From Marivivens donghaensis (GTDB lineage: Bacteria; Pseudomonadota; Alphaproteobacteria; Rhodobacterales; Rhodobacteraceae): a DNA stretch of 64,000 bases. A program made the translations under genes and the position numbers. Under the pieces are notes generated by a model. That model worked only from the letters and a program-made list of their open reading frames with translations. It was not told the DNA's origin and made no database searches. Each line of letters opens with the position of its first letter. The stretch's first letter is position 1. Below, one piece after another: positions 1 through 64,000 of this stretch. The stretch spans positions 1 to 64,000 of the forward strand of contig NZ_JALNPR010000006.1 of assembly GCF_023541015.1 (NCBI RefSeq), written 5' to 3'.

Positions 1-89
1 AGCTCTCACGCTCTACTGACCAAATTACTGACCATTATGTGCCGTATTGTGATGAACTAAAGGTTAGCCTATGTAATGAATTCAGAGTG

Positions 90-176
90 TTAGCAGATTT
101 GTTGTGCCTGTAACGGGAATACAACCAAAAACTTACCGAGTAGCAGGGCGATGCCTGCGCCTGTAAACTTTTTCAT
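90..176 (-). CDS. doubtful 28-residue secreted or membrane peptide
   Basis: This very short frame begins MKKFTGAGIALLLG, which looks like the start of a signal peptide: two lysines followed by a hydrophobic run. It stops after 28 residues, so it is either a tiny exported peptide or the broken front end of a longer gene. A perfect 7-base hairpin (194-214) lies just upstream in its leader, and a weak purine-rich stretch precedes the ATG. I recognise no family. The frame may be fortuitous, and the support is only the signal-like N-terminus and the leader structure. Confidence 0.25.
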   Translation of the reverse strand: MKKFTGAGIALLLGKFLVVFPLQAQQIC

Positions 177-193
177 GTTTTTGATCCCTGATT

Positions 194-214
194 ACCGTCA
201 CGTAAGCTGACGGT
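194..214. repeat. inverted repeat in the leader of the tiny reverse-strand frame
   Basis: ACCGTCA (194-200) and TGACGGT (208-214) form a perfect 7-base stem with a 7-base loop. It sits about 20 bases upstream of the reverse-strand ATG at 176, where it would fold in the leader RNA or act as an operator. No T-run follows on the reverse strand, so a terminator is unlikely. Confidence 0.45.
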
Positions 215-353
215 CTCCTTCTCCCATGACGTGAACGTTAGCTAACCGAAAGTTGATCGGTCAATTCTGACGCCGCGTAAGATGTTTCTCATGACTTAAG
301 GTAACAGGGGACGTGGTAAACGGAAGATTAACAGACGGATAGGCGCGCGGATA

Positions 354-372
354 ATTTGACAGTTGGTCAAAT
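354..372. repeat. inverted repeat downstream of the guaA operon
   Basis: ATTTGAC and GTCAAAT face each other with a 5-base spacer, about 40 bases beyond the stop of the monooxygenase-fold gene. The arms are AT-rich and no T-run follows, so it is a poor intrinsic terminator. It may be an operator. Apart from the tiny frame and two hairpins, I see nothing else in bases 1-411. Confidence 0.4.
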
Positions 373-411
373 CTGTTGCGGCACCGCATCAAATAAACCG
401 TTCAGTTTACT

Positions 412-699
412 TTATTTTTTGAGATCAGGCCATTCGCGGATTGCATATTCACGAGGAATGCCAGCCGAGATTTCACCCCACGCAGAGGCCTTTACCCGCG
501 CCTGATGCGCATCAAAACTCTCACGATCGGTAAAGAGTTCGGACACGTTGTAACGGCCTGCAACCTTGGGATCAGGGATTACGTCGAACCGCACACAACC
601 CGTTTCAGCACGTGTGAGTTCGATATGAAGCGGAAGGGCGGTCGCGATTGCCTCGCGCCGCCCTTCGGGGACATCAATGTATCCCGTGAGTTCGATCAT
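412..699 (-). CDS. antibiotic biosynthesis monooxygenase (ABM) domain protein
   Basis: This is a 95-residue single-domain protein of the dimeric alpha+beta ABM fold, the family of YgiN-type quinol monooxygenases and many uncharacterised proteins. It shows the typical ETGCVRFDV segment near residues 32-40 and a [15 protein letters not shown] segment around 51-65. The start codon overlaps the guaA stop by four bases (ATGA), so the two are translationally coupled in one operon. The substrate cannot be told from sequence. A role connected to guaA is not implied, because small ABM proteins occur in many contexts. Confidence 0.85.
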
Positions 700-2255
700 T
701 CGAGCTCGATCGTTCCAGGAGGCTTGGACGTGAGGTCGTAGAACACGCGGTTCACGCCTTTGACCTCGTTGATGATGCGGGTCATCGTTTCGCCGAGGAA
801 TTCCTGCGTGAACGGATAGGTGTCTGCGGTCATACCGTCGACCGAAGTCACAGCGCGGATGGCAACTGCATAGTCGTAGGTACGACCGTCGCCCATAACG
901 CCCACGGTGCGCATCGGAAGGATCGCAGCGAAGGCCTGCCAGATTTTATCATAGAGACCGTGCTTGCGGATCTGGTCGATGTAAACGGCATCCGCTTTGC
1001 GCAGGATTTCCAGCTTTTCGCGGGTGATCTCGCCTGGGCAGCGGATCGCGAGACCCGGGCCAGGGAAGGGGTGACGACCGATGAAGCTGTCTGGCAGTCC
1101 GAGTTCACGGCCAAGCGCGCGTACCTCGTCTTTGAACAACTCACGGAGCGGTTCGACCAGTTTCAGGCCCATCTTTTCAGGCAGGCCGCCCACGTTGTGG
1201 TGCGATTTGATGGTGACCGAAGGGCCGCCCGAGAAGGACACGGATTCGATCACGTCCGGATAAAGCGTGCCTTGGGCAAGGAACTCTGCGCCTTCGATCT
1301 GGTCCGCGTATTTTTGGAACACGTCGATAAAGAGCTTACCGATGGTTTTGCGCTTCACCTCAGGATCGGAAATCCCTTCGAGTTCGCCAAGGAACAAATC
1401 GCTTTCGTCCGCATGAATGAGGTTCAGGTTGTAGTTATCGCGGAACATCGCGACGACCTGTTCAGCCTCATTCAAGCGCAGCAAACCGTGGTCCACGAAC
1501 ACACAGGTCAGTTGGTCGCCAATCGCTTCGTGCAAAAGAATACCCGTGACCGAAGAATCAACGCCACCCGACAGAGCACAGATGACTTGTTTGTCACCGA
1601 CTTGGGCACGGATTTTTTCGATCATTTCCTGACGGTACGACGCCATGGTCCAATCGCCAGTGAACCCAGCCATTTTGACAAAGTTTTCCAGCATCTTGGC
1701 GCCGTTCGGGGTGTGGTGCACCTCGGGGTGGAACTGAACAGCGTAGAACTTGCGCGCTTCATCCGCGACCATAGCAAGAGGGGCGTTCGGCGAAACACCG
1801 ATGACCTCAAACCCAGGGGCGAGTTTCGTGACGCGGTCGCCGTGCGACATCCAAACCTGTTCTTTGCCTTCGCCAAAGAGGCCAGCAAAGATACCGTCGC
1901 CTTTGTGACCCTCAGCAGGGGTTACAAAAGCACGGCCATATTCAGCGTGGTGTCCAGCTTCGACCTTACCGCCGAGCTGTTCCATCATAACTTGTTGGCC
2001 GTAGCAGATACCAAAGATCGGCAGGCCCATGTCGAAAAGTTCTTGCGGCGCGCGGGGAGAGCCATCGCGCGTCACGCTGTCAGGACCACCAGAGAGGATC
2101 ACAGCCTTCGGAGCAAGCTCACGAATGGTTTCAGCGGTGACCGACTGATAGGGGTGGATTTCGCAGTAAACCTTCAGCTCACGCAGGCGGCGCGCGATCA
2201 GCTGCGTCACCTGAGAACCGAAGTCGATGATAAGGAGGCGTTGATGCTGGGTCAT
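696..2255 (-). CDS. guaA: GMP synthase (glutamine-hydrolysing)
   Basis: GuaA converts XMP to GMP in the cytoplasm, using glutamine and ATP, in the last step of de novo guanine nucleotide synthesis. The 519-residue length is normal. The N-terminal class I glutamine amidotransferase carries the triad Cys84 (GICYGQQ), His176 and Glu178 (QFHPEVH). The ATP-pyrophosphatase domain follows with its PP-loop SGGVDSS at 229-235. The C-terminal dimerisation domain is complete and ends in KPPGTIELE. It heads a two-gene operon with the ABM protein and is divergent from the MttB-like gene across about 146 bases. Confidence 0.98.
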
Positions 2256-2401
2256 GCCTGCGGAATAGGGCCGCGGCCGCTAAACCGCAAGCGTATTGTC
2301 GATAGGGAAATGTCGCTTTTGCCCCCGATAGGACGCAAAATCCGCACCTCGTGTGTTTTTGGCGCGGTATTGAACGTCAAACACCTACCGGAGGGATAAA
2401 T

Positions 2402-3952
2402 ATGTCGGATGTTGCAGAGGCTCGTGGTCGTCGTGGACGTGGGGGTGGCGGTGCTGCCCGTCGTGCGGAACGGTCTGCCGTCAGCGTCGAAACGGCAAAA
2501 TACATCGAACGCAACATTCCTAACCTCGAAGTTCTGAACGACGAGGCACTGGAAATCATCGAGAAGAACGCCGAAACGATTCTCGCTGAAGTTGGCGTAA
2601 ACTTTGTCGATAACCCAGAAGCGCTCGAACTGTGGAAAGCAGCAGGCGCAGACGTTCAGGGCGAGCGCGTTCGTATTCCCCGCGGCCTTGCTCGTGAACT
2701 GTGCAAAACCGCTCCGTCGAAATTCATTCAGCACGCTCGTAACCCCGAGCGCAACGTTGAGGTTGGTGGCAAGAACCTCGTTCTGGCTCCGGTTTATGGC
2801 CCGCCGTTCGTACGCGACAGCAACGGTGGTCGTCGTTACGCGACCATGGCTGACTTTGAGAAGTTCGTGAAACTGGGCTACATGTCAAAATGGCTTCACC
2901 ACTCAGGCGGCACCGTTTGCGAACCGACCGATATTCCGGTGAACAAGCGTCACCTCGACATGCTTCTGGCGCACATGACCCTGTCGGACAAACCGTTCAT
3001 GGGTTCTGTGACCGAACCGAGCCGTGCGCAAGATTCGGTTGAAATGTGTGAAATCCTGTTCGGCAAAGAGTTCGTTCAGGAAAACACCGTGATGACCTCG
3101 CTCATCAACATCAACTCGCCGATGACTTTCGACAGCATCATGATGGGTGCACTCGAAGTTTACGCTCGCAACAACCAAGCTTGTATCATCTCGCCGTTCA
3201 TCGTTGGCGGCGCTATGGCTCCGGTTTCGGTTGCTGGCACGCTGACTCAGGTTCTGGCCGAAGTTCTGGCAGGCGTGGCTTATAGCCAGCTGGTCCGCAA
3301 AGGCGCGCCAGTGATCTTTGGTGCGTTCGTGACCTCGATCGACATGGGGTCGGGCGCTCCGACCTTTGGTACACCTGAGGCCGCTCTGATCACTTACGGT
3401 GCTGGTCAGCTCGCACGTCGTCTGAACCTGCCGTATCGTTCTGCTGGTTCGTTCTGTGGTTCAAAACTGCCTGACGCTCAAGCGGCCTATGAAACTGCGA
3501 ACTCGCTGAACATGGGTCTGATGGCTGGCGTGAACTTCATGCTCCACGCTTGTGGTTGGCTCGAAGGTGGTCTGGTTGCGGACTTTGAAAAGTTCGTGAT
3601 GGACGCTGATCAGCTCGGCGCCCTGCATGGTCTGGCTCGCGGCATCGATATGTCCGAAAACGGTCAAGCTATGGATGCGATCCGCGAAGTCGGCCCTGGC
3701 GGTCATTACCTCGGCTGTGCCCACACTCAGGCGAACTTCCAGACTGCGTTCTGGCGCTCTGACCTCTTTGACTACAAGCCGTTTGAGACTTGGGACGAAG
3801 AAGGCGCACGTGACACCCGTGCACTCGCTGCCAATCGCGTCGAAAAGATGATCGAAAACTACCGTCAACCGGTTCTCGATCCAGCTATCGAAAGCGCGCT
3901 TCGCGAGTATGTCGCGAACAAGAAAGCGTCGATGCCCGATAGCTTTACCTAA
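2402..3952 (+). CDS. MttB-family (trimethylamine methyltransferase-like) protein, non-pyrrolysine type
   Basis: This 516-residue protein belongs to the MttB superfamily, TIM-barrel enzymes that move a methyl group from a quaternary or tertiary amine to a corrinoid protein. There is no in-frame amber codon, so it is the pyrrolysine-free type; studied members of that type act on glycine betaine and similar compounds. The start at 2402 is chosen for the CGGAGGGA ribosome site just before it. The N-terminus is rich in Arg and Gly (residues 7-22), then the barrel follows. No corrinoid-protein or reductive-activation gene lies nearby. Codon choice resembles that of highly expressed genes. The exact substrate is unknown. 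Confidence 0.85.
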   Translation: MSDVAEARGRRGRGGGGAARRAERSAVSVETAKYIERNIPNLEVLNDEALEIIEKNAETILAEVGVNFVDNPEALELWKAAGADVQGERVRIPRGLARELCKTAPSKFIQHARNPERNVEVGGKNLVLAPVYGPPFVRDSNGGRRYATMADFEKFVKLGYMSKWLHHSGGTVCEPTDIPVNKRHLDMLLAHMTLSDKPFMGSVTEPSRAQDSVEMCEILFGKEFVQENTVMTSLININSPMTFDSIMMGALEVYARNNQACIISPFIVGGAMAPVSVAGTLTQVLAEVLAGVAYSQLVRKGAPVIFGAFVTSIDMGSGAPTFGTPEAALITYGAGQLARRLNLPYRSAGSFCGSKLPDAQAAYETANSLNMGLMAGVNFMLHACGWLEGGLVADFEKFVMDADQLGALHGLARGIDMSENGQAMDAIREVGPGGHYLGCAHTQANFQTAFWRSDLFDYKPFETWDEEGARDTRALAANRVEKMIENYRQPVLDPAIESALREYVANKKASMPDSFT

Positions 3953-3961
3953 GACAATCAG

Positions 3962-3992
3962 CCCCGCAGCGCCTCAAACGCTGTGGGGTTTT
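3962..3992 (+). terminator. intrinsic terminator after the MttB-like gene
   Basis: CCCCGCAGCG pairs with CGCTGTGGGG (one G-T pair) around a 7-base loop and is followed by TTTT. It lies 10 bases after the MttB-like stop codon and overlaps the 3' end of the convergent DUF6477 gene. Confidence 0.85.
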
Positions 3993-4273
3993 GCATTGGC
4001 GCGCAGGTCGCGGGCTTCGGCCATGATCGCAATCAGAACTTCGACGTGCTTTGCAATCGAATACTCGGCCCGTGCGGCCAGCCGATGATCATTCATCCTC
4101 CGCTCTAGCTCCAATAGTTTGACCAAAGCCTCTGCGCATTTGGGCAATGATGGGCTGCGCAAAATACGGGGCAGGTGGATTGCTCGTTTGTAATCATCCA
4201 CGCCAAATCGCGCCGTCCGCACCAAAAGCGACGGACGATTAAGCACCGCAACCATTCCAAAGATATCCAACAT
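3974..4273 (-). CDS. DUF6477 family protein
   Basis: This 99-residue protein matches the DUF6477 pattern I know from Rhodobacterales: an N-terminal LNRPSLLVRTARFG segment (residues 11-24), a DDYKR motif, LPRIL, and a C-terminal helical SIAKHVEVLIAIMAEAR segment. The function is unknown. The ATG at 4273 has a good AAAGGA site seven bases upstream. It is divergent from the DUF6456 gene, with about 224 bases between the two starts, a pairing that suggests a shared control region. The coding sequence overlaps the terminator of the upstream convergent gene. Confidence 0.75.
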   Translation of the reverse strand: MLDIFGMVAVLNRPSLLVRTARFGVDDYKRAIHLPRILRSPSLPKCAEALVKLLELERRMNDHRLAARAEYSIAKHVEVLIAIMAEARDLRANAKPHSV

Positions 4274-4497
4274 CGGTCAGTCCTTTCGCGTCAGAATTTG
4301 GAATGTCCTGACACAGGTTTTCCCGTGTTGCGTGTGTTCTTATTTCAGCGTTCGGTCCTGCTACCAGAATTTATCTTTTTGAAACCATTATGATATGGCG
4401 CGGTTTCCTTAACATTTAGGTAACCAACGCAATTATAGGTTGAAAAGGTGTTAAGGGCGCTGCGCCCTGACGTGGGATGGACGATCTGGGGAACACT

Positions 4498-5433
4498 ATG
4501 ACTGTAACTGCTGAAAGGGTGGCCATCGTCACGCATCTGCCTGCGTGGGTGCCCGATGCCGCACGGAACTATTTGGCGCATACCGAAACGGGGCTTTCCA
4601 TACGGGCATTGGCACGGGCGAGCGACTGCCATGCCTCAACGATTTTGCGCCAAGTGCGACGGTTCGAAAACCGACGTGACGATCCATTGGTCGATGATGC
4701 ACTCAGACGGCTAGCGGGGCATATGCCTGCGCGGTCATCAGCGTCAGATGGGGAAACAGACTTTATGAATGTCGAACTGCGCAATGATCCAAACCCGCAG
4801 CCTGATGGTCTGACCGAAGACCACATCACCCGAGAAGCGAACCGTATCCTGCGGCGTCTATGTGAAACGGGCGCCGTTCTGGCGGTTGCTCGCGACATGG
4901 AAATGGCGGTCGTCGTGCGGGATGATCCTAGCGGTGGCACAATGCGCACGGCTGTGACGGAACGCGCGGTCGCGCAGGCCTTTGCGCTGCGCGATTGGAT
5001 ATGTTGCGACGATCCCGAAGCCCGCATCGTGCGCTATCGGATCACCAATACCGGCCGCGCCGCAATTCGCCAAATGATCGAAACCAGTGGGTTTGCAGAG
5101 CCGCAAAGTCCGTTCATTTCGTCCATGGATGAGCGGTTCTTTGACGACGTTCGGACGGCGGGGCGGGTGACAATTGCGGAAAGTCCGCTAGTTGGGCTTT
5201 CGCGTCGACGCGGGAAAGATGGGCAACCTTTTCTGACGCGAGATTTGGTGACCGCAGGGGAACGGCTCCGCGAAGATTTCGAACTAGCAAATATTGAGGC
5301 AAACACCCAATTGGACTGGGCAGCCTTAATGATGTCTCCCGCTGGGACGGAATTTCAATTGGATGGTGCGGGGCGGCGTGTTCTGTCGGCCCTTCATGAT
5401 CTCGGCCCGGGGCTGGGCCGCGCGCTCGGGTAA
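4498..5433 (+). CDS. DUF6456 domain helix-turn-helix protein
   Basis: This 311-residue protein has an N-terminal region with a helix-turn-helix look (SIRALARASDCHASTILRQV, about residues 35-54) and a C-terminal DUF6456 domain (from about 200) containing SPLVGLSRRRGKDGQPFL and the ending GRRVLSALHDLGPGLG. It is probably a DNA-binding regulator typical of Rhodobacterales, with unknown targets. I chose the ATG at 4498, preceded by a GGGGA site; an in-frame ATG at 4477 has no properly spaced site. The leader carries a small AGGGCG/CGCCCT hairpin near 4454-4468. Confidence 0.75.
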   Translation: MTVTAERVAIVTHLPAWVPDAARNYLAHTETGLSIRALARASDCHASTILRQVRRFENRRDDPLVDDALRRLAGHMPARSSASDGETDFMNVELRNDPNPQPDGLTEDHITREANRILRRLCETGAVLAVARDMEMAVVVRDDPSGGTMRTAVTERAVAQAFALRDWICCDDPEARIVRYRITNTGRAAIRQMIETSGFAEPQSPFISSMDERFFDDVRTAGRVTIAESPLVGLSRRRGKDGQPFLTRDLVTAGERLREDFELANIEANTQLDWAALMMSPAGTEFQLDGAGRRVLSALHDLGPGLGRALG

Positions 5434-5553
5434 AATCGTGCTTCGTATCGCGTTACAACGATTAAAGCGCCATTACGATGAGCAGGGCCAATACGCGCCG
5501 AAAATCGGATAATGAAAACTTGCCTTAAGTTGAGTTTTAAATAAGTTCACCTG

Positions 5554-6486
5554 ATGCGAACCACATTCAAACAACTCCGCTATATGATCGCTCTGGCCGA
5601 AGAAGGTAGCTTTGTTGGCGCGGCCGAACGCGTTCACGTCTCGCAACCTGCGTTGTCGCTTCAAATCAAAGAGATAGAGAGCAACCTTGGCGTTGATCTA
5701 TTCGAACGCTTGCCGCGTGAAGTTCGACTAACGCGGGCAGGACAGGTTGCCGTGGATCGGGCGCGTCAAATCATGGCAGAGGTAGCAGACCTCGAAAAAG
5801 CGGTTCGTGACCAGAAGGGCCTGTCAGGGAGACTTAAGTTGGGGGTTATCCCGACTGTCGCCCCCTATCTTTTGCCGCTTGCCGTTACCGAAATTCGTGC
5901 TCGTGATTTGATGCTCGAGCTTCGGATCAGAGAGGCCCAGACCGACCGATTGATCGAGGAACTTAAACGTGGGCGCCTCGATGCCGCGGTGATGGCGCTA
6001 CCGATTGGGGAAAAGGGTCTCGTCGCGCATCCACTGTTTGACGATCGGTTTCTGCTGGCCGGATCAAAGGGGCGTTTGGCGGCCTTAGCTGACCGAGGGG
6101 AGGCGCTGCGCCCGACCGAGATTGTGCCTGATCAACTGCTGCTCCTCGATGAAGGCCACTGCCTTGCCGATCAAGCGCTAGAGGTTTGCGGGTTACGTGG
6201 TCGCGGTCGCGTCGATCTCGGTGCGTCGTCGCTGTCGACCCTATGTGGCCTCGTGGCCGAAGGGTTCGGTTTGACACTGCTGCCAGAGATTGCCGTTCGA
6301 ACCGAGCAAGCCGCGCAATCGGGGCTGTCTTTGATGCGGTTCAAAGGGGCAGAGCCAAAGCGCACGCTTGCCTTGGTGCGGCGGGAAACCACGACCGACG
6401 ATGGGTGGTTTACCGAATTGGCGGGTATTCTAACGAATGCCGGGCAGGGGCTTTTGACCCATGCCCGACAAGTGAGCCAGCCTTAG
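5554..6486 (+). CDS. oxyR: hydrogen peroxide sensor OxyR (LysR family)
   Basis: OxyR is a cytoplasmic LysR-type regulator that senses hydrogen peroxide through a reversible disulfide. The N-terminal winged helix-turn-helix (residues 1-60, with QPALSLQIKEIE) is followed by the ligand domain. The decisive feature is GHCLADQALEVC, with Cys203 and Cys212 matching the redox pair Cys199 and Cys208 of E. coli OxyR. The 310-residue length is normal. It is convergent with a peroxiredoxin gene, and their stop codons interleave over four bases. That neighbour fits peroxide defence. No strong ribosome site precedes the ATG. Confidence 0.93.
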   Translation: MRTTFKQLRYMIALAEEGSFVGAAERVHVSQPALSLQIKEIESNLGVDLFERLPREVRLTRAGQVAVDRARQIMAEVADLEKAVRDQKGLSGRLKLGVIPTVAPYLLPLAVTEIRARDLMLELRIREAQTDRLIEELKRGRLDAAVMALPIGEKGLVAHPLFDDRFLLAGSKGRLAALADRGEALRPTEIVPDQLLLLDEGHCLADQALEVCGLRGRGRVDLGASSLSTLCGLVAEGFGLTLLPEIAVRTEQAAQSGLSLMRFKGAEPKRTLALVRRETTTDDGWFTELAGILTNAGQGLLTHARQVSQP

Positions 6487-7031
6487 GCGGCTGCGGTTGC
6501 GTTGGCCTCTTTGAGCCACGCCATCACAGTTTCGGGCGAGGAGACGCCATAGGGGTCTTCGCCGTGGTTGTCGCTCAGGCCCGGCTCTTCGAACCACGCT
6601 TCAATCACGCCATCATTGACGACGCATGCATAGCGCCACGAGCGCAGACCAAAGCCGAGGTTATCTTTGCGGACGAGCATACCCATGCGGCGGGAAAATT
6701 CGCCCGAACCGTCAGGAATGACTTTGACGTTTTTCAGACCCTGATCCTGCGCCCATTTGTTCATCACGAACGAGTCGTTCACGGACATGCAGTAGATTTC
6801 ATCGATGCCTTCTGCCGCGAAATCTGCAAAACCGTTCTCAAAACCCGGAAGTTGGTAGGTCGAACAGGTTGGGGTGAACGCGCCCGGCAGCGAGAAAAGA
6901 ACAACGCGCTTGCCTGCAAAGTAATCCGCAGTGGTCATGTCCTGCCAGCGGAACGGGTTCGGGCCGCCAACGGATTCATCACGAACACGGGTCTTAAACG
7001 TTACGTCGGGAAGCGTGTAACCAACTTTCAT
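6483..7031 (-). CDS. peroxiredoxin, Prx5/PGdx-like
   Basis: This 182-residue thiol peroxidase reduces hydrogen peroxide and organic peroxides in the cytoplasm. The active-site motif PGAFTPTCS places the peroxidatic cysteine at residue 56; further cysteines at 81 and 136 could act in resolution. The family usually draws electrons from glutathione/glutaredoxin. The start has a strong AGGAGAG site. Its promoter region contains a near-perfect iron-control (Irr-type) palindrome at 7080-7094, which suggests iron- or peroxide-linked expression. It converges on oxyR, with stop codons sharing the bases TTAG. Confidence 0.93.
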   Translation of the reverse strand: MKVGYTLPDVTFKTRVRDESVGGPNPFRWQDMTTADYFAGKRVVLFSLPGAFTPTCSTYQLPGFENGFADFAAEGIDEIYCMSVNDSFVMNKWAQDQGLKNVKVIPDGSGEFSRRMGMLVRKDNLGFGLRSWRYACVVNDGVIEAWFEEPGLSDNHGEDPYGVSSPETVMAWLKEANATAAA

Positions 7032-7079
7032 CTGTCTCTCCTAAAAGGTTGCTCTGCAGTGCAGCAATTCTGTCCGCTG

Positions 7080-7094
7080 TTTAGAATGATTCTA
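7080..7094. promoter_or_regulatory. candidate Irr/ICE box upstream of the peroxiredoxin gene
   Basis: TTTAGAATGATTCTA is a 6-base inverted repeat (TAGAAT/ATTCTA) around one G. It matches the left and centre of the iron control element TTTAGAA-N3-TTCTAAA bound by Irr in alphaproteobacteria, lacking only the last two bases. It lies 49 bases before the peroxiredoxin ATG and about 110 before lipA. The binding protein is an inference. Confidence 0.55.
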
Positions 7095-7203
7095 CCCAAG
7101 CCACAATTCAGACCGAACCCTCAAATGGCGCATAGCTGCCATTCATTGCTTTCAATTCATAAAGAGACTATTTCGGTTTCATCATCGCTCAGGAGGAGGT
7201 CCC

Positions 7204-8154
7204 ATGCGCGATCTTAAAATTCCGGATCAGCGGCACCCTGAAAAGGCGCACCGTCCAGACAACGCTCAGCCGAAGAAGCCGTCGTGGATCCGTGTTAAGG
7301 CACCGACTTCTGACGGGTATAAGAAAACTGCCGCTATTATGCGCGACCACAAGCTCGCGACCGTCTGCGAAGAGGCCGCGTGCCCGAACGCTGGCGAATG
7401 CTGGAGCCAAGGTCACGCCACCATGATGATCATGGGCGAGATTTGCACACGTGGCTGCACGTTCTGTAACGTTGCAACGGGTAAACCGAACGCGCTTGAT
7501 GTATTTGAACCGGGTCGTGTTGCGGATGCAGTACAAAAGCTGGGCCTGAACCACGTCGTCATTACCTCTGTCGACCGTGACGATCTGGACGACGGGGGTG
7601 CGGAACATTTCGCGCAAACAATCCGTGCTGTGCGCCATCGGTCGCCCGAGACGACGATTGAGGTTCTGACGCCTGACTTTTTAAAATGTGGACCCGAGGC
7701 GCTAGAAATCGTCGTTGAGGCGAAGCCCGATGTGTTCAACCACAACCTCGAAACCGTGCCGGGCCTCTATCACGAGGTACGTCCAGGAGCGCGCTATTTC
7801 CATTCGCTGCGCCTTTTGCAGCGCGTGAAAGAGCTCGACCCGTCGATGTTCACCAAATCGGGCATCATGGTCGGTTTGGGTGAAGAGCGGCAGCAAGTGC
7901 TACAGGTGATGGACGACATGCGCTCTGCGGATGTGGATTTCCTGACGATTGGCCAATATCTTCAGCCGACGCCAAAACACCACCGCGTTGATGCGTTTAT
8001 CACGCCAGAGGAATTCGGCTCTTATGAAAAGTCGGCTTACGGCAAAGGGTTCTTGATGGTTTCAGCGACACCGCTGACGCGTTCGTCTTATCACGCAGGC
8101 GACGATTTTGCCCGTTTGCGGGACGCGCGAAATAAGAAATTGGGCCTCGCCTAA
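7204..8154 (+). CDS. lipA: lipoyl synthase
   Basis: LipA is a radical-SAM enzyme that inserts two sulfurs into protein-bound octanoyl groups to make lipoyl cofactors for 2-oxoacid dehydrogenases and the glycine cleavage system. The 316-residue protein shows both iron-sulfur motifs: the auxiliary cluster cysteines 55, 60 and 66 ([12 protein letters not shown]) and the radical-SAM CTRGCTFC at 81-88. An excellent AGGAGGAGG ribosome site fixes the start. The gene stands alone, divergent from the peroxiredoxin gene, and ends at an intrinsic terminator. No lipB is adjacent. Confidence 0.98.
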
Positions 8155-8162
8155 TCCTTCAT

Positions 8163-8187
8163 ACGGTCCGCTACGGCGGGCCGTTTT
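8163..8187 (+). terminator. intrinsic terminator after lipA
   Basis: ACGGTCCGC pairs with GCGGGCCGT around a TACG tetraloop and is followed by TTTCGTTT. It sits directly after the lipA stop and before the convergent COQ10-like gene. Confidence 0.85.
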
Positions 8188-8190
8188 CGT

Positions 8191-8634
8191 TTAGGCGTAA
8201 AGTATGCCCGCGCGATCCTCGAACGCTTTCACGATCCGCGACATCGCCTCGTTAAAGAACATGCCAGCAGCCCCTTGGAGCAGTTTGTTCTTAAACTCAA
8301 AATCCACGGAAAATGCGACTTCGCAGCCACCCTCAACATCGCGAAAGTTCCAGACGGAATTCAGGTGCTTGAACGGGCCGTCGATGTAGGCTGTGTCGAT
8401 CTGCATCTTCTCGGGCCAGAGCGTGACACGCGACCCAAAGCTTTCGCGGAAGACTTTGAACGACACGACAAGGTCCGCCAGCATGACCGCATGATCGCCG
8501 TGATCAGTCACCGACCGAATGCGTGCGCCTGCCGTCCACGGAAGGAACTTTGGGTAGCTCGCCACATCGCCAACCAGATCGAACATCTGTTTTGCGGTGT
8601 AGGGCAGTACCTTTGTCTCGGCGTGGCTTGGCAT
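8191..8634 (-). CDS. COQ10/RatA-like START-domain protein
   Basis: This 147-residue protein belongs to the polyketide-cyclase/START family that includes mitochondrial COQ10 and bacterial RatA. Recognisable segments are [17 protein letters not shown] (residues 18-34) and a C-terminal amphipathic helix. COQ10-type members bind ubiquinone and aid its function in respiration; RatA of E. coli has been linked to ribosome assembly. For alphaproteobacteria the quinone role is the likelier one, but this is inference. The start follows a GAGGCC site. The gene is divergent from hpt. Confidence 0.88.
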
Positions 8635-8776
8635 TTTGGCCTCATCGGTTTTATCGCGTCTTTACTTACGGACCACAGCCCGCGATGCAAGAGGGCCATT
8701 TCGCCACATAGCCAAAATCGACTTTGACATAGGCGGACTGTTTTCAGACAAAGAGGCGAAACTAACGGAGAGTCAG

Positions 8777-9319
8777 ATGCCCAACCGTCCTTATGTCATT
8801 GACGAGATGATTTCCGCAAAGGCCATTGCCGCCCGTATTGAAGCCCTCGCCAAGGTGATTGAGACAGAGTTCGCAGACACTGACAAACTGGTTGTTGTCG
8901 GGCTTTTACGCGGGTCGTTCGTGTTTATCGCGGATTTGGTGCGCGAGATCGGATTGCCGATTGAGGTCGATTTCCTTGAGGCGTCATCTTACGGCGATGG
9001 AATGGAGAGCAGCCGCGAGGTTCGTATCCTCAAAGACCTACGCGGTCAGATTGAGGGTCGCGATGTTCTAGTGGTCGAGGATATCATCGACACGGGTCAC
9101 ACGCTGTCTAAGGTGACTGAGTATCTCAAAACCCGCAAACCCGCGCGGTTACGCACGATTGCGCTCTTGGATAAACCGGCGCGTCGCGAGGTGCCGTTTA
9201 AGGCGGATTGGACTGGCTTTGAAATCCCCGATGAATTCGTTGTCGGCTACGGTATCGACTTTGCCCAGCGGAACCGAAATTTGCCGTTTATTGGCTCGGT
9301 GAAATTCGTACAGGATTAA
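8777..9319 (+). CDS. hpt: hypoxanthine phosphoribosyltransferase
   Basis: Hpt salvages hypoxanthine (and often guanine) to the nucleotide using PRPP, in the cytoplasm. The 180-residue protein has the PRPP-binding motif [14 protein letters not shown] at 97-110 and the GLLRGSFVF loop at 42-50. The start at 8777 has a CGGAGAG site; upstream in-frame codons would add an unconserved extension. The gene is monocistronic, with a divergent COQ10-like gene upstream and a strong bidirectional terminator downstream. Confidence 0.95.
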
Positions 9320-9325
9320 TTGAAA

Positions 9326-9354
9326 AGGGGGCCAATCGGCCCCCTGATCGTTTT
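9326..9354. terminator. bidirectional terminator between hpt and amt
   Basis: AGGGGGCC (9326-9333) and GGCCCCCT (9338-9345) form an 8-base stem with an AATC loop. T-rich sequence follows on the forward side (GATCGTTTT), and TTTC follows on the reverse side. It can stop transcripts from both convergent genes. Confidence 0.85.
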
Positions 9355-10513
9355 AGGAGTTCAGTTCGTAGGCGCGTTCGCCGTGAACCGATAGGTCGAG
9401 GCCGTTCGTCTCGGTCTCTAGATCAACACGGATCGGGAAGATCAGTTTGACCACGTAGATGATGATCAGCGTGCCAACGACGGTGAAGATACCGACGATT
9501 GCAAGAGCGCCGAGCTGAGCGGTCCATGTAGCTGCGCCAAAGACAGCGAGCATGATCGTGCCGAAGATACCGCCAATCCCGTGAACAGCAAACACGTCGA
9601 GCGAGTCGTCGATTTTCAGTTTGTCACGGATCAGGACGACGGCTTCTTGGCAGAGGACGCCAGCAATTGCGCCGATGATCAGGGCCTCAACAGGACCGAC
9701 AGAGCCAGCCGCTGGGGTGATCGATGCAAGACCAGCAATCGAACCTGTCACGATAGAGACAAGCGAGGCGCGACCGAATTTGATACGTTCCCAGAGCGCC
9801 CAAGACAGCGAAGCGGTCGCAGCCGACAGGTGGGTCACGGTGATCGCCATTGCAGCCGAACCGTTTGCTGCGAGTGCCGAGCCACCGTTGAAGCCAAACC
9901 AGCCGACCCAGAGCATGCCAGCGCCGATAAACACGAGGCCCGGATTATGCGGAGGGGTGTGCTTGGTCTTGCGCGGACCAAGGACGAGCGCGAGAATCAG
10001 CGCCGCGAGGCCAGCGGTTTCGTGAACCACAATACCACCCGCGAAATCGACAGTGCCCATCTGCGCAAGGAAACCACCGCCCCAGATCCAGTGCGTGACG
10101 GGAGCATAAATCAACAGCATCCAAGCCGCCGAAAACGCAAGTACGAACCCAAAGCCGATACGTTCGACATAGGCACCGATGATCAGGGCAGGGGTGATGA
10201 TTGCGAAGGTCATCTGGAAGGCAAAGAACAGCACTTCGGGGATGGTGCCCGAGACGGTGTCTGCATCAACACCAGCGAGGAACATCTTGGACAGGCCGCC
10301 CCAGAATGCGCCTTCGCCGCCAAATGCAATAGAGTAACCTGCGACAAGCCACAGAACGCTCATCAGACAGGCAACTGTGAAACAGTGCATGAACACACTC
10401 AATACGTTACGGGCGCGGACAAGGCCCCCATAAAACAGTGCAAGGCCCGGCAGTGTCATGAATAGCACAAGCGCAGTGGCCACAAGAATCCAGGCGGTAT
10501 CCGCTCCGTTCAT
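9353..10513 (-). CDS. amt: ammonium transporter
   Basis: This is a 386-residue Amt/MEP/Rh channel protein with about eleven membrane helices, carrying ammonium or ammonia across the inner membrane. Family marks include FYGGLVRARN (residues 27-36) and GGFNGGSALAANGSAAMA-type segments in the middle. It begins directly with the first membrane helix, so any signal peptide is not evident. A strong GGAGGGG site precedes the ATG. No glnK gene adjoins, which is a departure from the common glnK-amtB pair. The ntrBC genes 3 kb away suggest nitrogen control, but I could not identify an NtrC site. Confidence 0.93.
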   Translation of the reverse strand: MNGADTAWILVATALVLFMTLPGLALFYGGLVRARNVLSVFMHCFTVACLMSVLWLVAGYSIAFGGEGAFWGGLSKMFLAGVDADTVSGTIPEVLFFAFQMTFAIITPALIIGAYVERIGFGFVLAFSAAWMLLIYAPVTHWIWGGGFLAQMGTVDFAGGIVVHETAGLAALILALVLGPRKTKHTPPHNPGLVFIGAGMLWVGWFGFNGGSALAANGSAAMAITVTHLSAATASLSWALWERIKFGRASLVSIVTGSIAGLASITPAAGSVGPVEALIIGAIAGVLCQEAVVLIRDKLKIDDSLDVFAVHGIGGIFGTIMLAVFGAATWTAQLGALAIVGIFTVVGTLIIIYVVKLIFPIRVDLETETNGLDLSVHGERAYELNS

Positions 10514-10667
10514 TGTCCCCTCCAGAATTGGGTTTTCCCGTTGATGGTGGGCAAAGGCAGGATTCGAAGTGCTTAGGAAAGGCGCAATCGCGGAATATCG
10601 TGATAAAATATTCAGCAGTTTTGTAAGTGATTAAATATTAGGCGGTCACAGGGTGCTAAGATTAAAA

Positions 10668-11147
10668 TCAGGGCAACACTGAATCTGTGGCCCTAAGTAA
10701 GAGATCAAGTGCATGGTCCCGCGCTGCTAGCCGCACGTTTTCGCGGCCTAAGGCGCCGAACTCGACTGTTTCGGTCTGCGTTGCTGTGCCGTTGGTGATC
10801 CCAAAGCAGACACGACCTTCGGGTTTGAAGTCGGACCCACCGGGGCCAGCGATCCCTGTGATCGACACGGCAAGCGTTGCGTTGGATTGTGCCAGCGCAC
10901 CGCGGCACATCTCATCGGCGACCTGTTCACTCACCGCGCCAAAAGCATCTAAGGTTTTGGCTGACACACCCAACATCGCGATTTTAGCGTCGTTGGTGTA
11001 GGTGACAAAACCCCGATCAAAAATTGTCGAACTTCCCGCGATATCGGTGATTGCAGCAGACACCATCCCACCTGTGCAGCTCTCTGCTGTGGCGATGACT
11101 ATGCCTTTGGCGCGTGCAGTTTCGAGAAGGCGGGCAGCGCGGCTCAC
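10668..11147 (-). CDS. CinA-type nicotinamide-nucleotide amidase (PncC)
   Basis: This 159-residue protein is the stand-alone C-terminal CinA domain, which deamidates NMN to nicotinate mononucleotide in the pyridine nucleotide cycle. The AESCTGG motif is at residues 21-27 and SITGIAGPGG follows further on. I chose a GTG start at 11147, whose GTGA overlaps the pgpA stop by four bases; longer frames upstream run through pgpA and read as nonsense. It is the third gene of the ispDF-pgpA-cinA operon, an arrangement common in Rhodobacterales. Confidence 0.9.
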   Translation of the reverse strand: MSRAARLLETARAKGIVIATAESCTGGMVSAAITDIAGSSTIFDRGFVTYTNDAKIAMLGVSAKTLDAFGAVSEQVADEMCRGALAQSNATLAVSITGIAGPGGSDFKPEGRVCFGITNGTATQTETVEFGALGRENVRLAARDHALDLLLRATDSVLP

Positions 11148-11641
11148 ATCAGCACCAGATGAAACAGCGCAGCAAAGCCAATGGTCACAATCGCGGCAAA
11201 GACACCCGCAATCACATCGTCGAGCATAACGCCCATAGCGCCACCTTTGCGATCCGCCCAACCGACAGGACCGGGCTTTGTAATGTCAAACAGGCGGAAG
11301 AAGATGAATGCACAGACCCAACCCGGCCAGAGACGGGTTACGTCGATGTTCATCATCGATGCACCATAGATCACGGGCGCAAGGGCGACCCACTGGCCGA
11401 CAACTTCGTCGATAACGACCTCGGACGGGTCGTGATCTTTTTTACCGTCGATGTATATGTTCGTGAAATACAGCCCCTTGAGGAACCCAGCGACAATCGC
11501 GAAAGCAAAGAACCAAACCCCACCGATTTGATAAATCGCCCAGGCAAAGGGCAGGGCGGCCAACGATCCCCACGTGCCGGGGGCAGGGCGCAGAAGGCCG
11601 ACGTAAAAGACGGTTACAGCGAGACGAGCGAGTTCTTTCAT
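11144..11641 (-). CDS. pgpA: phosphatidylglycerophosphatase A
   Basis: PgpA removes the phosphate from phosphatidylglycerol phosphate at the inner membrane, completing phosphatidylglycerol synthesis. The 165-residue length is typical. The N-terminal [16 protein letters not shown] segment (around residues 20-35), DEVVGQW (79-85) and the DDVIAGVFA segment near 141-149 are family signatures carrying the acidic metal ligands, and several hydrophobic stretches fit membrane insertion. It overlaps ispDF upstream and cinA downstream by four bases each, so the three genes are translationally coupled. Confidence 0.95.
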
Positions 11642-12759
11642 AGTTTCACCAATGTTGCTGTTGCAATGGATGCGATACCTTCTTCGCGACCTGTAAAGCC
11701 GAGCCGTTCTGATGTGGTTGCCTTGACGCTCACACGCGTCTCATCAAGCCCCATGATCCGCGCCATTTCCGCTTTCATCGTCGCTGCGTGCGGACCGACC
11801 TTGGGTCGTTCGCAGATCAGCGTGCAATCAACATGAGTGATGGTAAAGCCGTTTTCACGCGCCAAGGCACATGCGTGTTCGAGGAAAATATAGCTGGCGG
11901 CACCCTTCCATTGTGGATCGGAGGGCGGGAAATGTTGGCCGATGTCGCCCATCCCAAGCGCGCCGTAAATCGCATCCGTCACCGCATGCATCCCAACGTC
12001 CGCGTCCGAATGACCCTTGAGCGCCTTGTCGTGCGGGATTTTTACGCCGCAGAGCCAGACATGATCGCCGTCCTCAAAAGCGTGAACGTCAAACCCGTTG
12101 CCAGTGCGAATATCCATGTCGGCCCTCAATATTGCTTCGGCTCGCGCAAAATCTTCGGGAGCCGTAATTTTAATGTTCGTCTCGTCGCCCGCCACAATGG
12201 TAACGTCAAGCCCAGCCCGCCGTGCGACCTCCACATCATCCGCAGCGTCGCCAACTAGGCTGCGATGGGCGGCAAGGATTGCATGGTAGTGAAACCCTTG
12301 CGGCGTCTGTGCTCGGTAAAGGCCATTTCGGTCCTGCGTTCCAATGACGGTTCCGGCTTCCCCTCGCCAGAGGGCATCTGTCACCACGAGGGCCGGCGCC
12401 GCTGCTTGGTAGGTTTTCAATGCCGTCAAAACACGGTCAATTACGGCTTGGGGCACCAATGGACGCGCTGCATCGTGGATCAATACGAAATCAGGTGCGG
12501 TTTCAACCATCGCCTCAAGCCCCGCCCGAACAGAGGCAGCGCGGGTCGCGCCACCGGCAACACAGCGACACCCCGTCAATTCGGTAGCACGATCCATGTC
12601 GTCGGGATGAAGAACAACGACAACCAGATCACAGCTAGAAAAACGAGCAATGGACCGCGTGAGGATCATCTCGCCCGCGATGCTCCGCCATTGCTTGGGG
12701 ATATCACCGCCCGCTCTGACACCGCGTCCCGCCGCCACAATCAATGCTGCTGTCGTCAT
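11638..12759 (-). CDS. ispDF: bifunctional IspD/IspF isoprenoid enzyme
   Basis: This 373-residue fusion carries out two steps of the MEP pathway. The N-terminal IspD domain (1 to about 214) makes CDP-methylerythritol; it has [16 protein letters not shown] at 9-24. The C-terminal IspF domain (from about 216) makes the cyclic diphosphate; it has the metal ligands Asp224 and His226 in GNGFDVHAF and a full-length trimer domain. Such fusions are well known in alphaproteobacteria. The gene is first in an operon with pgpA and cinA and is divergent from dusB. Confidence 0.97.
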
Positions 12760-12948
12760 TAAAACCTCGGTTCGTTTTACGCAGTCTTAAGCGCCTCAGG
12801 CGGGTCACGCAAACCATGATAGCTTTGCGGGCGTTTTGATTAAAAATTAAGCAACAACACGCAAATGCCTAAATATTATCGCTGATTTTATTGTGGGTTG
12901 AGTGCGAAATGGCTAGATCAGAACCGAACGCTCAACAAATAGGCAAAA

Positions 12949-13947
12949 TTGGTGGTTCGGAACGATTCCTTATTGATTGGTGATGTGACCCTAACGCCGA
13001 CGGTGGCGCTGGCTCCGCTTGCGGGGATCACTGACCTGCCGTTTCGCCAACTTGTCGGTGAGTTCGGCGCGGGATGGGTCGTGTCCGAAATGGTCGCCAG
13101 TCAGGAAATGATCCAAGCGAAACCCGGTGTCCGCGAAAAGGCTGAACTGGGATACGATCAGGCCAATACCGCCGTTCAGATCGCAGGGCGCGAGGCCTAT
13201 TGGATGGCAGAGGCTGCTCGGCTGATCGAGGCCAACGGTGCGCGGATGATCGATATCAACATGGGCTGCCCCGCGAAAAAGGTGACGAACGGTTACTCTG
13301 GCTCGGCCTTGCTCAAGGATTTGGACCACGCACTCACTTTGATTGAGGCGGTCGTGGACGCGGTTTCCGTGCCCGTCACTCTCAAAACCCGTTTGGGCTG
13401 GGACGATGCGCTACTGAACGCTCCAACGCTCGCCAAACGCTCTGAGGACGCAGGGATCAAGATGATCACCATCCACGGTCGCACGCGATGCCAATTCTAC
13501 AAAGGCAAAGCAGATTGGGATGCGATCCGCGCGGTCAAAGATGCGGTGACGATCCCCGTGATTGCGAACGGCGACATTGTTGATAGCGCCTCGGCCAAAG
13601 CGGCTCTTGATCGGTCAGGTGCAGATGGCGTGATGATCGGGCGAGGCGCCCAAGGGCGGCCTTGGGTTCTCGCGCAAATCGCGGCAGAGCTTTCTGGCAC
13701 CAAAGCGCCAGAAACGCCGACCGTTGCGGAATTTATCGACTTAGTTTCAAAACATTACGAGGCGATCCTTTCATTCTACGGGATCGACCTTGGCGGGCGC
13801 GTCGCGCGGAAGCACTTGGGTTGGTACATGGATCAAGCCGCACCAAGCGCAGAGGTTCGCCGCGCGGTTCTAACAGAAAAAACACCAGAACAGGTTCTGC
13901 GTCTTTTGCCCGACGCGCTATGTGACATGGAAAGACGTGCAGCATGA
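12949..13947 (+). CDS. dusB: tRNA-dihydrouridine synthase (NifR3/DusB)
   Basis: DusB reduces uridines in the tRNA D-loop using FMN and NADPH. The 332-residue TIM-barrel protein shows APLAGITDLPFR at 22-33 and NMGCPAKKV with the catalytic Cys107. In Rhodobacter the gene was named nifR3 because it begins the nifR3-ntrB-ntrC operon, exactly the order here; the ntrB start overlaps its stop by four bases. The start is uncertain: no ATG fits, so TTG at 12949 or GTG at 12952 is used, behind a weak AGGC site. Confidence 0.93.
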   Translation: MVVRNDSLLIGDVTLTPTVALAPLAGITDLPFRQLVGEFGAGWVVSEMVASQEMIQAKPGVREKAELGYDQANTAVQIAGREAYWMAEAARLIEANGARMIDINMGCPAKKVTNGYSGSALLKDLDHALTLIEAVVDAVSVPVTLKTRLGWDDALLNAPTLAKRSEDAGIKMITIHGRTRCQFYKGKADWDAIRAVKDAVTIPVIANGDIVDSASAKAALDRSGADGVMIGRGAQGRPWVLAQIAAELSGTKAPETPTVAEFIDLVSKHYEAILSFYGIDLGGRVARKHLGWYMDQAAPSAEVRRAVLTEKTPEQVLRLLPDALCDMERRAA

Positions 13948-15026
13948 TCAATGATCAAAACCTATGGAATTCGCTGCCTGTTCCGGCCTTGTTGTTGGGT
14001 GGGGATGACACAATCCTCGACAGTAATCCCGCTGCTGAAAGCTTCCTCAACCTGTCATCCAAAGCCCTGACGGGCGCGAATGTTTGGGAAAAGGTGATGA
14101 TTGACGCGCCGATGGAAGAGGCCTTTGAACGGGCGCGGAAATACAAAACGTCCCTTTTTGTAAACGACATCGATGTGGGATCGGGTGAACGCCCGCCGAT
14201 GCAATGCAACATCCAATTTTCTCCGCTTCAAGGCACCGAAGACCAGATGGTGATGATGATCTCACCGCGCGAAATCGCGAGCCGCATGACGATCAACACG
14301 TCGTCGGGAAAGGCCGCAAAGTCCGCGATTGGCATGGCTGAGATGCTGGCACACGAGATCAAGAACCCGCTGGCGGGGATCACGGGAGCGGCGCAATTGT
14401 TGTCGATGAACCTCAATTCTGAGGATCAGGAAATGACCGACCTGATCGTCGATGAATGCCGCCGTATCGTAAAACTCTTGGAGCAGGTCGAGCAATTCGG
14501 AAACCTTCGCCCACCTGTCGCAAAGCCCGTAAACATTCACGACATCTTGGATCGCGCACGGCAATCAGCTTCAATCGGGTTTGGCGCGCATATGATGTTC
14601 GTCGAGGACTATGACCCGTCGCTGCCTCAAACAATGGCGGATGCGGACCAGTTACTGCAGGTGTTCCTGAACCTGCTGAAAAACGCCTCCGAGGCAGGCA
14701 GCATGGGCGGCACTATCCGCCTGCGGACCTTCTATGATCCGTCGTTGCGCGTGCGTCGTCCTGACGGAACCCATGCACGGTTGCCGCTTCAGATCGAGGT
14801 GATCGACGATGGTCCCGGATTGCCACCCGAAATCGCGGCAGATGTATTTGAACCCTTTGTTTCTGGACGAGAGAACGGAACGGGCCTTGGTCTTGCGCTG
14901 GTCTCCAAATTGATCGCCGACGTTGGAGGCTGGATTTCGGTGGACTCCGTTCCCGGACGCACCTTGTTCCGCATTTCACTACCTCTTGCGCCCAAAGACC
15001 TACAATTGACTGACGGAGAGATCTAA
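13944..15026 (+). CDS. ntrB: nitrogen sensor kinase NtrB
   Basis: NtrB is a cytoplasmic histidine kinase/phosphatase that sets NtrC phosphorylation according to nitrogen status, usually through PII. The 360 residues hold an N-terminal PAS domain (about 5-110), the phosphoacceptor His137 in [10 protein letters not shown], and a C-terminal ATPase domain with the N box LLKNASEAG and G boxes DDGPGLP and GTGLGL. It has no membrane segment, as expected. It overlaps dusB by four bases and shares one base with ntrC, so the three form one operon. Confidence 0.96.
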
Positions 15027-16390
15027 TGGACGGCACAGTCCTCGTCGCCGATGACGACCGCACAATTCGCACCGTTTTGACCCAAGCATTGACGCGGGCT
15101 GGCTGTAAGGTCCACGCCACGTCGTCAATTGTGACGCTGATGCGTTGGGTCGAGGAAGGGAAGGGCGATCTTGTTATTTCTGACGTGATCATGCCCGACG
15201 GAAATGGTCTGGAACAGCTGCCCAAGATCGCAGAGCTTCGACCGGGTCTGCCTGTCATCGTGATTTCGGCACAGAACACCATCATGACAGCGATCCAAGC
15301 GGCTGAGGCAGATGCCTATGACTATCTGCCGAAACCGTTTGACCTACCTGACCTGATGAAACGTTCGGCGCGTGCGCTGGAAGTCAAACGCCGTGCGCCC
15401 GCGCCGCGTAGTGATAGCGATGAACGGACTGGGGATTTGCCTCTCGTGGGGCGGACAGCAGCGATGCAGGCGCTGTATCGGCTTGTCGCACGCGTGATGA
15501 ACACTCCGCTTCCTGTGTTGATCACGGGCGAAAGTGGTACGGGTAAATCATTGATTGCCCGCGCAATTCATGACCTGTCAGACCGCCGGAGCTTGCCGTT
15601 TGTTGTTGTGGCGCCCTCTGACCTCGAAGGGATGGACGGCCCTAGCACCGTAATCGCACGCGCCAAAGGTGGTTCGGTCCTCTTTGACGAAGTGGGAGAC
15701 CTGAGCCACGACGCCCAAGCGCGAATTGTGCGGATGCTGGATGCCTTGGGCGAGAACGCGCCGCGGATCATGGCGACCAGCCAGATTGACCTGATGTCGC
15801 GGATGGAGTCCGGGGAATTTCGCGAGGACCTGTTCTATCGCTTATCTGGCGTGACCATTGCCGTTCCATCGCTTCGTGAACGGGTTGATGACGTTGCCAT
15901 CCTTACTGAACACTTCCTGTCGAAATCAGAGCGTGACGGCATGCCTGCACGCCGTCTGTCCCAAGGGGCGCTTGATTTGGCTCGCGCCTATAGTTGGCCC
16001 GGAAACGTGCGCCAGTTGGAAAACGCCATGCGTCGATTGGTTGCGACTGCTGCCGAGGAAGAAATCACGCGCAGTGAAATGGAGATGATCCTCAGCAACC
16101 AGCCTGCGATGGAGCCGCTGCGCAGTGGCGATTCCGGCGATAAACTCTCGGCTTCGGTGACCAAACACTTGCGTCGGTATTTCGATTTGCATGGCGGCGT
16201 GCTGCCGCCTCCAGGGCTGCACCAACGTATTTTGCGCGAAGTTGAGACGCCGTTGATCGAGATTGCACTGGATGCGACAGGCGGCAATCAGGCGAAATGT
16301 GCTGATCTTCTCGGGATAAACCGAAATACGCTCAGAAAGAAGATCACCGAGCTCGATATCCGCGTGACACGGCGCCGTAAGTTGATGTAA
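15026..16390 (+). CDS. ntrC: nitrogen response regulator NtrC lacking the GAFTGA loop
   Basis: NtrC activates nitrogen-assimilation genes when phosphorylated. The 454 residues comprise a receiver (Asp53 in ISDVIMPDG), an AAA+ domain with Walker A GESGTGKS (168-175) and Walker B VLFDEVGD (218-225), and a C-terminal Fis-type helix-turn-helix ([20 protein letters not shown]). The GAFTGA loop that normally contacts sigma-54 is absent between about 200 and 214. The same loss is known in Rhodobacter capsulatus NtrC, which works with the housekeeping sigma factor. It is the third gene of the dusB-ntrBC operon. Confidence 0.95.
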
Positions 16391-16483
16391 ATTAGCCACA
16401 CAACAGTGGCGGAAGAGTCGCAATGACCTTTTGACCACATAAGGCGGTAGCGGGGAAAACCTCGCATTTTACAGGACGAGCGG

Positions 16484-18739
16484 GTGCAACACTCCCTCTT
16501 GGGTCAAATCCTCAGCCAGTTCAGCTGGTGGAGACGAAAGCGTTCGGTTCAGAACGCTGCAACGCTCGGGTTGGTTCTCTTGGGGCCAACTCTTGTGGCG
16601 CTGACATTTGTTGTTTTGGGACCCCTGGATCAAGGCGCTGCGGATAATTCGCTGCGTCTCGTTCTGCTTGCTGACTTTGTTTACATTCTAGTCGTTGCAT
16701 CGCTCGTCATGCAGCGCGTGGCGAAAATGGTTGCAGCCCGTCGCGCTCGGTCTGCGGGATCGCGCCTTCACCTTCGTTTGACAGGTGTTTTCGCACTCTT
16801 GGCGCTGATCCCAACGGTGATGGTCGCTATTTTCGCGGTTCTGTCGATTAACATGGGCCTTGAGGGGTGGTTTTCGGAGCGCGTTGGGAATGTTCTGAAC
16901 AACTCACTTTCCGCGGCGCAGGCTTATAAGGACGAGCACCGTCGTGAATTGACCCGCGATGGGGAGGCATTGGCGGGGTATCTCAACCTCAAACGCCAAG
17001 CGACTCCATTCATGACAGATGGCCAAATCCGCGAGGCTCTAGCCGCCGTTCAACCGCAGATCGACCGCACCCTCACTGAGGCGTTTGTGATTGATAGTGC
17101 AGGTGATTTCCGTGCCCGCGCCGTGGGGTCCTATGAGTTTGACCTCGAACGCCTCACACCCGAAGAGATTGCGGTTGCTGATGCGGACGGCCAACTTTTG
17201 ATCGAGGACTGGGATAACAACGAATTTCGGATCGTTATTCCGCTGGAAAGCTACCTTGATCGCTACCTCTATGTGAGCCGCGCAGTCGACGGGAGCGTCT
17301 TGTCGCTTCTTGACGAAACTGAACAAACTGTGGGCCTTTACAATCAGTTAGAGAAAGAGCGTGGACGTTTGTTTTTTGAATTCGGCCTCGTTTACCTCGG
17401 GTTTGCGTCGATCCTAATTCTTGCCGCGATTTGGCTAGGACTTTGGTTCGCTGAACGCCTTGCACGGCCTGTTGGGCGTCTTGTGACCGCCTCGCACCGC
17501 GTCGGTGAAGGTGATCTAGATGTTCGTGTTCCAGAGATCGTAGGTGATGATGAAATCGCGCAATTGGGTCGCGATTTCAACAAGATGACAGAGCAACTTA
17601 AGGCTCAACGTACGGAGTTGCTGGAAAACACACAGCAGATTGAAGGCCGCCGTCGGTTGTTCGACTCTGTGCTTGGCTCGATTACGTCGGGGGTTATCGG
17701 CCTAGATCCCAATGGCAATATCAGTTTTGTAAACCGCTCGGCGCGTCGATTGCTCGACATAGACAGCATGCAAAAAGATGTGGCTCTGTCAGTCGCCGTT
17801 CCAGAATTCGGCCCCGTTTTTGACGCCCTGCGAACCGAAGGACGTGAAGTCGTTCAAGAACAGCTGAACCTGATAAGGTCCGGTAAACAAGAGACTTTGT
17901 TGGTTCGTATGGGTACGCGGCGTGCGCAAATCCAAGGTGAGGGTGAAGCCGCACTTGAAGGGTATGTTGTGGCGTTTGACGACGTGACCGACCTCGTGAC
18001 CGCTCAGCGCACTGCAGCTTGGGGTGATGTCGCCCAGCGGATCGCGCATGAGATCAAGAACCCACTGACGCCGATCCAATTGTCTGCGGAACGGATCAAA
18101 CGTAAATTCGGGCCTAAAGTTGGTGAAGAGAGCGACAGCCTAACACAAATGACGGACGTCATTGTTCGGCAGACGGGCGATTTACGGCGCATCGTCGACG
18201 AGTTCTCAAAATTCGCTAGGATGCCAGAACCCGTCAAAACGACCTTCGATTTGGTGAAGCTACTCAAGGATTCCGTTTCACTTCAAGAAGTTGGCCAGCC
18301 ATCTGTAAGGTTTGTAAGTGACATCCCAACTCATCACGTAGATGCCGAAATTGATCAAACAATGATCGGGCAGGCCCTTACGAACCTGATTAAGAACGCT
18401 GGCGAAGCCATTGAAACACGTCAGGAAAAAATGGGAGCCGACTTCACGCCAGAGATCCGCGTGACAATGGCTGTTGATAGCGGATTGGCGCGTATCACGA
18501 TTTCTGACAACGGCATCGGTTTGCCTGAGGATCGTGCGCGACTGTTCGAACCCTATGTCACCACCCGCGACAAGGGCACCGGCCTTGGCCTGCCGATTGT
18601 GCGCAAAATTATCGAAGAACATGGCGGCACTCTCACTCTTGAGGACGCCGAAACCTATGACGGCACCGGCCATTTCGGCGCGATGGCTGTTATTGATCTA
18701 CCTGTGCTTGCGGCGGGACCGCTAGACCAGAAAACGTGA
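16484..18739 (+). CDS. ntrY: membrane histidine kinase NtrY
   Basis: NtrY is the membrane sensor partner of NtrX, linked to nitrogen metabolism and, in several alphaproteobacteria, redox and cell-envelope control. The 751 residues show N-terminal membrane helices (about 25-95 and 100-125), a periplasmic region, another helix near 300-325, a HAMP linker, a PAS domain, the phosphoacceptor His522 in [10 protein letters not shown], and the ATPase G boxes DNGIGLP and GTGLGLP. The start is GTG at 16484 with an AGGACGAG site upstream. A 93-base gap with only a weak 5-base hairpin separates it from ntrC. Confidence 0.95.
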   Translation: MQHSLLGQILSQFSWWRRKRSVQNAATLGLVLLGPTLVALTFVVLGPLDQGAADNSLRLVLLADFVYILVVASLVMQRVAKMVAARRARSAGSRLHLRLTGVFALLALIPTVMVAIFAVLSINMGLEGWFSERVGNVLNNSLSAAQAYKDEHRRELTRDGEALAGYLNLKRQATPFMTDGQIREALAAVQPQIDRTLTEAFVIDSAGDFRARAVGSYEFDLERLTPEEIAVADADGQLLIEDWDNNEFRIVIPLESYLDRYLYVSRAVDGSVLSLLDETEQTVGLYNQLEKERGRLFFEFGLVYLGFASILILAAIWLGLWFAERLARPVGRLVTASHRVGEGDLDVRVPEIVGDDEIAQLGRDFNKMTEQLKAQRTELLENTQQIEGRRRLFDSVLGSITSGVIGLDPNGNISFVNRSARRLLDIDSMQKDVALSVAVPEFGPVFDALRTEGREVVQEQLNLIRSGKQETLLVRMGTRRAQIQGEGEAALEGYVVAFDDVTDLVTAQRTAAWGDVAQRIAHEIKNPLTPIQLSAERIKRKFGPKVGEESDSLTQMTDVIVRQTGDLRRIVDEFSKFARMPEPVKTTFDLVKLLKDSVSLQEVGQPSVRFVSDIPTHHVDAEIDQTMIGQALTNLIKNAGEAIETRQEKMGADFTPEIRVTMAVDSGLARITISDNGIGLPEDRARLFEPYVTTRDKGTGLGLPIVRKIIEEHGGTLTLEDAETYDGTGHFGAMAVIDLPVLAAGPLDQKT

Positions 18740-18754
18740 GTTTATGAGGGACTT

Positions 18755-20152
18755 ATGGGCGATATTTTAATCACCGATGACGAACGCGATATCCGCGAAC
18801 TCATCTCGGACATTTTGAAAGACGAGGGTTTTTCGACCCGTATGGCTGCCAATGCAGACGAATGCATGGGCGCAATCGCGGCAGAAAAACCAGCGTTGAT
18901 GATCCTCGATATTTGGCTCAAAGACAGCCACATGGACGGGATCGACATTTTGTCGAAGGTGAAAAAAGACCATCCCGAAATTCCGATCGTGATCATCTCT
19001 GGTCACGGCAACATTGAAATTGCGGTCGCTGCGATCAAACAAGGCGCCTACGATTTCATCGAAAAGCCTTTTAATATTGATCAGTTGCTGGTCGTTATTA
19101 AACGCGCAATGGAAACATCGCGCCTGCGTCGTGAGAACATCGCTCTGAAACGGTCTGATGGCCCGACGGCGGAAATGCTAGGCGATAGTGCAACATTCCG
19201 CATCATGAAATCGCAACTGGATAAGGTCACAAAATCCAATGGCCGCGTGATGTTAACGGGTGGTCCTGGTGCGGGCAAAGAAATTGCGGCGCGGTACATT
19301 CATGCGAATTCGAACCGAGCGGATGCTCCGTTTGTAGTGGTCAGCTCTGCATCGATTGATCCAGACCGCATGGAAGAAGTTCTGTTCGGGCGCGAAGGCA
19401 CCGAGCGTGGCCTAGAGAAAGGGCTACTGGAGCAGGCGAATGGTGGCGTCATCTATTTCGATGAAATCGCCGATATGCCATTGGGAACACAGACCAAAAT
19501 TTTGCGGGTCCTTGTTGATCAAAAGTTTTCTCGCGTCGGCGGTTCCGATGTAATTGAGGTCGATCTTCGTGTGATCTCATCTACCAACCGTGACCTGAAT
19601 GCCGAGATTGAGGCGGGTAATTTCCGCCAAGAACTCTATCACCGTCTGAACGTTGTTCCGATTGAGGTCCCGACCTTGGAAGAGCGTCGCGATGATATTC
19701 CGCTTTTGGCAGAACACTTTATCGCTGAACTGAATAAGTCGCAGGGCCTGCCAATGCGGGCGCTGTCCGAAGATGCCCGTGCCATGCTCCAAACCATGAT
19801 TTGGCCAGGGAATGTGCGTCAGTTGAAGAACGTGATCGAACGCGTTCTTATCCTTGGCGATAGTTCCGAGCCGATCAGCGCGAAGGAGCTTCCAAATGTT
19901 GAGGAGAGTGCTGCGACCGAAGGGCGGATCGTTCTGTCTGGGGCGCTTGCGACTTTGCCGCTGCGTGAGGCACGTGAACTGTTTGAGCGGGAATATCTGC
20001 TGACCCAAATTAACCGATTTGGTGGCAACATTAGCCGCACCGCGTCCTTTGTCGGGATGGAACGGTCCGCGCTACACCGCAAATTGAAATCGCTAGGCGT
20101 TGTGACGACGAGCAAAGCGGGCGCACGGATCGCCCAAATCGAACAGGATTAA
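18755..20152 (+). CDS. ntrX: response regulator NtrX lacking the GAFTGA loop
   Basis: NtrX is the cognate regulator of NtrY. The 465 residues hold a receiver with Asp52 (ILDIWLKD), an AAA+ domain with Walker A GGPGAGKE (169-176) and Walker B YFDEIAD (234-240), and a C-terminal Fis-type helix-turn-helix (GGNISRTASFVGMERSALHR). Where GAFTGA should stand, after LFGREG at 210-215, the sequence reads TERGLEKG, so direct sigma-54 activation is unlikely. The gene follows ntrY by 15 bases in the same operon. A GACTTATGG stretch gives a weak ribosome site. Confidence 0.94.
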   Translation: MGDILITDDERDIRELISDILKDEGFSTRMAANADECMGAIAAEKPALMILDIWLKDSHMDGIDILSKVKKDHPEIPIVIISGHGNIEIAVAAIKQGAYDFIEKPFNIDQLLVVIKRAMETSRLRRENIALKRSDGPTAEMLGDSATFRIMKSQLDKVTKSNGRVMLTGGPGAGKEIAARYIHANSNRADAPFVVVSSASIDPDRMEEVLFGREGTERGLEKGLLEQANGGVIYFDEIADMPLGTQTKILRVLVDQKFSRVGGSDVIEVDLRVISSTNRDLNAEIEAGNFRQELYHRLNVVPIEVPTLEERRDDIPLLAEHFIAELNKSQGLPMRALSEDARAMLQTMIWPGNVRQLKNVIERVLILGDSSEPISAKELPNVEESAATEGRIVLSGALATLPLREARELFEREYLLTQINRFGGNISRTASFVGMERSALHRKLKSLGVVTTSKAGARIAQIEQD

Positions 20153-20158
20153 TTGCTG

Positions 20159-20788
20159 TTAGAATGATGAAATGATGGCGCGCAGATTGTTTTCGATGCT
20201 GCGCGCTGCGTCCTGCGCACTGTGGCGGCAGGTATCGCGAAGCATAAAGTAGACCTCAGGTCCAGATGCGACAAACACCATATCGCAGGCCTGATAGAAA
20301 GAGGTTCCGAGCTTCTGGCGCAGCGGGTCCATCGCCAAGCGGATCAGAGCCAAACGCCGTGCCGCGTAGGGAATAGCCGATACGTCAGAATTTGCGGCAG
20401 ATGCCAATTTTTCCTGCGTTTTCGCGATAAACAACCGATATCCAGCCTCATTTCGCATCACGAAATCAATCACGATACGATTGGCGAGATTGACGCGATC
20501 AATGACAGACAAATCTTCCGTACAGTTCGATTGAAAATGCTGGATGAAGTCGGCCTGCGCACCGATGTCTTGGCTCGTGACGGCTTCGAGTTGGAGCGTC
20601 TCTGGGTTTGGAAAATAACGGTAGGCTGTCGCGGTGGAAATCCCTGCGCGTTCGGCAACAGTTGCAACGGTGACCACGCTTTGTTCAGCCATCAACTCTC
20701 TGGTGGCGTTCAAAAGTTGGTTTCTAGTTTTTGCCTTTTGGGCAATCCGACCGGTCGATTGAACCATTGAACGATGTAGTTTTGACAT
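20159..20788 (-). CDS. TetR/AcrR family transcriptional regulator
   Basis: This 209-residue protein has a TetR-type N-terminal helix-turn-helix (VATVAERAGISTATAYRYFPN, about residues 40-60) and an all-helical ligand domain that I cannot assign to a compound. I chose the ATG at 20788, with AAGAAGAG eight bases upstream, over an in-frame ATG at 20842 without a site. It is tail-to-tail with ntrX and divergent from trkA. A perfect 16-base palindrome in the shared promoter region (20880-20895) is a likely binding site, so it may repress itself, trkA, or both. Confidence 0.85.
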   Translation of the reverse strand: MSKLHRSMVQSTGRIAQKAKTRNQLLNATRELMAEQSVVTVATVAERAGISTATAYRYFPNPETLQLEAVTSQDIGAQADFIQHFQSNCTEDLSVIDRVNLANRIVIDFVMRNEAGYRLFIAKTQEKLASAANSDVSAIPYAARRLALIRLAMDPLRQKLGTSFYQACDMVFVASGPEVYFMLRDTCRHSAQDAARSIENNLRAIISSF

Positions 20789-20879
20789 CACTAAACTCTT
20801 CTTACTGGATAATGTGCTGCGAATTTTATTCTTACAATTCAAGCAAGACGATAGTTAATCTAATGCACGCTATGGATTA

Positions 20880-20895
20880 GTAAGGAATTCCTTAC
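20880..20895. promoter_or_regulatory. perfect 16-base palindrome, candidate TetR operator
   Basis: GTAAGGAATTCCTTAC is fully self-complementary and lies in the 190-base divergent region, 92 bases from the TetR start and 86 bases before the trkA start. Length and symmetry fit operators of TetR dimers. The assignment to this regulator rests on position only. Confidence 0.55.
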
Positions 20896-20980
20896 CTTAG
20901 CATCAAAGAGAGGGCTTCCATTGACCCTTTCCTGTGCATCTGCCACTTGTAGCCCAACCAAGATATTAGGAAGCTCGGTC

Positions 20981-22357
20981 ATGAAAGTTATCATTTGTGG
21001 CGCTGGTCAGGTTGGTTGGCAGATTGCGCGGCACCTGTCTTCGGAACGAAACGACGTAACCGTTGTTGATAACAATCCCGAGCTGGTGCGTCGTGCGACA
21101 GAGACCTTGGACGTGAACGGTGTGACTGGACATGCATCCTATCCCGACGTGCTAGAACGGGCAGGGGCGCGGGATGCAGAGATGATCATCGCCGCGACAC
21201 ATTCTGACGAAGTGAACATGGTCACCTGTCAGGTGGCGCATTCCGTGTTTGCCGTTCAGCGCAAAATCGCGCGCTTGCGGGCACAAAGCTATTTGGACGC
21301 TATCTATTCCGATTTGTATCGTCGCGATCATTTGCCCATCGATGTGGTGATTAGCCCTGAACGCGAAGTGGCAGAGGCCGTACTGCAGCGGTTGTCATCG
21401 CCAGCGGCCTTTGACACTGAGAACTTCTTTGAGGGGAAGGCACAGCTTTTGGGGATCACCGTCCGCGAGGATTGTCCCGTTATTAACACGCCTCTGCGCC
21501 AGTTGACCGACCTGTTTTCCACCTTGCGCGCTATTGTTGTCGGTATTCGCCGCGAGGGAACACTGTTCGCACCCGCGCCAGGCGATCAGATTTTCCCGGG
21601 CGATGATGTTTATGTCTTTACAAGCACCGATGACGTGACACGAACGCTAGAGGTGTTTGGCAAAACCAACGTCAAACAGGAGCGCGTGGTGATCATCGGT
21701 GGGGGCAATGTCGGCCTCGCTGTGGCGCGTGCTTTGGAAACCAGCACGGACCGCGTTCGTGTGAAGGTCATCGAGAAGAACCGTGCGCGAGCTGAGATTG
21801 CGGCTGACGCCCTAGAGCGGACGATTGTTTTGCATGGTGACGGCTTGAACGCGGCGCTCCTTGAAGAGGCGAACGTAAGCAGCGCGGATGCAGTCTTGGC
21901 GATTACGGACGACGATAAGACGAACATGCTGGCAGCGGTGCGTGCAAAATCTCTTGGCGCGGGTATGTCGATCTGTTTGACCAACGACCCGACTTTGGTG
22001 CCGTTGATGGGGCCACTCGACATCGACGCCTACATCAACCCACGAGCCACAACCGTTTCCTCGATCCTACGACATATCCGCCACGGTCGCGTACGGGCGG
22101 TTTATTCGATTGGTGATGCCGAAGCCGAGATGATCGAAGCCTATGTCCTCGGTACTTCGCCAATTTCTGGGCAACGTATCAGAGAGATTGATTTCCCAGA
22201 GGGCGTGCTGGTCGGTGGGATTTTCCGTGATCGGAAATACCTCAAACCCACTGGCGACTTGCGTGTCGAAGAAGGGGACATCGTTGCGATCTTTGCGATG
22301 ACCTCTGATGTTCCTGCAGTGGAACAGTTGCTTCAGGTTTCGATCGATTTCTTCTGA
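20981..22357 (+). CDS. trkA: Trk potassium uptake regulatory subunit
   Basis: TrkA is the cytoplasmic NAD(H)-binding ring that gates the TrkH potassium channel. The 458 residues contain two copies of the RCK-N/RCK-C unit: MKVIICGAGQVGWQIARHL begins the first Rossmann fold, and VVIIGGGNVGLAVARAL begins the second near residue 230. The start at 20981 follows an AGGAAG site; a TTG 60 bases upstream would add a non-conserved tail. Its last base is the first of trkH, so the two subunits are co-translated. Confidence 0.96.
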   Translation: MKVIICGAGQVGWQIARHLSSERNDVTVVDNNPELVRRATETLDVNGVTGHASYPDVLERAGARDAEMIIAATHSDEVNMVTCQVAHSVFAVQRKIARLRAQSYLDAIYSDLYRRDHLPIDVVISPEREVAEAVLQRLSSPAAFDTENFFEGKAQLLGITVREDCPVINTPLRQLTDLFSTLRAIVVGIRREGTLFAPAPGDQIFPGDDVYVFTSTDDVTRTLEVFGKTNVKQERVVIIGGGNVGLAVARALETSTDRVRVKVIEKNRARAEIAADALERTIVLHGDGLNAALLEEANVSSADAVLAITDDDKTNMLAAVRAKSLGAGMSICLTNDPTLVPLMGPLDIDAYINPRATTVSSILRHIRHGRVRAVYSIGDAEAEMIEAYVLGTSPISGQRIREIDFPEGVLVGGIFRDRKYLKPTGDLRVEEGDIVAIFAMTSDVPAVEQLLQVSIDFF

Positions 22358-23877
22358 TGCTTAAGCGGATCACAGACCTTCCGTTTTTTGTCCTTCTTAT
22401 GGGGATATCGTCTCTGGCGATGATTGCGCCTGCGGCTTTTGCATTGTCGCATGGGCACCACGCGATTGCGCGACCGTTCTTTTATTCGATGATCCTGTTT
22501 ATGTTGCTCACGACCCTGATCGGGTTCGCAACACATGGCCAGCAACCGCGCCGTGTGGCGCGTAGCCACCTGATCACTTTGGTCGGCGCCTACCTGATCC
22601 TACCGATCCTCCTCGCCGTTCCATTTCACGAAGCCCACGGTCGAACGACCTTTTTCGATGCGTGGTTCGAGATGGTGTCGGATTTCACCACCACGGGGTC
22701 TACGCTCTACGACAGTCCGTGGCGGATGAATGCGGCGCTGCACCTTTGGCGCGCGATCGTGGGTTGGATGGGTGGTCTGTTTATTTGGATCACCGCTGTC
22801 GCGATCCTCGCACCGATGAACCTAGGCGGATTCGAGGTGCGGAACGCGGGTGCACCTCAGGGCACTGTGCAGAGCTTTGTTCAAATCACGCGGGTCGCAA
22901 ATACGTCCGAGCGTTTGACGCGCTACACCCTGCAACTTGCGCCGCTTTATATCGGGCTGACATTCGCACTTTGGGTTGGTCTGTCAGCCGTCGGTGAACG
23001 TCCCTTTGTCGCTCTCATCCACGCGATGTCCACCATGTCGACCTCAGGGATTTCGGCGACGGGCGGTTTGTATTGGGCCAACGGTGGCGTTCTTGGCGAA
23101 ATACTGATCTTTGCCTTTATGTTCTTTGCGGTCTCTCGTCTAACTTTCAGCAGCGATATCCTCGCCCAAGAAAAGGGCCGTTTGCGCAAAGACCCCGAAA
23201 TACAAATGGCGCTCTTATTGATCACGATTGTGCCGACGCTCTTGTATCTTCGCCATTACGTTGGCATCCTTGAAGAACATCGCATCCACGGGCTTTTCAC
23301 TGGTCTAAAGGCCCTTTGGGGTAGCGTCTTCACTGTAATGTCGTTCTTGACCACGACAGGGTTTGAATCACGTTACTGGTCGATAGTCGCGGATTGGTCC
23401 GAACTCTCAACGCCGGGGTTGGTTTTGCTTGGCCTGTCGATCACAGGCGGCGGGATTGCGACGACCGCGGGCGGGGTCAAACTCTTGCGAGTTTACGCAC
23501 TGTTCCGCCATTCCGAACGCGAATTGGAACGGCTGGTTCACCCTAGTTCCGTTGGTGGATCGGGCCAAGAGGCGCGTCGCATTCGTCGGCAGGGGGCGCA
23601 GATTGCATGGGTGTTCTTCATGCTCTTTGCGCTATCCATCGTCGGCGTGCTCACTGCGCTTTCACTAACTGGCGTGCAGTTTGAGAACGCAATGGTGCTC
23701 GCCGTTGCCGCGCTGTCGACCACGGGTCCCTTGGTCGAAATCGCAGCTGAGGCACCGATTTCAATCTCTGGCGTGACCAATGAGGCCAAGATGGTGCTGG
23801 CGCTTGCGATGGTACTGGGGCGGCTTGAGGCGCTGGCGATTATTGCTCTTTTCAACCCCGATTTTTGGCGCAAATAG
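22357..23877 (+). CDS. trkH: Trk potassium uptake channel subunit
   Basis: TrkH is the inner-membrane pore for potassium entry, made of four repeated membrane-pore-membrane units. The 506-residue length is typical. Selectivity-filter-like segments are visible as SDFTTTGSTLYD (about 108-119), STMSTSGISATGG, SFLTTTGFES and ALSTTGPLVE. It overlaps trkA by one base and is followed 110 bases later by hfq. Potassium uptake of this type supports osmotic adjustment, which fits a marine organism. Confidence 0.96.
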   Translation: MLKRITDLPFFVLLMGISSLAMIAPAAFALSHGHHAIARPFFYSMILFMLLTTLIGFATHGQQPRRVARSHLITLVGAYLILPILLAVPFHEAHGRTTFFDAWFEMVSDFTTTGSTLYDSPWRMNAALHLWRAIVGWMGGLFIWITAVAILAPMNLGGFEVRNAGAPQGTVQSFVQITRVANTSERLTRYTLQLAPLYIGLTFALWVGLSAVGERPFVALIHAMSTMSTSGISATGGLYWANGGVLGEILIFAFMFFAVSRLTFSSDILAQEKGRLRKDPEIQMALLLITIVPTLLYLRHYVGILEEHRIHGLFTGLKALWGSVFTVMSFLTTTGFESRYWSIVADWSELSTPGLVLLGLSITGGGIATTAGGVKLLRVYALFRHSERELERLVHPSSVGGSGQEARRIRRQGAQIAWVFFMLFALSIVGVLTALSLTGVQFENAMVLAVAALSTTGPLVEIAAEAPISISGVTNEAKMVLALAMVLGRLEALAIIALFNPDFWRK

Positions 23878-23987
23878 ACCCTACGATAGATGGTTGATTT
23901 TGGGGCTGGAATCTCTTTCGCGGGTTAGACATACTCACACCAAAGACGGAGGCCGGTCCGCGGCCACAAGAACAAAGGATAATATCA

Positions 23988-24221
23988 ATGGCGGCCGACA
24001 AGCAGAACCTTCAGGATGCTTTTCTTAACCATGTTCGCAAAGCTAAAATCTCGGTCACTATCTTTTTAGTGAACGGTGTAAAACTGCAGGGCGACATCAC
24101 GTGGTTCGACAATTTCTGTGTGCTCCTGCGCCGCGATGGTAAATCGCAACTGGTGTATAAGAGCGCGATCTCCACGATAATGCCGGCTGCACCTGTCAGC
24201 CTTTATGACGGCGAAGAGTAA
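23988..24221 (+). CDS. hfq: RNA chaperone Hfq
   Basis: Hfq forms a hexameric ring that pairs small RNAs with target messages. The 77-residue protein has the Sm1 motif ([22 protein letters not shown]) and the Sm2 motif beginning at [13 protein letters not shown], which contains the YKSAIS variant of the usual YKHAIS: the Hfq signature His is Ser here. The short C-terminus is normal for alphaproteobacteria. A good AAAGGA site precedes the ATG. The hfq-hflX pairing is conserved widely. Its presence supports Hfq-dependent roles for the small RNA candidates in this window. Confidence 0.97.
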
Positions 24222-24228
24222 GACCATC

Positions 24229-25503
24229 ATGGAGGAAACGGACAGGCCTGCAACGCGGGCCTGGGTGCTCCACCCAGACATCAAATCGGATCGTAACCGC
24301 CGTGCTGCTGCTCCGGCGCTAGACGAGGCTGTCGCACTTGCGGCGGCCCTTCCATCGTTGGAGGTCTTTGGTGCGACGGTCGTATCGCTGCCTAAAGTTC
24401 AGCCGGGTTATTTGTTCGGCTCGGGCAAGATCGAGGAATTGAACCAGCAGTTCAAAGCCGAAGAGATTGAACTCGTCTTGGTCGATGGACACCTGAGTCC
24501 TGTTCAGCAGCGGAACCTTGAAAAAGAATGGGGCGTTAAGATTCTCGACCGCACTGGCCTGATCCTCGAAATTTTCTCGGATCGTGCACGCACCCGCGAA
24601 GGTGTGCTGCAGGTCGAAATGGCTGCCTTGTCCTATCAACGCACGCGTCTTGTGAGGGCATGGACCCACCTTGAGCGTCAGCGGGGTGGTTTGGGCTTTG
24701 TGGGTGGTCCGGGGGAAACGCAGATCGAGGCGGACCGCCGCGCCATCGACGAACAGCTCGTTCGTCTGCGTCGCCAGTTGGACAAAGTGGTTAAGACGCG
24801 CGAACTGCACCGCAAGGCGCGCGCTAAGGTGCCGTTCCCGATTGTCGCGCTGGTTGGTTACACCAACGCTGGGAAATCGACGCTGTTCAACCGCGTGACC
24901 GGTGCGGAGGTGTTTGCCAAAGACATGCTCTTTGCGACGCTCGATCCGACGATGCGTCGTCTCAATTTGCCGAGCGGTGAAGAGATCATCCTCTCCGACA
25001 CGGTGGGCTTTATCTCTGACCTGCCGACCGAGTTAGTCGCATCCTTCCGTGCGACCCTCGAAGAAGTTCTCGACGCCGATCTTATCGTTCACGTCCGTGA
25101 CATCAGCCACGAACAGACCGAAGAACAGTCAGAGGATGTTCATACCATCCTTCAGTCACTTGGCGTTGCTGAAACAGCGCCGATGATCGAGGTCTGGAAC
25201 AAGGTTGATCGTCTCGACGACGAGCAGGCTGACGCGGTTCGGACACAGGCCGAGCGTACCGAAGATATCTTTGCGATTTCGGCGATTACGGGCGAAGGCA
25301 TAGATACGCTGCTCGACGCGATTTCGCTGAAACTGCGCCCTGATCACATGATCGAGGTTTTGACCTTGCCATTTAGCGCAGGCAAAGCACGGGCATGGCT
25401 GTTTGCGCAAGGCGTAGTCGAAGCGGATGTTCAGACCGACGAAGGCTATCAGATGACGGTCAAATGGACACAAATCCAGAAAGACCGCTACGAACGCCTC
25501 TGA
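24229..25503 (+). CDS. hflX: GTPase HflX
   Basis: HflX is a ribosome-associated GTPase that splits stalled 70S ribosomes, notably under stress. The 424 residues include the N-terminal HflX domain (LFGSGKIEEL, about 60-69), a coiled-coil linker with the GGxGFVGGPGETQIE motif, and the G domain with G1 GYTNAGKST and G3 DTVGFI. I prefer the ATG at 24229, just after the hfq stop; an ATG at 24205 inside hfq is in frame and possible. Neither has a strong ribosome site. It ends base-to-base against the convergent penicillin acylase gene. Confidence 0.95.
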   Translation: MEETDRPATRAWVLHPDIKSDRNRRAAAPALDEAVALAAALPSLEVFGATVVSLPKVQPGYLFGSGKIEELNQQFKAEEIELVLVDGHLSPVQQRNLEKEWGVKILDRTGLILEIFSDRARTREGVLQVEMAALSYQRTRLVRAWTHLERQRGGLGFVGGPGETQIEADRRAIDEQLVRLRRQLDKVVKTRELHRKARAKVPFPIVALVGYTNAGKSTLFNRVTGAEVFAKDMLFATLDPTMRRLNLPSGEEIILSDTVGFISDLPTELVASFRATLEEVLDADLIVHVRDISHEQTEEQSEDVHTILQSLGVAETAPMIEVWNKVDRLDDEQADAVRTQAERTEDIFAISAITGEGIDTLLDAISLKLRPDHMIEVLTLPFSAGKARAWLFAQGVVEADVQTDEGYQMTVKWTQIQKDRYERL

Positions 25504-27960
25504 TCAGTTCGGCACCAGAACAGTAACGCCCACGGCACCCGCACGCGCAAGGGATGGATCGAGCGACATGGGGATATACTCCCCGCGTCGCCACAGTTCG
25601 CCCATGTCATCGTAATAGCGGCTGAGCGGGTGGCCAGACTGACCCGTTGAAATGATAAAGACAGAACTATCTGGGTCCGCAAAATCATAAACCCCACGAT
25701 ACCCAGCAGCGTGAACATTGCGGAACGGGGTAGGGTCGACGCCCGAGGTCAATCCACGCAAGAGCGTGTTGTCGCCGCCCGAGGTCGATTGGTGAATATT
25801 AACGAACCAGCGCAAAATGGGTGCATCTGCGAGCGTCTTGTGCAAGTGAACCGCGGTATGAGCGTCGCCCCAGCGAAGCGACTCAAGCGAACCGCTTTGG
25901 TTCTCAGAAATCCAGATCAACGCCTCATCCAAAGACTGCCGTGCGATGTCGACGCAGGTCTCAACAGGTGCAGATTGGATCACGTCGCACCAAGCGGAGG
26001 CACCACCGATGTCGCGATAAACCCGCTCAATGAAAATCGGATCAACGTGCGTAAATGCGTCCGCCACATCACCCAGTTCATCGCGGATCAATCGATCCTG
26101 TAACGCACGCATCCACGCCGCATAAATCAGCGGCTCGGGCAGGTGTTCGTTCATTTCACCATTCCACGAGGCCAACATATCGAGCGCTTGCTGACGGCGA
26201 CGTTCTGGTGTGCCTTCGGGTGCAGGATCGCCAGTGAACCACAGGTCCGCACCAACGAGAGGCAAGAGCGAACGGGCAGTGTAGCTGACCGTATCCAGCT
26301 GCGCTTCGATAAAGCTTTCCCGCGTGTGGACGCCTCGCGCCTGCATAAGGCGCTGCCAACGATATATGCGCTGACTGTCGCCCCAGACATAGGACACATG
26401 GTTCGGGAACGCAGCGGTGCTGGTTTTGTTGTTGGTGTTGCCGATGATGCCACCCTCGGGATCGACGATCGACGGATTGCTGTCATAAGGCAGGGAGCCG
26501 AGCCATTGGTTCTGCGGAAGATAGCCATACGTCGGCATGCGGCCCTTGCTCTGGTGTGCTTCGTCGCGCGACGGGATCGCACCGATGGTTTGCATAGCAA
26601 TCCCATTCGGATCGGCCAGCATCAGGTTCTGAGCGGGTGCAATATAACTCCGACCCGCATCAATCGCGGACCGAACAGAGCGAGAGCGCATGATGCCCAT
26701 GGCCGCGGACAATGAGGTGTCCTGATCGCTCAGACCAGTCCAAGCCAGAGACACGACATGACCCGCTGGACGGATGGTCGCGAGGTTAAACTGATCGGGC
26801 GGCAGAACAGGTCCGTTCTGGGTCCATAAGAGTTTAAGGGTAACGGCAGGCGCATCGGCGATTTCAATGATGCTTTCGCGAGTTACAAAGTCGGCCCAGC
26901 CATCCGCGGTGCGATACCGATTGGATTGGTTTTCATCGACCTCCTCGAGGTAGAGGTCCATATCGTCGGCCCAAGCGCTGGTGATCCCCCAACCGAGGCT
27001 CGCGCTGCGTCCCGTGAGCACCACAGGTACACCGGGGATCGTTGCGCCAATAACGCCGCCAGTCGACAGCTCCAAACGTGCCAAATACCACGGCGATGGC
27101 GCGGTCAGCATCCCATGCGGATCATTGGCGAGAAGGGTCGATCCAGATGTAGACCGTGATGGGCCCGCAGCCCAAGCGTTCGAGGCACCCGAAAAATCAG
27201 CGGCAGGAAAACCCGCGCGCGAAGCGTCGGACCAATCGAACGCAACTTCGGTCGGCAGATCGTGAACAAGCGACGCATAGGATGGCAGCGCAGTGACGCT
27301 CGTTCCCGGAACCTCGGGCAAAATATCATGGATACGGTCGTCAGCGATGCGCTGCGACACGCTGGCGCGCAGAACTTCGGCCTGAAGGTGGCCGCTTTGA
27401 CGGAAGGCATAGAGTTTAAAGAGCGCGATGCTATCGGCAGGCTGCCAAGGGGCGATGGGCTGATTGAACACCCACATTTCGGGTGCGCCACGACCTCGCA
27501 CGCCATTGTTCACCTCGTTCAACCACGCGTTCACACCTGCGCTATAGGCTTCAAGCGCGGCTTTGGTTTGGTCATCCTGCGCCTCAACGCTCGATAACGA
27601 CAGATTATAGAGATCCAGACGCCGCATTAGGATATCGGACGGCAGCATCGATTGCCCGAAAACCTGAGCCATGCGTCCTTGAGCGGTGCGGCGATCGGTG
27701 ATCATCTGCCACATGCGGTCTTGGGCATGGGCAAAGCCAAGCGCAAAGAAAACGTCGGGATCGGTTTCACCGAAAATATGCGGCACGTCAGAATTATCGC
27801 GCACGACCTCGACCGTTGCGCCCAGACCATTCACGGCGATCGTTTCGTTGTAATCGGGCAGGGACCGTGAGGCGAAATAATAGGCCAGCACGAAAGCCGC
27901 CAAGGTCAAGCCAATGAGCCCAGACGCAAGCCAAAACATCAAACGAAACACGGTGATCAT
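25504..27960 (-). CDS. penicillin acylase family protein (Ntn hydrolase)
   Basis: This 818-residue protein is a self-processing N-terminal nucleophile hydrolase of the penicillin amidase/acyl-homoserine-lactone acylase family. One N-terminal membrane segment or signal (about residues 4-28) points to the periplasm. The predicted new N-terminus after cleavage is Ser260 in GASNAWAAGP, and NNKTST with its Asn lies further on. The true substrate is unknown; amides such as acyl-homoserine lactones are possible for the family. I chose the ATG at 27960, just behind GGGGGCAG, over one at 27981. It has no operon partners. Confidence 0.92.
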   Translation of the reverse strand: MITVFRLMFWLASGLIGLTLAAFVLAYYFASRSLPDYNETIAVNGLGATVEVVRDNSDVPHIFGETDPDVFFALGFAHAQDRMWQMITDRRTAQGRMAQVFGQSMLPSDILMRRLDLYNLSLSSVEAQDDQTKAALEAYSAGVNAWLNEVNNGVRGRGAPEMWVFNQPIAPWQPADSIALFKLYAFRQSGHLQAEVLRASVSQRIADDRIHDILPEVPGTSVTALPSYASLVHDLPTEVAFDWSDASRAGFPAADFSGASNAWAAGPSRSTSGSTLLANDPHGMLTAPSPWYLARLELSTGGVIGATIPGVPVVLTGRSASLGWGITSAWADDMDLYLEEVDENQSNRYRTADGWADFVTRESIIEIADAPAVTLKLLWTQNGPVLPPDQFNLATIRPAGHVVSLAWTGLSDQDTSLSAAMGIMRSRSVRSAIDAGRSYIAPAQNLMLADPNGIAMQTIGAIPSRDEAHQSKGRMPTYGYLPQNQWLGSLPYDSNPSIVDPEGGIIGNTNNKTSTAAFPNHVSYVWGDSQRIYRWQRLMQARGVHTRESFIEAQLDTVSYTARSLLPLVGADLWFTGDPAPEGTPERRRQQALDMLASWNGEMNEHLPEPLIYAAWMRALQDRLIRDELGDVADAFTHVDPIFIERVYRDIGGASAWCDVIQSAPVETCVDIARQSLDEALIWISENQSGSLESLRWGDAHTAVHLHKTLADAPILRWFVNIHQSTSGGDNTLLRGLTSGVDPTPFRNVHAAGYRGVYDFADPDSSVFIISTGQSGHPLSRYYDDMGELWRRGEYIPMSLDPSLARAGAVGVTVLVPN

Positions 27961-28069
27961 ACTGCCCCCAACGCACAGCATCGGCGTTCGTTTTGGTGCC
28001 GACGGCTCTACTTATCGTGATGGTGCATATTCGGCAAAAGCAAAAGGGACAAGCCCGCGACCAAATATG

Positions 28070-28090
28070 AAAACGGGGCCCTGAGGCCCC
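28070..28090 (-). terminator. terminator after livM
   Basis: GGGGCC (28075-28080) and GGCCCC (28085-28090) form a 6-base GC stem with a 4-base loop just past the livM stop. On the reverse strand it is followed by GTTTT. Confidence 0.75.
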
Positions 28091-28096
28091 GCTTTG

Positions 28097-29419
28097 TTAA
28101 TTTTCTGGAAGCATGCCGCGGGGATTGAACCGCAAGACGAACAGAAGGACCAAGCCCATGGTAAAGAGCCTCATGTGTGCTGCGGCCTCTGTGATGCGAA
28201 CGGCAACCCAGTGACCTTCGGGCAATCCGTAGGTCAACACTTGGGCGAGCCACTGGCCCAGCGGTTCAACCTTGACCCAGAGCCACCAGATCAGGAAGCC
28301 ACCGAGAACAGAACCGAGGTTATTGCCAGAGCCACCAACGATCACCATCACCCAGATGAGGAAAGTGAAACGAAGTGGGTGATAAGACGCAGGGGTCAAC
28401 TGACCATCAAGCGTTGTCATCATTGCGCCTGCGAAACCACAGACCGCAGACCCGAGGATAAAGATCTCGAGGTGACGGCGTGTGACGTTCTTGCCCATCG
28501 CACGCGCAGCGGTTTCGTTATCCCGAATGGCGCGCATCATACGGCCCCATGGGCTGTGACGCGCCAACTGCGACAGAACGAGAATCGTCACAAGCACAGC
28601 GGTGAACAACAGTGCGTAACCGATCTTCACGTAGAGCGTCGATGCTGTAACTGGATCGAGGCCAAGGCTCGCCGCATTCGCCACAAACTCGGCACTCTGC
28701 TGAAGGTCGACTTCGTAAGGAACAGGACGCGGCAGGCCGTTCACGTTCTTTGCACCACGCGACAGCCACTCTTCGTTCTTAAGGATAGCAACGATGATCT
28801 CGGCGATGCCGAGTGTCGCAATGGCGAGGTAGTCAGACCGCAGACCAAGAGCCGTTTTACCGATAATCCACGCAGCACCCGCCGCAAGGAGACCACCAAC
28901 AGGCCAAGCGACCAACACAGGCAGGCCAAGGCCACCAATGTTCCCTGTGACCGACGGATCAATCGCCTCTACCGCTTGAACGCCGCTATCAAACACAGCG
29001 CGGTAGAGAAAGAAACCACCGATCAGGATCGCGAGGGTCAGTGCGCCACGCAGACGACCTTGGGGCAGTTTCATGCGCATCAGGATCGTGCCAGCTATGG
29101 TCAGCGCACCAAGGATCAGACCTAGGATGATCCGATACCCACCAGCCGACCAGCTCTCTGTCACGGGCGGAAGCGAGGTCACCACAACAGCCAGACCACC
29201 CAAGGCCACAAAGCCCATGATGCCCGTGTTAAACAGACCCGCATAGCCCCACTGGAGGTTCACCCCCAACGCCATGACAGCCGAAACCAGCGCCATGTTC
29301 AGGATCACCAGGGAGGTGTTCCATGAGCCCGAAAATATCCAAAAGTTCGTGCTGCCCTCAATGATAAAGAGCGCAGCCATGAAACCAAAGAATAGGATTG
29401 CACGCATGGATTGGGTCAT
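28097..29419 (-). CDS. livM: branched-chain amino acid ABC transporter permease LivM
   Basis: This 440-residue integral membrane protein is the LivM-type permease of a high-affinity branched-chain amino acid (or related amide) uptake system. Multiple hydrophobic helices alternate through the length, with LNLQWGYAGLFNTGIMGFVALGG-type sequence near residues 50-75 and the EAA-like loop near DNETAARAMGKNVTRR. At 440 residues it is longer than many LivM proteins, partly from an insert around 95-155. It overlaps livH by four bases and is the last gene of the operon. Confidence 0.93.
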   Translation of the reverse strand: MTQSMRAILFFGFMAALFIIEGSTNFWIFSGSWNTSLVILNMALVSAVMALGVNLQWGYAGLFNTGIMGFVALGGLAVVVTSLPPVTESWSAGGYRIILGLILGALTIAGTILMRMKLPQGRLRGALTLAILIGGFFLYRAVFDSGVQAVEAIDPSVTGNIGGLGLPVLVAWPVGGLLAAGAAWIIGKTALGLRSDYLAIATLGIAEIIVAILKNEEWLSRGAKNVNGLPRPVPYEVDLQQSAEFVANAASLGLDPVTASTLYVKIGYALLFTAVLVTILVLSQLARHSPWGRMMRAIRDNETAARAMGKNVTRRHLEIFILGSAVCGFAGAMMTTLDGQLTPASYHPLRFTFLIWVMVIVGGSGNNLGSVLGGFLIWWLWVKVEPLGQWLAQVLTYGLPEGHWVAVRITEAAAHMRLFTMGLVLLFVLRFNPRGMLPEN

Positions 29420-30426
29420 ACGGATTGCCCCTTGAATAGGCCGGTCGGTTTAAACAGAAGCACGACAACTAGGATCGCGAAACTGACCGCGAATTTATAT
29501 TCGGTCGACATCAACTGGAGCAGACCATTCGGCTCTAGTGCTTCGGGCAGCAGATAGATTGCGACCTTCTTCCAAACGTAGGTGACCATGACCTCGGAGA
29601 AAGACACGACGAAGCCGCCGACAATTGCACCGAGCGGGTTGCCAAGACCACCAACGATCGCGGCCGCAAAGGTCGGCAGCAGAAGCTGGAAGTAGGTGTA
29701 AGGCGAATAGGCCTTATCAAGGCCATAGAGAACGCCAGCCGTCGTCGCGAGCATCGCCACGATCACCCAAGTCACCATCACAACCCGGTTCGGGTTGATA
29801 CCCGACAGGAGCGCCAAATCTTCGTTGTCCGAGAAGGCGCGCATGGATTTACCCGTGCGGGTCTTGTTCAGGAACCAGAACAGCCACGCCACAATCGCGA
29901 TTGCGACAACGAGGGTTAGAACTTGGGTCGTGCGCAGCGAGAGGGCTTCGTCAAGGCCAGACCACTCTTTGAAATCTCGCGCCTTGATGATGAAGCGCGT
30001 GCCGTCGTCAAAGGTTTGGTCCTTCACGCCAGCCATGAAACGAATAAGGCCGTTCATCACGAACATAACGCCCAAAGACGCCATCACAAAGATGATCGGA
30101 ACAGCGCGTTTCTTGCGATAAAAGCGGTAGATCGCAAAGTCGGTGCCGACGAGCAGAACCGCCGTAATCGCAATGGCAAAGGGCAGGGCGAAGAGGGCGG
30201 TTGGAAGCGGCCCGAGGCTGATGCCCCACGATTGGAACAACGTCGTAATGCCAATGGTTACTACGGTGCCAAAGGCCATCGTGTCGCCATGCGCAAAGTT
30301 AGAGAACCGCAGGATCGAATAGATCAGCGTCACACCCAACGCACCCAGAGCAAGCTGAGCGCCATAGGTCGTTGCGGGAATGATAAGGAGGTTGGTGATT
30401 GCCACCACAGCGTTGAGGAAATCCAT
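29416..30426 (-). CDS. livH: branched-chain amino acid ABC transporter permease LivH
   Basis: This 336-residue permease pairs with LivM. It shows the typical ALGVTLIYSILRFSNFAHGD region (about 29-48), the DNEDLALLSGINPNRV coupling loop, and the GGLGNPLGAIVGGF motif near the C-terminus. About eight membrane helices are evident. It lies one base after the stop of the small membrane protein gene and overlaps livM by four bases. The substrate within the branched-chain family cannot be fixed from the permease. Confidence 0.94.
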   Translation of the reverse strand: MDFLNAVVAITNLLIIPATTYGAQLALGALGVTLIYSILRFSNFAHGDTMAFGTVVTIGITTLFQSWGISLGPLPTALFALPFAIAITAVLLVGTDFAIYRFYRKKRAVPIIFVMASLGVMFVMNGLIRFMAGVKDQTFDDGTRFIIKARDFKEWSGLDEALSLRTTQVLTLVVAIAIVAWLFWFLNKTRTGKSMRAFSDNEDLALLSGINPNRVVMVTWVIVAMLATTAGVLYGLDKAYSPYTYFQLLLPTFAAAIVGGLGNPLGAIVGGFVVSFSEVMVTYVWKKVAIYLLPEALEPNGLLQLMSTEYKFAVSFAILVVVLLFKPTGLFKGQSV

Positions 30427-30427
30427 A

Positions 30428-30658
30428 TTAACCCCGCATTCTATTCGAAAGTGATTGATTAATCTCGGCCAAGTTACCGATCACCATACCAGCGAAGAGC
30501 ATCATGAAACCCTGTGAATGCAGGATACTACCATCGGCAGGAGCACCTAACGAAGCAGCCAAGGAAGTTGTTTCGAACAAAGTTCCTGCAATTAGACTAA
30601 TTAACCCAAAGACAACCATGACAGTTGCAGCAACCTTTCCCCATTTTTGAAAGCTCAT
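30428..30658 (-). CDS. small two-helix membrane protein inside the liv operon
   Basis: This 76-residue protein has two hydrophobic segments (about VAATVMVVFGLISLIAGTLF at 10-29 and FMMLFAGMVIGNLAEI at 51-66) joined by a short loop. It begins two bases after livF ends and stops two bases before livH starts, so it is translated with the transporter. I recognise no family. It could be an accessory subunit or an assembly or stability factor of the permease. The ATG at 30658 has GGGGGTT, part of the livF end, as its ribosome site. Confidence 0.7.
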   Translation of the reverse strand: MSFQKWGKVAATVMVVFGLISLIAGTLFETTSLAASLGAPADGSILHSQGFMMLFAGMVIGNLAEINQSLSNRMRG

Positions 30659-30659
30659 C

Positions 30660-31373
30660 TTAACCCCCGAGGAAGGAACGGCGGACTTCAGGGTCGGCCA
30701 GTAGGTCTTTGCCCGTGCCAGTGTGGGCGTTTGCGCCCTGAACCAGAACATAAGCACGGTCGGCGATTTCGAGCGCCTGTTTGGCGTTCTGTTCCACCAT
30801 CAGGATCGGAATACCTGTGCGGCTGACCTCAATGATACGGTCAAAGAGTTCGTCCATCACAACGGGCGATACGCCAGCGGTTGGCTCGTCAAGGAGGAGC
30901 ACTTTGGGCTTTGTCATTAGAGCACGGCCAACTGCCACCTGCTGACGTTGACCGCCAGACAGTTCGCCCGCTGCCTGAAAACGCTTGTCACGCAGGATCG
31001 GGAAAAGGTCATAGACCTGTTCCATCGTCTCGCGGAAATCGTCGGTGCGGATATAGGCGCCCATTTCGAGGTTCTCTTCGACCGTCATCGATGGGAAGAT
31101 GTTGCGCACCTGCGGGACAAAACCCATGCCCTTCATCACGCGCTCTTGCGGCGAAAGTTTGGTGATGTCCTCACCATCAAGTCGCACAGCACCAGAGCGG
31201 ACGTTCAGCATCCCAAAGGTCGCCTTCATCGCGGTCGATTTACCGGCCCCGTTCGGGCCAACGATCACGGCGATTTCGCCCTTGTTCACAGAGATTGTGC
31301 AATTGTGGAGAATGTCAGGACCGCGGCCATAGCCGCCCGTCATGTTGTCCCCGATCAGGAATGGTTCGCTCAT
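30660..31373 (-). CDS. livF: branched-chain amino acid ABC transporter ATPase LivF
   Basis: LivF is one of the two cytoplasmic ATPases that drive the transporter. The 237 residues contain Walker A GPNGAGKST (about 39-47), the LSGGQRQQ signature (about 138-145) and Walker B VLLLDEPTAG. The MVEQN stretch near 195 is typical of LivF. The start overlaps the livG stop by four bases. Confidence 0.95.
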   Translation of the reverse strand: MSEPFLIGDNMTGGYGRGPDILHNCTISVNKGEIAVIVGPNGAGKSTAMKATFGMLNVRSGAVRLDGEDITKLSPQERVMKGMGFVPQVRNIFPSMTVEENLEMGAYIRTDDFRETMEQVYDLFPILRDKRFQAAGELSGGQRQQVAVGRALMTKPKVLLLDEPTAGVSPVVMDELFDRIIEVSRTGIPILMVEQNAKQALEIADRAYVLVQGANAHTGTGKDLLADPEVRRSFLGG

Positions 31374-32152
31374 GCGCCCACCTTGTCTTTGTTCTTGAGG
31401 CCAGTGCCGAGGTAGGCTTCGATTACCTGCTCGTTTGCCTTGATTTCAGCGAGTGTTCCTTCGGCCAGAACCTTGCCCTCTGCCATACAAATGACGGGGC
31501 CACAGATTTTGCCGATGAAGTCCATGTCGTGTTCGATAACGACGAAGGTGTAGCCGCGCTCTTTGTTGAGCTGGAGGATGGCATCACCAATGGTCATGAG
31601 GAGGGTGCGATTCACACCTGCGCCAACCTCGTCGAGGAACACGATCTTTGCGTCGACCATCATCGTGCGGCCAAGCTCCAACAGCTTTTTCTGGCCGCCA
31701 GAGAGGTTGCCCGCTTTTTCGTCCGCCAAATGGCTGATGGTGAGAAACTCTAGAACCTCATCCGCTTTGGCACGCAAGGCGCGTTCCTCGTCCGCGATAC
31801 GCTTGCGACCGAACCATGTGTTCCAGAGGGTTTCGCCCGATTGACCAGCGGGAACCATCATCAGGTTCTCACGGCAGGTCATCGAATGGAATTCATGCGC
31901 GATTTGGAACGTCCGCAGGAGGCCCTTACCGAACAGTTCATGCGGCGGCAGGCCAGTGATATCCTCACCGTCCATCATCACACGCCCAGATGTCGGCTCA
32001 AGAACGCCCGCGATCACGTTGAAAAGAGTGGTTTTTCCGGCACCATTTGGACCGATCAACCCAGTGATCGAGCCTTTTTCGATGCTCAGCGAAGCTCCGT
32101 CTACGGCATGAAAGCCGCCGAAGTGTTTATGGAGGTTGTCGACGACAATCAT
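31370..32152 (-). CDS. livG: branched-chain amino acid ABC transporter ATPase LivG
   Basis: LivG is the second ATPase of the system. The 260 residues show Walker A GPNGAGKTT (about 33-41), the LSGGQKK signature and Walker B IVFLDEVGAGVN, where the usual EP after D is EV. That change is seen in some family members and keeps the catalytic Glu. I chose the ATG at 32152, behind GGGGATC, rather than a TTG 12 bases upstream. A strong hairpin with a T-run separates it from livK, so livG-F-H-M is probably made at a lower level than the binding protein. Confidence 0.94.
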   Translation of the reverse strand: MIVVDNLHKHFGGFHAVDGASLSIEKGSITGLIGPNGAGKTTLFNVIAGVLEPTSGRVMMDGEDITGLPPHELFGKGLLRTFQIAHEFHSMTCRENLMMVPAGQSGETLWNTWFGRKRIADEERALRAKADEVLEFLTISHLADEKAGNLSGGQKKLLELGRTMMVDAKIVFLDEVGAGVNRTLLMTIGDAILQLNKERGYTFVVIEHDMDFIGKICGPVICMAEGKVLAEGTLAEIKANEQVIEAYLGTGLKNKDKVGA

Positions 32153-32194
32153 TTTGATCCCCAACGGCGCGATTGATCGCGCTCATCTTATGGA

Positions 32195-32221
32195 AAACGG
32201 CGCGGGGACAAACCCCGCGCC
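32195..32221 (-). terminator. hairpin between livK and livG (partial terminator)
   Basis: On the reverse strand GGCGCGGGG pairs with CCCCGCGCC around a 5-base loop and is followed by GTTTTCC. A 9-base GC stem with a short T-run inside an operon is the usual device for making more binding protein than transporter. Confidence 0.8.
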
Positions 32222-32244
32222 GCAAAGAACGTCATTTCTGACGA

Positions 32245-33420
32245 TTAGCGGTATTCAGCGGTTACCATTTCGCCACCTTCAAAGGTGACAACGCGGTAGG
32301 AACCAGCAGCTTCGCCGCCGTTTACCAGTTCAACGCCAGTCGCGCCAATCAGGTCAACGTCGCCGCCAGCTGCGAGGATTTCGAGAGCTTTGCCCAGTTC
32401 GCCCGGCATGATCGGCTCACCTGGAGCGTTCGCAACCGACTCTACGTATTCTTTGTAGATGTTCGGGTCGGTCGAACCAGCAGCCTGCATAGCAAGCAGG
32501 ATCAGAGCTGCAGCGTCATAGGATTCCGACGCATAGGTGCCTTCGCCGTTGAAGCCTTCTGCAAGGCTAACAAAAGTCTGGTAGCCGGGGTTGTCCGAGC
32601 CAGGAGCCTGACCGTAGGAGCCGTCGATGTCAGCACCGAAAGTTGCCGGCAGTGCGTCACCGATCATCCCATCAGGGAAGTGGAACAGGTCGAATGCGCC
32701 AGCGTCGATCGATGCGCGAACGATATCGCCGCCACCTTGGTCAACGTAGCCAGCAACAACCAGACGCTCACCGCCAGCGGAGGACAGCGCTGCAACTTCT
32801 GCAGAGTAGTCACCTTTGCCAACGTCGTGCGCAGCAGAGATAGTGACGGTGCCGCCCATGCCTTCGTATGCAGCTTGGAAGCTGTCTGCGAGGCCTTTGC
32901 CGTAGTCGGAGTTGATGTAGGTCAGAGCGACCGAGCCAACGCCTTGCTCTTTGAGCAGTTCAGCCATCACAACGCCCTGACGTGCGTCAGACGGTGCAGT
33001 GCGGAAGAAGAGACCGTTGTCTTCGACGGTCGACAGACCCGGGGAGGTCGCGGACGGCGAAACCATAACCATGCCGTTCGGCACAGCAACGTTCTGGAGG
33101 ATCGCACCGGTTACACCAGAGCAGTCAGCACCAAAGATACCAGCAACGCCTTCAGCGATCAGTTCTTCGGCAGCAGCGGTCGCAGCAGCAGCGTCAACGC
33201 AGGTCGAGTCCTTGCGGATTGGCGTAACAGTCATACCGCCGAGCAGGTTGCCCGATGCAGAAACTTCGGCCATCGCCATTTCAGCGCCAGCAGCCATGTC
33301 AGGTGTCAGCGATTCGATCGGACCAGTGAAACCAAGGATAACGCCCAGTTTCACTTCGTCTGCCGAAGCAGCACCAGCAACCAGAGCGGTGGCCGCAGTG
33401 GCCAGCAGCAGTTTTTTCAT
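32245..33420 (-). CDS. livK: branched-chain amino acid ABC transporter substrate-binding protein
   Basis: This 391-residue periplasmic protein binds the transported solute. Residues 1-20 (MKKLLLATAATALVAGAASA) are a clear signal peptide cut before DEVKLG. The two-lobed type I fold follows, with VKLGVILGFTGP at the start and GIFGADCSGVTG around 95-106; two cysteines (about 58 and 100) may form a disulfide. It is the first gene of the operon and is rich in preferred codons, as expected for an abundant protein. Leucine, isoleucine and valine are the family default, but amides or urea are possible. Confidence 0.93.
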   Translation of the reverse strand: MKKLLLATAATALVAGAASADEVKLGVILGFTGPIESLTPDMAAGAEMAMAEVSASGNLLGGMTVTPIRKDSTCVDAAAATAAAEELIAEGVAGIFGADCSGVTGAILQNVAVPNGMVMVSPSATSPGLSTVEDNGLFFRTAPSDARQGVVMAELLKEQGVGSVALTYINSDYGKGLADSFQAAYEGMGGTVTISAAHDVGKGDYSAEVAALSSAGGERLVVAGYVDQGGGDIVRASIDAGAFDLFHFPDGMIGDALPATFGADIDGSYGQAPGSDNPGYQTFVSLAEGFNGEGTYASESYDAAALILLAMQAAGSTDPNIYKEYVESVANAPGEPIMPGELGKALEILAAGGDVDLIGATGVELVNGGEAAGSYRVVTFEGGEMVTAEYR

Positions 33421-33580
33421 TTTTAGACTCCCTATCGGATGTTCTTATCCTGTAGCGAAGCTAATTGGACCATTTGGAAAAGTGAAGCGGTGACGCAAGG
33501 TGAATTTTCCCGCAGACGGGTGTAAACTCCGTCAATTAGCCTGCGAGACGCCTAAAACGGTCAAGAAAGCAGAGATTTGA

Positions 33581-34615
33581 CTAGTCGCGACGCCCATGTG
33601 CACCGCGTTCGCGGTAGGGTGTGGTCTGGTAATGCGCACGATAGCATTTCGAAAAATGCGACGGTGAGGCAAAGCCGCAGGCGAGAGCGACGTTGATCAC
33701 ACTCATGTCGGTTTGCATCAGCAGGTTCCGCGCTTTTTGAAGACGCAGTTCCATATAATAGCGCTTTGGCGACCGTGTAAGATATCGACGGAAGAGGCGC
33801 TCTAGCTGGCGGGTCGACATGCCCACGTCTTTGGCGAGGGTCGCTGGGCTGATTGGCTCTTCGATGTTCTGTTCCATCATCTGAATCACGCGGCTCAGTT
33901 TTGGATGGCGAACACCGATGCGGGTCGGGATAGACAAACGTTGTGTGTCTTGGTCGGTGCGGATCGACGAATAGATCAGCTGATCTGCCACTGCGCTGGC
34001 GAGCTCTTCACCGTGATCGTCCGCGATGATTTTCAGCATAAGATCGAGGGAGGCCGTGCCACCGGCAGCCGTAATGCGATTTCCGTCGACGACGAAAACC
34101 GATTTCGTCAGGTCAACTTCTTCGAATTCTTCGGCAAAGCTGTCTTGGTTTTCCCAGTGGATCGTCGCACGTTTTCCATCAAGGAGACCCGCTTTGGCCA
34201 GCGCATAGCTCGCCGTGCAGAGACCGCCCATAACCACGCCACGACGCGCCTCACGCCGGAGCCAATTCAGCACGCGTTTGTTCGTGGCTTTTTGAACATC
34301 GATTCCACCGCACACGATAACAACATCGTCGCGGGTGAGTTCATCGAGGTCCATCTGCAGCTTAAATTCAGTTCCGTTCGAACAGGCGACCATTTCGCCG
34401 CCATCACCCGCGAGAGCCCATGAATACAGCTCAGCATTCGACATGCGGTTCGCAATGCGCAAACACTCCACCGCGCTGGCAAAGGACAGCATAGTAAATT
34501 GTTCCAAGAGCACGAAGACAAAACGCTTTGCTTTCTTGGGCGCTTCGACTTCGACGATTTGAATTTCTGTGTCCATTTGGGTCTCGAAAACGGAGGTGAT
34601 TTTCGACCACAACAT
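33581..34615 (-). CDS. GlxA family transcriptional regulator (DJ-1/PfpI plus AraC domains)
   Basis: This 344-residue protein has an N-terminal DJ-1/PfpI-like amidotransferase-fold domain (about 30-195, without evident enzyme function) and a C-terminal AraC helix-turn-helix pair (about 230-335, with STRQLERLFRRYLTRSPKRYY and VALACGFASPSHFSKCYRA). Close relatives include GbdR and CdhR, which control glycine betaine and carnitine breakdown, so an osmolyte-related ligand is possible. An in-frame ATG at 34576 is an alternative start. It is divergent from the DAHP synthase gene, with an inverted repeat (34649-34664) between them. Confidence 0.88.
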   Translation of the reverse strand: MLWSKITSVFETQMDTEIQIVEVEAPKKAKRFVFVLLEQFTMLSFASAVECLRIANRMSNAELYSWALAGDGGEMVACSNGTEFKLQMDLDELTRDDVVIVCGGIDVQKATNKRVLNWLRREARRGVVMGGLCTASYALAKAGLLDGKRATIHWENQDSFAEEFEEVDLTKSVFVVDGNRITAAGGTASLDLMLKIIADDHGEELASAVADQLIYSSIRTDQDTQRLSIPTRIGVRHPKLSRVIQMMEQNIEEPISPATLAKDVGMSTRQLERLFRRYLTRSPKRYYMELRLQKARNLLMQTDMSVINVALACGFASPSHFSKCYRAHYQTTPYRERGAHGRRD

Positions 34616-34648
34616 CTTTTTCTCGACAAAGGCAAGAGTTGTTTGTTT

Positions 34649-34664
34649 GCGACCTCAGTGTCGC
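34649..34664. promoter_or_regulatory. inverted repeat in the GlxA-family/DAHP synthase divergent region
   Basis: GCGAC and GTCGC face each other around six bases, 34 bases before the regulator start and about 130 before the DAHP synthase start. It is a candidate site for the adjacent AraC-type regulator by position only. Confidence 0.35.
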
Positions 34665-34795
34665 TAAAGGACAGGTCACAAATTGAGTAAAGTGATTTTT
34701 ACGTTGCCGTGTCAAAGTCAGAAGCTATAAACGCGTCCTGATACCGCTAAAATCGATTATGCGGGTCGAATTTGAACGCAAAACGGAGCGAGACA

Positions 34796-36166
34796 ATGAC
34801 CGAGTGGCAGAAAACGGACTGGCGTGCAAAACCGCGGGTTCAGATGCCCGACTATACGGATGAGGCAAAGCTGAACGCTGTAGAAGCGAAGCTGGCAAGC
34901 TATCCGCCCTTGGTCTTTGCTGGCGAGGCACGCAAACTCAAAGCGAAACTGGGTGCAGTTTCCCGTGGCGAGGCCTTCCTTCTTCAGGGCGGTGACTGCG
35001 CTGAAAGCTTTGCTGAATTTTCGGCTGATAACATCCGCGACACCTTTAAGGTGATGCTGCAGATGGCAATGGTTCTGACCTACGGTGCGAAGGTTCCTGT
35101 GGTCAAAGTAGGTCGTATGGCTGGCCAGATGGCAAAGCCGCGTTCGGCACCGACCGAAGTGATCAATGGCGCGGAACTGCCGAGCTACCGTGGCGACATC
35201 GTCAACGGTTTCGACTTCACACCTGAGGCTCGCATTCCTGATCCAGACCGTATGCTGCAGGCCTACACGCAGGCCGCTGCAACGCTGAACCTTCTGCGCG
35301 CATTCTCGACAGGCGGTTATGCTGACCTGCACAAAGTGCACTCTTGGACGCTTGGTTTCACCGCGTCTCCTGAGGCAGAGCGTTACCGCGAACTGGCAAA
35401 CCGCATCAGCGATACGCTTGATTTCATGAACGCTGCTGGCATTCGTGATGAGGCGAACCATGCGATGCAGACCGTCGACTTCTTCACCAGCCACGAAGCG
35501 CTGCTCTTGGAATATGAAGAAGCTCTTTGCCGTCTGGATTCGACCTCGGGCAAATGGCTTGCAGGTTCGGGTCACATGATCTGGATCGGTGACCGTACCC
35601 GTCAGCCTGATGGCGCGCACGTTGAATTCTGCAAAGGGGTTCAGAACCCGATAGGCCTGAAATGCGGTCCTTCGATGACTTCTGGTCACCTGAAATCGTT
35701 GATGGCGTCGCTGAACCCACAGAACGAAGCAGGTCGTCTGACTCTGATCGCGCGTTTCGGTGCAGGCAACGTCGGTGAACATTTGCCACGCCTGATCAAA
35801 GCTGTTCAGGAAGAAGGCGCAAACGTTGTTTGGACCTGTGACCCGATGCACGGCAACACGATCAAGTCGTCGACAGGCTACAAAACCCGTCCATTCGACA
35901 GCGTACTGCGTGAAGTCCGCGAATTCTTTGCAGTTCACAACGCTGAAGGATCGATCCCGGGTGGTGTACACTTCGAAATGACAGGCAAAGACGTCACCGA
36001 ATGCACGGGTGGTGTTCGCGCTGTGACCGATGAGGATCTCAGCGATCGTTACCACACCGCCTGTGACCCGCGTCTGAACGCGTCGCAATCTCTGGAGCTT
36101 GCGTTCCTTGTTGCGGAAGAACTCTCTGCGCGTCGCGAAAAACTGGCAGCAGCGGCAAACGCTTAA
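34796..36166 (+). CDS. class II 3-deoxy-7-phosphoheptulonate (DAHP) synthase
   Basis: This enzyme joins phosphoenolpyruvate and erythrose 4-phosphate in the first step of the shikimate pathway. At 456 residues it is the plant/mycobacterial class II type. The Cys metal ligand is in [11 protein letters not shown] (about 66-76), with [14 protein letters not shown] near 110 and CDPMHGNT later. The ATG at 34796 has an ACGGAGCG site; a TTG further upstream is less likely. It ends with a strong terminator, and its stop interleaves with that of the PAS protein gene. Codon use is that of a well-expressed gene. Confidence 0.96.
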
Positions 36167-36777
36167 TCGCGGTCGTTGTCGACAACCAAACGAAGGGCCG
36201 GCCGTTGGGTCGGCCTTTTTCGTTCACCCGCATAGAGCGCCTGATCAAAAGCCTGCATGGGGGCAATATTGATCTTTTCGTGACGAACAGGGGCTGGGAC
36301 TTCGATAGAGAACCGACGTGCGCTGCGCCCCTGAATACCTTCAGTCACAATTGCACCAAGTGCCCGCGTCGGGATTCCGTTCACACCCGCGAGCGGCATC
36401 AAGAGGAGCCGCCCTGTAAACTTTGGCCGCGAGAGGCCACTTTGAGTGGTCAACGACAGCTCGACAATCGCTGGATCGGCAAAACACGCCTCAACATAGG
36501 TCTGCAAACGATCCCGTTCGGTCGGTTCAAACAGCATGGACAGAGGCATGCCGCGCGCCTCCATCATCATCAGGTCGTTGATTTTTTGACCGCTGACACG
36601 CAACCGCCCTACACCCGGGGCCACACGTTCCAAGATAAAAGAATAGGGCAGAGCCGCGTCAATTCGCGTTGGATCAATGGCACGACGTTCAGGCAACGTT
36701 TTAGGGCCGCGCAATTCATGCCAATAGGCCTCAAGCACCTTGAGCGTTTCGCTATTTGTTTGGTGTGGCGTGTCCAT
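36163..36777 (-). CDS. PAS domain protein (PAS_5 type)
   Basis: This 204-residue protein consists of one PAS_5-type domain (about 15-150; [19 protein letters not shown], then [22 protein letters not shown]) and a disordered tail. Such stand-alone PAS proteins are common in alphaproteobacteria and have regulatory roles in the cell cycle or stress, often unassigned. No kinase or DNA-binding domain is attached. The ATG at 36777 has AAGGA eight bases upstream. Its stop codon interleaves with that of the convergent DAHP synthase gene. Confidence 0.78.
36196..36220 (+). terminator. intrinsic terminator after the DAHP synthase gene
   Basis: GGCCGGCC pairs with GGTCGGCC (one G-T pair) around a GTTG loop and is followed by TTTTT. 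It lies inside the 3' end of the convergent PAS protein gene. Confidence 0.85.
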
Positions 36778-36928
36778 GTCGCACATCCTTAACGGGTGAT
36801 TCAAATTCATAAAACAATTCATTCAAATTGACACGACCCTTCGCGCATCAAGGTTAACAGGCCGTCGCGCCACTTGCCGCAGTGCCCCAATTTGCATTAA
36901 GCCATTGGCAACAAAAGGAGAGGCCATC

Positions 36929-37819
36929 GTGATCCGATCAATGACCGCATTCGCCAGCCGAACGGGCGCACATGGCGCAACCCAATGGAGTTGGGACATT
37001 CGCAGCGTGAACGCACGGGGACTCGACCTTCGCCTACGCCTCCCAGACGGCATTGAAGGGCTGGAACAATCGGTGCGCACGTCGCTGACCAAACGGTTTT
37101 CGCGGGGGAACATCACCTTGAACCTGCGGCTTACGCGGGACGAGACAGATAAAAAACTGGATGTGGACACCGCAGCGTTGGACCGCGCTTTGGAGGCACT
37201 TGGCCGCATCGAGGCACGTGCAGCAGCAATGGGGCTACAGGTCAACACCCCGACCTCGGCCGAAATCCTCAATATCAAAGGCGTTTTCGTTCCAACGAAC
37301 CTGTCCGAAGATGACGACGACCTTCTGAAACACTTGATCGATGACTTTGGCCCCTTGCTCGACGATTTCGCCGCGATGCGGGCAACCGAAGGGCGGGCGC
37401 TGCATGCGGTTGTGACAGACCACCTCAATAAGATCGAAGAACTCATTGAAAAGGCATCGATTACTGCCGAAGAGCGTAAGGCCGACGTTCGCGCTGCACT
37501 TACCTCTGCGATGAAACGTGTGCTCGCCGATATTGCAGAGGTCGATGATCAACGGCTGGCCCAAGAGCTCGCTGTTCTTGCGGTAAAACAAGACGTGACC
37601 GAGGAATTGGATCGTCTTCGCGCTCATGTCGATGCGGCCCGTGGTTTGATCAGCGATCCGGCCCCTGCGGGACGCAAGCTCGACTTTCTCGCGCAGGAAT
37701 TTAACCGTGAAGCCAATACCCTGTGTTCGAAATCTCAGGCTGTTGGGCTTACGGCCGTTGGGCTAGAGTTAAAAGCCGTCATCGAACAGATGCGCGAACA
37801 AATTCAGAATGTGGAGTAA
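36929..37819 (+). CDS. YicC/YloC family endoribonuclease
   Basis: This 296-residue protein belongs to the YicC family, shown in E. coli to be an endoribonuclease linked to small RNA turnover. The N-terminal IRSMTAFASR and SVNARGLDLRLRLPD segments and the C-terminal REANTLCSKSQ and IEQMREQIQNVE ending are typical. I chose GTG at 36929, which gives the family's usual IRSMT beginning and has AGGAG ten bases upstream. The gene precedes gmk by three bases, an order conserved in many proteobacteria. Confidence 0.92.
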   Translation: MIRSMTAFASRTGAHGATQWSWDIRSVNARGLDLRLRLPDGIEGLEQSVRTSLTKRFSRGNITLNLRLTRDETDKKLDVDTAALDRALEALGRIEARAAAMGLQVNTPTSAEILNIKGVFVPTNLSEDDDDLLKHLIDDFGPLLDDFAAMRATEGRALHAVVTDHLNKIEELIEKASITAEERKADVRAALTSAMKRVLADIAEVDDQRLAQELAVLAVKQDVTEELDRLRAHVDAARGLISDPAPAGRKLDFLAQEFNREANTLCSKSQAVGLTAVGLELKAVIEQMREQIQNVE

Positions 37820-37822
37820 TTG

Positions 37823-38467
37823 ATGTCTGCCATCCAACGCCGTGGTCTCTTGATCATTTTGTCCTCGCCGTCAGGGGCAGGGAAATCCACATTGGCGAAA
37901 CGTTTGATGGCCTGGGACCCGACACTTTCGTTTTCGGTCTCGGCCACCACGCGCAATCCGCGCCCCGGCGAAACCGATGGTGTCGAATATTACTTTAAAA
38001 CCAAGCCCGAATTTGAAGCGATGGTCGACGCTGGCGACATGCTAGAACATGCGGAAGTTTTCGGGAATTACTACGGCACACCGAAAGGCCCCGTTGAAAC
38101 AGCTATGATGGCTGGTCGTGACACGATTTTCGACATCGATTGGCAAGGCGGTCAACAAATCAGACGCTCTGCCTTGGCCAATGACGTTGTGTCGATCTTC
38201 ATTCTGCCTCCGTCGATCGCTGATCTGGAATCGCGCCTACGTGGACGTGCACAAGACAGCGATGAGGTGATCGCGAACCGCATGGCCCAAAGTCGCGATG
38301 AGATCAGCCATTGGGCTGAATATGACTATGTGATCGTGAACCGCGACGTGGATGCCGCCGAAGCCGAACTAAAAACGATCCTCATGGCGGAACGGTCCCG
38401 TGCTAATCGTCAACCGGGCCTCAATGAATTTGTCCGCGGATTGAACAAGGAGTTTGAAGCCAGATGA
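37823..38467 (+). CDS. gmk: guanylate kinase
   Basis: Gmk phosphorylates GMP to GDP with ATP in the cytoplasm. The 214-residue protein has the P-loop SPSGAGKS (15-22), the GMP-binding region [19 protein letters not shown] and the DIDWQGG segment. The ATG at 37823 has GGAG six bases upstream, near the end of yicC. The downstream carbonic anhydrase gene overlaps by four bases, making a yicC-gmk-caiE-like operon. Confidence 0.97.
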
Positions 38468-38991
38468 TTTACGAACTCGACGGAATCGCCCCGATTATTG
38501 ATGAAAGCGCTTGGGTTGCTGACGATGTGAACTTGATCGGCAAGGTGACGCTGGCCGCGAAATCTTCGGTCTGGTTTGGGTCAACGCTGCGCGGTGACAA
38601 CGAAATGCTTACACTCGCCGAGGGGAGCAATATCCAAGAAAACAGCGTGCTCCACACAGATATGGGGTATCCGCTCACCATCGGTAAAAACTGCACCATC
38701 GGTCACAAGGTTATGCTTCACGGCTGCACCATTGGCGACAACACATTGATCGGGATGGGTGCGATGGTGATGAACGGCGCTTTGGTCGGTAAAAACTGCT
38801 TGATCGGGGCAGGGGCATTGATCACCGAGGGCAAAGTGATCCCCGATGGGTCGCTCGTCATGGGGGCACCGGGTAAGATCATCCGTACCTTGACCGACGA
38901 CGCCATCGAAGGTCTGACCAGATCGGCGTTGAGCTATCAGAAAAACGCAGAGCGTTATCGCAAAGGGCTCAGAGCGATCAGTGCAGAGTGA
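38464..38991 (+). CDS. gamma carbonic anhydrase-like hexapeptide protein
   Basis: This 175-residue left-handed beta-helix protein is of the gamma carbonic anhydrase/YrdA family. The three zinc ligands His64, His81 and His86 are visible in VLHTDMG and IGHKVMLHG. Hexapeptide repeats ([LIV]-G-x4) run through residues 10-135 and a C-terminal helix follows. Catalytic activity has been shown for only part of the family. The start overlaps gmk by four bases. The last 14 bases overlap the 3' end of a hypothetical gene on the opposite strand. Confidence 0.9.
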
Positions 38992-39358
38992 TCTTGGGCG
39001 CTAGAAAGTTCAGAACGTCAAAATCCAAACCCGGCGCGACTTGTGCGACTTCGCGACGGATCATGTCGGGGTTGGGCAGGTTCCCCGTGAGCGCGCGGTA
39101 GCGCCCTGTAAACTCAAGTTGGTGAAGTTGCTTCGCGATATCAATCGCATCAAACCCTCGACCAAAGAGGGACGACACGACTGTGTCGGGTTCAATACGC
39201 GCCATAAGCACACGGTCTAAGTCGGAAAAATCGACGTAGTGATAATCGGCAACCTCTGCCGCAATACCCGGATCAGCCCACTCGGATTTCTGTCCAATCA
39301 CAAGCATCACAGATCGCTGCGCAGTGCTGCGCAGGCGCGTTGCTTTTAGGGTTCCCAT
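38978..39358 (-). CDS. hypothetical protein, 126 residues
   Basis: I do not recognise this protein. It has a mixed alpha/beta look, with a receiver-like alternation: MLVIGQKSEWADPG, then DYHYVDFSDLDRVLMARIEPDTVVSSLFGRGFDAIDIA. It resembles a small Rossmann-type or degenerate sensor domain, with no catalytic motif. The ATG at 39358 has GGGGA eight bases upstream; a GTG 15 bases before is the alternative. It overlaps the 3' end of the carbonic anhydrase gene by 14 bases and is divergent from phoR, so it may share the phosphate-control promoter region. Confidence 0.65.
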   Translation of the reverse strand: MGTLKATRLRSTAQRSVMLVIGQKSEWADPGIAAEVADYHYVDFSDLDRVLMARIEPDTVVSSLFGRGFDAIDIAKQLHQLEFTGRYRALTGNLPNPDMIRREVAQVAPGLDFDVLNFLAPKITLH

Positions 39359-39508
39359 CCCCGATTTCCCCACTCTTAGTCGTTCGTCATGCAGTCAGAC
39401 ACACCGACTGCGTATACAATTATACGGAGTATTTCTCATGTCGCAATCACCTTTAAGGGGGAGTTGAAAAGACTTGCAGGGAAACAAACGGACGCTACGA
39501 ATAGCGGC

Positions 39509-40555
39509 ATGACGCCAGATATCCCAACCCCCGCCCAGATCGTCCAAGCCCTGCCACTGGTGGCTTTGATCATTGGACCAGACGAACGGATCACCGTTGC
39601 CAATGGGCATGCGCGAGCCTTATTGGGTCAGGAAATCGTGGGGCGCCACTGCATTACGGGGTTACGGCAACCCAATATCCTCGACGCGATTGAGACGGTG
39701 TTTCGCACGAAGACGAAGCAAGAATCACGCTACCTTGGGCGCGATAGCGGGCGAGATACGACGTTTCGGGTCAACATTGCTCCGATTGAAACGGGTAAGG
39801 GGACCTCTGTCCTGATCACCTTCGAAGACCTCACCGATATTGAAGATGCGGGAAAAATGCGTCGCGATTTTGTGGCGAACGTCAGTCATGAACTAAAAAC
39901 GCCACTCACTGCGCTGATGGGGTTTATCGAAACGCTGCGTGGGCCCGCACGGAATGATCCCAAGGCGCAAGATCGGTTTCTGTCCATCATGGAACAAGAA
40001 GCCACGCGGATGTCGCAGCTGGTTTCGGACCTATTGTCGCTGAGTAAGGTTGAGGAGAATGAACGCATTCGCCCCGTTCAACCCGTTAACCTTGATGCGA
40101 TCCTCAATTCGACGATCCTTGCGCTTGCGCCTGTCGCGGAAAAGGCTGCGGTCGCTGTCACTACACATTTCCCGCCAACGGTTCCGTCCATTCCGGGTGA
40201 TGAAAACCAATTACGTCAAGTGTTTCGCAATCTTATCGAAAACGCGATCAAATATGGCGCACGTGGTGGCAAAATCGACGTCATCATTGATGAGGCCCAA
40301 GAAAGTGCACTTTTGCGCGGTCAAGGCATCACGGTGCGCGTTCGGGATTATGGCGAAGGGATCGCAGCGCATCACATTGCTCGCCTGACTGAACGATTCT
40401 ACCGCGTTGATAGCCACCGTAGCCGCGAAGTTGGCGGCACAGGCCTTGGGCTTGCGATTGTAAAACATATCATCAGCCGACATCGCGGGCGCCTTCGGAT
40501 CAATTCCGTAGTAAATGAGGGTACTGAGTTCGCAGTTATTTTGCCTGTTGAATGA
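39509..40555 (+). CDS. phoR: phosphate regulon sensor kinase PhoR without membrane segments
   Basis: PhoR phosphorylates PhoB when phosphate is scarce. The protein (348 residues from 39509) has a PAS domain (about 8-105), phosphoacceptor His127 in NVSHELKTPLTAL and an ATPase domain with NLIENAIKYG and GGTGLGLAIVKH. Unlike E. coli PhoR it has no membrane helix, even if the in-frame ATG at 39389 is used, so it must be recruited to the PstSCAB-PhoU complex from the cytoplasm. Both starts have weak ribosome sites. The pst genes follow. Confidence 0.9.
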   Translation: MTPDIPTPAQIVQALPLVALIIGPDERITVANGHARALLGQEIVGRHCITGLRQPNILDAIETVFRTKTKQESRYLGRDSGRDTTFRVNIAPIETGKGTSVLITFEDLTDIEDAGKMRRDFVANVSHELKTPLTALMGFIETLRGPARNDPKAQDRFLSIMEQEATRMSQLVSDLLSLSKVEENERIRPVQPVNLDAILNSTILALAPVAEKAAVAVTTHFPPTVPSIPGDENQLRQVFRNLIENAIKYGARGGKIDVIIDEAQESALLRGQGITVRVRDYGEGIAAHHIARLTERFYRVDSHRSREVGGTGLGLAIVKHIISRHRGRLRINSVVNEGTEFAVILPVE

Positions 40556-40578
40556 AGTTTTCTGCAAAAATCTTAGGA

Positions 40579-40620
40579 TGTCATAAAACTCTTACAAAAG
40601 TGTCACAAAAGGTTGTCACG
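40579..40620 (+). promoter_or_regulatory. Pho box array upstream of pstS
   Basis: TGTCATAAAAC, TCTTACAAAAG and TGTCACAAAAG are 11-base direct repeats (40579-40611), followed by a partial fourth unit GTTGTCACG. This is the classical PhoB-binding layout, in which 7-base TGTCA-type half sites are separated by 4 A-rich bases. It lies 73 bases before the pstS start. Confidence 0.9.
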
Positions 40621-40692
40621 CCGCCCTTAGGTGGGGCGCATAGGTCACGCGGCTCGCGTGTGACCCATGTCTGACAGACAGGAGTTTATTTA

Positions 40693-41730
40693 ATGTCGTT
40701 CATGAAACTGACCGCCTCGACCCTGGCGATCGCCGCCGTATCCGCAACTGCTGCAGTAGCACGTGACAACGTCCAGATCGCTGGTTCGTCGACCGTTCTG
40801 CCTTACGCTTCGATCGTTGCAGAAGCATTCGGCGAAAACACCGATTTCCCGACCCCCGTTGTAGAATCGGGCGGTTCGTCTGCTGGCCTCAAAGCTTTCT
40901 GTGAAGGCGTAGGCGAGAATACGATCGACATCGCAAACGCTTCGCGCGCTATCAAATCGTCGGAAGTTGAAACCTGCGCTGCAAACGGCGTAACCGACAT
41001 CATCCAAGTTCGCATCGGCTATGACGGCATTGTGTTCGCATCCGACATCAACGGTAACTCCTTCGAGTTCACACCGTCTGACTGGTACCTTGCTCTGGCT
41101 GCTGAACTGCCAGTTGACGGTGCAATGGTTGCAAACCCGAACACCAACTGGGCTGAAGTAAACGAAAAATTCGCTGACCAGCCGATCCAAGCCTTCATCC
41201 CGGGCACCAAGCACGGCACCCGCGAAGTATTCGACGAGAAGGTAATCCTTCAGGGTTGTGAAGACACTGGCGCGATGGCTGCAATTCTCGAGATCAACGG
41301 TGGTGACGAAGACGCTGCTGAAGAAGCATGTATGACCATCCGTGGCGACGGTCTGTCCGTAGACATCGACGGCGACTACACTGAGACCCTCGCACGTATC
41401 GCGGCTGACACCAACGGCATCGGTGTGTTCGGCCTCGCGTTCTACGAAAACAACACTGACAAACTTCAGGTTGCGACCATGAACGGCGTTGTTCCTTCGA
41501 CTGCATCGATCGCTGCTGCAGAATACCCTGTATCGCGTCCGCTGTACTTCTACATCAAAGCAGCTCACATCGGCGCAATCCCGGGCCTGAAAGAGTACGC
41601 ACAGTTCTTCGTATCTGACGAACTCGCTGGTCCTGACGGCCCGCTCGCAGCTTACGGTCTGGTTTCGGATCCGGAGCTGGCAGCAACCCAAGCAATGGTT
41701 GCTAACGAAGAGACCATGGGCTCGAACTAA
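40693..41730 (+). CDS. pstS: phosphate ABC transporter substrate-binding protein
   Basis: PstS binds inorganic phosphate in the periplasm and delivers it to PstCA. The 345-residue protein starts with a signal peptide (MSFMKLTASTLAIAAVSATAAVA) cut before RDNVQIAG. The phosphate-binding loop region shows AGSSTVLPY (30-38) and SGGSSAGLKAFC (about 59-70). It lies under a Pho box, with the CAGGAG ribosome site 8 bases from the ATG, and heavily uses preferred codons, fitting strong induction on phosphate starvation. A hairpin separates it from pstC. Confidence 0.96.
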   Translation: MSFMKLTASTLAIAAVSATAAVARDNVQIAGSSTVLPYASIVAEAFGENTDFPTPVVESGGSSAGLKAFCEGVGENTIDIANASRAIKSSEVETCAANGVTDIIQVRIGYDGIVFASDINGNSFEFTPSDWYLALAAELPVDGAMVANPNTNWAEVNEKFADQPIQAFIPGTKHGTREVFDEKVILQGCEDTGAMAAILEINGGDEDAAEEACMTIRGDGLSVDIDGDYTETLARIAADTNGIGVFGLAFYENNTDKLQVATMNGVVPSTASIAAAEYPVSRPLYFYIKAAHIGAIPGLKEYAQFFVSDELAGPDGPLAAYGLVSDPELAATQAMVANEETMGSN

Positions 41731-41743
41731 TCGGCCTGAAATA

Positions 41744-41776
41744 GGCGGGGGGACGGGTTCCGTCCCTCCGCTTTTT
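41744..41776 (+). terminator. hairpin between pstS and pstC (partial terminator)
   Basis: GCGGGGGGACG (41745-41755) pairs with CGTCCCTCCGC (41761-41771) over 11 bases, with one G-T pair and a 5-base loop, and TTTTT follows. Its position inside the operon suggests a higher level of pstS than of the downstream genes. Confidence 0.85.
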
Positions 41777-41820
41777 CGTGTCTAAAGGCACAAACAAGAA
41801 TTTACGCATTTGGGGTCCCT

Positions 41821-43293
41821 ATGCCGTTTCTCTGGATTTTAATTGCCCTCATCATTATCGCATCGGTTGCGTTTGTTTTGGGTCGGCAGCGTGCAGTACA
41901 GAGTGCAGGCGGCGACTCCCGCAAACTTCATTCTCTCCCTGGATTTTACGGCTGGAACACTGCGATTGGCGCAATGGTTCCGTCGATTGCAATCCTCGCC
42001 GGTTGGATGATCGCCCAGCCCATTATCGTTAATATGTCGATTGCCCCGATGATTACATCGGTAGAGGCTTCTGACAGTGCGACGCTTGGGCTCGTTTTGT
42101 CCAACGTGACCAATGTTTCCGAAGGTTTGGACGCCGCAATTGCCGCAGGCGCTATCACGGACAACGAAGTCGCAGCTTTGAATGCTGAGACGGACAACAT
42201 CAAAGGCCTTCTGTCCCAAGTCGGCAAGGTCGTAGGCTCTGATATCACCCCTGAAATTCTTGATGCGGCACGTGCATCACGTAACATGAACGCGACGGGA
42301 ACGCTTTTCAAAACCATCGTGGTTCTGGCCGCGGCCATTGCTGGCGGCGCCTTTGCACTAACGAAAATTCGGCCCGACCTCTGGGCTCGCAATCAGGTCG
42401 AATCCTTTGTGCGCTACGTTCTTATCACGGCCGCATCGATCGCTATCCTGACCACAATCGGCATCGTTCTCTCACTGATCTTCAACACGGTGAAGTTCTT
42501 TGGCATGTATTCGGCCACTGACTTTTTCTTTGGTCTAAACTGGCTCCCCCGTTTCCAAGGCGAAAGCGATCTCGGCATCCTGCCACTGATGTGGGGCACC
42601 GTTTACATCTCGATCATCGCGCTCCTAGTTGCTGTTCCAATCGGCCTTTTCGCTGCGATCTACCTATCTGAATATGCGTCCAAAGGGGTTCGTGCCGTCG
42701 CAAAACCCGCGCTTGAGGTTCTGGCTGGTATCCCGACCATCGTTTACGGTTTGTTTGCTCTTTTGACCGTTGGTCCGCTGCTGAAGTCCGCCTTTGGTGA
42801 CGGTGGCGTTCTTGGCGTTCAGTGGATGGGTAGTGCAGACGCTGCAATGACCGCTGGCCTTGTAATGGGCATCATGTTGATCCCATTTGTTTCGTCGCTT
42901 TCTGACGACATCATCAACGCTGTGCCTCAGGCGATGCGCGATGGCTCTTATGGCCTCGGCGCGACAAAGTCGGAAACGATCAAGCAAGTTGTCCTGCCTG
43001 CCGCTCTGCCTGGTATCGTAGGTGCGGTACTTTTGGCGGCCTCGCGTGCCATCGGTGAAACGATGATTGTTGTGCTTGGGGCAGGGGCCGCGGCGCAGCT
43101 GTCGTTGAACCCCTTCGATGCGATGACCACTGTGACGACCCGCATCGTTGCCCAGCTGACAGGTGACACCGACTTTGCATCGGCCACCGCTCTGGTCGCC
43201 TTTGCCTTGGGGATGACACTCTTTGTTGTCACCCTCGGGCTGAACATTCTCGCCCTTTACATTGTCCGCAAATATCGGGAGCAGTACGAATGA
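41821..43293 (+). CDS. pstC: phosphate ABC transporter permease PstC, extended form
   Basis: PstC is one of two inner-membrane permeases for phosphate. At 490 residues it is much longer than the 300-320 residues of E. coli PstC. The extra part is N-terminal: a first membrane helix (1-20), a second at about 43-63, a likely periplasmic domain (about 64-155) and a third helix, before the canonical region. That region holds YLSEYASKGVRA and the coupling loop MRDGSYGLGATKSETI. It overlaps pstA by four bases (ATGA). Confidence 0.94.
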   Translation: MPFLWILIALIIIASVAFVLGRQRAVQSAGGDSRKLHSLPGFYGWNTAIGAMVPSIAILAGWMIAQPIIVNMSIAPMITSVEASDSATLGLVLSNVTNVSEGLDAAIAAGAITDNEVAALNAETDNIKGLLSQVGKVVGSDITPEILDAARASRNMNATGTLFKTIVVLAAAIAGGAFALTKIRPDLWARNQVESFVRYVLITAASIAILTTIGIVLSLIFNTVKFFGMYSATDFFFGLNWLPRFQGESDLGILPLMWGTVYISIIALLVAVPIGLFAAIYLSEYASKGVRAVAKPALEVLAGIPTIVYGLFALLTVGPLLKSAFGDGGVLGVQWMGSADAAMTAGLVMGIMLIPFVSSLSDDIINAVPQAMRDGSYGLGATKSETIKQVVLPAALPGIVGAVLLAASRAIGETMIVVLGAGAAAQLSLNPFDAMTTVTTRIVAQLTGDTDFASATALVAFALGMTLFVVTLGLNILALYIVRKYREQYE

Positions 43294-44618
43294 CCGACGC
43301 GTCCGCAAATAACTCCGCATCGGGTAAATCATCGCTGCTCGTTCAGGATGCCCGCACGCGCAATCGCAATGCTGTCGAGGCACGGTTCAAGTGGTATGGC
43401 ATCACGGCGATTGCCATCGGCTGCGCGTTCCTGATCCTTCTCGTGACCGCGATTGCGTTCAACGGTAGCCGCGCATTCCGCCAGACGTTTGTGACCGTTC
43501 CTGTGACACTCGACGCCGCGGCTATTGAGGCTGCAGAAGCGTCGATGATGAAAACGTCGCAGTATCGCAAAATGATCGAAGCGGCGCTTTTGACCGAAGT
43601 GTCTGAGGCCAACATCGAGACCGACATGGATGCTGGCAAACTTGGCGACATGCTGTCGTCCTCGGCGCCTGCGCAAATGCGTGATTTCGTTTTGGCGAAC
43701 CCTGACCGCATCGGTGATACGGTTTCCTTCGATTTCCTGACCTCCTCTCGCGTCGATGGCTATTTGAAAGGCCGCGTGACCCGCGAGTCTCTCGCGAACG
43801 ATAAGAACCTCGATGCCGCTCACCTCGATCTGGTTGATCAGATGCGTGACATTGGCATGGTCGAAAAACGGTTTAATATCGATTTCATCATCGGCTCGGA
43901 TGCGTCCGAAGAACGTCCAGAACAGGCGGGGATGGGCGTCTCTATCCTAGGCTCTCTGTTCATGATGTTTGTGGTTCTTTTCCTTTCGCTCCCGATTGGT
44001 GTCGCTGCATCGATCTACCTCGAAGAATTCGCACCAAAGAGCCGCTGGACCGACTTGATCGAGGTGAACATCTCGAACCTAGCTGCTGTTCCGTCGATTG
44101 TTTTCGGTATCTTGGGCGTGGCAGTATTCATCCAGATCGGCCACCTGCCTAAATCCGCACCTCTGGTCGGCGGTCTGGTGCTGACACTGATGACCCTGCC
44201 GACGATCATCATCTCGACCCGCGCCGCACTCAAAGCTGTTCCGCCCTCGATCCGCGAAGCAGCGCTTGGGGTAGGGGCCTCGAAAATGCAGTCAGTATTC
44301 CACCATGTTCTGCCTCTCGCCATGCCTGGCATTTTGACAGGCACGATCATCGGTTTGGCGCAGGCCTTGGGTGAAACTGCACCGCTTCTGCTAATCGGTA
44401 TGGTCGGCTTTATCGCGACGAATTACCCGACAGGTCCAATTGACGGCTTCCTGTCCCCAAACTCCGCAATGCCTGCTCAAATCTACGAATGGGCCAAACG
44501 CGCTGATCCAGCCTATTACGAACGGGCTTGGGGAGGTATCATCATCCTGTTGGTGTTCCTTCTCGCCATGAACGTAATCGCGGTCATCCTGCGCCGCCGT
44601 TTTGAACGCCGGTGGTAA
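43290..44618 (+). CDS. pstA: phosphate ABC transporter permease PstA, extended form
   Basis: PstA pairs with PstC. The 442 residues again exceed the usual length of about 290; the extra section is a periplasmic domain (about 65-205) between the first membrane helix (about 34-55) and the permease core. The core has [27 protein letters not shown] and the coupling loop [15 protein letters not shown]. Long PstC and PstA are known in alphaproteobacteria. The pstB start lies 14 bases after the stop. Confidence 0.94.
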
Positions 44619-44632
44619 GAAGGTCTAAAACC

Positions 44633-45430
44633 ATGAACGATATGCGACTAATAGATAGAGCGGTGGACATGAAGGACATCAAATTTTCGGCCCGCAACGT
44701 GCAGGTCTACTACGGAACCACGCATGCCATCAAAGACGTGAATGTTGATATCGCGGATAAAACCGTGACTGCGTTCATCGGCCCGTCGGGTTGCGGTAAA
44801 TCCACGTTCTTGCGTTCGCTGAACCGGATGAACGACACCATCGATATTTGCCGTGTGGAAGGCGACATCCTCTTGGACGGCGAAGACATCTACGACAAAC
44901 GCGTGGACCCTGTGCAACTGCGTGCAAAGGTCGGCATGGTGTTTCAAAAGCCGAACCCGTTCCCCAAGTCGATCTATGACAATATCGCCTATGGCCCTCG
45001 TATTCATGGCCTCGCGAAGAACAAGACCGACCTCGATGAGATCGTCGAAAGTTCGCTAAAGCGTGCGGCGCTGTGGAATGAGGTCAAGGATCGTCTTGAT
45101 GCTCCGGGCACTGGGCTTTCTGGTGGTCAGCAGCAGCGTCTGTGTATTGCACGTGCTGTAGCGACACAGCCTGAAGTCCTGTTGATGGACGAACCTTGTT
45201 CGGCACTCGACCCGATTGCGACAGCGCAGGTTGAGGAATTGATCGACGAACTTCGGTCCAACTTCTCGGTCGTGATCGTAACCCACTCGATGCAGCAAGC
45301 TGCACGGGTGAGCCAAAAGACCGCCTTCTTCCACCTCGGTAACCTCGTTGAATACGGCGAGACGGGTCAGATCTTTACCAATCCGGTTGATCCCCGCACC
45401 GAGAGCTACATTTCCGGCCGCATTGGCTAA
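44633..45430 (+). CDS. pstB: phosphate ABC transporter ATPase
   Basis: PstB powers phosphate uptake and, with PhoU, signals phosphate sufficiency to PhoR. The 265 residues include Walker [10 protein letters not shown] (about 50-58), the LSGGQQQR signature and Walker [13 protein letters not shown]. The ATG at 44633 has AAGAAGG ten bases upstream; an earlier in-frame GTG at 44612 overlaps pstA and is less likely. phoU follows after 12 bases. Confidence 0.97.
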
Positions 45431-45442
45431 GGAGCGCACATA

Positions 45443-46153
45443 ATGAGTGATCAACACATCCTATCCGCCTACGACCGCGACCTCGAAGCCATTCAAGCTT
45501 TGGTTATGAAAATGGGTGGCCTCGTTGAGGCTGCAATTCTCGACGGCGCACAGTCGCTAGAAACCCGCGACGTAGAATTGGCGGCGAAAGTCCGCGCTAA
45601 TGATAAAGCTATCGACGAGCTGGAACTTCGCATCAACGAAGAAGCGGCACGTTGTATCGCCCTGCGTGCGCCCGTGTCCAAAGACCTGCGCACCGTTCTG
45701 ACCACGCTCAAACTGGCAGGCAGCCTAGAGCGTATCGGCGACTACGCAAAGAACATGGCGAAACGCACCAATGTTCTGGTCGAGATGCGCGAAATCCCAG
45801 GCCCCGACGCGTCCCTGCGCCGTATGGCCCGTGAAGTCGAAGGCATGCTGCGTAACGTTTTGGATGCCTACATTCAACGCGACGCGAAACTGGCTGAGCA
45901 GGTCCGTGAACACGACCACGACGTCGACCAGATGTATAACGCCATGTTCCGCGAATTCCTCACGTTCATGATGGAAGACCCGCGTAACATCACCGCCTGT
46001 ATGCACCTGCATTTCATCGCGAAGAACATCGAACGCATGGGCGATCTGGTGACCAATATGGCTGAACAAGTCATCTATTTGGTGACAGGTGAACTGCCCG
46101 AAGATAGCCGTCCCAAAGCTGATAGTACCTCGTATATTTCCAAGGTTGATTAA
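45443..46153 (+). CDS. phoU: phosphate signalling protein PhoU
   Basis: PhoU is a cytoplasmic helical protein that binds the PstB/PhoR complex and represses the Pho response when phosphate is plentiful. The 236 residues form two three-helix bundle repeats, each with the acidic metal-binding pattern E/D-x3-D: ERIGDYAKNMAKR (about 94-106) and ERMGDLVTNMAEQ (about 197-209). Its last base is the first base of phoB, tying the genes together. Confidence 0.96.
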   Translation: MSDQHILSAYDRDLEAIQALVMKMGGLVEAAILDGAQSLETRDVELAAKVRANDKAIDELELRINEEAARCIALRAPVSKDLRTVLTTLKLAGSLERIGDYAKNMAKRTNVLVEMREIPGPDASLRRMAREVEGMLRNVLDAYIQRDAKLAEQVREHDHDVDQMYNAMFREFLTFMMEDPRNITACMHLHFIAKNIERMGDLVTNMAEQVIYLVTGELPEDSRPKADSTSYISKVD

Positions 46154-46839
46154 TGGCTCAGCAACCCCTTGTTCTCGTCGTCGAAGATGAACCCGCGCAA
46201 CGTGAGGTTCTGAAATATAACCTCGAATCAGAAGGTTACACGGTGTCTTTCGCAGTAAATGGCGAAGAAGCACTGCTGATGATCAGCGAAGAGCTTCCCG
46301 ATGTAATCGTTCTGGACTGGATGCTTCCGAACGTCTCTGGGATCGAGGTTTGCCGTCAGGTGAAAACACGCCCCGAGACACGTGAAATCCCTGTCATCAT
46401 GCTCTCTGCGCGGTCAGAGGAAGGCGACAAGGTTCGCGGTCTGGAAACAGGTGCCGACGACTATGTGACCAAACCCTATTCGGTGACAGAGCTGCTGGCT
46501 CGCGTTCGGTCGCAGCTCCGCCGTTCCCGTCCAACAATGGCTGGGCAGGTTATGGTGTTCGAGGATATCCAACTCGACAGTGAAACCCATCGCGTCACCC
46601 GTGATGGTGAACAGTTGAAACTCGGCCCGACAGAGTTTCGTCTCTTGTCGACCTTCATTGAAAAACCGGGGCGTGTTTGGTCGCGTGATCAACTGCTGGA
46701 CCGTGTTTGGGGACGCGATATCTACGTCGATACTCGCACCGTTGACGTGCACGTTGGGCGACTAAGAAAAGCGCTTACCGCCCATGGTGGTAATGACCCA
46801 GTACGCACCGTTCGCGGTGCCGGATACGCCCTGGGCTAA
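46153..46839 (+). CDS. phoB: phosphate response regulator PhoB
   Basis: PhoB activates Pho-box promoters when phosphorylated by PhoR. The 228 residues hold a receiver domain with Asp55 (VIVLDWMLPN) and the C-terminal winged helix (about 130-228) of the OmpR/PhoB type, with the RLLSTFIEKPGRVWSRDQLL and VDVHVGRLRKAL segments. It is the last gene of the phosphate cluster. A short AAGCC/GGCTT hairpin with a few T follows the stop and may be a weak terminator. Confidence 0.97.
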   Translation: MAQQPLVLVVEDEPAQREVLKYNLESEGYTVSFAVNGEEALLMISEELPDVIVLDWMLPNVSGIEVCRQVKTRPETREIPVIMLSARSEEGDKVRGLETGADDYVTKPYSVTELLARVRSQLRRSRPTMAGQVMVFEDIQLDSETHRVTRDGEQLKLGPTEFRLLSTFIEKPGRVWSRDQLLDRVWGRDIYVDTRTVDVHVGRLRKALTAHGGNDPVRTVRGAGYALG

Positions 46840-46907
46840 GCCGTTTTTGGGCTTTTAAACGCAAATTAATCGCGTAGCGTAGGGAAACCACTTCGAAAGG
46901 TTTCCCT

Positions 46908-48095
46908 ATGCCAAGCACGCGCACAAGCCCATCGTTTGCCGATTCAGAATACTGGGATCGTATTGAGAAAACCCGCGCGGCGATGGAAGCCGCTGGCGTT
47001 GATACGATCATCGTCTCCGACCCATCCAATATGGCTTGGCTCACGGGGTACGATGGCTGGTCGTTCTACGTTCATCAGGCCGTGATCCTCGGCTTAGAAG
47101 GCGAACCCATTTGGTGGGGTCGCGGTATGGACGCAGCAGGCGCATTGCGCACCGTTTTCATGCACGAAGACAATATCTTTGGCTATGAAGACAGCTACGT
47201 TCAGAACCCTGACAAACATCCGATGGAAGACCTGTCACGGGTCATAGCGGGCTATGGCTGGGACGAAGGTCGCGTCGGCGTCGAAATGGACAACTACTAT
47301 TTCAGCGCTGCAGCCTATGGATCATTAATCAAAGGTCTGCCAAAGGCGACTTTCGTCGATACGACAGGCCTCGTGAACTGGCAGCGCGCAATCAAAAGCC
47401 CGACCGAACTGACCTACATGCGCCGTGCCGCCGAAATAGTTCAAGCCATGCACGCGCGTATCGCCGAAGTCGCCGAACCAGGTATGCCAAAGCACCATCT
47501 GGTTGCCGAAATTTACCATACCGCGATCAAAGGCGTCGGCGGCCACTGGGGCGACTATCCTGCAATCGTGCCCATGGCACCGTCTGGCCTAGACGCGACC
47601 GCACCACACCTGACCTGGGATGATACACCGCTGCGGACAGGTGAAACGACGTTCTTTGAAATTGCTGGCGTTCACCGCCGCTATCACTGCCCGCAATCCC
47701 GTACGCTGTTCTTTGGCACCATGCCGCAAAAGTTCATCGACGCAGAACATGCGGTGACTGAAGCTACTGCAGCTGCCCTCGAACAAGCGAAACCGGGCAA
47801 CCGCTGCGAAGACGTTGCTAACGCCTTTAACCAGACGCTCAACAAGCTCGGTTTTGTCAAAGACAGTCGTTGCGGCTACGCCATCGGCCTGAGCTATCCG
47901 CCGGATTGGGGCGAACGCACGATGTCGTTCCGCGCGGGCGATAAAACGGTTCTACGCCCGGGGATGACGTTCCACTTTATGCCTGCGCTTTGGCTTGACG
48001 ACGGTGGTATTGAAACGACCGAACCGATTGTTATCACCGAAACTGGTCACGAACTTCTTTGCAAAACCCCTAGCGGTATCGTTATCAAGTCGTAA
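46908..48095 (+). CDS. M24-family hydrolase, ectoine hydrolase (DoeA/EutD)-like
   Basis: This 395-residue pita-bread-fold protein resembles ectoine hydrolases, which open the ectoine ring: VSDPSNMAWLTGYDGWSFYVHQ (about 37-58), GVEMDNYYFSAAAYGSL and GLSYPPDWGERTMSFRAGD match what I recall of that group. Most M24 metal ligands are replaced: FEIAG-RRYHCPQSRT stands where DxG...D is expected, and GYAIGLSYPP where GHGIGxxxHE is expected. This fits the metal-free creatinase/DoeA type, not an aminopeptidase. No other ectoine genes are near, so the substrate is uncertain. The adjacent LysR gene follows after 26 bases. Confidence 0.8.
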   Translation: MPSTRTSPSFADSEYWDRIEKTRAAMEAAGVDTIIVSDPSNMAWLTGYDGWSFYVHQAVILGLEGEPIWWGRGMDAAGALRTVFMHEDNIFGYEDSYVQNPDKHPMEDLSRVIAGYGWDEGRVGVEMDNYYFSAAAYGSLIKGLPKATFVDTTGLVNWQRAIKSPTELTYMRRAAEIVQAMHARIAEVAEPGMPKHHLVAEIYHTAIKGVGGHWGDYPAIVPMAPSGLDATAPHLTWDDTPLRTGETTFFEIAGVHRRYHCPQSRTLFFGTMPQKFIDAEHAVTEATAAALEQAKPGNRCEDVANAFNQTLNKLGFVKDSRCGYAIGLSYPPDWGERTMSFRAGDKTVLRPGMTFHFMPALWLDDGGIETTEPIVITETGHELLCKTPSGIVIKS

Positions 48096-48121
48096 TCGGT
48101 GCAACACAGAGGAGGGCGGCG

Positions 48122-49039
48122 ATGAGCGATGTTGAACGACTTGCCGTCCATGACCTAAAACTGCTGCGCGCACTTGTCGTCGTTGCCCGTGAGGGGAACG
48201 TCACACGTGCCGCAGACATCCTGAACCTCTCCCAACCTGCGGTGAGTTTCCAACTGCGCAAGCTGGGTCAATTGAGCGGCCTCGTTTTGTTCAAACGAAC
48301 CGCGACGGGGCTAGAACTTACGAAAGACGGGGCGCTATTGGCGACGAAGGCCGAACAGGTTCTAGGCTCGGTCCAGGACTTCAACCGTCTCCTTCAAACG
48401 ATGCGGACCCATCTTCAGGGCACCTTGCGCGTGGGCACCATCATCGACCCTGAATTCACCCGTTTGGGCGCGTTTTTGCAGCAGATGTTGCAGGTTGGGC
48501 CAGGGGTTTCGACCTCACTTCGGCATGGGATCAGTGGTGAAGTGCTGGACTATCTGCGGAACGACACCTTGGATGTCGGATTTTACCTCGGTGACTTGGA
48601 TCAGCCAGCGGACGCCGAACAGTTCCACGTGCGTCACCTATCTACGCTGACGTATTGCGTGGTGGCGCCACCTGCGCTCTTAGGATCGGCCAAAGACTAC
48701 GATTGGCGCGAACTGGCTGCGTTGCCGTGGATCGGGACACCACCAGCATCGGTTCATAACCGTTTGCTGACAAAAGTTTTTGACCGAATGGGTTTGCGCC
48801 AAAACCAAGTCGCACAGGTCGATCAGGAATCGTCCATGCTCGCAATGGTGCGCACGGGGGTTGGCCTCAGCCTCGCGCGTGAATCCATTGCACTCCGTGA
48901 GGCCCAGTCCGGCAACGTCACCATCCTGACGGGCAAACGACTGGATACATCGCTGAGCTTTCTCTGCCTTGCGCAGCGCCGCGATGATCCAGTTGTTCAA
49001 CTTGCCTTTGAAGCCATTGACGACGTTTGGCCGACTTAA
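48122..49039 (+). CDS. LysR family transcriptional regulator
   Basis: This 305-residue LysR-type protein has the N-terminal winged helix-turn-helix (GNVTRAADILNLSQPAVSFQLRKL, about 25-48) and a periplasmic-binding-like effector domain. It follows the M24 gene on the same strand behind a strong AGAGGAGGG site and runs into the CoA-transferase gene tail-to-tail, with stop codons interleaved (TTAA). In Marinomonas the DMSP-responsive regulator DddR is also a LysR protein next to dddD, so this one could control the nearby catabolic genes. That is inference. Confidence 0.9.
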   Translation: MSDVERLAVHDLKLLRALVVVAREGNVTRAADILNLSQPAVSFQLRKLGQLSGLVLFKRTATGLELTKDGALLATKAEQVLGSVQDFNRLLQTMRTHLQGTLRVGTIIDPEFTRLGAFLQQMLQVGPGVSTSLRHGISGEVLDYLRNDTLDVGFYLGDLDQPADAEQFHVRHLSTLTYCVVAPPALLGSAKDYDWRELAALPWIGTPPASVHNRLLTKVFDRMGLRQNQVAQVDQESSMLAMVRTGVGLSLARESIALREAQSGNVTILTGKRLDTSLSFLCLAQRRDDPVVQLAFEAIDDVWPT

Positions 49040-51549
49040 CTCGGCAGATATTCTTTGCTCCACGTTTCGCTGATCGATCCGTTTTGCAACATCACATCGA
49101 TGTCGGTCTCGTTATAGCCAAGCTCAAGCAAGACCGACCGCGTTGAGGCCCCGTATTTTTCGGCAGGATCCATCATATTCACAGCACTACGAGTGGGGCG
49201 AACGGCAAATGGATCGAGCTGTGTGACCGTATGGCCGCTCGGGTGGTCCTCATAGACCGAGAACGAATAGCTGCCGCGATCAATGCCCGGAGTGCCATCA
49301 GGCGTCCGAACGTAGGCCGCGCGCAAGGCGTCGATGTTGTCACAGACCGCCGCGCCAATATCATTCGCCCGCAACACTTCTAGCCATGCCGCAGAGGTAT
49401 CATTGGCAAACACGCCAGCAAGGAACCCTTCGCGTTCCTCATGGGGCAGGGCGGACAGTCCCGCGAAAGCCTCGATCGCTTCTAGGCGTCCAATGTCTTT
49501 CTCGTAGGTTGAGAGCAGGAGGTATTCCCCTGACGCCGTGTAATAGAACCGCGACAAGGCATCGTAGCCGTTTACATACCGCCCTGACGGTTCATCGAAC
49601 AGACCACGCCCAGTGTAGTCATAGCAGAACGGCACCTGCAGCAGACCGCTGTTCGCAGAAAGCGATGTACGACCGCGACCCGTTTTGCCCGTCTTCAGTT
49701 TTTGATACAGGGCTGTCGCGACGCCCAATGCGCCGCCAAACCCACACATCACGTCAATCGTACCAACGTGCGCATGTTCCTCTGGTTCGCTCATCAGCCC
49801 ACCAAAGCGCAACATAATACCCGTCGTCGCCTGCACGAGGTCATCGTAGCCCACATAATCCGTCCGAGGGCCACGACGCACGCCGCTGAAACAGTCGAGC
49901 TTGCAGAAGATCGCATCGGGGTTCAGCCGCGCGAGGTTATCCGCGTCCAATCCCATCGCTTTGATCTGGTTGTCTGGCGCGTTCCAAACGATCACATCGA
50001 CGGACCGCACGAGGTTCTCAAATACCTTGCGACCATGTTCGGACGTGATGTCTGTCAGAACTGACTTCTTGCCGCGCATGTGCGACATGCCAAAAATCAC
50101 CGTGTTCCACGCGTCGTACATAGGCTTCGATGGATCAAGCTTGATCACCTCAGCGCCAAACCGTGCCAGATAGCTCACCGAATGCGGGCCTGCGATCACG
50201 TTGCAAAGGTCGAGAACGCGGACACCTTCGAGCCAGCCAGACCGATCGTTCGGATCGGTCACACGCGGCAGTTTGGTGCGTTGTTTCTTTAACTGGGCAA
50301 GGGCACTGCTTACATCGACCCAACGGCGTGGGATCGGATAGAGCGCGGCTTCACCGCTTTCCTCTAACCAGACGACAGGTCCAGGTTGGATCATCATTCC
50401 GTATTCAGGATCCTCAACGTCGATCATAAGCCCAGAGGTTTCCGCGTGGTCGTCATTGATCCATTCCTGCAACCAGCGTTGCGGCGCACCGGGGAATTTG
50501 TTGCGACCAAAAATGCGTTCCCACTCTTTGGCGGTTCGCGTGATGAACACTTCTTTCATCTTAGCCGCGATCTTATCCGCCCAGAATTTCGGGAGCGGAT
50601 AAACACCCAGTGACACGTCGGACGACCATTCGCTGGTGGGCTTGTAGGTATCGTCTTCTTCCTGAAGGCCTTCGGCGACAAGATCGTCATAGATACCCAG
50701 CGTCTGCAGACACCGTTTCGCGTGGGTCTTATGGCTCGGACAGACGACATAGAACATCCGACCGTCCTTGCAGAGGTAGCTGCGGTAGAATGGGTCAAGG
50801 AGCTCCTGCAGCTCTTCATAGGTCACATTCATCGGCAGGCCTTCGGTCCGACGACGGGTGATCTCTTGTTCGCGCTGAGTGATATAGCGTTCGGGCAAAC
50901 CGTCGATCTTGATCGAGTTGTAGCACAGGCCTTCCATAACCGCGCTCGCCAACGGCACCTCGATCTGATCACCCAACCCCGTACGTTCCCGTGCCTGAAG
51001 CGCCAAAACCGCAGCAGAGGCCGCCATCATCGCACCGTAGGACGAGGCGAGGGGTAGGGGAGAGAACGAAGGGTTCACGCCCATCAGAACACGGTTCAGC
51101 CCCATATCCGTAAACACGCCCGAACTCGCCGCTATGACGCTTTCGTAAGCGCGCAACTCACGACGTTCTTCGTCCGCTGACGCAAAACCGGGAATCGACA
51201 CGGTGATCAGGTCAGGCTGTGACTGGCGCAATTCCGCGAAATCAATGCCGAGGTTCGCCAGTTTCCCCGGACGGAAATTTTCGACCACGATATCAGCTTC
51301 CGCGATCAGCGCTTTGGCCTGTTCGACACCCTCGGCAGACTTCAGATCGATCGTTACGATCATCTTGTTGCGGTTCAGGGTCGCGTTCGCGGGGCTCTGC
51401 CACATCGGACCACCGGGCGGGTCGATATGCACCACCGTAGCCCCCAGATCGCCAAGGATCATCGCAACCGCGGGGCCAGCGATATATTGTCCAAAATCAA
51501 TGACTTTAACTCCGGCGAGAGGGAGCGTGTCACGGGAAGGGATGGTCAT
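49036..51549 (-). CDS. double CaiB-type CoA-transferase, DddD-like (candidate DMSP CoA-transferase/lyase)
   Basis: This 837-residue protein has two fused class III CoA-transferase (CaiB/BaiF) domains: about 10-410 and 437-825. This size and architecture is that of DddD, which loads DMSP with CoA and cleaves it to dimethyl sulfide and a 3-hydroxypropionyl product. The catalytic Asp occurs only in the second half, Asp599 in HVGTIDVMCGFGG, close to the catalytic Asp602 reported for Marinomonas DddD; the first domain has no Asp at that site. Some DddD-like proteins in roseobacters lack shown activity, so dddD is not asserted. It follows the GMC gene by 24 bases. Confidence 0.82.
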   Translation of the reverse strand: MTIPSRDTLPLAGVKVIDFGQYIAGPAVAMILGDLGATVVHIDPPGGPMWQSPANATLNRNKMIVTIDLKSAEGVEQAKALIAEADIVVENFRPGKLANLGIDFAELRQSQPDLITVSIPGFASADEERRELRAYESVIAASSGVFTDMGLNRVLMGVNPSFSPLPLASSYGAMMAASAAVLALQARERTGLGDQIEVPLASAVMEGLCYNSIKIDGLPERYITQREQEITRRRTEGLPMNVTYEELQELLDPFYRSYLCKDGRMFYVVCPSHKTHAKRCLQTLGIYDDLVAEGLQEEDDTYKPTSEWSSDVSLGVYPLPKFWADKIAAKMKEVFITRTAKEWERIFGRNKFPGAPQRWLQEWINDDHAETSGLMIDVEDPEYGMMIQPGPVVWLEESGEAALYPIPRRWVDVSSALAQLKKQRTKLPRVTDPNDRSGWLEGVRVLDLCNVIAGPHSVSYLARFGAEVIKLDPSKPMYDAWNTVIFGMSHMRGKKSVLTDITSEHGRKVFENLVRSVDVIVWNAPDNQIKAMGLDADNLARLNPDAIFCKLDCFSGVRRGPRTDYVGYDDLVQATTGIMLRFGGLMSEPEEHAHVGTIDVMCGFGGALGVATALYQKLKTGKTGRGRTSLSANSGLLQVPFCYDYTGRGLFDEPSGRYVNGYDALSRFYYTASGEYLLLSTYEKDIGRLEAIEAFAGLSALPHEEREGFLAGVFANDTSAAWLEVLRANDIGAAVCDNIDALRAAYVRTPDGTPGIDRGSYSFSVYEDHPSGHTVTQLDPFAVRPTRSAVNMMDPAEKYGASTRSVLLELGYNETDIDVMLQNGSISETWSKEYLPS

Positions 51550-51573
51550 TTCCGAAATCCTGAAAAGGGGGTG

Positions 51574-53238
51574 TTAGTGTGCATCGGCAAGGATATATCC
51601 CGCCGCTTTTTCAGCAATCATCAGCGTTGGCGAATTCGTATTGCCCGACGTGATCTTTGGCATCACGCCCGCATCTGCAACGCGTAAGCCCTTGATACCT
51701 TTGACGTGCAAACGGCTATCAACAACCGCCATATCATCGTCCGCGCGTCCCATTTTGGTGGTGCCAACAGGATGGAAAATCGTGCTGGCGATGTCACCAG
51801 CAAGGCGGGCCAATTCCTCGTCCGTTTGGAACTGAGGACCCGGTTTCCATTCGACGGGTTTGTATTTGGCCAAAGCAGGCTGCGCCACGATATTACGGAC
51901 CTGACGAATACTCTCTGCTGCGACCAAACGGTCCTCTTCAGTTGAGAGGTAGTTGGGCGCAATTTTCGGCGCGTCAAACGGGTTAGCAGATCGAAGCGTA
52001 ACGCTGCCTGTCGAGGTCGGGTTAAGGTTACAGACACTCGCCGTGAAGGCTGGAAAATCGTGCAACGGATCACCAAATGCATCGAGGCTCAGCGGTTGCA
52101 CATGATACTGCAAGTTGGCATGGGTGCGGGATGCATCGGACCGCGTGAACGCCCCAAGTTGAGACGGCGACATGCTCATTGGGCCAGTGCGTTTTAGCGC
52201 ATATTCCAGCCCGAACATCGCCTTGCCAATCAAACTATTCGCAAGCGTATTCAGCGTCTTAGCGCCTTCTATTTTGAACACGGTACGGATTTGAAGGTGA
52301 TCTTGGAGGTTGCGACCGACACCTTGAACATTGGCAACAACAGGTATGCCATTCGCGGTTAGTTCTTCGGCGGGGCCGACACCTGACAACATCAGAATTT
52401 GCGGCGAACCGATTGCGCCAGCGGACAAAACGACTTCTTTATTAGCAGCGACAGTCACCTGAGCACCTTTGCGGTTCACAACCGCGCCGGTGCATTTCAA
52501 CTGACCATTAGCATCGGTCTCAAAGGTGAGTTTCTCGACCTGAGCCTCAGTCCAAATGGCTAGATTTGGTCGCTTAGACGCTGGCCGCAGAAACGCCTTG
52601 GAACTATTCCAACGCCAGCCAGAGCGTTGATTTACTTCGAAATATCCAACACCTTCATTGTCACCAGTGTTAAAATCTTCGGTGCGGCGCACACCAGATT
52701 GTTCAGCAGCTTCAGCAAAACTATCGAGGATATCCCATCTCAATCGCTGTTTTTCGATACGCCATTCACCACCATGACCGTGCAAATCGGAAAAACGCCC
52801 ATTGTCGCCATCTGCAGGATCTGCGTCATCGTCCAATTTGTAGTGATTTTCATGAGCCTTGAAAGCGGGCAGGGTGTTTTCCCACGACCAATCGTCATCA
52901 CCCGTAAGGTCCGCCCAATTGTCGTAGTCGCGTGCTTGACCGCGCATGTAGATCATACCGTTGATCGACGAACATCCGCCGAGCGTCTTACCGCGCGGAT
53001 ACCGCAACGACCGACCGTTCAAACCAGCTTCGGCTTCGGTATTAAAAAGCCAATCCGTCCGAGGGTTACCGATGCAATATAGATAGCCGACAGGAATATG
53101 TATCCACGGGTAATTGTCTTTTTTACCAGCTTCGAGGAGTAGAACACGGTTCTTTGGGTTAGCAGAAAGACGGTTCGCAAGAAGACATCCAGCTGTCCCA
53201 GCGCCAACAACGACATAGTCAAAGGTCGTAGTGCTCAT
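51574..53238 (-). CDS. GMC family FAD-dependent alcohol/choline dehydrogenase-like oxidoreductase
   Basis: This 554-residue flavoprotein has the FAD-binding GAGTAGCLLANRL at 13-25, the GMC signature regions RYPRGKTLGGCSSINGMIYMRG and GAIGSPQILMLSGVGP, and the active-site His489 (FHPVGTTKMG) and Asn533 (SGNTNSPT). Relatives oxidise choline, polyols and other alcohols. The DddA enzyme of Halomonas, which oxidises 3-hydroxypropionate from DMSP, is of this family. It is the first gene of a two-gene operon with the DddD-like protein, behind a GGGAGGCG site, which supports a shared pathway. The substrate is inferred. Confidence 0.88.
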   Translation of the reverse strand: MSTTTFDYVVVGAGTAGCLLANRLSANPKNRVLLLEAGKKDNYPWIHIPVGYLYCIGNPRTDWLFNTEAEAGLNGRSLRYPRGKTLGGCSSINGMIYMRGQARDYDNWADLTGDDDWSWENTLPAFKAHENHYKLDDDADPADGDNGRFSDLHGHGGEWRIEKQRLRWDILDSFAEAAEQSGVRRTEDFNTGDNEGVGYFEVNQRSGWRWNSSKAFLRPASKRPNLAIWTEAQVEKLTFETDANGQLKCTGAVVNRKGAQVTVAANKEVVLSAGAIGSPQILMLSGVGPAEELTANGIPVVANVQGVGRNLQDHLQIRTVFKIEGAKTLNTLANSLIGKAMFGLEYALKRTGPMSMSPSQLGAFTRSDASRTHANLQYHVQPLSLDAFGDPLHDFPAFTASVCNLNPTSTGSVTLRSANPFDAPKIAPNYLSTEEDRLVAAESIRQVRNIVAQPALAKYKPVEWKPGPQFQTDEELARLAGDIASTIFHPVGTTKMGRADDDMAVVDSRLHVKGIKGLRVADAGVMPKITSGNTNSPTLMIAEKAAGYILADAH

Positions 53239-53353
53239 GAAATTCAGCGCCTCCCGTCGCGTATTTGATCGGGACGAGGGTAGCTAAACAGAGGATCAAC
53301 TCCCAATGAAATCTTGCACGAGAGGATATCAAAGGAATTTATAAACACTTAAG

Positions 53354-53375
53354 ATCAGATACTTACATCTCTGAT
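53354..53375. repeat. inverted repeat upstream of the GMC gene
   Basis: ATCAGA and TCTGAT face each other with a 10-base spacer, 116 bases before the GMC start. The AT-rich 318-base divergent region (53239-53556) contains no reading frame of note, only this repeat and the GCATAA repeats. Confidence 0.4.
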
Positions 53376-53437
53376 TGAGCTGTAGGGCATGAAAAAGAGA
53401 CCATGCTTTTCAAAATCTAGAAGTGTCATTTGCGTCA

Positions 53438-53466
53438 GCATAAAAGGTGCATAATCAGTATTATGC
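53438..53466. promoter_or_regulatory. three GCATAA half-sites, candidate operator between the GMC and LuxR genes
   Basis: GCATAA occurs at 53438-53443 and 53449-53454, spaced 11 bases, and as TTATGC at 53461-53466. The last two form GCATAAT-CAGT-ATTATGC, a perfect 7-base inverted repeat. It lies 90 bases before the LuxR gene and about 200 before the GMC gene. The binding regulator is unknown; LuxR or LysR are candidates. Confidence 0.5.
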
Positions 53467-53556
53467 TAATATATGTGTCAAGAAGTAAGTCTTGGACAGG
53501 TCATCTTACAATGATATCTACTTTAGCGACAAAGATCACATCAGAACGTCCATATA

Positions 53557-54309
53557 ATGAACTTTATTCGTCTCCTCGAAGAAATCACGAACGCTCCGCG
53601 CGTTGACGTTCTTTGGAGCTTGATGACTGAAGCCATGGCGGGATACGGCTTTGATCGTTTGATTTTTGGGTACACGCGGTATCGGACCGAACATTCTTTG
53701 GGCGATCCACTCGACTGGGTTCTGCTGACCAATCAGTCGCCAGAATACATGCGGCACTTCATCGATGAAGGTTTGTATTTCAACGCTCCGATGGTTCGCT
53801 GGGCGCTGGAAAATGAAGGCGCCTGTAGCTGGTCTTGGCTCCATGATCGGATCGCTGCAGGCGAACTGAGCGCCGCAGAAATCGCAGCGTTAGAGTTTAA
53901 TCGATCGATGGATGTTGTCGCTGGCTACACGATCAGTTTCAGTTCCATTTCCGCTCGGACCAAAGGCGCCATTGCGCTGACTGGACGCAAAGGCCTAAGC
54001 CAAGCTGATGTGGATCGAATTTGGGCCGAACATGGCCGCAAAATCGTTCTCATTAACAATGTAGCTTATCTCAAGTTAATGACCCTACCCTACTCCCATG
54101 CGCGACCTCTGACAAAACGTCAGCGCGAGGTTCTCGAATGGGTCGGTGACGGAAAAACGACCCAAGATATTGCACAGATTATGGGCCTTACGGCGGCAAC
54201 AGTTGAGAAACATTTGCGCCTAGCACGCGACAATCTCGACGTCGACACCACCGCACAAGCCGTTCTAAAGGCTGCATTTTTCAACCAAATGTTTGTGATA
54301 GACCCCTAA
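53557..54309 (+). CDS. LuxR family regulator with autoinducer-binding domain (solo, altered pocket)
   Basis: This 250-residue protein has an N-terminal autoinducer-binding domain (about 15-165) and a C-terminal GerE/LuxR helix-turn-helix (about 180-240; LTKRQREVLEWVGDG, MGLTAATVEKHLRLAR). Aligned without gaps to TraR (positions +7), the canonical Trp57, Tyr61 and Asp70 are Tyr64, Phe68 and Ala77, while Pro71 and Trp85 remain as Pro78 and Trp92. Asp70 normally holds the lactone amide, so the ligand is probably not a standard acyl-homoserine lactone. No luxI gene is nearby. No strong ribosome site precedes the ATG. Confidence 0.9.
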   Translation: MNFIRLLEEITNAPRVDVLWSLMTEAMAGYGFDRLIFGYTRYRTEHSLGDPLDWVLLTNQSPEYMRHFIDEGLYFNAPMVRWALENEGACSWSWLHDRIAAGELSAAEIAALEFNRSMDVVAGYTISFSSISARTKGAIALTGRKGLSQADVDRIWAEHGRKIVLINNVAYLKLMTLPYSHARPLTKRQREVLEWVGDGKTTQDIAQIMGLTAATVEKHLRLARDNLDVDTTAQAVLKAAFFNQMFVIDP

Positions 54310-54397
54310 AACAACCTAAACGCGCAAAGTATACGACTGATACTAAGTTAAAGGTCAGGTTTACCGTACTTTTCGCCTCTAAACTTTTACGGTTACC

Positions 54398-54616
54398 TAC
54401 AATTGTCCGTGAGTGGTGGCCTTGGGCCTGGGACAAAGCGATGCGGAACCCCTGTTAATTGTCAGGATAACCGTATCGTTCCGGTTTAACCGGTTGCTGG
54501 GGTGTTAAGGTTTGCCTTGATGGTCCAGCTCATAAAAAGCATGTGGGTGTCCATCCCATCCTGATATCTGCATGATTTTGCGGCGCGACGTTCTCCCGAT
54601 GTCGCGCCGCTTTTTT
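54398..54616 (+). ncRNA. candidate structured non-coding RNA downstream of the LuxR gene
   Basis: A region of about 210 bases has no reading frame but dense pairing: GGAC (54431) with GTCC (54523), CCCC (54449) with GGGG (54499), the palindrome CCGGTTTAACCGG (54481-54493), a small hairpin near 54541-54558, and a perfect terminator at its end. A TACAAT box at 54398 could be its -10 element. It could equally be a long structured 3' end of the LuxR message. It does not look like tmRNA, RNase P or SRP RNA. Confidence 0.4.
54580..54616 (+). terminator. strong intrinsic terminator
   Basis: GCGGCGCGAC (54580-54589) and GTCGCGCCGC (54601-54610) pair perfectly and TTTTTT follows. The 11-base loop contains CTCCC, able to pair with ribosome-binding sites. 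It ends the putative non-coding transcript 270 bases after the LuxR stop. Confidence 0.9.
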
Positions 54617-54640
54617 GTTTTAGTCTCAGGGGCTAAAACG

Positions 54641-54667
54641 AAAAAGGCCCGCCAAAATTGGCAGGCC
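54641..54667 (-). terminator. intrinsic terminator after tsf
   Basis: On the reverse strand GGCCTGCC pairs with GGCGGGCC (one wobble) and is followed by TTTTT. It lies 27 bases past the tsf stop codon and ends the rpsB-tsf transcript. Confidence 0.85.
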
Positions 54668-54693
54668 CCTTCCCTAAAACTGCTAAAGCAGAA

Positions 54694-55566
54694 TTATTTG
54701 TTCATTGCAGCAACTTCAGCTGCGAAGTCGCTAACTTCTTTTTCGATGCCTTCGCCAACAGCCATGCGGATGAAGCCAGTAACTTCAACGCCAGCTTCTT
54801 TAGCGGCGGCTTCGACGGTCAGGTCAGGGTTCACAACGAACGCTTGGCCCAGCAGTGTCGATTCAGCAACAAATTTAGCCATACGGCCAACGATCATCTT
54901 CTCGATCACTGCGTCCGGCTTGCCGGATTCACGTGCGATTTCGATCTGAACAGAGCGCTCTTTTTCAACGAGAGCCGGATCCATGTCCGCTTCGCTGAGT
55001 GCAGCAGGCGACGCTGCAGCGATGTGCATTGCAACTTGCTTACCGAATGCTTCGTTCTCGCCCGAAAGAGCAACCAGAACACCGATTTTGCCCATGCCGT
55101 CCGCAGCAGCGTTGTGAACGTAGGTCACAACAGAAGCGCCTTCGATTACAGCCATGCGGCGCAGGGTCAAGTTCTCACCAATTTTCGCGATTGCGTCGGT
55201 AACAGTCGACTCAACGGATTTGCCCTTGATTTCAGCTGCTTTGAGCGCATCAACGTCAGAAACGGTCAGAGCAGCACCCGCGATTGCGGTAACCATGCCT
55301 TGGAATTCTGCGTTTTTAGCAACGAAGTCGGTCTCAGAGTTAACTTCGATCGCAACGCCTTTGCCGCCAGCTACTGCAACAGCAACGAGGCCTTCAGCAG
55401 CAGTACGGTCAGCTTTTTTCGCGGCTTTCGCGAGGCCTTTGGTGCGGAGCCAGTCTACGGCTGCTTCCATGTCGCCATCAGTTTCGGTCAACGCTTTTTT
55501 AGCGTCCATCATGCCTGCGCCGGTCGACTCGCGCAGTTCTTTCACCATAGCTGCGGTGATAGCCAT
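54694..55566 (-). CDS. tsf: translation elongation factor Ts
   Basis: EF-Ts recycles EF-Tu from GDP to GTP form. The 290-residue protein begins [25 protein letters not shown], the usual UBA-like N-terminus, and has the SETDFVAKN motif near residues 76-84 that contacts EF-Tu. The ATG at 55566 follows AGGAG; an upstream extension of 15 residues is not conserved. It lies 78 bases downstream of rpsB, in the standard rpsB-tsf operon, and uses preferred codons throughout. Confidence 0.98.
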
Positions 55567-55644
55567 TTCACATCTCCTGCAAATTTGGGTGTCCGGGCGC
55601 CGAGATAGCAAGCGCCCGGTAACGATATTGCGACAGTGCCGCGA

Positions 55645-56427
55645 TTAGTTTGCAGCAGCCGCAGCTGCAGCAGCTTCATCAGCCAGAACTTCTTCAGCCA
55701 TTTCTTCAACGGCGCCGAGGTCAAAGCCAGCTTTAGCCATCTGAGCGGACATGCCGTCCAGAGCAGCGCGTGCAGCCAGATCGCAGTAGAGAGCGATAGC
55801 GCGTGCAGCGTCGTCGTTGCCCGGAACAACGTAGTCAACGCCATCTGGCGAAGAGTTGGTGTCAACGATGCCAACAACCGGAATACCCAGTTTGTTTGCT
55901 TCGAGGATAGCCAGGTCTTCTTTGTTTACGTCGATAACGACCATCAGGTCCGGAATGCCGCCCATTTCGCGGATACCGCCGAGCGACGCTTGCAGTTTCG
56001 CCTGCTCGCGTTCAGCGTTCAGACGCTCTTTCTTGGTCAGGCCTTCAAAGCCGCGCTCTGCGGATTCGTCGATTGCTTTCAGACGGTTGATCGACTGCGA
56101 AACAGTCTGCCAGTTGGTCAGAGTGCCGCCGAGCCAACGGTGGTTCATGTAGTACTGAGCGCATTTCTCTGCAGCTTCAGCAACAGGCTTCTGAGCCTGA
56201 CGCTTGGTGCCAACAAAGAGAACGCGGCCGCCTTTGGCAACGGTGTCACGGATGACGTTCAGAGCTTGGTCCAGCATCGGAACAGTCTGAGTTAGGTCGA
56301 AAATGTGGATGCCGTTGCGCGAACCGTAGATGTATTTCTGCATCTTCGGGTTCCAGCGCTGTTTCTGGTGGCCGAAGTGAACGCCAGCTTCAAGCAGCTG
56401 ACGCATGGTGAACTCTGGAAGAGCCAT
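55645..56427 (-). CDS. rpsB: 30S ribosomal protein S2
   Basis: S2 is a component of the small ribosomal subunit. The 260-residue protein shows the family segments [19 protein letters not shown] (12-30), FVGTKRQAQ and [25 protein letters not shown], followed by an alanine-rich tail. An AAGGAATAA site precedes the ATG. It is the first gene of the rpsB-tsf operon; the 161-base gap upstream probably holds the promoter and any S2 autoregulatory leader, which I could not resolve. Confidence 0.99.
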
Positions 56428-56588
56428 GTCGTTATTCCTTACCGGTTTAGCCTCAGCGGGGGATCAGACATTCGTCCAACCGGAGGATGATATGGGATTT
56501 CTCCCCACAGCACCCGCCCCCGCCTGCGGAGTTGAAGTGGTGCGCGTCTATACCACGCTCACCCAAGACGCAACCCGTTTTACAAATG

Positions 56589-57740
56589 TTATAGAATGGT
56601 GCGCTCAATCACCCACCAAATCCCCATCATCGCAATCGCAGCTGACGCTGGAACTGCGATCACACGGCGATACCACGGCTTATTCCCGAACCACAGACCG
56701 ACCGCGAGGAAGGCTACGGCGATGACGAACAACTGGCCCAGTTCGACGCCAATATTAAATCCGATCAGAGCAGCAACAAAACCATGTTGCGGCAGACCAA
56801 ATTCCTCAAGCACAGACGCAAAGCCGAGGCCATGCAATAACCCGAACCCAAAGATCAGGAAAGGTCGCCACGGCGTCAACTGACCTTTCATAAAGATGTT
56901 TTCAATCGCCACATATGCAATCGACGCCGCGATCAGCGGTTCAACAATTGATCCGGGCACAGCAACATAACCCAACGACGCCAAAGCAAGCGTAATCGTA
57001 TGTGCCGCCGTAAATGCGGACACCTGCCACAGAAGCGGCCTCATGCGGGTCGAGAGGAAAAACAGGCCGAGCACGAATAGGATATGATCCAAGCCCATCG
57101 GCACGATGTGGGCAAAGCCTGTTGGAATGTAGCTGACAAAGGTTTGCCAAATCGGCAAAGCACCACCACCGCCAAGAGGGATCGGTCCAGAATTTTCGCC
57201 GCCAACGAGGTATCCCGTGTAGGGTTCGTCCACTCCGATTTGACGCAGAACAATCGTCCCGTAATTCGACGCCCATTCAAAAGTGGCCTCATTCGCCCCT
57301 ACCCCAACATCGGCAAAAATCTTCACTGTCGATAGACGAGGAACGTCTGGATTTTCGACCTCAGGGGCAGCTACAGCGGCCAACTCTAGAGGCACAGATG
57401 CCCCATCTACGGAAAGACCAATGCCTTCCGAAAACTCTGGCCACGCGGCCGCGAATTCACTCTCTAGATCCGCGCCCGACAAAGCATGCAGAGCATCATA
57501 CCGTGCCGCCTCTGGCGCTTCGTTCGTATCAAGAACGGAACCGAGGTCGATGCCAGCCAGAACACCCTCTAGGTTCATCTCCAAAGTCAGTTCGATCCGC
57601 CCATCAACGAAGGCCAAGTCCGCAACAGCGGGTTGAACCTCGTGTGCTTGGGCGGTCGGTGCTTCGATCATCACCGAAACGAGAGTTGACAGAACACCAG
57701 CAAAGATCACCTTTACTAGGCCTATTAAGGATTTGATCAT
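56589..57740 (-). CDS. HupE/UreJ family membrane protein
   Basis: This 383-residue protein has a signal peptide (about 1-34, ending AQAHEV), a periplasmic domain (about 35-210) and a C-terminal HupE/UreJ membrane domain of six or seven helices with GLDHILFVLGLFFLS, FTAAHTITLALASLG and FGFGLLHGLGFA. The His-rich motifs fit metal permeases; family members carry nickel or cobalt. Its ATG shares two bases with the ATG of the divergent DUF4198 gene (57738-57741), so promoters must lie inside the neighbour's coding region, unless the true start is downstream. Confidence 0.85.
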   Translation of the reverse strand: MIKSLIGLVKVIFAGVLSTLVSVMIEAPTAQAHEVQPAVADLAFVDGRIELTLEMNLEGVLAGIDLGSVLDTNEAPEAARYDALHALSGADLESEFAAAWPEFSEGIGLSVDGASVPLELAAVAAPEVENPDVPRLSTVKIFADVGVGANEATFEWASNYGTIVLRQIGVDEPYTGYLVGGENSGPIPLGGGGALPIWQTFVSYIPTGFAHIVPMGLDHILFVLGLFFLSTRMRPLLWQVSAFTAAHTITLALASLGYVAVPGSIVEPLIAASIAYVAIENIFMKGQLTPWRPFLIFGFGLLHGLGFASVLEEFGLPQHGFVAALIGFNIGVELGQLFVIAVAFLAVGLWFGNKPWYRRVIAVPASAAIAMMGIWWVIERTIL

Positions 57741-58533
57741 GCGTATTGCCTCACTCGCTCTGCTCTTGCTGGCAACTCCAGCGTTGTCCCACGAGCTTTG
57801 GCTCGAACCGCTCGCCTATCAGGTGAGTAGTCAGGGTAGAATTGAAGCGAATATTGTCAACGGACAAAACTTTGAAGGCCCCAATTTGGTCTACCTTCCC
57901 CAACGTTTCGAACGGTTTGAAGTGATTAGCCTTGACCTCGAAACCGAAGTAGCCGGCCGCGCTGGCGACCGCCCTGCCCTTGCCATGGATGCACCAACTG
58001 ATGGGCTCCAAATTCTCGTGTATCAGTCTACGCCCACGCTGTTGAATTACGAAAACTGGGAAAAGTTCGCCCGATTTGTCGAACACAAAGATCTGGGGAT
58101 TGAACGGGCCGATCACGATGCCCGCGGTATCCCCGACACCAACTTCAAAGAAACCTACATACGGTTTTCCAAGTCACTCGTCGGCGTCGCAGACGCAGCG
58201 GGAACGGATCGACGTGTGGGGCTAGAGACCGAAGTCGTCGCCCTCATGAACCCTTACACTGATGATCTGTCTAACGGCTTTGCCGCTCAGCTGTTCTACC
58301 ACAACGATGTCCGCGCCAACGAGCAGGTTGAAGTTTTTGACAAAGCACCAGATGGCACCGTGACGATTGAGCGGCTCCGCACCGATGACCAAGGGATTGT
58401 AACCCTGCCCGTCACTGCGGGTCACGCTTACATGCTGGATGCCGTTGTGATCCGAGAACCGTCCGAAGATGATCAGACCGAGGCCGTTTATGAAACGCTC
58501 TGGGCCAACCTCACCTTTGCGGTTCCAGAATAG
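57739..58533 (+). CDS. DUF4198 family periplasmic protein
   Basis: This 264-residue protein has a signal peptide (about 1-17, MRIASLALLLLATPALS) cut before HELWLEPL, then a beta-rich domain typical of DUF4198, a family that includes NikM-like proteins placed beside nickel or cobalt transporters. The mature N-terminus starts with His, as often in this group. The strong AAGGA site seven bases before the ATG fixes the start. It diverges from the HupE/UreJ gene with overlapping start codons, and the pair is likely to act together in metal uptake. The metal is not known. Confidence 0.75.
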   Translation: MRIASLALLLLATPALSHELWLEPLAYQVSSQGRIEANIVNGQNFEGPNLVYLPQRFERFEVISLDLETEVAGRAGDRPALAMDAPTDGLQILVYQSTPTLLNYENWEKFARFVEHKDLGIERADHDARGIPDTNFKETYIRFSKSLVGVADAAGTDRRVGLETEVVALMNPYTDDLSNGFAAQLFYHNDVRANEQVEVFDKAPDGTVTIERLRTDDQGIVTLPVTAGHAYMLDAVVIREPSEDDQTEAVYETLWANLTFAVPE

Positions 58534-58569
58534 CTTGCAGCGGCAGCGTAGCCGCGTCATGACAGGCGT

Positions 58570-59463
58570 ATGAAAACCAAAGCTGACATCTTATGCATCG
58601 GGTCGGTCCTCTGGGACGTGATCGGACGGTCCTCAGTGGTCATGCGCGTCGGGTCAGACGTCCCGGGCCGCATCACTCGTATTCCTGGCGGCGTTGCGAT
58701 GAATATCGCGATGACGCTCACCCGTTTTGGGATGACACCCACCCTACTCACCGCCATTGGCCGCGATAACGAAGGCGAAGAACTGGTTGGCGAATGTCAG
58801 CGGATGGGCATCCTGACCGATCACGTCTATCGCTCCGAGGATTTGCCGACCGACACCTATATGGCTATCGAAGGTGCGAACGGCCTGATCGCTGCGATTG
58901 CCGATGCGCATTCCTTGGAACAAGCAGGCGAAAAAATTCTTCGACCGTTGTCGAACGGCGCACTTGGAACCGCAGAGGCCCCCTACGCTGGACCTGTCGC
59001 CCTCGACGGCAACCTGACGGTAGACCTGCTGCGGGATATCGCCGTCTCGCCGCTTTTTGCTGCTGCAGACCTCCGTGTTGCCCCCGCAAGCCCCGGCAAG
59101 GCCGATCGCCTCTTGGCGCTCCTCGGCCATCCATCAGCCACGCTTTACGTGAACCTCGAAGAGGCTGGCCTCTTATGTCGTCAAACCTTTGAAACCTCCG
59201 AAGACGGCGCCAGAGGTCTAATCGCACGCGGTGCGAAACGGGTTCTTGTGACCGATGGCGGAAAATCCGCATCCGAGGCCACTGGCGATAGCGTCCTTAC
59301 ACAAACCCCGCCTCAAGTGCTCGTTACCCGTGTGACGGGTGCTGGCGATACATTTATGGCCGCGCATATCGCTGCCGAACACGCTGGCGCAGACCGTGAA
59401 GAGGCGCTACATCGCGCCCTTTCCGCCGCCGCAACTTACGTTTCAGGAGAACTCCCTCGATGA
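58570..59463 (+). CDS. psuK: PfkB family kinase, probable pseudouridine kinase
   Basis: This 297-residue ribokinase-type (PfkB) protein phosphorylates pseudouridine to pseudouridine 5'-phosphate in RNA breakdown. The PfkB motifs are seen at GGVAMNIAMTLTRFG (about 37-51) and the catalytic VTGAGDTFMAA near 256-266. Assignment rests on overlap by four bases with psuG, the enzyme that cleaves the product, which is the usual pair. Alone it could only be called a sugar kinase. The ribosome site is weak (CAGGCGT). Confidence 0.88.
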   Translation: MKTKADILCIGSVLWDVIGRSSVVMRVGSDVPGRITRIPGGVAMNIAMTLTRFGMTPTLLTAIGRDNEGEELVGECQRMGILTDHVYRSEDLPTDTYMAIEGANGLIAAIADAHSLEQAGEKILRPLSNGALGTAEAPYAGPVALDGNLTVDLLRDIAVSPLFAAADLRVAPASPGKADRLLALLGHPSATLYVNLEEAGLLCRQTFETSEDGARGLIARGAKRVLVTDGGKSASEATGDSVLTQTPPQVLVTRVTGAGDTFMAAHIAAEHAGADREEALHRALSAAATYVSGELPR

Positions 59464-60377
59464 TCCCCATGTCCTTTTCCCCCGAAGTCTCTGAGGCCAT
59501 GAAGCTCGGCACGCCGATTGTAGCGCTCGAGAGCACGATCATCAGCCAAGGCATGCCCTATCCGCAAAACGTCGAAACCGCCCGACTGGTAGAGGCCGAG
59601 GTCCGCGAAAACGGCGCAGCGCCAGCCACAATCGCGGTGATCGACGGGGTTCTTTGCATCGGCCTGGATGACGCGCAGCTCGAGATGTTTGGTCAAGCTG
59701 ACGGCGTCGCCAAACTCAGCCGCGCCGACATTGCCGCATGCCTCGCGTCTGGTGGCACGGGTGCGACGACAGTTGCCGCGACGATGATCGCTGCCCACCA
59801 CGCAGGCATCAGTGTTTTTGCAACGGGCGGGATCGGTGGCGTACACCGCGGTGCCGATCAAACCTTTGACATCTCGGCTGACTTGCCCGAACTCGCCCAG
59901 ACGCCCGTGACCGTTGTGGCTGCTGGCGCCAAAGCCATTCTCGACCTGCCGAAAACCTTTGAGGTCTTGGAAACCTATGGCGTCCCCGTGATTGCCTATG
60001 GTCAAGACGAACTGCCAGCATTTTGGTCCCGTACCTCAGGCATTCCCGCACCACTGCGTATGGACAGCGCCGAAGATATTGCCCGCGCACACCAAATGCG
60101 CGGCCTACTCGACCTGCCAGGTGGACAACTCGTCGCCAACCCAATCCCAGTTGAGGCTGAAATTGCTGCCTCCGAACTCGCACCGGTGATCGAGGCTGCG
60201 CTGAAGGAAGCCGAGGCTCAAGGCATCACCGCCAAAGAGGTCACGCCGTTCCTCCTTGATCGGATGTATCAAATGACCGAAGGCCGCAGCCTGACCGCTA
60301 ACATCGCACTCGTGCAAAATAATGCGCGTTTGGCGGCCAAAATTGCAGCAGCTCTGCACGAACTGACACATAAGTGA
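59460..60377 (+). CDS. psuG: pseudouridine-5'-phosphate glycosidase
   Basis: PsuG reversibly splits pseudouridine 5'-phosphate into uracil and ribose 5-phosphate, breaking the C-C glycosidic bond. The 305-residue length is normal. Family segments are PIVALESTIISQGMPYPQN (about 18-36), GGTGATTVAAT and FATGGIGGVHRG, with the active-site Lys in a later region. It overlaps psuK by four bases and completes the pseudouridine salvage pair. No transporter adjoins. Confidence 0.95.
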   Translation: MIPMSFSPEVSEAMKLGTPIVALESTIISQGMPYPQNVETARLVEAEVRENGAAPATIAVIDGVLCIGLDDAQLEMFGQADGVAKLSRADIAACLASGGTGATTVAATMIAAHHAGISVFATGGIGGVHRGADQTFDISADLPELAQTPVTVVAAGAKAILDLPKTFEVLETYGVPVIAYGQDELPAFWSRTSGIPAPLRMDSAEDIARAHQMRGLLDLPGGQLVANPIPVEAEIAASELAPVIEAALKEAEAQGITAKEVTPFLLDRMYQMTEGRSLTANIALVQNNARLAAKIAAALHELTHK

Positions 60378-60456
60378 GGTATTCGAGTGTTTGGGCGATT
60401 GCAGAGCATTCGCCCAGACCCTACTTATCACACTGACTTAACCGATCGGCTTAATC

Positions 60457-61200
60457 GTGAACGAATTCTCCCACATCGAACCACCCAAGCGCCGCCACTC
60501 CATGATCAGCGGCCTACGCAACAATTTCCTTGCGGGTCTCGTTGTGATCGCCCCGATCGGTTTGACCGCTTGGCTCATCTGGACGGTCGTGGGCTGGGTT
60601 GATGGTTTTGTTTGGCCGTTTGTCCCTGGATCCTACCATCCAGAAGCACTGATCAACCGTTGGTTCGGTGACCCAAATCCACTAAGCCCTGACCACATCA
60701 CGATTAACGTCCGTGGCCTCGGTGTCGTGCTTTTCTTTATAGTCACGATCCTCACCGGCTGGGTCGCAAAAGGCCTGATTGGCCGCAGCTTTATCAGCTG
60801 GGGCGAAGGGCTTGTATCGCGGATGCCCGTCGTACGCTCGATCTACAATGGCGCGAAACAGCTCGCTGAAACCGTTTTTGCCCAAACTGAAACCAGCTTT
60901 GATCGCGCCTGTATGATCGAATACCCGCGCAAAGGCATTTGGGCTGTCGGCTTCATCTCGATCAAAGCCAAAGGTGAAATCGCAACAAAGGTGAAAAGCG
61001 ACGACAAGATCATGACGGTATTCTTGCCGACCACACCAAACCCCACATCAGGGTTCCTGTTGTTCGTGCCTGAATCGGATATCACCTACCTCGACATGTC
61101 GGTCGAAGATGCCGCCAAATTAGTGATCTCTGCAGGCCTCGTGTATCCGAACGATAAAAAGGTCATCCCCTCGGACACGAAACCAACGGAAAAACCTTAA
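60457..61200 (+). CDS. DUF502 family membrane protein
   Basis: This 247-residue protein has two membrane helices (about residues 24-46 and 88-108) and a C-terminal soluble domain with SMDRACMI-like and PTTPNPTSGFLLFVPESDITYLDMSVEDA segments typical of DUF502. The function is unknown. The start is GTG at 60457 with only a weak site; ATG at 60502 is the alternative. It lies 80 bases after psuG and its stop interleaves with that of the convergent patatin gene. Confidence 0.88.
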   Translation: MNEFSHIEPPKRRHSMISGLRNNFLAGLVVIAPIGLTAWLIWTVVGWVDGFVWPFVPGSYHPEALINRWFGDPNPLSPDHITINVRGLGVVLFFIVTILTGWVAKGLIGRSFISWGEGLVSRMPVVRSIYNGAKQLAETVFAQTETSFDRACMIEYPRKGIWAVGFISIKAKGEIATKVKSDDKIMTVFLPTTPNPTSGFLLFVPESDITYLDMSVEDAAKLVISAGLVYPNDKKVIPSDTKPTEKP

Positions 61201-62231
61201 TCAAACATACCCGCCAAGTCGAAACTGCTCGATTTTCCGATGGTGTGTTTGTGATTGCGCAAGAAGTCATCCATCGCCAGACGTCCAGCTTCTTTTAGGC
61301 GTGACAGGATGACAGGCATCGCGATCATCTTGGTCGCAACGCTAAGTTCCGTCATCAAGGCATCGTCTTCGATCAGATGAACGTTCACGTCTTTCATCCG
61401 ACCCTTTTTGACCGAGCCGTCCGCAATCAACCGTTTTACAAAATTGATCGCCCGCAACTCGCGCAAGAGCGAGGTGTTAAAGCTGATTTCATTGATACGG
61501 TTCTGAATGGATTGGCTGTCTTGCGGCACCGTATCGCGATACAATGGGTTGATGTTCACGATCACAATGTCGTCTGGCAAGTGGTTGGGAAATAGCGGAA
61601 AAAGAGCAGGATTCCCCGTATATCCGCCGTCCCAATAGGCTTCTGTCTTGCCTGTTTGTGGATCATCGATTTCAACGGCCTCGAACAAGGTGGGCAAACA
61701 TGCCGACGCGAGGATTGCCTTCGTCGTCACCTCATCGTCCTTGAACACTCTGATTTTGCCCGTCCTCACGTTCGTCGCACACACATGCAGCTCAGGCCCG
61801 TCGGACGCACACACGGCGTCCCATTCCAATTCACGAATAACGCGTTCCAGCGGGTTCTTAATCACTCCGCCAAAGGCATATGGCGACAAAGCACGCGCCG
61901 CAGTATCCCACCAAAAATAGGCAGGAGAATAGGTCAACGCTTGGGTGTAAAGTTCAGTCGCAGGCGCAAAGGGCGCAATCCATTTAGCAAGGTTTGTGTC
62001 CGTGACAGCCCCAACCTGACGCCACACCCAATTTAGGCTCTCACGAGCGCCTTCTCGGCCACCATTCACAAAGCCAGCTTTAAACGCAGCTCCGTTTAGT
62101 GCTCCCGCGGATGTGCCTGAAATTGCCGCGACCTCAACGTCGCTCTCGTCGAGCAAACGATCCAACACACCCCACGTAAAAGCGCCATGAGCGCCCCCGC
62201 CCTGCAGGGCAAGATTGATTTTATAGGTCAT
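61197..62231 (-). CDS. patatin-like phospholipase
   Basis: This 344-residue protein is a patatin-type hydrolase acting on lipid esters. The oxyanion hole GGGAHG (11-16), the nucleophile Ser41 in GTSAGALNG and Asp201 in DGGYTGNPA form the Ser-Asp dyad. The ATG at 62231 has GGGGA upstream. Such genes are often next to 3-hydroxybutyrate dehydrogenase in Rhodobacterales, as here, perhaps linked to storage-polymer or lipid turnover. It is on the same strand as the bdhA-like gene, 115 bases downstream of it. Confidence 0.92.
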   Translation of the reverse strand: MTYKINLALQGGGAHGAFTWGVLDRLLDESDVEVAAISGTSAGALNGAAFKAGFVNGGREGARESLNWVWRQVGAVTDTNLAKWIAPFAPATELYTQALTYSPAYFWWDTAARALSPYAFGGVIKNPLERVIRELEWDAVCASDGPELHVCATNVRTGKIRVFKDDEVTTKAILASACLPTLFEAVEIDDPQTGKTEAYWDGGYTGNPALFPLFPNHLPDDIVIVNINPLYRDTVPQDSQSIQNRINEISFNTSLLRELRAINFVKRLIADGSVKKGRMKDVNVHLIEDDALMTELSVATKMIAMPVILSRLKEAGRLAMDDFLRNHKHTIGKSSSFDLAGMFD

Positions 62232-62317
62232 AATTCCCCAATGATGCAGCAAGCAGCGAAAAATAAGCCGCTCTAGTACAGAAACTTTCCCGACAAATGT
62301 CCCGTCGGGGGGTCAAC

Positions 62318-62337
62318 TGGCGCCCCAATGGGCGCCA
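62318..62337. repeat. GC-rich hairpin between the bdhA-like and patatin genes
   Basis: TGGCGCCC (62318-62325) and GGGCGCCA (62330-62337) pair perfectly around CAAT, ten bases after the dehydrogenase stop on the reverse strand. There is no T-run on the reverse strand, so termination is uncertain. It may stabilise the 3' end of the bdhA message. Confidence 0.6.
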
Positions 62338-62346
62338 ATCGTTCAC

Positions 62347-63120
62347 TTACAGCGCAGTCCAGCCGCCATCGACGCTAATTGTCGTGCCAGTGATTTGGGC
62401 CGCAGCATCCGAACACAGGAACACAGCCGTCCCGCCGATTTGTTCCGTGGTCGCAAACTGTTTAGATGGCTGGCGCGAGAGAATAACCTGAGCCACCGCT
62501 TCTTCTTCGGTCAGGTTGTATTCCTTCGCCGTCGCTGGGATTTGCTGTTCGACCAACGGCGTCAGTACGTAGCCTGGGCAAATGGCATTACATGTGATGT
62601 CTTCTTGCGCGGTCTCGAGAGCGATCACCTTGGTCATACCGACTACACCGTGTTTGGCGGCAACATAGGCCGACTTAAAGGGCGATGCGGTCAGGCCATG
62701 CGCAGACGCGATGTTCACCACGCGCCCCCAACCCGCCTGACGCATCATCGGCAATGCAGCAGCCGTTGTGTGGAATGCAGAATTCATATTGATCGCAATG
62801 ATCGCATCCCATTTCTCAACTGGGAACTCATCAATCGGTGACACATATTGAATACCCGCGTTGTTCACTAGGATATCGCAGACGCCTGCTTTTTCGATCA
62901 GGGCACGACAGTCTTCGCCTTTGGACATGTCTGCCTGTATGTATCGCACGGACACCCCGAACTCCGCCGCCATAGAGGCCGCAAGGTCGTGATCCTCAGG
63001 ACGGTCCGTAAACGAGTTCAAAACAATGTCCGCACCCGCCTTGGCGAGTTCGCGCGCAACGCCCAGACCGATACCAGAGTTTGAACCTGTGACGACGGCG
63101 GTCTTACCTTTGAGTGACAT
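62347..63120 (-). CDS. bdhA: 3-hydroxybutyrate dehydrogenase
   Basis: This 257-residue short-chain dehydrogenase oxidises (R)-3-hydroxybutyrate to acetoacetate with NAD, in turnover of polyhydroxybutyrate or ketone bodies. The cofactor motif TGSNSGIG is at 11-18, the catalytic Ser139 region is NIASAHGL, and Tyr152 and Lys156 are in AYVAAKHG. The IQYVSPIDEFPVEKWD segment is typical of this subfamily. It has GGGGA before the start. It is transcribed toward the patatin gene. Confidence 0.93.
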   Translation of the reverse strand: MSLKGKTAVVTGSNSGIGLGVARELAKAGADIVLNSFTDRPEDHDLAASMAAEFGVSVRYIQADMSKGEDCRALIEKAGVCDILVNNAGIQYVSPIDEFPVEKWDAIIAINMNSAFHTTAAALPMMRQAGWGRVVNIASAHGLTASPFKSAYVAAKHGVVGMTKVIALETAQEDITCNAICPGYVLTPLVEQQIPATAKEYNLTEEEAVAQVILSRQPSKQFATTEQIGGTAVFLCSDAAAQITGTTISVDGGWTAL

Positions 63121-63274
63121 AGATAGTCCCCTATTCGATTACTCGTTGGGCACCATAATGCTGCAACTGCAAAATAATTCAACGAATCTTCCAGCCAAAC
63201 GCAAAAGAATCGCCCCAAATGGGAACCGATTCCTAAGAGGGTCACGCAGGATCACATTTGCGGGAAAGCCCAAG

Positions 63275-63301
63275 AAAAAAACGCCGGCACAAGGCCGGCG
63301 T
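63275..63301 (-). terminator. strong intrinsic terminator of the small RNA candidate
   Basis: On the reverse strand ACGCCGGC pairs with GCCGGCGT around a 5-base loop and is followed by six or seven T. No reverse-strand protein gene lies upstream of it within the window, so it ends a short transcript of its own. Confidence 0.9.
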
Positions 63302-63349
63302 TAAGTCATTGAGGCAGGTTTCATACAGGCAAGAAACCTATCGAGCAGT
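63275..63349 (-). ncRNA. candidate small RNA with its own promoter and terminator
   Basis: A reverse-strand transcript of about 75 bases is predicted. It would start near 63349 and contain a perfect hairpin (AGGTTTC/GAAACCT, 63316-63339, 10-base loop) and end in the strong terminator at 63275-63301. A -10 box TATAAA and a -35 box TTGGAT lie 17 bases apart just upstream. It has no reading frame of note. No known RNA family comes to mind. Hfq is encoded in the window, so an Hfq-bound regulatory RNA is a reasonable guess. Confidence 0.6.
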
Positions 63350-63355
63350 GTCTTC

Positions 63356-63384
63356 TTTATAAGCAATCCATTGCCACTATCCAA
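63356..63384 (-). promoter_or_regulatory. sigma-70-like promoter of the small RNA candidate
   Basis: Reading the reverse strand, TTGGAT (63379-63384) and TATAAA (63356-63361) are separated by exactly 17 bases. The -10 box matches consensus at five of six positions and the -35 box at three of six, including TTG. Confidence 0.55.
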
Positions 63385-63463
63385 GCTAAAAGTTTGAAAA
63401 GGATCAGAACCCTAGATACGGTTTGATTCAAACAATACAGGCCAACGGGGGATTGTTATCGAA

Positions 63464-64000
63464 ATGAGACCAGTGTTTTTCAGGAACTTGCGCCAGTCGC
63501 TGACCGCGCTTCCGCTTTTGTTCGCCTCCACCTTTGCGTTTGCAGAACCAATGCATGGCATTTCGATGTATGGGGAACCTGCATTGGCGGATGGCTTCAT
63601 CTCCCTTCCCTATGCCAATACAGATGCGCCAAAGGGTGGCGCTATGATCACTGCCGAGGTCGGCAGCTTTGACAGCCTCAATCCCTATACCGACAGCGGC
63701 AAGGTTCCTTGGCAGATCAGCTACCTCGCGGGTGAAAGCCTGATGGGGCGGTCTTTGGATGAACCTTTCTCTCTTTACGGACTTCTGGCCGAAAGCATTG
63801 AGACAGGGCCGAACCGCGAATGGGTCGAGTTCACCTTGCGTCCAGAGGCTGCATTCTCGGACGGAAGTCCTGTCACTGTTGACGATGTGATATGGTCCTT
63901 TGAAACGCTCGGCACGGTCGGCAATGGTCGCTACCGTGGCTTCTGGTCAAAGGTCGAGAGCATTGAAGCAAAGGGTGACCGCACCGTCCGCCTGACCTTC
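63464..64000 (+). CDS. peptide ABC transporter substrate-binding protein (family 5), 5' part only
   Basis: The frame is open from the ATG at 63464 to the window edge (179 codons, no stop). It begins with a signal peptide (MRPVFFRNLRQSLTALPLLF through FAFAEP, cut about residue 27), followed by the family 5 solute-binding domain: HGISMYGEPALADGF, LPYANTDAPKGG, and TVDDVIWSFETLG. The GISMYGEPAL and ANTDAPKGG segments resemble YejA-type oligopeptide or microcin C binding proteins. The rest of an ABC transporter operon is expected beyond 64000. Confidence 0.9.
   Translation, partial: MRPVFFRNLRQSLTALPLLFASTFAFAEPMHGISMYGEPALADGFISLPYANTDAPKGGAMITAEVGSFDSLNPYTDSGKVPWQISYLAGESLMGRSLDEPFSLYGLLAESIETGPNREWVEFTLRPEAAFSDGSPVTVDDVIWSFETLGTVGNGRYRGFWSKVESIEAKGDRTVRLTF

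Follow-up and report, generated by a model that had tools for sequence, protein, structure and literature searches.

The window analysed here, a stretch of 64,000 nucleotides from Marivivens donghaensis, contains two closely spaced minus-strand genes that resemble the core of a module for cleavage of DMSP, an algal osmolyte that DddD is known to convert into the gas dimethyl sulfide. The first, a gene for a GMC flavoenzyme of 554 aa (51574–53238), encodes both GMC_oxred_N and GMC_oxred_C domains and probably specifies a DddA-type 3-hydroxypropionate (3-HP) dehydrogenase, as suggested by its Pfam domains, its partner statistics, its tree position and motifs, and the order of mmsA and GMC genes in Halomonas. 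After a gap of 24 bp it is followed by dddD (49036–51549), with which it is presumably co-transcribed and whose 837-aa product is a double-domain class III CoA-transferase and predicted DMSP lyase according to Pfam (CoA_transf_3 in two stretches, E 4e-115), tree, Asp position, and diagnostic alignment columns. On the plus strand, a LysR gene (48122–49039) encoding HTH and substrate domains converges on dddD and overlaps its end by 4 bp; identity and effector-site residues place its product with the AcuZ/DddZ-type regulators. It is preceded, 26 bp away and on the same strand, by doeA (46908–48095), annotated as an ectoine hydrolase gene from its TIGR02993 score and its match to a solved DoeA. 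The coordinates, strands, and lengths of the pair, as well as the converging LysR gene, agree with an earlier description of this DNA made from its letters only (the sequence-only reading), which had proposed the pair as a candidate DMSP module and had not mentioned doeA.

Upstream of the GMC gene, on the minus strand, lies a putative LysR operator (53295–53344), and beyond it, divergent from the GMC gene, a LuxR-type gene (53557–54309) in which Pfam recognizes an autoinducer-binding domain; its product is kept at 98% in the sister species. The space between these two genes also holds a perfect 7-bp inverted repeat, GCATAAT-N4-ATTATGC (53449–53466), the sole such match in the window (0.11 expected when up to two mismatches are allowed). 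We rejected this palindrome as the LysR operator because its arms are shorter in the sister species and it is missing among the palindromes listed for the other GMC genes.

Family placement and active site of DddD

Searched against plasmids with tblastn, the 837-aa protein is 69.9% identical over its entire length to a homolog encoded on pNGR234b of Sinorhizobium fredii NGR234, and 68.6–71.2% identical to its counterparts in the best 32 plasmid records (H1–H32), many of them near-duplicates from Agrobacterium. A tree of 38 proteins, hand-chosen from 110 DddD frames, places it in a 12-row branch (support 100/100) together with those of NGR234, Phaeobacter piscinae, and others, including the sister species, whose DddD is 98% identical to that of the window. 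Beside this alpha-type branch stands a 17-row branch of gamma-type DddDs, to which the window protein is only about 55% identical, whereas six DddD-like proteins (from Ruegeria AD91A, D. shibae, and others) are found across a long, fully supported branch, a position on which we rejected membership of the window protein in the D. shibae type. The protein groups with the NGR234 homolog and apart from the DddD-like rows. In the accessible parts of the two sources, the NGR234 DddD (AAQ87407.1) is listed as functionally ratified (PMC8520302) and NGR234 is named among the dddD carriers (PMC3338564); the plasmid record is unannotated, and we infer that the pNGR234b locus corresponds to AAQ87407.1.

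The residues agree with this placement. We defined 78 diagnostic columns whose residue is shared by 95% or more of 82 gamma-type DddDs and, by construction, lacking in all eight DddD-like proteins; the window protein keeps 65 of them and that of NGR234 keeps 70, within the 59–70 found among the 13 alpha-type proteins. Together with the tandem CoA_transf_3 layout, a length within the range of about 830–840 aa, and the branch shared with the NGR234 homolog, this makes the assignment to the DddD family proper, whose layout and length the sequence-only reading had recognized, well supported. That reading had also placed Asp599, in domain 2, near Asp602 of Marinomonas DddD, which we take with it to be the catalytic residue. 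The correspondence proved correct, since Asp599 aligns with residue 602 itself in ten Marinomonas loci, strain MWYL1 not being among these. The domain-2 Asp motif is present in 109 of the 110 DddD frames, the one exception being truncated; the domain-1 pattern was detected in 85. As read from the alignment, the position of the formyl-CoA transferase aspartate is occupied in domain 1 by Ser169, and a serine is found there in all nine proteins of one alignment; to our knowledge, DddD domain 1 is devoid of a catalytic Asp. A literature search for DddD with Asp602 returned nothing relevant.

The GMC partner, the LysR regulator, and a putative operator

Immediately upstream of dddD and in the same orientation, all 13 alpha-type DddD loci compared (window included) have a GMC gene, and the enzymes of the 12 others are 72–97% identical to that of the window. 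Likewise, comparison of the two match lists placed a GMC match next to dddD in each of the 32 best plasmid records. Among 95 DddD loci (13 alpha-type and 82 gamma-type, a GMC being counted at 55% identity or more within 9 kb), 17 have a GMC gene and 66 have dddB, which encodes an iron alcohol dehydrogenase. No locus combines the two, and 12, several of them on short contigs, lack both. Left out of this count were 13 short forms or copies (including L010, a short form of L122) and two loci, L122 and L093, whose DddD frame did not pass; L122 (genome G076) is apparently a broken dddD copy that matches only DddD residues 8–368. Since the GMC enzyme never occurs with dddB in these loci, it probably carries out the DddA step, and oxidation of 3-HP is the most likely activity of the window enzyme. 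In the accessible text of two studies, dddA is described in place of dddB in Halomonadaceae (PMC9327192) and dddC-dddA-acuN-acuK as one unit in Halomonas D47 (PMC13104084). Halomonas sp. DQ26W, whose DddD is gamma-type, encodes a GMC enzyme 69% identical to that of the window behind mmsA, the only other GMC found being 39% identical, and in a GMC tree whose comparison set did not include HTNK1 DddA, the DQ26W and window enzymes share one branch. The window enzyme contains the motifs HPVGT at 489 and GNTNSPT at 532, positions that in GMC enzymes hold the catalytic His and Asn. Taken together, the DddD tree, the diagnostic residues, and the recurring GMC partner favor a DddD plus DddA-type module.

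The same GMC enzyme is also found without dddD in the stretches read from six records, mostly accompanied by the LysR gene (Ruegeria TM1040, Paracoccus seriniphilus, Shinella sumterensis, Ensifer canadensis, and Pararhizobium), with neither dddD nor LysR in the case of Tistrella, so that DMSP need not be the origin of its substrate. The enzymes encoded beside dddD are scattered over the GMC tree (8 changes, versus 10.2 in shuffles). Four gamma-type DddD loci of alpha- or betaproteobacteria (L014, L035, L042, and L060) carry nearby a GMC gene (57–75%) instead of dddB; both LysR types are present in L035 and L060. The Halomonas PA16-9 locus (L134) contains an apparently broken GMC gene, with a match in two pieces and a frame of 386 aa. 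Literature searches for DddD with the word GMC, which reflect word usage only and with subscription papers mostly outside reach, and for DddD with Rhizobium, dddA, and alphaproteobacteria, found no paper.

Leaving the sister species aside, the window LysR shares 42–60% identity with the GMC-linked LysRs, and 44% with the LysR encoded beside the mmsA-GMC pair of Halomonas PA16-9, versus 26–28% with three DddR-type rows aligned over more than 150 residues, values on which we rejected a DddR-type regulator such as that of Marinomonas. The convergence on the pair reported in the sequence-only reading stands, but its comparison with DddR does not. According to the accessible text of PMC13104084, AcuZ of Halomonas D47 binds 3-HP and acrylate, not DMSP, and its 3-HP binding is impaired by mutation of Ser130, Tyr174, His208, or Glu232. 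In a 38-row alignment, uncertain for LysRs so unlike each other, and with AcuZ numbering transferred from the Halomonas PA16-9 LysR, the window protein keeps Tyr174, Ser206, His208, Gln231, Glu232, Trp199, Thr202, and Leu247. This set is found in all 19 rows of the same type, except for a His in place of Gln231 in two of them, and in none of the 19 other LysR rows. The putative 3-HP site accordingly has Tyr174, His208, and Glu232, with Ser130 matching only after a two-residue shift, while the acrylate site (Trp199, Val201, Thr202, and Leu247) keeps three residues and has Gly for Val201. By these sequence measures the window LysR is of the Halomonas AcuZ/DddZ kind, a family of 3-HP and acrylate sensors, and not of the DddR kind.

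A half-site pair similar to ATATTA-N7-TAATAT or ATATTA-N7-TTATAA precedes 16 of the 20 GMC genes examined, and at these same 16 sites a ATTTGTCATTGGATTT-like element begins exactly 30 nt after it. Of the four other upstream regions, those of L121 and L139 gave no good site and those of the window and L129 were withheld deliberately. The window candidate (53295–53344, TTATAAATTCCTTTGATAT plus TTTCATTGG) has the same 30-nt register. A matrix built on 15 of the 16 sites (L131 was omitted as a near copy of L130), and therefore without the window, ranks it first among all window positions on both strands, with a score of 11.3 against −1.0 for the next, although the site had already been seen before the matrix was constructed. 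The highest score in 20 shuffled windows, which preserve single-base content only, was 7.7. The window site is nevertheless much weaker than the training sites (40–68); outside the training set, the sister species scored 14.0 and Limimaricola 26.9. In Halomonas PA16-9, a site scoring 18.5 is located in the gap between lysR and mmsA; it includes TCAATTGATC, which resembles the AATTGATT needed by AcuZ, for which the accessible text of PMC13104084 gives TATA-N8-GATA as the other binding element. A second, weaker operator-like match (9.3) is located at position 12192 of the same PA16-9 locus, away from the lysR-mmsA gap. Upstream of the window GMC gene AATTGATT is absent, and TATA-N8-GATA is absent from the whole window; there is a single TATA-N9-GATA, which lies inside the 53295–53344 site. 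No operator site was found in the stretch read from Halomonas DQ26W (−17.1), in G077 (−17.6), or in Methylovirgula (−1.8).

Nine further alpha-type loci have this LysR (sister species excluded), and in all of them its gene is divergent from the GMC gene; only in the window and in the sister species (G102) is it convergent behind dddD and adjoining doeA. The locus appears to be a locally rearranged version of a module found repeatedly among other alphaproteobacteria, its distinctive feature being the position of its regulator, behind dddD, convergent, and next to doeA.

Genomic context and alternative readings

The genome (2,840,705 bases in 11 contigs, 99.99% complete) contains no BCCT match anywhere. 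Three of its OpuAC proteins exceed the cut-off and a fourth falls short of it; one of these belongs to a proXWV set 44, 65, and 55% identical to the NGR234 proXWV. It also encodes a DddC-like MmsA-type dehydrogenase (57%) on another contig, AcuI (454 bits, versus a cut-off of 297.25), and a second, BetA-like GMC (40%) beside an aldehyde dehydrogenase gene. No dddT-, ProU-, or dddC-type gene lies beside the pair, so that the window does not hold a complete linked ddd cluster. The sequence-only reading had seen no dddT- or dddC-type gene and considered the arrangement unusual; the absence is real, but the arrangement is not unusual, since only four of the 13 alpha-type loci have a linked transporter of the two kinds counted (one BCCT and three ProU-type). 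The pair is of the known DddD/DddA kind, and reading it in terms of DMSP is well supported, though less unusual than was proposed. With a threshold of E 1e-60, DddD matches were found in four of the seven genomes of the genus and in eight of 100 genomes of the family, own genome included, three of the latter matches being DddD-like (43–46%) and one a fragment. At 1e-100, 11 of 385 genomes of the class have a match: the alpha-type ones are those of this genome and one other (72%), and the remaining ones comprise three at 43–45% and six at 33–34%.

The position of the LysR gene raises the question of which operon it serves. Its product might regulate doeA, the convergence on dddD being an accident of rearrangement, as could be suggested by the 26-bp same-strand spacing and by a DoeA-family match (52–98%) in each of the six further genomes searched within the genus. 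The neighboring M24 protein scores over the DoeA cut-off (TIGR02993, 621.1 bits versus 613) and matches a solved DoeA (E 1.4e-156), for which reason we rejected DddP, in a comparison that included no DddP sequence; no DoeB exceeds its cut-off in the genome (73.2 versus 402.7). We nevertheless find it unlikely that the LysR works for doeA, as its relatives adjoin the GMC gene in nine other alpha-type loci and the window GMC gene still has such a shared-type site in front of it, with no comparable site before doeA. It is possible that doeA is the operon partner of the LysR gene.

Another zwitterionic osmolyte could be the substrate of the pair, with a different leaving group released by the first enzyme and the resulting hydroxy acid, or a choline-like alcohol, oxidized by the GMC. 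Several traits point in this direction: dddD of rhizobial loci adjoins a transporter of the ProU (betaine) type, choline dehydrogenase models give the GMC its highest scores (though below their cut-offs), the next neighbor is the ectoine hydrolase gene, and 13 of the 78 diagnostic columns differ. We judge this quite improbable in view of the placement of DddD with NGR234, the AcuZ-type LysR with its 3-HP site residues, the mutual exclusion of GMC and dddB, and the separate BetA-like GMC next to an aldehyde dehydrogenase gene. That the 837-aa protein is instead a DddD-like protein of the D. shibae/Ruegeria AD91A type acting on another substrate is extremely improbable: such proteins exist in the same family (3 of 100 genomes, 43–46% identity), but they stand across the long, fully supported branch and none of their eight loci, three of them with only ~1.5 kb of flank, has a GMC, dddB, MmsA, or LysR partner.

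Five of these eight DddD-like loci (L017, L019, L123, L159, and L160; 40–46% to the window protein) have a neighbor related to either of two proteins, one of them annotated as N,N-dimethylformamidase beta-subunit-like, in part with an AraC-type or other HTH gene, and possibly represent a separate pathway.

Proposed pathway and comparison with known systems

We consider it likely that the locus is a DddD-type DMSP cleavage module equipped with a DddA-type GMC enzyme and an AcuZ-type LysR. DMSP may enter the cell via a ProU-type ABC transporter encoded elsewhere in the genome. DddD, with acetyl-CoA and Asp599, would activate it and release dimethyl sulfide, yielding 3-HP or its CoA ester; the GMC enzyme, encoded in the same putative operon, would oxidize 3-HP to malonate semialdehyde, and a generic MmsA-type dehydrogenase encoded elsewhere would perform the DddC step to acetyl-CoA. 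The LysR is predicted to sense 3-HP and to switch on the GMC-dddD operon from 53295–53344. Dimethyl sulfide is a climate-active gas, and DMSP cleavage is one of its main sources. If this pathway operates, the family of D. shibae gains another DddD carrier, alpha-type DddD travels with a GMC enzyme instead of DddB, and a concrete candidate site with a 3-HP-type regulator becomes available for testing; it would also suggest that an assay is required before the D. shibae-type DddD-like proteins, with their other neighbors, are classed as DMSP lyases. More speculatively, and with a modest chance of being right, a 3-HP-sensing LysR and a GMC gene under one conserved operator could form a unit common to alpha- and gammaproteobacteria, standalone in some genomes and joined with dddD in others, so that dimethyl sulfide production follows the signal of its by-product; in this species, the regulator would have moved into an operon with ectoine hydrolase, tying DMSP cleavage to ectoine breakdown.

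Compared with known systems, the locus shares the DddD family and the catalytic-type Asp with the Marinomonas-type dddD/dddT-dddB-dddC-dddR cluster, which differs in having an iron alcohol dehydrogenase (dddB) where the window has a GMC, a DddR-type LysR, and a BCCT transporter. With the ddd/acu cluster of Halomonas D47/HTNK1 (dddTD, dddCA-acuNK, acuZ), considered from its description in the accessible parts of PMC13104084 and PMC9327192 and not from its sequence, it has in common DddD, a dddA step replacing dddB, and an AcuZ-type LysR, whereas the window is devoid of adjoining dddT, dddC, and acuNK and gamma-type DddD is distant from its own. The lysR-GMC-dddD-BCCT-lysR-mmsA module on a plasmid of Phaeobacter piscinae has the same GMC-dddD order (DddD 71%, GMC 73%) but carries its transporter and dehydrogenase linked, on a plasmid predicted to be conjugative. 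In the lysR-GMC-dddD-proXWV locus of S. fredii NGR234 (pNGR234b), the genes for the LysR and the GMC enzyme are divergent, and dddD has a ProU-type transporter after it; as in the window, the GMC gene lies directly before dddD, and all three proteins have counterparts here (DddD 70%, GMC 76%, and LysR 57% identity).
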